A DNA stretch of 29,900 bases from IMG/VR virus record IMGVR_UViG_3300001680_000250, positions 1 through 29,900 of that record; one strand, 5' to 3'. Each line of letters starts with the position of its first letter. Positions within the stretch are counted from its first letter, which is position 1. Source of the stretch: a virus. The position numbers and the translations under genes are program-made. Positions 1 to 29,900 of the stretch are shown here, piece by piece. The notes below the pieces were generated by a model. That model made no database searches and had not been told where the DNA came from. It saw nothing but the letters and a program-made list of their open reading frames with translations.

Positions 1-2
1 AG

Positions 3-467
3 ATTGTCAGCCTACAAACAGCTATGGAACAAGGTATTGATTCTGGTGAGCTTGAGAACGCTGTAGACAAATGCTTATTGCAACATTATTTCGTTCCTGA
101 TATTAAATCAGGGTATTGTATATACGCAAGAGAGTTAAAAATGCCTAAGGGCGCAGTAGTGGTTGGTAAAATTCATAAAGAAGAGACGTTGAATATACTA
201 TCCTCTGGAAAGATTAGTTTAGTCAAAGACGGTATAAAGATTTACTTAGAAGCTCCTCACATTTATGTAAGTGAGCCAGGAATACAAAAAGCAGCTTATA
301 TTGAAGAAGATGTAACATGGATAAACATACATATTACAAAACACAATAGTGAAAAGAAGCTTGATAAAATTGAAAAAGAAGTAATTGCAAAAACCTATAG
401 TGAAATAGGATTTGTTGCTTCAGAAGAAGAGTTTAATTTATTATCTGAAAATAAGGTAGAGGAGTAA
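3..467 (+). CDS. Cupin-like phage protein, 5' end outside window
   Basis: The frame is open to the left edge of the window and the first ATG (position 24) has no Shine-Dalgarno sequence, so the gene most likely starts upstream. The middle of the protein (PKGAVVVGKIHK, then LNILSSGKISL, APHIYVSEPG and DVTWINIHIT) follows a pattern I know from small beta-rich, cupin-like proteins encoded next to virion genes in many phages. Its role is not established; no enzyme motif is visible. It ends four bases before the next gene and appears to be co-transcribed with the virion genes that follow. Confidence 0.65.
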   Translation: MVSLQTAMEQGIDSGELENAVDKCLLQHYFVPDIKSGYCIYARELKMPKGAVVVGKIHKEETLNILSSGKISLVKDGIKIYLEAPHIYVSEPGIQKAAYIEEDVTWINIHITKHNSEKKLDKIEKEVIAKTYSEIGFVASEEEFNLLSENKVEE

Positions 468-471
468 TAGC

Positions 472-1239
472 ATGGCATGGGTAGCAACAGCAGTAACAGT
501 AGGTACTAGTTTATATTCAGGGTATCAAGGTAGAAAGGCAGCATCAGCAAATAGGAGTTCACAGGAGCAAATTGCAGCAGATAACTTAGCAAATGCACAA
601 CCCTGGAATACTTCTGGTATGTTTGGATCAGCAACATTTGATCCCGAAACTAGAACAGCAAAGACTGAGCTATCTGGTGATATGCAAGCTTTATATGACA
701 GACTTTATGGACGTGCCGATGAATCCGCTGCAGAATCAGCAGCTATGGGTACAGGTGAGGAAGCAGCTGGTAGATATGGCGATATCCGTAGATCACTAAG
801 TCAAGAGTCTCAGTACGCTAGTAATTTAAGAGATGCAAACAGACTAAGAGCGCAAGGTAGAGATGTAACTAGTGGTGGTCATAATCAAGCAGCTACTAAC
901 TCTATGTTCCAGAGACGTGCTGAGAATGAAGCGGTTGCAGGTGACTGGGATAGAGCGCAAGCTTACAAAGGTTTGCTTAGAGATAGAGAGATGGCTGATT
1001 TAACTCAGACGATGAAAATCGGTGCGTTACCTCAAGACTACCTAAGTTCTGGGCAGGGTATCGGAAGTGGAATGAGTAGTGCTTCACAATATGGAGCAGG
1101 ATTAATGTCTGATGCAGCTATCGCTTCGTTAGGCGCAAAGTCAAATATGTATTCTGGTGTTGCTACAGCCCTTCAAAACGTAGATTGGAATGGTGACAAA
1201 AATAAGCAATTCCCAACTGAAAAACCAGCTTGGTGGTAA
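472..1239 (+). CDS. Probable internal virion (DNA ejection) protein
   Basis: A GAGGAG ribosome site lies nine bases before the ATG. The 255-residue product is rich in Ala, Gly, Ser, Gln and Arg, with a mildly hydrophobic N-terminus (residues 3-18) followed by helical, low-complexity sequence. This composition, and its position directly before two larger helical proteins and a muramidase-like protein, suit the small internal core/ejection proteins of podoviruses. No catalytic motif is visible. The function is inferred from context and composition; it could equally be a tail-knob component. Confidence 0.5.
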   Translation: MAWVATAVTVGTSLYSGYQGRKAASANRSSQEQIAADNLANAQPWNTSGMFGSATFDPETRTAKTELSGDMQALYDRLYGRADESAAESAAMGTGEEAAGRYGDIRRSLSQESQYASNLRDANRLRAQGRDVTSGGHNQAATNSMFQRRAENEAVAGDWDRAQAYKGLLRDREMADLTQTMKIGALPQDYLSSGQGIGSGMSSASQYGAGLMSDAAIASLGAKSNMYSGVATALQNVDWNGDKNKQFPTEKPAWW

Positions 1240-1251
1240 TAGGAGATTAAT

Positions 1252-2709
1252 ATGGCTAAGTCAATGTTTAGTAGTAGTATGTATGATGTTCAGCAAGATG
1301 AGATCGATCAAGCAAATGAATCAGCGTATAAAACAGCTCAATTAGGTGGTTATGGAGCTTATTCCCAGTTAATGGGTCAAGCTGGCGCAGGTCTTGGTAG
1401 AGGTCTTAGAGGGATGATGGGTGGTCAATCAATTGCTGCAGCTAAGCAAGGTAAGATTGATGAGCTTATGAAGAAGTATCCTAAGCCTGAGACTAGACAA
1501 GATTTCATGAATATCGCTGACGAATTTAGGAAAGCTGGTCTGATGCAAGAGTATCAGGTAGCATTTGAAAGAGCTAATTCTATTGAAGCGCCTAAGGAAG
1601 TAAAGGCAGTGAAGAGAGAAAGAGTTGAACAAGACGGAGTTTGGTATTGGGCTGATACAGGCAAACCTATACTTGATCAATCATCAATTCCTACTAAACC
1701 TGACAAAGACAAAACGCCACAACAACAAGCAGATGCAATAATATTTAAATCTATGATGGCTGAAAATCCTAATGATCCTACTGCAGCTGCAAAAAAGTTC
1801 AGCAAACATATGAAAGGAGCAAAAGCCGAGAAACCTACGCATTTAAAAATTGGAGATGATCATTATTGGATTACTGGTCCTCAAGCTGGACAAACTGTAG
1901 CTGACAGTTTAAAGATTGATCGAGATGCAAAACCAGGCGCTCTAGTTCCAAAAGGTCAATATGCAGATAGAATGAATGTAGCTAGTTTCGGTGCTGAATG
2001 TAATTGGCAAAAAGGTGATTTAGCTTGTTTCGAGAGAACATTTGCAATTGCTTCAACGCTCCAAGACAACGAAGCACTAAAGGCAAATCAAAAGGCTGTA
2101 GTTGCATATTCTGTTGCTGCAGGTGAAAGAACAGCTAAGTTACGAGGGCAGCTCAATGAAACATACCAACAAAAAGCTTGGCTTGATAATGGTGTACAAA
2201 CTGGCTGGGGTTCAGATACTTTCATGGGAATTAAACGAGCGTTAGGCATTGATGTATCTACTCAAGAAGCTTTCTTAGCTTCAACACGTCAGGGTAACCT
2301 AGCTGATTTAAGCCTGATGTCAGGTGCTGTGTCAGATAAAGATATTGAGGTTGTTCAGCAAGCTAATACAAGATTAGGAAACTCAATTGAGGGTAACCTA
2401 ATGATTATCAAAGTCAAACAATTGTATATTAAAAATTACCTAAAGCAAGAAGCTCATATATCAAGATGGCTTAAAAACCATAAGAACGCTTCCTATGTCG
2501 AACTTCAGATTGAGCAGGAGGAATGGGCGAATAGAAATCCACTAGGTCTAGCAACTAAAGATGAATTTAAAGAGTTTAGAACTGGTAGATACACAACTAT
2601 GTCTACTGCAGACTCTAATGCCCAGGCAGTATCAGATGTTAAAAACAAATACACAAGTAGAGCTGCGGAAATGCTAACTGGTCTTGAAGCTACGTATGGA
2701 GGTCAATAA
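1252..2709 (+). CDS. Probable internal virion protein
   Basis: A 485-residue protein preceded by AGGAG (AATAGGAGATTAATATG). The N-terminal 60 residues are rich in Gly, Ala and Met (LMGQAGAGLGRGLRGMMGG), as in ejection proteins that must cross a membrane. The rest is hydrophilic and mostly helical, with charged segments. It shares the stop/start bases TAATG with the next gene, which implies translational coupling. I do not recognise a named family; the assignment rests on composition and its place between two other virion-type genes. Confidence 0.5.
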   Translation: MAKSMFSSSMYDVQQDEIDQANESAYKTAQLGGYGAYSQLMGQAGAGLGRGLRGMMGGQSIAAAKQGKIDELMKKYPKPETRQDFMNIADEFRKAGLMQEYQVAFERANSIEAPKEVKAVKRERVEQDGVWYWADTGKPILDQSSIPTKPDKDKTPQQQADAIIFKSMMAENPNDPTAAAKKFSKHMKGAKAEKPTHLKIGDDHYWITGPQAGQTVADSLKIDRDAKPGALVPKGQYADRMNVASFGAECNWQKGDLACFERTFAIASTLQDNEALKANQKAVVAYSVAAGERTAKLRGQLNETYQQKAWLDNGVQTGWGSDTFMGIKRALGIDVSTQEAFLASTRQGNLADLSLMSGAVSDKDIEVVQQANTRLGNSIEGNLMIIKVKQLYIKNYLKQEAHISRWLKNHKNASYVELQIEQEEWANRNPLGLATKDEFKEFRTGRYTTMSTADSNAQAVSDVKNKYTSRAAEMLTGLEATYGGQ

Positions 2710-4841
2710 TGTCACTGTTCAATCTGTTTGGTGAAGACAAAGATGAACCAACTAACAGTCAGATTCACACTGAATATACTAATCGACAATCACAAAGAGA
2801 TAAGCTAGAGGGTTATCTTATTAAGGCTGATGAAGCTGGTGATGATGAGTCTGTCGGTGAGATTTTAGGCGTATTAGGTGGTGAGCTGAAGCCAGCTTTT
2901 AAAGAGCTTGTGTATAACAAAAACTATATGTCTGACCTTGGCTTGTTATATGAAGAAGTCAATGGAAAAAAGTTCAAAGGATCTAAGAAAAAGCTTGTTA
3001 AAGATAGTTTTGATTACTGGAATGGTGTTGAACAAAATATCGGATTAGGTATTAAAGAACTAGCCTTAAGTGATTATCACAACATTAGTGAAAAAGGCAA
3101 AAAGCGCTTACGCAGAGTTTTTGACACTTACTATGAAACAGATGCATTTGGTGCTGGCTCTCGTGATTTGGACGAGCAGCTATACAACCTAGTTCCTAAT
3201 AGTGTACTTGACGTATCAAATCTTGTTGGCGTTGGTATTGGAGCTAAGATATTTAAAGCCACAGCTGGTAAGGAGTTAGCAAAGAAAGCGATCTACTCAG
3301 CTTTTGGTCTTGCTGCAGGTTCTGGTATAGGTGGTGGCTTAGCTGATGCAGTACAGCAGAATGTAGAAATAGAAACTAGAGGTGAAGAAGCTGGACAAGA
3401 GTTTTCTCTTGGTAGGAATTTAGCAGTAGCTGGAGTATCAGCAGCATTGCCAATAGCTGGAAAGAAAGTAGGAGCAGCATTAGGTAAAACTGTTCGTGGA
3501 ATTACTCATCCAATTCAATCAGGCGGAAGAAATACATCTGCTGGAAAGCAGCAAGCTTTGGCTGGTGAGATTAACAAGGCTGAACAATCTGCTGGTCTTC
3601 AGACATCATCGACTGGAGATGCGGAAAGATCAACAGTTTCTGCCGTACATTCGCTACAATCAGCGTGGAAAGCTGCTGATACATCTATCTCTCAAGCGTT
3701 TGGAGATGTTCCAAAGAACGCGATACCTTCAAACTCACTAGATCAAGTTATGCTTAAAATGGAGAGAGATCCTTACATGGATGGAATCATTCCTAAAGAT
3801 CTAACTATACTTGTTAACGAGACAAAAACTACAGCTATGAAAGGTATTGCTGCAGCTATGGGCGGTAAAAGAAACAAGCCTAAAACAGGAACTTATGATG
3901 CTTTAAAAGATATGAAGCAAGTATTATTTGCTGCTGGCAAGGCTGACCCTTCAAATCAAAAGCATTACAAAAGATATTACGATAAATTGGTTGACTTAGA
4001 AGAAAATGCAGCTGTAGATAAAGAAGTCTTCAAGAAAATGAAGGTTGCATTTCAGCAGTTCCGTGGCATTGGTAGAGGAAAGGGTGATTCGATAGGTAAA
4101 TTGGTGCTTGACATGGCAACAGCAGAAGCTGACAATGTTTCCATTCCTAAAAAGATGAATGCTTTAGTAAATAGTATGCTTGATGGTAAAGAAAGTGGCT
4201 TTGAGCAGTTAGCTGCAGTTAAATTAACTATTGAAAAAGCTCAGAATGCCGCTAAGATGGCAGGAGTTCCTGAAATGAAGGGCGCTTGGGATAAGTTATT
4301 AGTGCCAATGCAAAGAGCAGTAGGCGAAAAGCTTATGGAAAACAATAACAAGCTCCTGTTTCGTTTATTGAACACTACAAATGGAATGAGGACTCTTAAA
4401 GAGATTTATCCAGATGCTAAGGCGGATTTAGAATCTATACAAAAACTAGCTACAGTTCTAGGTGAAGGTCATAAAGGTAAAGGATCAGGATCTGTAATTG
4501 TTAACATGACTGCTGCACGTTTAGCAGGACAAGCAGCTGCAAGTGGTGGCGGTGGAACTGTAACCCAGGCTTTAGCTTCTGTATCTGGTGTTTATGGTGT
4601 TCAAATGATGTCTTTGGCTAGATTAACAGAGAATAAAACATTTAGAAAAGCAATGATTAAAGCTTGGAAAAGAGAAGATGGACGAATAGACACTAAAACA
4701 ATGGCATTTCTTAAAGAGAAATTTGGCTTAAAAGATGAGGAGCTTGGCAGGTTGCAAGATTCACTATGGACTTTATTTATTACAACTCCAATTGCTAAAT
4801 CTGAAGAAACTAAGAAAATGTTTTCAAACAAACCTCAATAG
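2709..4841 (+). CDS. Large internal virion / ejection protein
   Basis: A 710-residue protein that starts inside the stop codon of the previous gene (TAATG). Residues 1-150 are charged. Around residues 165-270 is a Gly/Ala-rich amphipathic region (LVGVGIGAKIF, then AFGLAAGSGIGGGLAD, later VAGVSAALPIAGKKVGAALG) of the kind found in large podoviral ejection proteins. The C-terminal half is long helical sequence with a Gly-rich patch near residue 610. I see no peptidase or transglycosylase motif in it; the small muramidase-like gene two genes downstream may supply that activity. Role inferred. Confidence 0.55.
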   Translation: MSLFNLFGEDKDEPTNSQIHTEYTNRQSQRDKLEGYLIKADEAGDDESVGEILGVLGGELKPAFKELVYNKNYMSDLGLLYEEVNGKKFKGSKKKLVKDSFDYWNGVEQNIGLGIKELALSDYHNISEKGKKRLRRVFDTYYETDAFGAGSRDLDEQLYNLVPNSVLDVSNLVGVGIGAKIFKATAGKELAKKAIYSAFGLAAGSGIGGGLADAVQQNVEIETRGEEAGQEFSLGRNLAVAGVSAALPIAGKKVGAALGKTVRGITHPIQSGGRNTSAGKQQALAGEINKAEQSAGLQTSSTGDAERSTVSAVHSLQSAWKAADTSISQAFGDVPKNAIPSNSLDQVMLKMERDPYMDGIIPKDLTILVNETKTTAMKGIAAAMGGKRNKPKTGTYDALKDMKQVLFAAGKADPSNQKHYKRYYDKLVDLEENAAVDKEVFKKMKVAFQQFRGIGRGKGDSIGKLVLDMATAEADNVSIPKKMNALVNSMLDGKESGFEQLAAVKLTIEKAQNAAKMAGVPEMKGAWDKLLVPMQRAVGEKLMENNNKLLFRLLNTTNGMRTLKEIYPDAKADLESIQKLATVLGEGHKGKGSGSVIVNMTAARLAGQAAASGGGGTVTQALASVSGVYGVQMMSLARLTENKTFRKAMIKAWKREDGRIDTKTMAFLKEKFGLKDEELGRLQDSLWTLFITTPIAKSEETKKMFSNKPQ

Positions 4842-4852
4842 GAGAAATATTA

Positions 4853-5428
4853 ATGGCTAGAAGTAAAGACGGATCAATGATGACCGAAAAAGAGTTGCGT
4901 GAAGTAAACCAAGAACGCTTTTTAAAGTTCAAAGCAGAAGGTACGCTAGGCAATAATGGTCCACTTAATGCAGATGGTAGCACTTCAATGGGTAAAGATC
5001 GATGGAGTGAGTTCACTGAACAAAGCCCAGAATCAAAAGAGCCTGAGGTAGAGTCTGAGTTTGAAGAAATCTTAGCTACAGGTGATAAGACTGAAATCTT
5101 TGAAGGTGATGAACTTGTATTTGCTGGAAATGAAGCTGGTGAAAAAGACCAAGGTCGTGGTTTAAATGGTAATAGAGATAAAGATGGCAACCTAAAAACT
5201 GAAGAAGCGCCTAAAGCTGTTGAAGCACCTGTTGAAGCACCTGTTAAAGCCCCAGTTGAAGCTCCTAAACCTGAGTCTATTGTTGAAGCTGCAGAAGGAA
5301 TGCTAACTAACAAAGAGCCTACAGAAGGTACTGCAAACGTAGAAATGCTTGAAGCAATTACTGAAGCTGGACTTTCTAAAGAAGAGTCTACTCAACTTCT
5401 TGATAGGCTTAAAGGAATCTGTGGCTAA
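4853..5428 (+). CDS. Acidic protein with Pro-Val-Glu-Ala repeats
   Basis: A 191-residue, strongly acidic protein with GGAG 8-11 bases before the ATG. Residues 1-60 contain a short basic/polar segment (ELREVNQERFLKFKAEG); the middle is Glu/Asp-rich and probably unfolded. Around residues 120-142 there are short repeats of the form EAPVEAPVKAPVEAP, which would act as a stiff extended linker. The C-terminal 35 residues look helical. It is placed between the large internal protein and the muramidase-like protein and is likely virion-associated, but no family is recognised. Confidence 0.5.
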   Translation: MARSKDGSMMTEKELREVNQERFLKFKAEGTLGNNGPLNADGSTSMGKDRWSEFTEQSPESKEPEVESEFEEILATGDKTEIFEGDELVFAGNEAGEKDQGRGLNGNRDKDGNLKTEEAPKAVEAPVEAPVKAPVEAPKPESIVEAAEGMLTNKEPTEGTANVEMLEAITEAGLSKEESTQLLDRLKGICG

Positions 5429-5429
5429 T

Positions 5430-5942
5430 ATGGGAATGCTTACACCTGAGCAGCTATATGCTGCTATACGCAGTGCTGAAACAGATATGCTTGATACAAA
5501 GAAGTGGGGTAAAAATAGATGGCGTAGAACATCTAGCGCACCTGCTGCTGGATCAACGGCTTACGGTCCAGTTCAATTAACAGGTAGAAGGTTATCAGGT
5601 CAAAAGTTTAAAGATCCAGGTTTGCAAAACTATGCCGATCGTTTTATGACTCAATCCGAGTTATTCAACATTCATGGTACAGAAAAAGACATGGAAGGAT
5701 ATGATCCTAGATTCGACTATTCAGCCATTGATAATCCTGAAGCTGGCGTTGGTATGCTTACCTCTGAAAAAGACAAGGAAGACTACGTTAGACTCACACA
5801 GAAAATGATGGACAACACTTATAAACGTCAGGATGGAGATCTAACTGACTTTGTTAAGGATTGGAGACATGGTAGAAATTACAAAGGCAAAATAGATGAG
5901 GGTTACTTGGATAAAGTAAGATCTTATCTTGCTAGACAATAG
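5430..5942 (+). CDS. Muramidase / lytic transglycosylase-like virion protein
   Basis: I place the start at the ATG one base after the previous stop (TAATATG), with AAGGAA upstream; a longer frame from 5349 would overlap the previous gene by 80 bases. The 170-residue product has an early Glu (RSAETDM, residues 14-20), then GSTAYGPVQLTG (near 42-53) and a C-terminal segment with WRHGRNYKG and YLDKVRSYL. That order (acidic residue, Gly-x-x-x-Gly-x-x-Gln-type turn, late Tyr/Lys-Val helix) matches small lysozyme/SLT-like phage enzymes that open peptidoglycan during DNA ejection. Catalytic assignment is inference. Last gene before the rightward terminator. Confidence 0.5.
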   Translation: MGMLTPEQLYAAIRSAETDMLDTKKWGKNRWRRTSSAPAAGSTAYGPVQLTGRRLSGQKFKDPGLQNYADRFMTQSELFNIHGTEKDMEGYDPRFDYSAIDNPEAGVGMLTSEKDKEDYVRLTQKMMDNTYKRQDGDLTDFVKDWRHGRNYKGKIDEGYLDKVRSYLARQ

Positions 5943-6099
5943 GCTTTTGTAGTTCGCCTAACATCTTAACATCCATTTCAGCATTCAAAGCGAATAGCTT
6001 AATCATTGCGCTGCGACTTAAACCGTAGCGTTTTGCTTTTTCATCTACTTGGATTAGGTCTTTCTCTGAGATCTTAATGTTTATTTGAAGCGTTTTCAT
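5932..6099 (-). CDS. Small ribbon-helix-helix repressor-like protein (55 aa)
   Basis: Reading the minus strand from the ATG at 6099 gives 55 residues that begin MKTLQINIKISEKDL (an alternating beta-strand), followed by IQVDEKAKRYGLSRSAMIKL, a helix, the G-L-S-R-S turn and a second helix. This is the Arc/CopG/MetJ ribbon-helix-helix plan. The three 10-base direct repeats at 6143-6172, just upstream of its promoter candidate, are the kind of site such proteins bind, so autoregulation is likely. No clear Shine-Dalgarno precedes the ATG. The 3' end overlaps the end of the convergent muramidase-like gene by 11 bases. Confidence 0.75.
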   Translation of the reverse strand: MKTLQINIKISEKDLIQVDEKAKRYGLSRSAMIKLFALNAEMDVKMLGELQKPIV

Positions 6100-6126
6100 A
6101 TTGTTGGTGGTAGTTTTAATACACGT

Positions 6127-6172
6127 ATTATATACTTATAACACCATCTAGTACCATTTAGCACCATCTGGG
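6127..6172 (-). promoter_or_regulatory. Promoter and triple-repeat operator of the RHH gene
   Basis: On the minus strand a TATAAT box lies at 6132-6127, about 28 bases before the ATG. Upstream of it are three head-to-tail 10-base repeats, on the plus strand ACCATCTAGT (6143-6152), ACCATTTAGC (6153-6162) and ACCATCTGGG (6163-6172). They would cover the -35 region. A 10-base period puts all copies on one helix face, as expected for cooperative binding of RHH dimers. Confidence 0.55.
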
Positions 6173-6238
6173 ATGTATAATGATTTCTAACAGAAGAAGC
6201 TCTCCTCAAAAAGTTTCCTGTTGAAGTTGTATCCTTTT

Positions 6239-6274
6239 CCCCAGTCCTGTATCCCCTTGGCTGGGGTTTTTTTT
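6239..6274 (+). terminator. Intrinsic terminator of the virion gene block
   Basis: CCCCAG (6239-6244) pairs with CTGGGG (6261-6266), and eight T residues follow (6267-6274). The T run is only on the plus strand side, so it ends the rightward late transcript, about 300 bases after the last rightward gene. Confidence 0.8.
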
Positions 6275-6276
6275 GC

Positions 6277-6492
6277 CTAAGCTATACTCAAACCACTTAC
6301 TAAAAATCCAGCATTCTCTTTTGTATGTAGACCTGCAACAATGTAATGCTTACTTAGATCTTCGGTCTCACGCTTTAAGCATCTATCTAGGTAGTGACTG
6401 TATGCATCTTCATAGTTTGCACCACCTCTGTTAGCGCGTTCTGCGTAGTCTTCTGATAGCTTCTCACAAAGCTGTTGTTTCGATAATTCCAT
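6277..6492 (-). CDS. Small hypothetical protein
   Basis: 71 residues, with TTGAGGT as ribosome site eight bases upstream of the ATG. The protein is polar and helical with a central segment rich in Tyr, Asp and Arg (NYEDAYSHYLDRCLKRE). No family is recognised. It lies directly downstream of a leftward terminator (6516-6540) and carries the AACTAAAAC leader element at 6514-6506, so it may be expressed separately from the genes upstream. I see no leftward terminator after it. Confidence 0.55.
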   Translation of the reverse strand: MELSKQQLCEKLSEDYAERANRGGANYEDAYSHYLDRCLKRETEDLSKHYIVAGLHTKENAGFLVSGLSIA

Positions 6493-6515
6493 AATTTAAC
6501 CTCAAGTTTTAGTTG

Positions 6516-6540
6516 AAAAAAAAGGGCAACTTAATGCCCT
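6516..6540 (-). terminator. Leftward intrinsic terminator after rusA
   Basis: On the minus strand AGGGCA (6540-6535), a six-base loop and TGCCCT (6528-6523) form a perfect stem followed by a run of T residues ending at 6516. It lies between the RusA-like gene and the small gene at 6277-6492. Confidence 0.8.
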
Positions 6541-6563
6541 AGTTAACTCCCCCAGATACTAAT

Positions 6564-6965
6564 CTATTCTTGCATTTTTAAGAATTCACATTCTATGCGT
6601 GGTACATCTGACCAATACTTCCTTGCCCGTATCATGACAATTTGGCGGTCATCCGCATAATATACCCCATTTAACGAGTCTAGTATAGCTTTACAGTAGT
6701 TATCTATGTCTGCGTTGTTGTCGCAAAACTGACCTTGCTTCAGCTTTTTCTTTTTCTTGGACCATGACTTAGGTATTTGTACAAAGAAGTCTAGCTTCGC
6801 GTAAACATTTTCTTTATAAGGTTCAAAACGTACATCGTTTAGTGCCATATCCATGTCAGCTTTAAACTGAGTGTACTTCTTCGGATAGAATGTAGCCCAA
6901 CGGGTAACTCTTGGTCTTGCTGCAGGTACTGGTGTTACATAAAACGTGTTACGCATGGGTGTCAT
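6564..6965 (-). CDS. rusA: RusA-like Holliday junction resolvase
   Basis: 133 residues. The N-terminus TPVPAARPRVTR with a following YPKKY, and the core DIDNYCKAILDSLNGVYYADD (D86, D88 and D105/D106), are the signature of the RusA family, dimeric endonucleases that cut Holliday junctions symmetrically using acidic residues and a metal ion. A Lys-rich stretch (residues 70-76) suits DNA binding. Two starts are possible: ATG at 6965, only three bases after AGGAG, or ATG at 6956 with GAGG nine bases upstream and an 8-base overlap with the upstream gene. In a genome with an ERF annealing protein it would resolve recombination or replication intermediates before packaging. Confidence 0.88.
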   Translation of the reverse strand: MTPMRNTFYVTPVPAARPRVTRWATFYPKKYTQFKADMDMALNDVRFEPYKENVYAKLDFFVQIPKSWSKKKKKLKQGQFCDNNADIDNYCKAILDSLNGVYYADDRQIVMIRARKYWSDVPRIECEFLKMQE

Positions 6966-7146
6966 CCTCTCCTAGATCTAATTCATTGTTCAGATACATT
7001 AAATCTTGCAGCGCAAGTTCCAATTGTGTTCGTATCCACTCTTCTCTATCCGTCTTTGGGTATTCAATCATGTCTTGTATGTCATCTAAAAATCCAACAA
7101 TACATTCTAACTTTTCCCTACATAACTCATCATCGTGGTAAAGCAT
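6949..7146 (-). CDS. Small acidic helical protein
   Basis: I place the start at 7146 because AAGGAG lies seven bases upstream of this ATG; an upstream ATG at 7176 would read through the ribosome site. The 65-residue product is acidic and helical (GFLDDIQDMIEYPKTDREEW). No family recognised. It overlaps the start of the RusA-like gene and follows the helicase gene after 33 bases that hold two TACACT repeats. Confidence 0.6.
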   Translation of the reverse strand: MLYHDDELCREKLECIVGFLDDIQDMIEYPKTDREEWIRTQLELALQDLMYLNNELDLGEDDTHA

Positions 7147-7164
7147 TTTAACTCCTTTTTTGTA

Positions 7165-7181
7165 TACACTTATCATACACT
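7165..7181. promoter_or_regulatory. Pair of TACACT repeats, 11-base period
   Basis: TACACT occurs at 7165-7170 and 7176-7181, in the short gap before the 65-residue gene. The same hexamer with the same 11-base period occurs at 11896-11924. On the minus strand the stretch also reads GTGTATGAT, a possible -10 region for the 65-residue gene and rusA. Confidence 0.35.
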
Positions 7182-8115
7182 ACCATGCCATAGCCAAAGG
7201 CTTGTTGTCAGGGTTGTATCTTAAAGAAACAGTATCATCATCAGTCCATTGTAAAGAGTCTGGTTCATACCAAAAACCCCAAGTGCCTAACCAATCACCA
7301 TTACGTTGTTTAACAATTCGCATCCAAGCATCAGGTTCATCCCAAGCTGTAGGCTCATTATTCTGTTTATCTCTTTGCTTCTGCTCATTTAAGTGGATGA
7401 TTATAATATTAAATGCTAGGTTAGAGATGGCTGAACTACCTGCAATATCAAATTTGTCAGGGAAGTAATTCTTAACGCCCACTGGCGCTTTTCTACAGTG
7501 AGTAACAAGGTGAATATGCACGTTGTGTTGCTTAGCTTTAGTTGTCAGCGCTCCAATGAACTTCTTTTGGCTCTCGTTATCGTCTTGGTTAACACCACAC
7601 ATCATTAATGAATCAATCATTATGTGCTTAACGCTTTTCTGTTCTGCAGCCCAATCAATCATAGCGTAAATATCTACCTCTGCAACTGTATCTGTAGCAT
7701 CGTATATCCAAAGCCTAAGGTCAGTCTCTCTCTTAAACCTTTCATAGAACTCAGCGTGTGGCTTCGCGCCACCGTAAGCTTGTCTACACATACGAGCAAC
7801 TGTTATCTCACCTTTCATTTCCATTGAAGCGATCAATACAGATGTTGTCTTGGTTAGCCACATTGCCACTTGACCCATGACTTGAGACTTACCGTTACCA
7901 TTAATGCCTGACCAGATCGTTACTTCACCCTCTCTGAATCTAAATTTATCGTGTGTTCGTTCCCAAGGCATCTTGTCACCTGTGTGACTAATGCCATGAT
8001 CTAATAGTATCTTAGCTTTCTCTAAGAAGTCCGAAGCAGGTTTAATTAACTGTCTCTGCTTCTGTGCCTGATAGTTCTTGAATTCCTCTAGTTTAATGTT
8101 GTTCATTCTACTCAC
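7180..8115 (-). CDS. Replicative helicase, DnaB-like RecA-fold domain only
   Basis: 311 residues. The Walker A loop is GINGNGKS (residues 70-77) after GEVTIWS; SMEM (97-100) carries the conserved catalytic Glu; HIMIDSLMMCG is the Walker B strand; VHIHLVTHCRK and the late IVKQRNGDWLG fit the later RecA-fold motifs of DnaB/twinkle-type hexameric 5'-3' helicases. There is no primase domain and no DnaB N-terminal domain. A separate gene at 8753-9067 encodes a DnaB N-domain-like protein. The start is GTG at 8115 or ATG at 8106; GGGGA upstream fits the first only loosely. The enzyme would unwind DNA at the phage fork. Confidence 0.8.
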   Translation of the reverse strand: MSRMNNIKLEEFKNYQAQKQRQLIKPASDFLEKAKILLDHGISHTGDKMPWERTHDKFRFREGEVTIWSGINGNGKSQVMGQVAMWLTKTTSVLIASMEMKGEITVARMCRQAYGGAKPHAEFYERFKRETDLRLWIYDATDTVAEVDIYAMIDWAAEQKSVKHIMIDSLMMCGVNQDDNESQKKFIGALTTKAKQHNVHIHLVTHCRKAPVGVKNYFPDKFDIAGSSAISNLAFNIIIIHLNEQKQRDKQNNEPTAWDEPDAWMRIVKQRNGDWLGTWGFWYEPDSLQWTDDDTVSLRYNPDNKPLAMAW

Positions 8116-8181
8116 TTTTCCCCAAATAATAATTATCCATGATATGTTATGATTCCTTATAACAACCCATTTGCATTCCCA

Positions 8182-8760
8182 CTATTGCCATTTAACACCA
8201 CCGTAAAATCCTTTTTGATCTATGGATTGACCGTTAGGTAGTTCATCGTTCCAACGTTCGCCATTTAGATAAGTCGTAGGATTAGGTATGTATCTCTTTT
8301 CAGTTTCAACAAAACGAACCTTACAATCTTTAGTAGCTGAGTCAGCGTTAATCTTGCTGAGTTTATTGAACGAAACTAAAGCACGCTTACGGTCAGTCTT
8401 CTTTGGATAGTTATTCCAAAACGTATCGAACGCTGCATTATCCTTTTCCTTATCTTTATCATTATCATTTACATTGTTAGCAAGCCCCTTGGCAACCCCC
8501 TTACTAACCCCCTTGCTAAGGGTGTCTTCATAGACTAGCTTTTGCTTAGAGCAGTAGCCATCAATAGATGAACGAAGAGAGTGTTTGATTGACAGCCAAA
8601 GCATTGATAACATCCTATCTTCAAACTTAACATCGTCAATGTGCTGCTCATAAAACATCACACTAAAGATAGCATTGTTGAATTCATAGAATTGCTTTTG
8701 ATCTAACTCCTTTGATACTTCGTAGAAGCTTGCATAATATTTCATTACCTTTTTATGCAT
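8182..8760 (-). CDS. Replication protein / putative helicase loader
   Basis: I use the ATG at 8760, which overlaps the upstream stop by eight bases; TTG at 8778 and ATG at 8745 are alternatives. The N-terminal ~75 residues (YASFYEVSKELDQKQFYEFN, then MLWLSIKHSLRSSIDGYCSK) resemble the DUF6291-type domain of phage replication proteins. A linker follows with repeats KGVSKGVAKGLANN and a charged Asn/Asp/Lys stretch. The C-terminus (FDTFWNNYPKKTDRKRAL, then PNPTTYLNGERWNDELP) is the ending commonly seen in phage initiator or loader proteins. Its place between the two halves of a DnaB-like helicase supports a loading role, which remains inference. Confidence 0.6.
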   Translation of the reverse strand: MHKKVMKYYASFYEVSKELDQKQFYEFNNAIFSVMFYEQHIDDVKFEDRMLSMLWLSIKHSLRSSIDGYCSKQKLVYEDTLSKGVSKGVAKGLANNVNDNDKDKEKDNAAFDTFWNNYPKKTDRKRALVSFNKLSKINADSATKDCKVRFVETEKRYIPNPTTYLNGERWNDELPNGQSIDQKGFYGGVKWQ

Positions 8761-9067
8761 TGCCAACCGCCCTGCCAATTAGCCAATCACACTTAATATC
8801 TATGTTAGTGGTTAAACACACGTTCATAATAGATAGTATGTGCTTGTTAAGGTCTATATCAGTCGATTCTAGGAGCTTTTCTAGGTTCAGCAAGCCAAAC
8901 TGTTGATTAGCAATCATTTGCCTGTATATCCCCTTGTGTAAATCGAACCTAAAGTCGGTAATTGCCAAGCCTTTGATTAAGATATTCCTCATGTCACCAT
9001 CTAACAAAGTAGCGCCAATAACATCTTGCTCATTCCATTGTTGGTTTTCGCTTTCACGTTGTTGCAT
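8753..9067 (-). CDS. Stand-alone DnaB N-terminal domain-like protein
   Basis: 104 residues with GGGGA six bases before the ATG. EQDVIGATLLDGDM, then ITDFRFDLHKGIYRQMIANQ and LLNLEKLLES, follow the DnaB N-terminal domain pattern E-Q-x-V-L-G-A-L-L-L-D ... D-F ... H-x-x-I-F-x-x-M ... D-x-x-x-L. In full DnaB this helical domain forms the collar of the hexamer and contacts the primase and loader. Here the protein stops after the domain, and the RecA-like helicase domain is two genes downstream. A complex of the two products is inference. The gene begins just after a terminator hairpin. Confidence 0.7.
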   Translation of the reverse strand: MQQRESENQQWNEQDVIGATLLDGDMRNILIKGLAITDFRFDLHKGIYRQMIANQQFGLLNLEKLLESTDIDLNKHILSIMNVCLTTNIDIKCDWLIGRAVGNA

Positions 9068-9081
9068 TTTTTATCCCCTGT

Positions 9082-9105
9082 AAAAAAGGGTGGTCTTAGC
9101 CACCC
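9082..9105 (-). terminator. Leftward intrinsic terminator inside the replication block
   Basis: On the minus strand GGGTGG (9105-9100), loop CTAAGA, CCACCC (9093-9088) and six T residues (9087-9082). It lies between the gene at 9115-9360 and the DnaB N-domain gene, whose ribosome site follows within about ten bases. Read-through or antitermination would gate expression of the helicase genes. Confidence 0.8.
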
Positions 9106-9114
9106 AAATGTATA

Positions 9115-9360
9115 TTAAATAGTCATCATCATTAGCCTGAACATCGGATCGTTTATAGGCTTGCTTGCATATATCCTATCCCGTGCCATCTTCTCAATGT
9201 TTGATGCAGTGTCAACTGACACAAAAATCCTAGCAGGGTCTGAATACTTGGTTAATCTGTATGAAGCTTGCTTTCTATTCATTCCCATTTTCTTCATTAG
9301 CTCAGGAACTGTCATAATAGTTCCATCATCTAACTTGTAATTCTTGTATGTTGTTGGCAC
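9115..9360 (-). CDS. Small HTH-like phage protein
   Basis: 81 residues starting at GTG that shares one base with the previous stop (TAGTG), so translation is probably coupled; there is no independent Shine-Dalgarno. YKLDDGTIMTVPELMKKMG followed by MNRKQASYRLTKYSDP resembles the small helix-turn-helix-like modules repeated in phage regulatory proteins (a DDGT strand, then a selector helix). The C-terminus is NDPMFRLMMMTI. DNA binding is plausible but not proven. Confidence 0.55.
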   Translation of the reverse strand: MPTTYKNYKLDDGTIMTVPELMKKMGMNRKQASYRLTKYSDPARIFVSVDTASNIEKMARDRIYASKPINDPMFRLMMMTI

Positions 9361-9614
9361 TAGAAAGGAATACTATCTTCAAAGCCATCATTAGATTCTG
9401 CAGAAGGTGTAGTAGCAGGTGCTGCTTCCTTAGGTTGAACCGAAAATGATAGGGCAGGTGCTTTAGGGTTAGCATCAGCTTTACGTTTCCAAGCTGATAC
9501 CCAAAACTCTTTGCCTTCAACGTTAATAGAACCTGTGAAGTCTGGATGATTAGGCGTTGTCTGTTTGTCGTTTTTCCAAATAGAACCGCGGTTAGTGTTG
9601 TCGTAGTCTGACAT
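9360..9614 (-). CDS. Single-stranded DNA-binding-like protein
   Basis: 84 residues with AGGAG seven bases before the ATG. The sequence NTNRGSIWKNDKQ, HPDFTGSINVEGKEFWVSAW and ALSFSVQPKE fits a small OB-like beta barrel found in many phages. The acidic tail ending GFEDSIPF closely resembles the DDDIPF tip that bacterial SSB uses to dock partner proteins. Placed downstream of the ERF annealing gene, it likely coats single-stranded DNA during phage replication or recombination. The tail is what I see; ssDNA binding is inferred. Confidence 0.65.
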   Translation of the reverse strand: MSDYDNTNRGSIWKNDKQTTPNHPDFTGSINVEGKEFWVSAWKRKADANPKAPALSFSVQPKEAAPATTPSAESNDGFEDSIPF

Positions 9615-9642
9615 ATTATTACTCCTGTTATTATAAAATTAA

Positions 9643-9761
9643 GTGTCACATTTACGTTGTGACGAACGTACTGTTCGTTAACTTGAGGACGGAGTAGGAA
9701 AAGGGAATGATAACCCTAGAACTCCACCCACTAGCCGTAGGTAGTAAACCTCTCTAGTTCT
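9643..9761 (-). other. Structured intergenic region with four consecutive inverted repeats
   Basis: Between the ERF and SSB-like genes there are four inverted repeats in a row: AGAACT/AGTTCT (9718-9723 with 9756-9761) enclosing CCACC/GGTAG (9724-9728 with 9740-9744), AGGG/CCCT (9702-9717), ACGAAC/GTTCGT (9662-9678) and GTCAC/GTGAC (9645-9663). There is no open frame of note. In the leftward transcript these would form a chain of hairpins ahead of the SSB-like gene. Confidence 0.4.
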
Positions 9762-10345
9762 TACATTCCATCTTTGTCGCTTGGCTCAAATAGCTGTGAA
9801 TAGTAATCACAAACTTGAACAAAGCCCTCATTTTTAGCAACATCATAAATATCAGATGCTGTGTCATAATCACCTTCTTTCTTGGCTTTGTCTAAGAGCT
9901 TCTTAGCGTTATTAATACGTTTGTTATGCAGTTGAGTAGCTGTTAATGGCTTCTCTTTACCTGCAGCAACATTGCCATCATCGTCTATGGCTTCCAGTCC
10001 AAACATACTAATCAAGCTGTAGCGACGGGCGTACGTTATAGCGCCACCGAATTTTTGCATATCAGCACTAGGAATGACTAAGTGCGTGTGAGATATAATC
10101 TTCTCTTCAGGATTGGAAACATTCACAATCTCTGTTGTTAGTACGTCTACACCATCATGTCTATTGGCATATTGTACATAGATTAAATTACACTCTACTA
10201 GAGCAGGTGCTAGTGAATCCATTACACCGTTAAGGTCTGCATAAGATGACTTAAAAAATGGGTTCTTAGCTGTCTTCTTAACAGCGCCAACCATTGCTCT
10301 CACCATTGACAGGCGTTCATAAATATTCAATGTTTTTGCTTCCAT
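9761..10345 (-). CDS. erf: ERF family single-strand annealing recombinase
   Basis: 194 residues, with GGGAG eight bases before the ATG and start bases shared with the previous stop (TAATG). KNPFFKSSYADLNGVMDSLAP and KFGGAITYARRYSLISMFGL are the two hallmark blocks of the ERF superfamily (P22 Erf type), ring-forming proteins that anneal complementary single strands. The C-terminal 60 residues are charged and helical and probably bind partners. With SSB-like and RusA-like genes in the same block it makes a phage recombination set that could circularise or concatenate the genome. Confidence 0.9.
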   Translation of the reverse strand: MEAKTLNIYERLSMVRAMVGAVKKTAKNPFFKSSYADLNGVMDSLAPALVECNLIYVQYANRHDGVDVLTTEIVNVSNPEEKIISHTHLVIPSADMQKFGGAITYARRYSLISMFGLEAIDDDGNVAAGKEKPLTATQLHNKRINNAKKLLDKAKKEGDYDTASDIYDVAKNEGFVQVCDYYSQLFEPSDKDGM

Positions 10346-10527
10346 TATTTGTCTCCCTTAAGAATTCGATCAAAGTCATCCTTTAGATCATCCATGATTT
10401 TTAACAACCTATCTTTTTCTCTCATTAGGTCTAAACATACCTTCCTACTAGCGGCAAGGTCTAAACTCATATTATCAACTAGCGCGTGTATTTCGTCTGC
10501 GTTTATCTTCTCAGTTGCGTGCTTCAT
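10345..10527 (-). CDS. Small coiled-coil protein
   Basis: I start it at 10527 because GGAG lies eight bases upstream and the ATG shares bases with the previous stop (TAATG); the ATG at 10551 precedes the ribosome site. The 60-residue product is almost all helix with heptad-like spacing (SRKVCLDLMREKDRLLKIMD). It is sandwiched by one-base overlaps between the HTH gene and erf, so it is probably translated in step with erf. No family recognised. Confidence 0.6.
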   Translation of the reverse strand: MKHATEKINADEIHALVDNMSLDLAASRKVCLDLMREKDRLLKIMDDLKDDFDRILKGDK

Positions 10528-10886
10528 TATTTTCTCCAAAAGAAAAGCCAATGTCTAGGCTTGTTATTAGTTATTAGCTCGTGTAACGCTTCATGTCTAG
10601 GTAAATCGTGTAACTTTGCATAATCCTTAACTAACTCATGATCTTCAACGAAAGCCGAGACTGATGTTGTTTCACGCTTAATAAAGTTTCTAGATTTAAC
10701 CCTAGGCTGTAATGACATATTTGCATAGTGTTTCTTTGGCTTTACATAAAGGTTATTAACAGCCCTATGAACAGCACTTCTACTTATTCCAGTCTTAACT
10801 GAAATTTGCTGATAAGTCCATCCCTCTGTATAAAGTTGCTTACACGTATGTTTTTCAGTCTTGCTTATTTTTCTACCAATTGGCAT
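10527..10886 (-). CDS. Helix-turn-helix DNA-binding protein
   Basis: The start at 10886 has AGGAGAG eight bases upstream; the ATG at 10901 lies upstream of that site. 119 residues. Residues 5-45 (KISKTEKHTCKQLYTEGW, then TYQQISVKTGISRSAVHRAVN) form a resolvase/transposase-type helix-turn-helix with the recognition helix around SRSAVHRAV. The rest is basic and Trp/His-rich at the C-terminus and contains no recombinase active site, so it is more likely a regulator or replication accessory than an enzyme. Confidence 0.65.
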   Translation of the reverse strand: MPIGRKISKTEKHTCKQLYTEGWTYQQISVKTGISRSAVHRAVNNLYVKPKKHYANMSLQPRVKSRNFIKRETTSVSAFVEDHELVKDYAKLHDLPRHEALHELITNNKPRHWLFFWRK

Positions 10887-10912
10887 TTTTACTCTCCTCA
10901 TTATTATTAAAA

Positions 10913-11047
10913 TTAATCATCATCTTCTTGCACTCCACAATGCTCTTTACAGTCTGAGCATAAGTCTGTGTATAGTATTGAAGCGCCACAGCAGTCTGAA
11001 ACATCCTCTGTGTATACTTCTTCATCCATGTCTTCAATGTCTCGCAT
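10913..11047 (-). CDS. 44-residue acidic Cys-rich (zinc-ribbon-like) protein
   Basis: Minus-strand ATG at 11047 with GGGG seven bases upstream, reading 44 codons to TAA. Cys residues at 19, 20, 30, 33 and 37 make CC...C-x-x-C-x-x-x-C (SDCCGAS, LCSDCKEHC), a pattern I know from small phage zinc-binding proteins. The ends are acidic (MRDIEDMDEE and QEDDD). It fills the otherwise empty 165 bases between the HTH gene and the gene at 11052-11243, in line with the close packing of this block. Confidence 0.65.
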   Translation of the reverse strand: MRDIEDMDEEVYTEDVSDCCGASILYTDLCSDCKEHCGVQEDDD

Positions 11048-11051
11048 TTAT

Positions 11052-11243
11052 CTACCCCTTTAAACTGTTAATAAAATCTTCTATCTGAGCAATTGGGTTA
11101 CCAAAAGCATCATCGAAATCCCTAGCGTATTCATCAGTCTTAAGATACTCAGCATAGCTTGAATGGTCAGGTTCTTTGTTTTCAGGTACTAAAGCACCCA
11201 CCTCCATTAACTCTATAACTACATCACCAATTCTAGAAATCAC
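11052..11243 (-). CDS. Small acidic hypothetical protein
   Basis: 63 residues from a GTG at 11243 that overlaps the stop of the 23-residue membrane gene by four bases (GTGA); AGGAGG lies only three bases upstream, so coupling to the preceding gene probably helps initiation. Acidic and helical, with NKEPDHSSYAEYLKTDEYAR and a C-terminal amphipathic helix. No family recognised. Confidence 0.5.
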   Translation of the reverse strand: MISRIGDVVIELMEVGALVPENKEPDHSSYAEYLKTDEYARDFDDAFGNPIAQIEDFINSLKG

Positions 11244-11311
11244 ACACCTCCTATTGAATAAACCAAAAACGCCACTGCTAGTATCACTAGACCGAAATAC
11301 ATCTCAAACAT
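11240..11311 (-). CDS. 23-residue single-span membrane microprotein
   Basis: ATG at 11311 with GGGAGG eight bases upstream, 23 codons and TGA. After MFEMYF the residues GLVILAVAFLVYSIGG form one hydrophobic span, nearly the whole protein. The gene overlaps its upstream neighbour by eight bases (ATGTTTGA) and its downstream neighbour by four (GTGA), which is strong positional evidence that it is translated. Function unknown; a membrane-acting phage peptide is the natural guess. Confidence 0.6.
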   Translation of the reverse strand: MFEMYFGLVILAVAFLVYSIGGV

Positions 11312-11549
11312 CTTGTATACCCTCCCAATTAACTTTGCGAGTACGCTTATCAACTATCTTATAGACAGGGTTATCTTTGCCTGTAATGAATTTTGCCATC
11401 GAAGCTACGTGCTTCATGCTCGGACACCTTTGTAACTTCACATCAAAGAATTTCAAGGCAGATGTTAACCCAGAGAAGTCAAATTTTTGATCGTCTAGCT
11501 GTATGATTTTCTCAACTTGTGCGTAGTTATCTTTAACTTTTAGAGTCAT
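11304..11549 (-). CDS. Small basic hypothetical protein
   Basis: 81 residues. The ATG overlaps the previous stop by four bases (ATGA, 11549-11546), so translation is coupled. It begins with a beta-like LKVKDNYAQVEKII and has a basic C-terminal half (PVYKIVDKRTRKVNWEG). No recognised domain. Member of the leftward early operon. Confidence 0.5.
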   Translation of the reverse strand: MTLKVKDNYAQVEKIIQLDDQKFDFSGLTSALKFFDVKLQRCPSMKHVASMAKFITGKDNPVYKIVDKRTRKVNWEGIQDV

Positions 11550-11860
11550 AGCTTACAACCCCATGCATCCAATAGATAATCGTTATAGACCTCTAGAAAA
11601 TTATAAATAATTTCATGCCCATCATAGTCTGTGTAACTGTAGCCCTGTACAAGGTCGCGAAGTTCTGATTTTTTGCTTGCGATAAATTCGATATCATTCC
11701 ACTCGCATACAACTGTATCTGTATCTTGCGGTAGCAGGTGTTCAAACTCACGTTCAATACAACCCGTGTCATCGAACATTTCACCCTTAGCATCTTCGTA
11801 ATTTGACTCGTACCTTGTTTGAAACGCATCGCTCTCAGCGAAATTCTCTGATTCTTTCAT
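11546..11860 (-). CDS. Acidic hypothetical early protein
   Basis: 104 residues with AAGGA ten bases before the ATG. It is strongly acidic with many aromatic residues (YSYTDYDGHEIIYNFLEVYN). It is preceded by the AACTAAAAC leader (11886-11878) and by a cluster of AGTGTA half-sites (11896-11924), so it may head its own transcript with the four genes downstream. Acidic early phage proteins sometimes mimic DNA or inhibit host proteins; nothing here proves that. Confidence 0.5.
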   Translation of the reverse strand: MKESENFAESDAFQTRYESNYEDAKGEMFDDTGCIEREFEHLLPQDTDTVVCEWNDIEFIASKKSELRDLVQGYSYTDYDGHEIIYNFLEVYNDYLLDAWGCKL

Positions 11861-11895
11861 GTTGTTTATCCTTTTTTGTTTTAGTTAACTCATGA

Positions 11896-11924
11896 TACAC
11901 TAAGTGTAGTCAAAGTGTAGTGTA
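11896..11924. promoter_or_regulatory. Operator-like cluster of AGTGTA half-sites
   Basis: TACACT-A-AGTGTA is a perfect inverted repeat at 11896-11908; further AGTGTA copies lie at 11914-11919 and 11919-11924. AAGTGTAG repeats with an 11-base period (11902, 11913). On the minus strand GTGTATCAT here is a possible -10 region, followed by the AACTAAAAC leader and the gene at 11860. Confidence 0.45.
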
Positions 11925-11933
11925 TGGATTAAA

Positions 11934-12200
11934 TTAATCTATAATTAACCAACCTAGCCCATCTTTCTTTAAGTCGATACGGTTGCATTCTTGCTGATAA
12001 AGTAAGTACGTAGCCATCTTTTTATTTTCATCTGCAAGCATATCTCGCTCTTCTCGAAGTCCATCTAATTCAATATTTTCATCTCTCAAGGTTGCATTTG
12101 CACACTGTTCATCGTCCAAGTCTTTATCTAGTCGATCGATTAGCTTACGCATTCCGCTTAACTTAACGTCTAATGCTTCGTAAATTTCAGATAAGTCCAT
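11934..12200 (-). CDS. Small coiled-coil protein
   Basis: 88 residues with GAGG eight bases before the ATG. Nearly all helical with heptad spacing (KLIDRLDKDLDDEQ, then LDGLREERDMLADENKKM), ending in a hydrophobic GLGWLIID. It follows the winged-helix gene by two bases. No family recognised; oligomeric partner or adaptor is the best guess. Confidence 0.55.
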   Translation of the reverse strand: MDLSEIYEALDVKLSGMRKLIDRLDKDLDDEQCANATLRDENIELDGLREERDMLADENKKMATYLLYQQECNRIDLKKDGLGWLIID

Positions 12201-12202
12201 TA

Positions 12203-12508
12203 TTAATCCTCAAAGTTAACAGACAATAAGCGCTCACGTCTATCAGTTTCTGAAGTGGTTGCTTTAATCAAACCATCAGACATCAAGGTAACTATTGAGC
12301 GTTTCACCGTTGATAGGGCTACATCATCTCTAAAGTAAGGGTGAGCTAATATACCCTGAATGGTAACACCGTCATGGTGAGCGATTAATGTCAATATCGC
12401 AAAGTTTGTTTCACTTAAAGGCTTGCCATTTTTAGTTACGATAGAATCCCTAACACTTCTATTTATACAAAGTTTCTGCCAAGCTTTTTTCATTTCATAT
12501 GAGTTCAT
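12203..12508 (-). CDS. Winged-helix (MarR-like) regulator
   Basis: 101 residues with AAGGA before the ATG. Residues 32-98 (ETNFAILTLIAHHDGVTIQG, then LSTVKRSIVTLMSDGLIKAT and TDRRERLLSV) show helix, recognition helix and a basic wing, as in MarR-type winged-helix proteins. It is the first gene of the leftward block, directly behind a good promoter, which suits an early regulator. It could act on its own promoter or on the divergent cassette; neither is shown. Confidence 0.65.
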   Translation of the reverse strand: MNSYEMKKAWQKLCINRSVRDSIVTKNGKPLSETNFAILTLIAHHDGVTIQGILAHPYFRDDVALSTVKRSIVTLMSDGLIKATTSETDRRERLLSVNFED

Positions 12509-12569
12509 TTTATTTTTCCTTATTATTATTGTTTTAGTTGTTAACCGATTGCGTTACTCGATTGGGGTC

Positions 12570-12597
12570 ATTATACATAGGTTTAAATGGATTGCAA
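12570..12597 (-). promoter_or_regulatory. Leftward early promoter
   Basis: On the minus strand TTGCAA (12597-12592), a 16-base spacer and TATAAT (12575-12570). It reads into the AACTAAAAC leader and the winged-helix gene, and probably drives the whole leftward block. Confidence 0.65.
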
Positions 12598-12861
12598 CCC
12601 CCTATTTATCAAATAGTTTAAAATAAGCCCTAAGTCATTGATAGTTATAGAGAAAATAATTTTTAAATAAATATGATTAACCCGTTAAAGCGATTAGGCT
12701 ATTAAGCCTTAAGCAGTGGGGCTTGTGAAGCACACTATATATATACATTTCAAAAATGTAATTTAAAATTAATTCTATTTTTTTAATATACATAAAAAGC
12801 AGCACTCAAAACATATATTTATTTTATTTGATAAATACTTTCAAAGGTTCTTTTTTATCTA

Positions 12862-12867
12862 TATAAT
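12862..12867 (+). promoter_or_regulatory. -10 box of the rightward GP88 cassette
   Basis: TATAAT, with only a weak -35 (TTTCAA 17 bases upstream). It stands six bases before the AACTAAAAC element (12874-12882) and 40 bases before the gene at 12902. Confidence 0.5.
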
Positions 12868-12873
12868 AGCACC

Positions 12874-12882
12874 AACTAAAAC
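12874..12882 (+). repeat. AACTAAAAC leader element, one of five copies
   Basis: The nonamer AACTAAAAC precedes the ribosome site of five genes: here for 12902, and on the minus strand at 6514-6506, 11886-11878, 12539-12531 and 14451-14443. The distance to the start codon is 13 to 22 bases. Three copies continue as AACTAAAACAAAA before AGGA. Confidence 0.6.
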
Positions 12883-12901
12883 AAAAAAGGATAAGCAACA
12901 A

Positions 12902-13111
12902 ATGAGAAAATTAAGCAAAAAACAAAAAGCCCTAATTACTGATAATGTAATTATTAATCATGCACGGGATAAACGAGCGTTTTTTATAGTAGCTGATACA
13001 CTACAAAATTATGATGCTATTAATAACGTAAACATTTACGAAAATTTAGATGCTGATATTGAGCGTTTTTATAATGATCAAATGGTTAAGGCGGTTCTAA
13101 ATGCTAATTAA
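12902..13111 (+). CDS. Small basic hypothetical protein
   Basis: 69 residues preceded by AAAAAAGGAT about ten bases upstream. N-terminus basic (MRKLSKKQKAL), remainder helical with Asn and Asp (AINNVNIYENLDADIERFYN). No family recognised. First of three rightward genes and overlaps the GP88-like gene by 11 bases, so the two are likely linked in function or translation. Confidence 0.55.
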   Translation: MRKLSKKQKALITDNVIINHARDKRAFFIVADTLQNYDAINNVNIYENLDADIERFYNDQMVKAVLNAN

Positions 13112-13778
13112 TAATCTAATTGCACCACGTAAAAGAATGACTGATAGTAATATCAAAGTTAAGGCGTATCTGTTTAGCATGCCACCGAAAAAAAGCTGTT
13201 TAAATCATATGAGCTGTTTTGTGTCATGTTATGCAAATAAATCTTATATACAATATCCGAACGTGCAAAACCTTTGGGATGATAATTTTCATCTTGCACA
13301 AAATGATCTTGATCAATTATATTTTGACTTAAAAAGCCAATGTATAACGATATCAAAACAGACAAAACACAAACGCGTTATTAGAATACATCAATCAGGG
13401 GATTTTATAAGCCCTGAATATGTTTACCTATGGCTTAAGCTTGCTAATGAGTTTGATAATATTTTATTCTATGGGTATACAAAAGTTTTAAATGAAACGC
13501 CCGCCCTTTTTGGTGCAATTACAGAACTAAACACGCTTAAAAATGTAAACATTATCAGTAGTTTAATAGGTAACACGCAAAAGAAAAACTACGGATCAAA
13601 ACAATACGCGTTGCGAGTTGCAAAAGAAACGGGCGCGAAACTTTGCCCCGTAAATGCTGATAATGATAATCAGAATATACATTGTGGATTGTCTAGGGAT
13701 GCACGATATAACAAAACAAACGCGACTTATTGTGATCATTGCATGATTAATAATAAAGTTGTATTTATTCAGCATTAA
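13101..13778 (+). CDS. GP88-like Cys-rich phage protein
   Basis: 225 residues with AAGGCGG seven bases upstream. YLFSMPPKKSCLNHMSCFVS then CYAN (Cys 33, 39 and 43), RIHQSGDFISPEYVYLWLKL and ILFYGYTKVLNETP, and a C-terminal CPV...HCG...CDHC cluster. This order (N-terminal Cys group, H-x-S-G-D-F-x-S-x-E-Y, F-x-x-Y-T-K, C-terminal Cys group) matches what I recall of the phage 'gene product 88' family, whose molecular role I do not know to be established. The clustered Cys suggest a metal or iron-sulfur site. It runs against both flanking operons. Confidence 0.6.
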   Translation: MLINNLIAPRKRMTDSNIKVKAYLFSMPPKKSCLNHMSCFVSCYANKSYIQYPNVQNLWDDNFHLAQNDLDQLYFDLKSQCITISKQTKHKRVIRIHQSGDFISPEYVYLWLKLANEFDNILFYGYTKVLNETPALFGAITELNTLKNVNIISSLIGNTQKKNYGSKQYALRVAKETGAKLCPVNADNDNQNIHCGLSRDARYNKTNATYCDHCMINNKVVFIQH

Positions 13779-13789
13779 GGGGCTAACTA

Positions 13790-13987
13790 ATGACTAATGA
13801 ACAGTTTAAAAAATGCACTGATAATTATATATATATGCTGGTGCATGATGCATCCTTTAATGAGAAACGCCAGCGCCAGCAATTGGCAATTATTACAGGC
13901 TTAACAGGCGCAAGCCTTGACAATCTTTACAAGTCCATAGGCGAAGCAATACACCGCCCAGAACGAACAAACAGCACCAGAATTTAA
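13790..13987 (+). CDS. Small hypothetical protein
   Basis: 65 residues with AAGGGG about eight bases before the ATG. The N-terminal half is polar and helical (TNEQFKKCTDNYIYMLVHD) and the C-terminal half basic (IHRPERTNSTRI). QQLAIITGLTGASLDNLYKS could be a helix-turn-helix-like segment, but I cannot assign it. Last gene of the rightward cassette; the convergent leftward terminator follows within ten bases. Confidence 0.5.
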   Translation: MTNEQFKKCTDNYIYMLVHDASFNEKRQRQQLAIITGLTGASLDNLYKSIGEAIHRPERTNSTRI

Positions 13988-13992
13988 GCAAT

Positions 13993-14016
13993 AAAAAAGC
14001 CCCTTAATTGGGGCTT
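13993..14016 (-). terminator. Leftward terminator between convergent units
   Basis: AAGCCCC (13997-14003), loop TTAATT and GGGGCTT (14010-14016) make a 7-base stem. On the minus strand it is followed by TTTTTT (13998-13993), so it ends the leftward pair 14426-14050. The plus side lacks a T run, so rightward termination would be weak. Confidence 0.75.
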
Positions 14017-14049
14017 AGTGTTAACGATCGTTTTAAGTGTTAGTTATTT

Positions 14050-14247
14050 TTATATCTGATCTACTGTTAAGGGTTCGATATCTACCGCCCATTTAGTATT
14101 AAAATGATCCTGATCATCTACCTTTAGAGAGTTAAAGAAATCTTCTGTAAATTCAAAAGCTTTTGCATCCGTAGAAAATAATTTAACCATAGTATATTTT
14201 TCAACCTTGTTTGTTAGTTTCACTGTATGTATTGTTTTAGTAGTCAT
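14050..14247 (-). CDS. Small hypothetical protein
   Basis: 65 residues; the ATG shares bases with the upstream stop (TAATG). Begins with a beta-like TKTIHTVKLTNKVEKYTMVK, then acidic helix AFEFTEDFFNSLKVDDQ. No family recognised. Second and last gene of a short leftward operon that ends at the terminator at 13993-14016. Confidence 0.5.
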   Translation of the reverse strand: MTTKTIHTVKLTNKVEKYTMVKLFSTDAKAFEFTEDFFNSLKVDDQDHFNTKWAVDIEPLTVDQI

Positions 14248-14426
14248 TAGATGTACCCCAATTCTTTCAGTTCGTTCAAATGCGCCTTGTATTGGATCTT
14301 GATATCATCAAGGGTATCAGCGTATAACTCAAACTCTATTGAGTCCATAGCTTTTTCCGCCTTGTCTAATTGCTTGAGTCTATAGTTGCCGTTCAATGTT
14401 TCAATTATTGCGTATTGTAGTTTCAT
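14247..14426 (-). CDS. Small hypothetical protein
   Basis: I start it at 14426, with AAGGA nine bases upstream; the ATG at 14465 would read through the AACTAAAAC leader. 59 residues, with a beta-like MKLQYAIIETLNGNYRL then charged helices (DKAEKAMDSIEFELYADTLD). It heads the short leftward operon behind a TATAAT box at 14491-14486. No family recognised. Confidence 0.55.
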   Translation of the reverse strand: MKLQYAIIETLNGNYRLKQLDKAEKAMDSIEFELYADTLDDIKIQYKAHLNELKELGYI

Positions 14427-14485
14427 AGTATTTATTCCTTTTGTTTTAGTTAACACGCTAAGCAAGTGCTGAAGCGTTAAGGAAT

Positions 14486-14491
14486 ATTATA
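14486..14491 (-). promoter_or_regulatory. -10 box of the 14426-14050 operon
   Basis: TATAAT on the minus strand, followed 35 bases later by the AACTAAAAC element and the gene at 14426. No convincing -35 hexamer. Confidence 0.45.
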
Positions 14492-14520
14492 CACGTGGTT
14501 AATAAGTAACTATATCTATA

Positions 14521-14567
14521 TCAATATAATTATAGTCAATAGATAATAGTTTAATACTCAATAGATA
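14521..14567. repeat. TCAATA direct repeats, iteron-like
   Basis: TCAATATAAT (14521-14530), TCAATAGATA (14536-14545) and TCAATAGATA (14558-14567). The two perfect copies are 22 bases apart, two helical turns, inside a strongly AT-rich stretch. Confidence 0.5.
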
Positions 14568-14625
14568 TTATTGGGCATGGGTTGCTAATCCTGCCCACTT
14601 TTATGCACAATTACACTGTATTTAA

Positions 14626-14683
14626 GCTATAAAGTACCACTTCTAAGCTATTAAAGCATTAATCAGGCTATAAAGTACCACTT
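14626..14683. repeat. 17-base perfect direct repeat pair
   Basis: GCTATAAAGTACCACTT occurs at 14626-14642 and 14667-14683, 41 bases apart, with a partial copy (GCTATTAAAG) between at 14647-14656. Part of it, AGTACCA, also occurs in the operator candidate at 6150-6156. Confidence 0.65.
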
Positions 14684-14885
14684 GAATATAGACACACTAT
14701 GAATGTGTGTAGGGGGAGGCTCATTGCTTGCAATAAATATATAAATTTACTACCCAAAGCACAAGAAACGTAATTCCGAAAAAGAAGCTTAAAGCTAGAA
14801 GAGGCTATCTGCAGTAACTCTGTTGTATCTGTATAGATGTATATGCCTGTACTTGCTGGCTAAGAGTTATGTAAGATTTTAGCTG

Positions 14886-14993
14886 ATGAATTCAATACCG
14901 TCAAGTGATAATATACTGTTATTGGTAGCTTATATGGCTGTAGACCTGTGTATACTATTGGTTACTTTAACCTTCATAGATGGAGATAATTAA
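14886..14993 (+). CDS. Possible 35-residue membrane peptide upstream of terS
   Basis: ATG at 14886 opens 35 codons that end with TAA directly before the ATG of the small terminase gene, in the same frame. The peptide has a hydrophobic stretch (ILLLVAYMAVDLCILLVTL). There is no good Shine-Dalgarno, and the frame also covers promoter-like sequence, so it may be chance. Confidence 0.25.
   Translation: MNSIPSSDNILLLVAYMAVDLCILLVTLTFIDGDN
14951..14972 (+). promoter_or_regulatory. Promoter/operator candidate of the packaging operon
   Basis: TATACT (14951-14956) is followed by the inverted repeat GGTTA-CTT-TAACC (14960-14972), which would sit at the transcription start. No good -35. The GGAG of the small terminase lies just downstream. 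Confidence 0.35.
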
Positions 14994-15380
14994 ATGACTG
15001 TAAAAAGAGTTGGTAATCCTGCATTAACCAAGGGTGTTGTACTAAACCCTAAAGGCAGACCCAAGGGATCATTAGGTAAGAATACTTTGTTAGCTCGTGA
15101 GATGATGGGCAAACAAGGACCAGCCGTTGTTCAGAAAGTTATTGATATGGCAATGGAAGGTGATGTACATTGTCTTAAGATGTGTATTGATAGAATCCTG
15201 CCTGTACATAAAGCTGTTGATCCTAATCGTACTAAGACTGATACACAGATTGTTATTAATGTTGGTGCTTCTGAATCCCTTAAAGAAAAGATTGTAAAAA
15301 CTGATCCTGCTACTCTTATAGAACCTGAGTTTGCAAATGAGGATGCTGTGATTATTGAAGTTAGTGAGGTTGTTAAATGA
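14994..15380 (+). CDS. terS: Terminase small subunit
   Basis: 128 residues with GGAG eight bases before the ATG. VVLNPKGRPKGSLGKNTLLA is the N-terminal signature of DUF5681-like phage small terminase proteins, and GDVHCLKMCIDRILPVHKAV the following conserved helix pair. It recognises phage DNA and hands it to the large subunit for packaging. Residues 80-128 are Asp/Glu-rich and probably contact the large subunit. It overlaps the next small gene by four bases (ATGA) and lies just before the large subunit. Confidence 0.75.
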   Translation: MTVKRVGNPALTKGVVLNPKGRPKGSLGKNTLLAREMMGKQGPAVVQKVIDMAMEGDVHCLKMCIDRILPVHKAVDPNRTKTDTQIVINVGASESLKEKIVKTDPATLIEPEFANEDAVIIEVSEVVK

Positions 15381-15565
15381 AGATGGAAATAACTTTCACA
15401 ATAGATGAGTTACTAGAGTTTTACTTTAAGAATAAAGGTGATGATATAACTGATACTTATGACTTTGATGTTAAGTCTGTTAATAACTTCAATTCAAACG
15501 AAACTTGGAAATGTGGCGGTAGAGCTGAAGTTGTTGTTGGTATAAAGAAGGTTATCGATGCCTGA
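15377..15565 (+). CDS. Small acidic protein between the terminase genes
   Basis: 62 residues overlapping terS by four bases and terL by eight. TFTIDELLEFYFKNKGDDI then YDFDVKSVNNFNSNETWKC. No family recognised. Overlaps on both sides and GAGG upstream of the ATG support real translation, probably as a packaging accessory. Confidence 0.5.
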   Translation: MKMEITFTIDELLEFYFKNKGDDITDTYDFDVKSVNNFNSNETWKCGGRAEVVVGIKKVIDA

Positions 15566-16223
15566 ACTTAATGTTGATTTACATCCTGCTCAATTAGAAA
15601 TTTTCCACTCTGAAAAGAGATTTAAGGTTGTTGCTGCTGGACGTAGATTTGGTAAGTCTCGACTTGCTGCTTGGATCTTGTTAATTAAAGCTCTTCAGTC
15701 TGATTCAAAGGATGTGTTTTATATCGGTCCTACGTTTCAACAAGCTAAAGATATTATGTGGGCGATGCTGAAGGAACTGGGTGAAGATCTGATTGTTGCT
15801 GCTCATGAGAATACTGCTGTATTAACTCTTGTAAATGGGCGGAAGATCTATTTGAAAGGATCTGATAGACCTGATACCTTACGTGGTGTTGGTCTTGCTT
15901 ATGTTGTACTAGATGAGTACGCTTCTATGAAACCAAACGTGTGGGAACAGATTATTCGTCCTACTCTTGCGGACGTACGTGGTGGTGCTTTGTTCATTGG
16001 TACTCCAGCAGGTAAAAACCACTTCTATGATATTTATACAGACTCGATGGAGCTAGATGACTGGGATTCGTTTCAATTTAACTCGACTGATAATCCGTTT
16101 ATTCCAGATGATGAAATCGAAGCAGCAAGAACCTCAATGTCATCTTTGAGACGTTCACAGGTGGTGTATTCAAAGAAGAGTGGTTTAAGACCGAAGAAGA
16201 GCCTGAAGAAGGATCGTATGTAA
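15558..16223 (+). CDS. terL: Terminase large subunit, ATPase part (5' part of a frameshifted gene)
   Basis: 221 residues with AAGG seven bases before the ATG. Walker A is AGRRFGKS (residues 27-34), Walker B is AYVVLDEYASM, and FIGTPAGKNHFYDIY is the coupling motif III. These are the parts of the packaging motor that hydrolyses ATP to push DNA into the capsid. True terminase sequence stops at about base 16144 (SMSS); the rest of this frame (LRRSQVVYSKKSG to the stop) is out-of-frame reading. The nuclease half continues in the -1 frame from 16145. Either the gene is inactive, or this is an assembly or population variant. Confidence 0.85.
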   Translation: MPELNVDLHPAQLEIFHSEKRFKVVAAGRRFGKSRLAAWILLIKALQSDSKDVFYIGPTFQQAKDIMWAMLKELGEDLIVAAHENTAVLTLVNGRKIYLKGSDRPDTLRGVGLAYVVLDEYASMKPNVWEQIIRPTLADVRGGALFIGTPAGKNHFYDIYTDSMELDDWDSFQFNSTDNPFIPDDEIEAARTSMSSLRRSQVVYSKKSGLRPKKSLKKDRM

Positions 16224-16777
16224 TTGCTATTGATCCTGCTGGATTTGAAGCCATTGAAAAAGAACGAAATTTAAAACGGAGTAGGCTTGATGAAACCGCT
16301 ATTGCCATTGTTAAAATTGATCGAGATAAGTGGTGGGTTAAAGATATACTTCATGGTCGTTGGAATATTAAAGAAACTGCCAAGAAAATCCTAAAATCAG
16401 CATTAATAGTTGAATCTTCGACTGTTGGTATTGAGACTGGTTCATTAAGAAACGCTATACTGCCATATCTTGAAGATGAGATGCGAACTTGCGGTCAATA
16501 TGTGTCAATTATCGAAATGAGACACGGTGGTAAGAAGAAAATAGACAGGATTGTGTGGTCGCTACAAGGAAGAATGGAATATGGACAGATTACGTTCAAT
16601 GAAGATAGAGATTGGAGACCCTTTGTGTCACAACTCGTTGATTTTCCTAATAAATTGTCGCATGATGATATGTTAGATGCTCTTGCTTACATTGATCAGG
16701 TTTCTGTAGCTGACTTTGCACATACAATAGAATTGGATGATGACTGGCAACCCGAAGACGAGGTTGCTGGCTACTAA
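16145..16777 (+). pseudogene. terL: Terminase large subunit, nuclease part, out of frame
   Basis: From TTT at 16145 the frame reads FETFTGGVFKEEWFKT, then VIAIDPAGFE (first catalytic Asp), VGIETGSLRNAILPY (Glu) and LSHDDMLDALAYID (last Asp), the RNase H-like nuclease of large terminases, up to TAA at 16777. No start codon precedes it in this frame; the first ATG is at 16481, inside the domain. The segment expected before FETF (an F-R-Q-E-Y-type stretch of roughly ten residues in relatives) is missing. A deletion between two copies of TTTGAGA would explain both the loss and the frame change. Confidence 0.8.
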
Positions 16778-16985
16778 GAGTAGAGGGGAACTCGGAAACT
16801 CCCACTGATGAAGCAGCCTTAAATTAAATATCCAAATACTACGGGTGTTAATGAAAGATAACTACTGCGAAGACCGAACTAACTACTTGATTATTAATAA
16901 CAAACCGCTAATTTACCTAAAAAGGTCAATGATGTTGTTATAATATGATATATTACGACTAAATTTCTATGGAAATCAATCACTT
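16778..16985 (+). other. Intergenic region between terL and portal
   Basis: 208 bases. The left part holds a short hairpin (GGGA/TCCC, 16788-16801) followed by CTGATGA; the right part an extended -10 promoter (16936-16944). A 30-codon frame at 16851-16943 (starting MKDNYCEDRTNYL) has no convincing ribosome site and I do not call it. Confidence 0.4.
16936..16944 (+). promoter_or_regulatory. Extended -10 promoter for the portal operon
   Basis: TGTTATAAT: a consensus TATAAT at 16939-16944 with the TG-n extension, which allows host sigma-70 to start without a good -35. It lies 41 bases before the portal ATG. Confidence 0.5.
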
Positions 16986-18944
16986 ATGTTCGATGATAAA
17001 GAAACTCAATATCAAGCACTAGCCTCTTGGCTAAGTTACAGGTTAGAAGGTTGGCGCACTCACCGTGATATTAATTATGTCGATAAGTGGGATGAATACT
17101 ACCGTCTTTGGCGTGGTATCTGGCAACAGTCTGATAGAATGCGTGGTTCTGAGAAGTCTCGAATCATTTCTCCTGCGTTACAACAAGCAGTTGAGGCATC
17201 AGTTGCTGAATTAGAAGAAGCTACATTCGGTAGAGGTAAATGGTTTGACTTACAAGACGATTACCTAGACCAAGACAAGTCAGATGCTGACTATATCCGT
17301 AATTTACTACAAGAAGATCTTGAAAAGACAGGTGTTAAAGATGCAATCTGTGAAGTTTTCTTGAATGCTGCTATATATGGTACTGGCATTGGTAAGATTG
17401 TAGTTGAACAAAACATAGAGCGTGTTCCTCAGGAAGTTCCTGTTGAAGGCACTATGACTACTACTCGTTCATTACTTGAAGTTCCAGTAATAGATGTAAA
17501 AATCGAACCTATTTCTCCAAAGGAGTTCTTAATTGACCCAGCTGCAAACTCTATCAAGGAAGCTTTGGGTGTCGCGCATGAAGTCATTAAGCCAAGGTAT
17601 CATGTTTTGGATGGTATTAAGTCTGGCATCTATCGTGATGTTCCCTTGGATGGTGATTATGATACTATTCGCTTTGGTTTCGACCCTGAAACTAAGTTGG
17701 CAGATGAGTCGGACTCGGTTAAGATTACTGAATACTGGGGTCTTGTACCGAAACGCTTTCTTAAAGCATCCAAAGATGATGATGATTTTGAATATTCTAA
17801 GAAAGATGAGCTTGTCGAAGCTGTAGTTACACTAGTAAACGATCAATACATCCTAAGAGCTGAAGAAAATGCCTTTATGATGGAAGATAGACCTTTTATT
17901 AGCTACCAGCATGACATTGTTCCAAATAAATTCTGGGGTAGAGGCGTTTGTGAGAAGGGTTACAACCCTCAGAAAGCACTAGACACTGAAATGAGAGCTA
18001 GAATTGACTCTCTTGCCCTAACTACCACACCTATGATGGCAGCTGATGCTACCAAACTACCTCGTGGTATAAAGTTTGAGGTTAGACCTGGTAAGACTAT
18101 ACTAACGAATGGTGACCCAAGACAAGCTTTAATGCCTCTGACTTTGGGAACTACAGACCAACAAACCTATAACCAGGTTGCCTCACTTCAAAACATGATT
18201 CAAATGGGTACTGGCTCATCAGACATGGGTTCAGCTGAAAGAGCTACCTCTGCTGGTATGTCAATGACCCAATCTGCTGCAATCAAACGTCAAAAACGTA
18301 CATTAATGAACTTCCAGAACACTTTCTTGATCCCTATGATCAATAAATCTATGTGGCGTAAGATTCAGTTTGATGTAGATCGTTATCCTGTGTCAGATTA
18401 CAAGTTTGTTCCATACTCAACTATGGGAATCATGGCTAAAGAGCTTGAATCAACGCAAATGGTTCAAATGTTACAAGCTATTCCTAAAGATTCACCTGCT
18501 TTCAACGTTATTCTATTGTCAATGGTGCAGAATTCATCAATGCACAACAGAGATGCTATTGTTAAGGCTCTTATGGAAGGCAATCAACCTAATCCTGAGC
18601 AACAACAGATTCAACAGCAAGGTATGCAGTTACAGATGCAACAAGCTCAAGCTGATATTCAGAAGACTATGGCTGAAGCTGAAGAAGAAAAAGCTAAAGC
18701 AATCAAATGGCACGCTGAAGCAGCGAATTTACAGCCAAATGAGATCGATATTCAAGAGAAAGTGCTTAAATTACAGAAAGATGCTATTGGTTTACAGAAA
18801 ACTCAAGCAGATATTGACAGTAAGAACATGGATACTGATAGAACTTACCCAGAAGTAGACCATTTACGCTCAGAAACAGCCTTAAACATGGCAAATGCGC
18901 GCAAAATCAGTCAAGAAACTGCAATTAATCAGTTTATTCAATGA
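16986..18944 (+). CDS. Portal (head-tail connector) protein
   Basis: 652 residues, the usual size for podoviral portals. RDINYVDKWDEYYRLWRGIW, SRIISPALQQAVEASVAEL and AAIYGTGIGKIVVEQ are typical of the family, and the C-terminal 110 residues are a Gln/Ala-rich coiled coil (QQAQADIQKTMAEAEEEKAK) like the barrel that extends into the P22 head. Twelve copies form the pore through which DNA is packaged and ejected. GGAAA lies 12 bases upstream, a long spacing. It overlaps the next gene by four bases. Confidence 0.85.
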   Translation: MFDDKETQYQALASWLSYRLEGWRTHRDINYVDKWDEYYRLWRGIWQQSDRMRGSEKSRIISPALQQAVEASVAELEEATFGRGKWFDLQDDYLDQDKSDADYIRNLLQEDLEKTGVKDAICEVFLNAAIYGTGIGKIVVEQNIERVPQEVPVEGTMTTTRSLLEVPVIDVKIEPISPKEFLIDPAANSIKEALGVAHEVIKPRYHVLDGIKSGIYRDVPLDGDYDTIRFGFDPETKLADESDSVKITEYWGLVPKRFLKASKDDDDFEYSKKDELVEAVVTLVNDQYILRAEENAFMMEDRPFISYQHDIVPNKFWGRGVCEKGYNPQKALDTEMRARIDSLALTTTPMMAADATKLPRGIKFEVRPGKTILTNGDPRQALMPLTLGTTDQQTYNQVASLQNMIQMGTGSSDMGSAERATSAGMSMTQSAAIKRQKRTLMNFQNTFLIPMINKSMWRKIQFDVDRYPVSDYKFVPYSTMGIMAKELESTQMVQMLQAIPKDSPAFNVILLSMVQNSSMHNRDAIVKALMEGNQPNPEQQQIQQQGMQLQMQQAQADIQKTMAEAEEEKAKAIKWHAEAANLQPNEIDIQEKVLKLQKDAIGLQKTQADIDSKNMDTDRTYPEVDHLRSETALNMANARKISQETAINQFIQ

Positions 18945-19183
18945 AATCAGACGATCAATTTATAAAAGATAGAATAGATTTATTCTCAACCGAAGGTTGG
19001 TTAGATCTTATGGCAGAATTAGAACTTATTGAAGACAGCACTCGAGATATCGAGAATGTTGACAGTGAAGAATCTCTTTGGGATGCCAAAGGGCAGTTAA
19101 AGGTACTAGGTTATTTGCTTAGCTTAGAATCCGCAACGCAAATAGCCGTGGAACAATCGAGTCAAATCGACACCACACATTAA
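18941..19183 (+). CDS. Small conserved protein after the portal
   Basis: 80 residues with an ATGA overlap with the portal stop. DRIDLFSTEGWLDLMAELEL, ENVDSEESLWDAKGQLKVLG and YLLSLESATQIA match a small helical protein I know from the same position in other podoviral genomes. Its function is not established; the position suggests a head assembly role. Confidence 0.6.
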   Translation: MKSDDQFIKDRIDLFSTEGWLDLMAELELIEDSTRDIENVDSEESLWDAKGQLKVLGYLLSLESATQIAVEQSSQIDTTH

Positions 19184-19217
19184 GTAACTTCATAACCCTT
19201 CGGGGCGGAGACCAAGT

Positions 19218-20024
19218 ATGAGTATAGTAGTAGATGAAACACCACAAGCGGTAGAACAGGTAACAGAAACGATGGAAGTTATAGATATTCATGAGCAGGT
19301 AGTCTCTGAAGACGTGCCTACCCAATCTGAATATACACCTCCTGAGAAGTATGCTGGGAAAACTTTAGAGGATGTTATCGCCATGCACCAGAATGTTGAA
19401 AAAGCATTCGGTAAGCAAGGTCAAGAGGTTGGAGAACAGAGGCAAATGATACAGTCACTGATGGACTCTCAATCTCAGGCAAATCCAACTACTGAAACAA
19501 TGGAAGAGACTGTTAATTTCGAGGAAAATTTCTACGATGACCCTGCTAAGGCAGTAAATTCAGCGATAGAGAATCACCCTGAAATTATCAAAGCTCGAGA
19601 AGGCAACGTTAAGTCAGCTCAACAGGCTAATTTAACACAGTTAGAAGTTGCACATCCTGATTTTATGGATGTTGTAGGTGATGCTGGCTTTCAAGAGTGG
19701 GTAGGAAAGAGTGCTATACGCACTGAGCTATTCCGCAGAGCTGATGCAACCTATGATTTTGATTCTGCAAATGAATTATTGGGAACTTGGAAACAAATCT
19801 CAATGATTGGTAAGACTAAAGAAGCAAATGAAGTAGAAGCTGAGAAGCGAAGTAAGGCAATGCGACAAACTAGTTCAGAAACTCGTTCTTCAGGAGATTC
19901 TGTTGGTGGTAAAAAGATGTATCGTAGAAGTGATTTGATCACTCTACAAAGAACTGACCCAAACAGGTATGAGGCACTCGGTGACGAGATTATGGCAGCA
20001 TACGCTGAGGGCAGGGTTAAATAA
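19218..20024 (+). CDS. Scaffolding protein
   Basis: 268 residues with GGAG eight bases upstream; the leader holds a CCC-TTCG-GGG tetraloop hairpin (19188-19197). N-terminus acidic, then PPEKYAGKTLEDVIAMHQN, long Gln/Glu-rich helix, and a basic, Arg/Lys-rich C-terminus (KKMYRRSDLITLQRTDPNRY, then EIMAAYAEGRVK). An acidic helical protein with a basic coat-binding end, directly before the capsid gene, is the usual form of a phage scaffold that guides procapsid assembly. Confidence 0.75.
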   Translation: MSIVVDETPQAVEQVTETMEVIDIHEQVVSEDVPTQSEYTPPEKYAGKTLEDVIAMHQNVEKAFGKQGQEVGEQRQMIQSLMDSQSQANPTTETMEETVNFEENFYDDPAKAVNSAIENHPEIIKAREGNVKSAQQANLTQLEVAHPDFMDVVGDAGFQEWVGKSAIRTELFRRADATYDFDSANELLGTWKQISMIGKTKEANEVEAEKRSKAMRQTSSETRSSGDSVGGKKMYRRSDLITLQRTDPNRYEALGDEIMAAYAEGRVK

Positions 20025-20051
20025 TAATACTCAATAACAGGAGAAATTGAT

Positions 20052-20915
20052 ATGGCATTAGGCTCAAATCAAGTAACAACAGCGGTAGCTGGTAATTTCA
20101 TCCCTGAACTATGGTCGGATGAAGTTATTGGTGCATATAAAGCAAACTTAGTATTAGCTAATCTAGTAACTAAGCTATCTCACAAAGGTAAGAAAGGTGA
20201 TACTATTCACATTCCTAAGCCTTCTCGTGGCACAGCTTCTGCTAAAGCAGCTAATACACAAGTAACATTAAGCGCTTCTACAAACACTGTAGTAGACATT
20301 TCAATCAACAAACACTACGAATACTCGAAGTTAATCGAAGACATCGCTGATGTTCAAGCTTTAGCTTCTATGCGTAAGTTTTACACTGAAGATGCTGGTT
20401 ATGCACTAGCTACTCAGGTTGATGATGACTTGTTTACTGCTGCACAAGCGCTAAACGGTGGTACTTTAGTATCAGGTTCAACTGGTGCTGCTGGTACAGC
20501 TGCTGCAATCACTGATGCAGGTATCCGTAAGATGATTCTTACTTTGGATAACAACGATGTTCCTATGGACGGTCGTTCTTTAATCCTACCTCCAGTTGCT
20601 GCTTCAACTTTACTAGGTCTAGAGCGTTTCACTGAGCAAGCTTTCATTGGCTCTGGTGATGCAATCAAGACTGGTAAGATCGGTAACATCTATGGTATGG
20701 AAGTTTTCGTATCATCTAACTGTCCTGTATCTGGTTCAAACAGAGTAGGCGTTATGCTTCACAAAGATGCTTTAATCTTAGCTGAGCAAGTTGGCTTGCG
20801 TACTCAAACTCAGTACAAGCAAGAATACTTAGGTGATTTATTCACTGCTGACACTATCTACGGTGTAGGTGAGTTACGTGACGATGCTGGTGTATCGTTC
20901 GCAGTACCTGCTTAA
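20052..20915 (+). CDS. Major capsid protein
   Basis: 287 residues with AGGAG eight bases upstream. N-terminal FIPELWSDEVIGAYKANLV, then LSHKGKKGDTIHIPKPSRG, DDDLFTAAQAL, VPMDGRSLILPPVAASTLL and VGVMLHKDALILAEQVGLR. These blocks are typical of phage coat proteins with the HK97 fold. Codon choice is more uniform than in the neighbours, as expected for a highly expressed gene. It follows the scaffold, and a hairpin after the stop may stabilise its message. Confidence 0.85.
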   Translation: MALGSNQVTTAVAGNFIPELWSDEVIGAYKANLVLANLVTKLSHKGKKGDTIHIPKPSRGTASAKAANTQVTLSASTNTVVDISINKHYEYSKLIEDIADVQALASMRKFYTEDAGYALATQVDDDLFTAAQALNGGTLVSGSTGAAGTAAAITDAGIRKMILTLDNNDVPMDGRSLILPPVAASTLLGLERFTEQAFIGSGDAIKTGKIGNIYGMEVFVSSNCPVSGSNRVGVMLHKDALILAEQVGLRTQTQYKQEYLGDLFTADTIYGVGELRDDAGVSFAVPA

Positions 20916-20933
20916 TCTATAGTTAGTTAAGCG

Positions 20934-20959
20934 TAGCCCTTGTCTAGATGAGAGGGCTA
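20934..20959 (+). terminator. Hairpin after the capsid gene
   Basis: TAGCCCT (20934-20940) pairs with AGGGCTA (20953-20959) across a 12-base loop. Only TTCTG follows, so it is a weak terminator or an RNA-stabilising/processing hairpin that limits downstream expression. Confidence 0.45.
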
Positions 20960-20983
20960 TTCTGAATTAATTATGGATTAAAT

Positions 20984-21205
20984 ATGCCACTTTTCTCATA
21001 CACGTGTAAAAACAACCATAGTGCTGATAGTGTGGTATCCTATAACAATCGCGAAGAACCTCAAGTCTGCTCTGACTGCGGAGAACCTTCTTACTTTAAG
21101 CAGACGTTTTCTAGTACATTCCAATATGGTAAAGACTACAGCTCATACGCAGCCGATAGTCATAGATGGAATTTACGTGAAAACCATAGACTAGGAAAGG
21201 GTTAG
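20984..21205 (+). CDS. Zinc-ribbon (FmdB-like) small protein
   Basis: 73 residues. MPLFSYTCKNNHSAD and PQVCSDCGEPSYFKQT fit the zinc-ribbon plan of FmdB-type proteins (M-P-x-Y-x-Y-x-C...C-x-x-C-G), with a C-x-x-x-H knuckle in place of the first C-x-x-C. The C-terminus is Tyr/Arg-rich (YGKDYSSYAADSHRWNLR). Ribosome site weak (GGAT). Located between capsid and tail fibre genes; role unknown. Confidence 0.6.
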   Translation: MPLFSYTCKNNHSADSVVSYNNREEPQVCSDCGEPSYFKQTFSSTFQYGKDYSSYAADSHRWNLRENHRLGKG

Positions 21206-21206
21206 A

Positions 21207-23381
21207 ATGGCAATTGATAGAGGACAAGGCATAGCGATATCTAAGGAGTTAGCAGACTCTTTTGATATTCAAGGTTTAATCGATGAAGTTAAGATTGCAC
21301 AAAAGGCAGCAGACGTAGCTCTTGCCAACCTAGATGATGCAGAAGTTTTCGCAAAATTATCAGTTAAAAGTTCAGAGTCAAGTGAAGTTAGTAACATTGC
21401 TTCAGAAAAAAGCGCTGAACTCTCCGTAGCTTCAGCAGAAATTGCTGTTATCAATGCTAGACAAGCAACACTAGATGCAACAAGTGCGTTAAATTCCGCT
21501 ATAGCCTCTGAGACGAGCAACAAAGCCTCTGGAGGACATTCAGCAGATGCATCCAAGTCAGCGTTAGCTTCGGCAACAAGCGCAGCTGCAGCAGCAAATA
21601 CATACGATGCTTTCGATGATAGATATTTAGGTTCTAAAGACGTAGCTCCTACATCTGACAATGATGGTGATCCTATTATTGCTGGAATGATCTATTTCGA
21701 CAAAACAGAAAAAGCAATGATGGTTTGGGATGGGTCTGAATGGATTGTCTCATCATCGGCTACTAAGTCAGCACTCCATATCTACGAATTCAGTATTAAG
21801 AATAATTACGAAGGTACTGAAAACCTATCCATTACAGGTACAGATGATAATGGCATGGAACTTTCTCTAACTCCAGGGTCTGAAATGGTCACTCTAAACG
21901 GAGTTGTTTTAGCAAGTGGTTCAGACTATAGACCAGAAATTAGGAATGTCACAGTATTTGGTGGAGTTAGTATTGGTGATGAGATTAAAATCTATTCATT
22001 TAGATCTTTCGAATTAGCAGATCATTACTCAAAGCTTGACTCAGATGGCAGGTTTCTTAATGTAGATGAAGTTGGAGTGGCATTTGTAGCTCCAGATGGC
22101 GATGGCTCTCAACTACACACTATAACAGTTAGACCAGACTATATAACTCAAGCTCATTTAAAAGAAGATGATGAATTAGCTATAAAGTTAAAGGGTATTG
22201 CTAGAAATGCAAATGAATATAAGCACCCCTCTTATCATGCTGTTTCAATGATCTTACTAGATCTTACAGATAGCGAAGTAACACTTCAAGATTTATTGGA
22301 TGATAAGCCGAGTTCAATTGAGCATTATACGAAACAAGATAAAATCCCTGGAAAGTCTCTATCTACATACGACCTAACTGCCATTCTTTGGAGAAAATTG
22401 AATGGAATAGAAAGTGATAGTAATAATTACACGCATCCAGACTTTCATGCAATTAGTGAAGTATCTGGACTATCTGAAGCCTTGCTTGAGAAAATTGACA
22501 AGGTTGTTGGTAAGGGGTTATCTACTAACGATTTAACAGACCTTTTAAAAGATAAGTTAGATGGTGTTGAACAATCTTCTAATAACTACATTCACCCGTC
22601 TAAACATGATCTTGAGGAAATATCTGGATTATCAGAGTTCCTTACATCTATAGAAACAACAGCTGAGTCAGCTAATACAGCAGTTATTGCTATTTCAGCA
22701 GGAGCTTTAGATGGGTTAGACACTTTAGCATCTGTTGCTAGAGCTGTGAATAATGATGCTGATTTCTATGCAACGGTAAGTGAGTCTTTAGCTAAAAAAG
22801 TAGATGTAGTTGTTGGTAAAAGCCTTTCATCAAGTGACTTTACAGTTGCAGAAAAATCTAAGTTAAGTCTTTTAGAAAATTACACTCACCCGACAAGTCT
22901 TGGTAGCGTTCACATTCCACAAGGCGGTGTTAAAGATCAATTCCTAAAGTGGAAGTCTGATGGTGTGGCTGAATGGGCTTATGATAGATTTAACGCTCTT
23001 TTCGCAGGAAAAGGAATCTCTATTAGTGCTGACGGAGAAGTATCTGTTACCAATGAAGCCTTAACAACTACTAAAGTTGTTTCTAGTGAAGCTGAGCAGT
23101 TAGCTTTATCTATAGAAGAAGGCGATATCGTAGTAAGATCAGATGAAAAACAAACATATATCAAAGGTCCTGGAGTAACAGGCACTATTGATGACTTTAT
23201 TCTATTACAAACACCTACTGATGCCGTTGCTAGTGTTAACGGACGTACAGGAGTAGTTGAAGTATATGAATTTACAGAAGCTGAAAGATTAAAACTTGCA
23301 GCAATAGAAGCAACAGCCCTACAAGTAGCTCAAGATAGTTATATCGAAGACGAACTTTTAGATTTAGGCTGGGCTAATTAA
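21207..23381 (+). CDS. Tail fibre-like protein with repeated stalk motifs
   Basis: 724 residues, starting two bases after the previous stop. Residues 20-130 are Ala/Ser-rich heptad-like helix. Residues about 330-560 contain repeats of the form GKGLSTNDLTDLLKDKLDGV followed by NNYTHP, a trimeric fibre stalk motif seen in many phages. Near the end, VASVNGRTGVVEVYEFTEAE is a common fibre connector. There is no enzyme motif. It probably forms a trimeric fibre or the base to which the next two adhesin-type proteins attach. Confidence 0.7.
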   Translation: MAIDRGQGIAISKELADSFDIQGLIDEVKIAQKAADVALANLDDAEVFAKLSVKSSESSEVSNIASEKSAELSVASAEIAVINARQATLDATSALNSAIASETSNKASGGHSADASKSALASATSAAAAANTYDAFDDRYLGSKDVAPTSDNDGDPIIAGMIYFDKTEKAMMVWDGSEWIVSSSATKSALHIYEFSIKNNYEGTENLSITGTDDNGMELSLTPGSEMVTLNGVVLASGSDYRPEIRNVTVFGGVSIGDEIKIYSFRSFELADHYSKLDSDGRFLNVDEVGVAFVAPDGDGSQLHTITVRPDYITQAHLKEDDELAIKLKGIARNANEYKHPSYHAVSMILLDLTDSEVTLQDLLDDKPSSIEHYTKQDKIPGKSLSTYDLTAILWRKLNGIESDSNNYTHPDFHAISEVSGLSEALLEKIDKVVGKGLSTNDLTDLLKDKLDGVEQSSNNYIHPSKHDLEEISGLSEFLTSIETTAESANTAVIAISAGALDGLDTLASVARAVNNDADFYATVSESLAKKVDVVVGKSLSSSDFTVAEKSKLSLLENYTHPTSLGSVHIPQGGVKDQFLKWKSDGVAEWAYDRFNALFAGKGISISADGEVSVTNEALTTTKVVSSEAEQLALSIEEGDIVVRSDEKQTYIKGPGVTGTIDDFILLQTPTDAVASVNGRTGVVEVYEFTEAERLKLAAIEATALQVAQDSYIEDELLDLGWAN

Positions 23382-23402
23382 TTTTAATAACGGAGGTACT
23401 CA

Positions 23403-24800
23403 ATGGCTACTATAAATAGCGCAAAGGCACAGCTGATAGACACAATCTCGGCACTTGTTCCAACGGCAAGCGCCAAAGATATGATTTTCTTGGCTAAATC
23501 CCTAAAAGAAGCTACGGCTTTATATGGATTAAACTGGCAGGGTGATTACACTGTTGGTACAACTTATCAAAAAGATGACTTACTATCTTTTGAGAAACAA
23601 ACATTTGTATGTACAGTAAATGACACTTTAGCAGGTGATGTATTTGATACAACTAAATTCGACCTTGTTGCTAGAGCTGGTATCGATGGTACTGATGTTG
23701 GTTTTGGCAATCCTCTTGAAGGCTTGCTTACAAACGAAGCTGGTGATGGAGTTGAGTGGGGCGATGTAAGTGCTATTGAAATTATAACTCAAGATCCTGC
23801 GATTACAGAGGCTAGAAGAGTCGGTAAAATGGTTCTTTCTACAGATTCAGGTCAGCTTTATATGTCTGTATTAGAAGATACTACAGGTGGTGACGGAAAT
23901 GAGTATATGGAACTTTCTACAGGTCGTGTAATTGCAAAACCTTTGCAACAAGAATGGCTAACAGCTGGCGCTCATACATTTACCGTTCCAGCAGGAGTTA
24001 CAACAGTTTCCGCTGTAGTTGTTGGATCTGGCAGTAACGGACATCAAGACTGGAGTTATCCATGTGGTGGCGGTGCTGCTTTAGCTTGGAAGGCTGACAT
24101 TCCAGTAACACCTGGTGAGGTTATTAACTTACACGTTGGCAAGGTCAACACAGGTTCGACGGGAACTTCAGCGCAAGATGCTTCGATGGTCGGTGAACAA
24201 TCATGGTTTAAATCTGAATCAACTGTGCAAGCAGATGGTGGTTTCTATTACACAACCACTAGAAACAGTTTTGTCGGTGATGGTGGTGGCTCTGGCGGTT
24301 ACTCTAGTAGTTACTCACACGGTGGCGGTGGCGCTGGCGGTTACTCAGGTGAAGGCGGTCAGTTGAACAATGTTACCCCTCTTGGCGGTGGCGGTGGTTC
24401 TGGCAGTTACTATAGCTCAACTTACGGCATGAGTGGCGGTGGCGGTACTGGCTTATTAGGTGAAGGAGACTCTGGTGAGAGATCTTGTATGTATTGGGGT
24501 TCTGATCATCCATCTGCTTATAACCCAGAAACTTCAGTAGCTAGTAACGCAGGATACTACACTGGGTTAGGTGGAGAAGGTGGCTCTGGTGGTGGTCATG
24601 GTATGCAAGGTCAAAACGGTAAGGGTTATACTGTTACTGCTAATATGCAAGGAAGTGGTGGATTCCCTGGTGGTGGCGCTGGTGGCTCTGGTACTAGTTA
24701 TGGTGGCGGTTATGGCGGTGGCGGTGCTGTAAGAGTTGTTTGGGGCGAAGGTCGCAAATACCCTCTTCCAGCAGACGTTGTTACAATTGGAGGTTTATAA
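23403..24800 (+). CDS. Fibre protein with glycine-rich receptor-binding tip
   Basis: 465 residues with GGAGG seven bases upstream. Residues 45-90 resemble a small carbohydrate-binding-type module (WQGDYTVGTTYQKDDLLSF). AGAHTFTVPAGVTTVSAVVV (near 188) begins the glycine-rich domain, with runs such as GDGGGSGGYSSSYSHGGGG, GGGGGSGSYYSS and GGGYGGGGAVRVVWG up to the C-terminus. This resembles the polyglycine type II lattice of T-even Gp38-type adhesins, whose loops between Gly runs bind the receptor. Likely the host-recognition tip; it shares its stop with the chaperone start (TAATG). Confidence 0.7.
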   Translation: MATINSAKAQLIDTISALVPTASAKDMIFLAKSLKEATALYGLNWQGDYTVGTTYQKDDLLSFEKQTFVCTVNDTLAGDVFDTTKFDLVARAGIDGTDVGFGNPLEGLLTNEAGDGVEWGDVSAIEIITQDPAITEARRVGKMVLSTDSGQLYMSVLEDTTGGDGNEYMELSTGRVIAKPLQQEWLTAGAHTFTVPAGVTTVSAVVVGSGSNGHQDWSYPCGGGAALAWKADIPVTPGEVINLHVGKVNTGSTGTSAQDASMVGEQSWFKSESTVQADGGFYYTTTRNSFVGDGGGSGGYSSSYSHGGGGAGGYSGEGGQLNNVTPLGGGGGSGSYYSSTYGMSGGGGTGLLGEGDSGERSCMYWGSDHPSAYNPETSVASNAGYYTGLGGEGGSGGGHGMQGQNGKGYTVTANMQGSGGFPGGGAGGSGTSYGGGYGGGGAVRVVWGEGRKYPLPADVVTIGGL

Positions 24801-25051
24801 TGATTGATGAACAACTAAAAGATGTCACATTATCAGGTCTTAGAATGCAAAGAGATCTTATGATTGCTGATACCGACTGGGCTGGTCTTTCTGATATTCC
24901 GACAGCTCTTGCTACTGAAGCTTTAGTCTATAGACAAGGTTTAAGAGATTTGCCTGCAACGATTGAATACGATACTTTGGTTAATGTTTACGCTAACGTG
25001 TCAACATTTGAAGAGTACAAGGTTACAGGTAGTTTGATTACAACAAGATAA
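24800..25051 (+). CDS. Tail fibre assembly chaperone-like protein
   Basis: I start it at 24800, inside the stop of the adhesin gene (TAATG) with GGAGG nine bases upstream; a longer frame from 24740 only adds out-of-phase adhesin sequence. The 83 residues RMQRDLMIADTDWAGLSDIP and YRQGLRDLP are the core of the Phage_tail_APC-type chaperone family (R-x-x-L-L-x-x-x-D-W...Y-R-Q-A-L-R-D-L). Coupling to the glycine-rich protein suggests it folds or mounts that adhesin. Confidence 0.75.
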   Translation: MIDEQLKDVTLSGLRMQRDLMIADTDWAGLSDIPTALATEALVYRQGLRDLPATIEYDTLVNVYANVSTFEEYKVTGSLITTR

Positions 25052-25069
25052 TTTAAACACTTAAAATCT

Positions 25070-25096
25070 GCCCCTTTTAACGAGGGGGTTTTTTTT
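25070..25096 (+). terminator. Intrinsic terminator before the giant fibre gene
   Basis: CCCCT (25071-25075) pairs with AGGGG (25083-25087), followed by a T run (25089-25096). It separates the structural transcript from the 1517-residue fibre gene. Confidence 0.75.
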
Positions 25097-25127
25097 AAAT
25101 GTTTCAGAAACGAAAATAGGAGTTACA

Positions 25128-28100
25128 ATGGGTAAGGCAAGAGATATAGCAAAGTTGTTAAATGCTGAAGGTGATGTAAAAATTGAGAACCTTGATACAA
25201 TAAACAGGCAAGATGCGCAACCTATAACTTCAAGTAACTCTGGATCATCTGGATATATGTCTGCTGAAGACAAGGCTAAACTAGATGGAATTCAGCAATC
25301 AGCAACTCAAGATCTAAGCAAAGAAGAGATTGATCACATGGGTGTTGATGCTGCAACAATAGATGGAAAGTTATCTAGTGATTTTGTTGATGTTAACTTG
25401 TCTAATGTTAACTCCGTACCTCAATCAGTTGCTGACCAGTTTAGAGGAGTGCCATTTGAATATGCTGACTTAACAGAAGTTCAAAAGACTGAGATTTGTA
25501 CTGGTCCTCCTGTGCCAGGACCTAAAGGATCTGGAGTTAAAGCAATAACATTTGATGGTGGATTAGGTGAGTGGCGTATTAACGAAGAAGACCCTGATGG
25601 AGATGATGTATTTGTACCAAACTTGGCTTATGGTACGTTAGAAATAATATTAGATACAGGTGAAACATTCTCAGAAAAACTAACTCTAGAAATTCCTAAA
25701 ATTATTGAAAATATTTCCAGAGATGGCGATTTACTTTCAATCTCAATGTCAGATGGTGAGGTTAAGCAATTTACTATTGCTAATGGTACTGATGGAGATC
25801 GTATTAAAAACATCGCCAGACTTGAGGGTGATCATCATATTACGTTTGTAACGTCAGAAGAGTCAGGATATGAGACTACATACGAAATTCCAATTGCTGA
25901 CGGAAGAGGTATTGTTAGTGCGAAGCGTATAGATAACACAATCAGAATTAGATACACTGACGGTGGCGAAGACTATATGGACATCAGAGATGGTGAAAAT
26001 GGTACTGCGATTGAAAGTATTGTAAAGGCAGGAAGTGTAGTAAAAATTACAAATACAGATGGTAGTCAACACCAGTTTGAAGTTAAAGATGGCAATCAAA
26101 TTAAAACAATGGAACGTGATGAGATTACAGGACTTGTAACTGTTACGATGACTGATGGCACTAAACAATCCTTTGATGTGCCACCTGGAGGTCTTCAAGG
26201 CAAACCAGGTACTGATGCTCAATTAATTAAAGATATTACTGTTGATCCTACTGGAACTGTAACCTTTAAACTTGCCGAAGTAAGAGATTCTGAAGGTGTA
26301 ATTGCTAGTCAAGCAAAATCAATTGAAGTTGGAGGATTTAAAGGTGATAAGGGTGATAAAGGCGAACCGTTTGATTTTAATGCTTTAAGTTATTTAGAAA
26401 AAATTGCTGTCAAAGGACCTAGAGGTGAAGTTGGACCTCCTGGATTTACTGGCGCTCAAGGTATGAAAGGTGAGCCTGGTGATTCTGGTAGTGCTATCCA
26501 AGGTAGTACAGGCGATGGAATCCTTGATATTAATAGAGATCCTAATACTGGCGATGTTTTAATTAGAACAACAGGTGTATTTGATGCTGTAAACGGTGAA
26601 ACATTAGTAGCACCTAGGTATATGACATTCAAAACTATTGATGGTCAATCAGACAAGATTATTTCAGCTACAAGAAGTGGAAATACAGTTACAATTTTAA
26701 CTGATGCTTGGTCGGTACTAGCTCAAAATGAGGCTCAACTTCTAAATCTTCCCATTCCTGGAAAGTATGAATTCAGTATTAGAGATGGTATTGATGGATC
26801 TATTGGAGAAACTGGTCCAACAGGACCAAGAGGTCCTCAAGGCGACCTTGGCGATGCGACTAAAGGAGATCCTGGAGTATCAGGTGGAGATGGAACAACT
26901 TTATCTGTAAGAAGGTTAGATGAGCCTGATGGTGATTTAGAATTCACTCTAGTTTCGCATACAAAAGAAATAAAACTAGATCAGAATGGTGAGCCAGATA
27001 TGATTGATGGTGTCTATCAATACTCTATTAGAGATTCCACTAGTAAAACTAGAGTTCCGTTAATAGATGGGTCTACATTTATTGAAACTAATAAAGTTCC
27101 ATCACCTTTAGGTACAACAAAAGACCAATTCTTAACGAATGATGGTTCAACATCGAGATGGGCTAACTTACCAGAAGAGCTTCCGCCAAAAAGTGGAAAT
27201 GACGGGTTATTCTTAACGACTGATGGAACTAGAACTAAATGGGATGCTGTGTCATCTTTACCAGATCAATATACTCACGTTGGTAAGTTTCTAGGAACTG
27301 ACGGTGCAACCGCTTCATGGTTAGATGTTGAATCAGTTGTGACAGAAATTGCAACCGCTGCAAACGTAGCTAGTGGTGTATCAGGCACAATTAGACATAA
27401 TGTAACCAAGACATTATTACCAGATGTTGATTATAAAATTGATATCCCAGCTGCTCACTCAGAGTCTGGTCAGTATCATATGAAGCAATACTTAGCAGGT
27501 GATGCACTAATTAATTCGCAATATAACATGGATCTTTCTAATGATAACTGGACTTACAAGCCAGGAGAAATTCAGCTTAAAGGGTCTCAAATGCTTTTAG
27601 ATGGTGTTTCCACGGGAGCATATATTAATGAAATAATTCATATGACGGAAAACTATGTTGATTTCTATCTAATGTCAGATGGTAGAGTTCTTAGTTACTC
27701 TTACAATACCAGCTCTAGAGCTAAGACTGGAAGACTCTGTAGGTCGCAATCTTCAAACAAAGAGACGTTGGATTATGTAACACATAGATTAGAAGAGTTT
27801 GTGCCTATAGATAAGGTTGTGAAGATGTATGCAACCAAGAACCAAGTATGGTTTCAGAGAGAAGATGGATCGGTTTGGGGGATTGGTAACACGCAAAATT
27901 CATACAACTCTCCTTATGAGGGTAGTATTGGAGAAGGTGGTTGCAATGTAATATCAGAGATTACTGACTCAACTGTAGGACCACATGGAATTGTTAAAGA
28001 CCAATATCTTAATAAGTCGGATGGACTTACGCCTAGTAGTGATACTACTTTTGTAGCAGATGATCAATACTGGGGAGCTGGAAGATACGCTAATACTAAA

Positions 28101-29681
28101 GATGATATTTATTCCCCATTTGGGCGGGTGTTTGTCCAAGATGTAGACCGTCATTTACTTGATATCATTCCTATTTATGATGCAGAAATGGCATACTTAG
28201 ATGCAGTTTCTCAATCATACAAGGTTAATACTTTCACTCACATAGCTGCAGCTGAGTCCTCTTTTCTAGTGTCATTCTACAGTGATGTATGGGAGAAGGA
28301 CATACTCAAATGGTGTGGTTGGGGTAACAGATTCCAAAGTGTAAGTACCTCTAGTGGTTCTCACAATTACACATCTTACGCAAGTAGCGTGAATTTCAAA
28401 GCTGCTGGTGGTGAAGCTGAATATATTCCTAAAATTGTATCTATGACAGGTTGTTATGGTACTCAAGGCTATCCTACTGCCTGGATTCTTGATGCAAACG
28501 GAGATATTTGGGGCGCTGGTTATTATGCATATAGATTTGTGCCAGATAATACTTCTGAATATGGATACAACGAGTATGGATTCTACAACTATACAAAAGA
28601 TATAGACATTAAGTTTGTTGAAATAAAGCCTCACTACGATATGCTGGTTGGACTAGATGTATACGGAACGCTGTGGGGTGGTGGTTACGCCTTAAACAGG
28701 ACTGGGGTAGAGTCAGCGTGGGGTTCAGAATGGAGAGAGATTGCTAACAATGTAACTTGGTTCTCAATTGGACATGATGCTGGTGATTGCGATAGATACA
28801 GTAAATATGCGATATGGTACAAGGTACAAGGGAGTGACGAGCTATGGACTAATGGAGAAAGTTCTGGTAATGGTACAGCCTGGAAACTACCTACATTCAC
28901 CAACACGGGTTTAACTGGAGTTAAAGCAATATATTCTTCAGGACATCAATGGTTCGCTAGAAATTATGAGACCTATAGTATATATTCTTTCTACGGTCGT
29001 GTCCTATTAAAAGATTATGGTCATACGATGTTTTTGACCGACTCGAACTCTATCTGGAATCTCCCTTTGCCGTTTAGAACTGATACTGCAGATAGAGATG
29101 CGAAGTTAGCTGACGGAAGCCTGGATGCATATTACAATTATGCGAGCTATGATTTTACAGATCCTTTAGCATCTTATAGAATTTCTAGCTTTGTATTTGA
29201 TTCATCTGATCAAGGGTCTGGAATTGCTGAGACGGTAGAACCAATTGATTTATCAATGTGGGGTGTTATTGATAATATTCAATTTGATGCTATCAACCAT
29301 TCACAAACCTCTATTGAAGTCTCTATAAGCACAGATGATAAAATATCGTGGAGTCCTTACTACTTTTACAATGCAGCTTCACAAGATATAAATTGGAGTG
29401 GCATGGACTTTAATGTAATCACATCTATGCACCTTAGAGTAAAACTTTCAACACAAGCTGATCACTTAACTCCAATACTTAGCGGTATTAAACTGACAGG
29501 TAAACTGAAAGGTGATTGGTGTGTCGGTAGTCTAGGAATTGATACTTTAGCTATTAGAGAAGTTCATGATAATCATTATCAGATCAATTTAAGAAATGAG
29601 ACGGGTAAAACTATGCTTGTAAAATTGACGTGTGACTTGCCTGTAGTAGACGATGTGTTGCTTGAAGGATCTGACGTATAA
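25128..29681 (+). CDS. Giant tail fibre with collagen-like and RCC1-like parts
   Basis: 1517 residues with AGGAG five bases before the ATG. N-terminus has the stalk motif GYMSAEDKAKLDGIQQSA. Residues ~190-380 are short beta repeats ending in DG (ITNTDGSQHQFEVKDG). Collagen-type G-x-y runs lie near 402-412, 429-455 and 557-590 (GETGPTGPRGPQGDLG). Residues ~700-760 repeat a FL-TDG-W motif. From ~830 to 1310 come RCC1-like blades (QREDGSVWGIGNT, DANGDIWGAGYYAY, DVYGTLWGGGYAL), then a beta-rich C-terminal domain. Likely a trimeric host-binding fibre. No lyase motif seen. Confidence 0.75.
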   Translation: MGKARDIAKLLNAEGDVKIENLDTINRQDAQPITSSNSGSSGYMSAEDKAKLDGIQQSATQDLSKEEIDHMGVDAATIDGKLSSDFVDVNLSNVNSVPQSVADQFRGVPFEYADLTEVQKTEICTGPPVPGPKGSGVKAITFDGGLGEWRINEEDPDGDDVFVPNLAYGTLEIILDTGETFSEKLTLEIPKIIENISRDGDLLSISMSDGEVKQFTIANGTDGDRIKNIARLEGDHHITFVTSEESGYETTYEIPIADGRGIVSAKRIDNTIRIRYTDGGEDYMDIRDGENGTAIESIVKAGSVVKITNTDGSQHQFEVKDGNQIKTMERDEITGLVTVTMTDGTKQSFDVPPGGLQGKPGTDAQLIKDITVDPTGTVTFKLAEVRDSEGVIASQAKSIEVGGFKGDKGDKGEPFDFNALSYLEKIAVKGPRGEVGPPGFTGAQGMKGEPGDSGSAIQGSTGDGILDINRDPNTGDVLIRTTGVFDAVNGETLVAPRYMTFKTIDGQSDKIISATRSGNTVTILTDAWSVLAQNEAQLLNLPIPGKYEFSIRDGIDGSIGETGPTGPRGPQGDLGDATKGDPGVSGGDGTTLSVRRLDEPDGDLEFTLVSHTKEIKLDQNGEPDMIDGVYQYSIRDSTSKTRVPLIDGSTFIETNKVPSPLGTTKDQFLTNDGSTSRWANLPEELPPKSGNDGLFLTTDGTRTKWDAVSSLPDQYTHVGKFLGTDGATASWLDVESVVTEIATAANVASGVSGTIRHNVTKTLLPDVDYKIDIPAAHSESGQYHMKQYLAGDALINSQYNMDLSNDNWTYKPGEIQLKGSQMLLDGVSTGAYINEIIHMTENYVDFYLMSDGRVLSYSYNTSSRAKTGRLCRSQSSNKETLDYVTHRLEEFVPIDKVVKMYATKNQVWFQREDGSVWGIGNTQNSYNSPYEGSIGEGGCNVISEITDSTVGPHGIVKDQYLNKSDGLTPSSDTTFVADDQYWGAGRYANTKDDIYSPFGRVFVQDVDRHLLDIIPIYDAEMAYLDAVSQSYKVNTFTHIAAAESSFLVSFYSDVWEKDILKWCGWGNRFQSVSTSSGSHNYTSYASSVNFKAAGGEAEYIPKIVSMTGCYGTQGYPTAWILDANGDIWGAGYYAYRFVPDNTSEYGYNEYGFYNYTKDIDIKFVEIKPHYDMLVGLDVYGTLWGGGYALNRTGVESAWGSEWREIANNVTWFSIGHDAGDCDRYSKYAIWYKVQGSDELWTNGESSGNGTAWKLPTFTNTGLTGVKAIYSSGHQWFARNYETYSIYSFYGRVLLKDYGHTMFLTDSNSIWNLPLPFRTDTADRDAKLADGSLDAYYNYASYDFTDPLASYRISSFVFDSSDQGSGIAETVEPIDLSMWGVIDNIQFDAINHSQTSIEVSISTDDKISWSPYYFYNAASQDINWSGMDFNVITSMHLRVKLSTQADHLTPILSGIKLTGKLKGDWCVGSLGIDTLAIREVHDNHYQINLRNETGKTMLVKLTCDLPVVDDVLLEGSDV

Positions 29682-29900
29682 TGGCTGATTCTGGACTTGA
29701 AAATGACTTTAGAAAACTAAGGTCAGACATGGATATGTGTAGCGCCAGTCTTTCAAAAGATATTCAACACTTGAATAGCTCTATGGATACGCCTGAGTGG
29801 ATTAAAACTACAGCAGTAGCTTTGATTTTCGCTGTGTTTGGTCAAACAGTGGTTGCAGTTTGGTGGGCTTCACAGATATCAGCTGGTCAGGCAGCGATGT
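29681..29900 (+). CDS. Holin-like membrane protein, 3' end outside window
   Basis: Starts inside the previous stop (TAATG). The 73 residues visible have a polar helical N-terminus (LENDFRKLRSDMDMCSASLS), then one membrane span (TTAVALIFAVFGQTVVAVWW) after a Trp. A cytoplasmic coil plus one span resembles small phage holin or XhlA-type proteins of the lysis cassette, which would then continue beyond the window. Function is inferred from shape only. Confidence 0.5.
   Translation, partial: MADSGLENDFRKLRSDMDMCSASLSKDIQHLNSSMDTPEWIKTTAVALIFAVFGQTVVAVWWASQISAGQAAM

Follow-up and report, generated by a model that had tools for sequence, protein, structure and literature searches.

Does this phage locus encode a DnaB helicase divided between two genes, or something else that includes part of one? 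The source record is a 29.9-kb virus fragment ("the window" is this whole stretch of 29,900 nt), with P22-like coat and P22/SU10-like portal genes among its ORFs. The initial annotation described a DnaB-like helicase split into two genes around a loader-like gene. The three ORFs are confirmed at the positions it gave, all on the minus strand (Table 1): a 104-aa product with the motifs EQDVIGATLLD and DFRFDLHKGIYRQM, a middle gene, and a 311-aa helicase-domain product (7180-8115) with the Walker A motif GINGNGKS. The last probably starts at the ATG at 8106, because its Met is invariant in 10 relatives; the GTG at 8115 is also possible.

Table 1. Features of the replication operon surrounding the free DnaB head gene (window coordinates).
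Feature	Position	Strand	Basis
RusA Holliday junction resolvase, operon's downstream end	6564..6965	-	PF05866 4.6e-30; order kept in relatives
Lone RecA-fold (SF4) helicase, TOPRIM primase-helicase lineage by sequence, no primase half	7180..8106 (probable start)	-	PHROG profiles, tree
Phage replisome organiser / replication initiation protein	8182..8760 (probable start)	-	phrog_270, weak DUF6291 N-terminus
Free globular head of DnaB N-terminal type (PF00772-like), lacking hairpin and linker, 104 aa	8753..9067	-	Profiles, fold, HHalign
Terminator-like hairpin, directly 5′ of the DnaB-head gene	9088..9105	-	GGGTGG...CCACCC then T6, strong
Small Ren-like protein	9115..9360	-	phrog_16568 0.0012
Single-strand DNA binding protein, same replication operon	9360..9614	-	phrog_18154 1.7e-14; conserved order
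ERF-family ssDNA annealing protein	9761..10345	-	PF04404 3e-24

The terminator-like hairpin is absent from two close relatives (L003 and L004), and so may be an attenuator or due to chance. Elsewhere in the window, a Gp88-type protein (PF17338, 5.7e-21) was found among the 41 ORFs scanned; the match is possibly carried by ORF 13101-13778 (phrog_1392 9e-17). A PADLOC search gave no meaningful match for the head, organiser, or helicase gene.

The Small Gene Encodes a DnaB Head

As a single sequence, the window's 104-aa protein matches PF00772 (the DnaB N-terminal domain) at E 0.0019 over residues 10-53, which is under the Pfam cut-off; since this could be chance, the match was not used alone, and matches across the family were needed. 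All eight of the family members scanned, from relatives collected in IMG/VR, match PF00772 (best 1.5e-9), so that the similarity to the DnaB N-domain initially proposed for this protein is found in the family even though the window sequence itself is sub-threshold. An NCBIfam scan of the family also found DnaB models, and the ten PDB matches to its profile are all DnaB chains. HHalign aligns head residues 1-104 with E. coli DnaB 14-134 (E 4.8e-6, about 24% identity). The fold predicted for a single head chain by AlphaFold2 (pLDDT 91) is that of a DnaB head: fitted to DnaB heads, the model gives Z 10.7-12.7 across ~100 residues (rmsd about 2.7), and it corresponds to E. coli DnaB residues 24-134 at Z about 12. 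A DNA-level search of phages gave no match, and a protein search of phages with the head found no relative. The 104-aa product is a real DnaB N-terminal domain.

Fold scores against other proteins are all below those for DnaB (DnaG 8.7 and 6.0, T4 gp41 7.1). The DnaG values reflect the fact that DnaG C-terminal domains have the same fold, and raise the alternative that the likeness to DnaB is one of fold only, the protein being instead a helicase-binding domain of the DnaG kind, with host DnaB as its expected partner. This is very unlikely: the head is clearly nearer to DnaB than to DnaG in sequence as well as fold. Identity with the DnaG helicase-binding domain was rejected because HHalign finds no sequence match to the E. 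coli version (E 0.84) and no DnaG family appears in the Pfam matches of the eight members.

In DnaB the head is followed by a helical hairpin, which builds the four-helix bundle of the collar dimer; residues I119 and I125 of the Bacillus stearothermophilus hairpin are needed for primase binding (PMC2761005). The last residue of the phage head model falls on E. coli DnaB 134, or B. stearothermophilus DnaB 117. The hairpin was found in no head-family member by alignment, and by superposition, HHalign, and alignment both it and the linker are in neither the head nor the helicase product.

The head gene is under purifying selection, with dN/dS about 0.2-0.4 in usable pairs (e.g., dN 0.06 and dS 0.16 for L008 vs. 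L009). It nonetheless evolves several-fold faster than the helicase: between the window and L004, its dN is 0.25 (dS 1.2) vs. 0.06 for the helicase.

The Helicase Belongs to Another Lineage

The helicase product matches Pfam DnaB_C at 7e-10, but this is not its closest affinity. Its PHROG matches are led by phrog_5482 ("unknown," 2.8e-51) and phrog_239 ("DNA primase/helicase," 3e-44), followed by the DnaB-like phrog_19 (7.7e-20). Aligned with phrog_239 (150 bits, E 5.5e-46), it occupies profile positions 299-607 of 801; position 299 is the border between primase and helicase, so that the window protein begins just there. Over its first 45 residues it aligns with the linker of fused TOPRIM-helicases, and not with the DnaB hairpin or linker. 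Among cultivated phages, the best relatives (about 33% identity) are the TOPRIM primase-helicases from phages of Pseudomonas and Vibrio and from lambdoid phages of Salmonella/E. coli. In the PDB, the helicase profile matches Twinkle (5e-12) well before DnaB (1e-4); the phrog_239-type TOPRIM primase-helicases are distant kin of Twinkle and of T7 gp4. The family profile gives fused TOPRIM-helicases 180-220 bits, T7 gp4 21, and seven DnaB-type proteins at most about 12.

A 71-row tree also sets the DnaB rows apart (support 100/99). The T7 gp4 and DnaB branches are long, and the deepest forks of this tree should therefore not be over-read, but the nearness of the helicase to phrog_239-type proteins is independent of them. 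The AlphaFold2 model has a pLDDT of 72, and searching the helicase alignment against bacterial genomes found no relative. By its sequence relationships, the protein is the helicase half of the phage TOPRIM primase-helicases (epsilon34/ES18 type), not a DnaB. That the locus combines a DnaB head with a lone helicase of this lineage can be regarded as very probable.

A DnaB split into two genes, as initially proposed, does not fit this combination: the helicase is of another lineage and the DnaB hairpin is carried by neither product. Splitting of a dnaB gene by recombination would account for both halves of the DnaB architecture lying within 2 kb, and for the DnaB_C match. Against it stand the TOPRIM primase-helicase affinity (unless long branches mislead the tree), the missing hairpin, and the wider spread across the tree of lone helicases that have no DnaB head; it is the least probable of the explanations considered here. 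Three BLAST candidates for lone DnaB C-domains, from Vibrio phage 1.266.O and two Gram-positive phages, were rejected, as their chains are longer (413-448 residues).

The missing TOPRIM half raises the question of a primase. None was found in the window by Toprim_2, Pfam, and phrog_239 profile searches, in agreement with the initial annotation, the window being itself a fragment. There was also no match to Toprim_2 in 30 lone-helicase records, or to the first 295 positions of phrog_239 in any lone-helicase record. The Toprim_2 model was validated on four fused relatives, which match at 1e-8 to 1e-12; PF13362 (Toprim_3) misses fused relatives in the positive control, and is not counted as evidence. 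Many of the records are fragments, so the absence of a primase from them is not proof.

The Middle Gene Is a Probable Replisome Organiser

A gene does lie between the other two, but its characterization as loader-like is not borne out: its C-terminal part matches phrog_270 ("replication initiation protein," E 8.2e-16), indicating a replisome organiser or initiator and not specifically a loader. Its N-terminus has a weak DUF6291 match, and the equivalent gene in one relative a weak match to Phage_rep_org_N. It probably starts at the ATG at 8760, which would give an 8-nt overlap with the head gene (ATGCATAA); head-organiser overlaps of 4-8 nt are found in several loci. The organiser is a mosaic: its N-terminal half is unrelated from one close relative to another, but most of them share a conserved C-terminal half, which ends near TTYLNGERW.

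Distribution of the Head Among Related Phages

In a wider scan yielding more than 100 helicase relatives, most are lone proteins of ~300 residues, and a few are fused to TOPRIM. The window helicase belongs to a clade forming one branch of the tree (support 100/98). A survey of co-occurrence, as suggested by the initial annotation, found head and helicase together in all 15 of the clade records that show the helicase neighbourhood (the window, L002-L009, L012, and L021-L025); a sixteenth head-bearing record (L015) stops before reaching the helicase. Gene order is not fixed: in L021 it is organiser-helicase-head, with the head after the helicase, and L005-L007 have an extra gene between organiser and helicase but keep the head. 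The inserted gene (2362-3249 in L005; also in L006 and L007) is PAPS-reductase-like (PF01507 5.6e-5; PADLOC SspD 1.3e-10). Many clade records are near copies, so the 15 co-occurrences count as a single origin followed by retention and not as independent events; judging from the sequences, the clade acquired its free DnaB head once. PF00772 was absent in 48 of 48 records outside the clade with other lone or fused helicases, including that of a sister, L037 (38 kb).

Some related lone helicases have a different partner at the equivalent position, a CHC2 zinc finger encoded as a free protein (PF01807, E 1e-4 to 5e-5, narrowly short of the cut-off); CHC2 is the zinc-binding domain of primases. These are proteins of ~130 residues preceding the lone helicase (L039 1541-1954, L061 546-935, L062 3654-4070, L069 1333-1749, L057 4513-4929, L074 3027-3422). 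No TOPRIM was found in the records that have one, and among the ORFs searched the DnaB head and the CHC2 zinc finger never occur together. Many phages have a third protein of 110-180 aa, often starting LIAMRKAGKRP, between organiser and lone helicase (e.g., L042 3800-4291, L046 4462-4968, L066 3147-3638, L097 4678-5004); the two members scanned (L066 and L097) had no significant Pfam match. Other lone helicases have none of these proteins beside them, including that of ctXG6705, a record titled complete and circular, so a partner is not generally needed.

A possible second free DnaB head, in the gut phage record MT838936, was rejected: this 85-aa piece adjoins a bacterial gene resembling FabH and is probably a host dnaB that has been truncated. 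The open-access literature searched yielded no description of a free DnaB N-domain. The pairing of a free DnaB head with a primase-less helicase of another lineage is undescribed in the literature and family libraries searched.

Possible Roles of the Free Head

Central to replisome design is the problem of how a ring helicase brings in a primase that is a separate chain. Where a phage supplies initiator, SSB, and helicase but no detectable primase, as the evidence suggests here, its replisome must, we infer, use host DnaG. We tentatively prefer, at somewhat less than an even chance, the reading that the free head serves in trans as an adaptor, within a primosome of the phage that relies on this borrowed enzyme. 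The replisome organiser would open the phage origin, and the lone helicase would assemble into a ring unaided, like RSF1010 RepA and the T7 gp4D fragment. The DnaB head would then act in trans, connecting organiser or helicase to one of the host replication proteins whose usual contact is the DnaB collar; DnaG primase, or a partner in the host's loading pathway, is the likeliest candidate.

An adaptor within the primosome is the simplest reading because the head is inherited with the helicase, in one clade and not outside it, and is retained despite changes in gene order. The short overlaps that couple its gene to the organiser in several loci point the same way, as do the lack of any TOPRIM in the records searched and the use by related lone helicases of another free domain, part of a primase, in the equivalent slot, never together with the head. 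Three observations weigh against it: the lone helicases with neither partner, the fast evolution of the head, a pattern that a host-protein antagonist could show as well, and the lack of residues equivalent to B. stearothermophilus DnaB I119 and I125 (PMC2761005). Because of the last, the suggestion in the initial annotation that the phage captures host primase is upheld in that no phage primase was found, but weakened as to direct capture. Direct docking of DnaG on the head is possible; the Helicobacter pylori DnaB N-domain without its full linker, and so without the hairpin, binds DnaG only very weakly (PMC2761005).

The main rivals of the adaptor reading are antagonism of host DnaB and a role in helicase loading, both of which we consider unlikely, and about equally so. 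As an antagonist, the head would insert at the head-to-head contacts of the host collar, disabling DnaB or freeing DnaG and loader for the phage. The part of DnaB retained is just the part that forms these contacts, one of which is breached by lambda P (PMC6391071), and rapid evolution would fit such a protein; yet its gene lies in the replication operon and is coupled to it, tracks a single helicase clade, and is not found with takeover genes, and its identity to E. coli DnaB is low. Should the head indeed attack host DnaB, nature would have supplied a compact tool for probing the head-to-head interface. As a loading adaptor, it would bridge organiser and lone helicase, taking over in trans the part that the N-domain of DnaB plays in cis during loading. 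The gene overlaps with the organiser, and the fact that the head follows the same clade as the helicase, are what such a role would lead one to expect, but the head is kept where it is uncoupled from the organiser (L021, L025, and L008), and many pairs of organiser and lone helicase do without it.

A further possibility is a composite helicase, in which a ring of the primase-helicase lineage, not of DnaB type, receives a DnaB-type collar head in trans, so that a phage that has lost its own primase can couple its helicase to host replication proteins. This seems conceivable but rather doubtful; if true, a free zinc finger from a primase would be how sister phages meet that problem. A single tree on which the helicase is found fused to a primase, alone beside a free zinc finger, or alone beside a free DnaB head would amount to a set of natural experiments on the trading of domains.

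Comparison with Known Systems

Operons combining an initiator with helicase-handling genes are known from SPP1 (gp38-gp39-gp40) and lambda (O-P). SPP1 gp40 is a full DnaB-type chain, while lambda uses host DnaB. The locus described here resembles both in this organization; neither has a free N-domain. With the TOPRIM primase-helicases of the epsilon34/ES18/Sf101 type (phrog_239), it shares the helicase half and its place after a replication initiator gene; the TOPRIM half is missing from the window protein and was not found elsewhere in the records. The single helicase domain and its setting in a replication module are shared with other lone SF4/RecA-fold helicases (phrog_5482 and, by function, RSF1010 RepA and Lactococcus phage F13 GP46), but those of the RepA and GP46 type are not described with an adjoining free DnaB head. 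F13 GP46 is a biochemically active 5′-3′ helicase (PMC8965321).

The DnaB N-terminal domain itself (PF00772; PDB 1jwe and 1b79) has the same fold over the whole length of the head protein, with detectable sequence similarity. The phage version differs in being a separate gene, without hairpin, linker, or RecA domain, and in having invariant D15 and K92 across its family, where E. coli DnaB has S36 and Y122 at the aligned sites.
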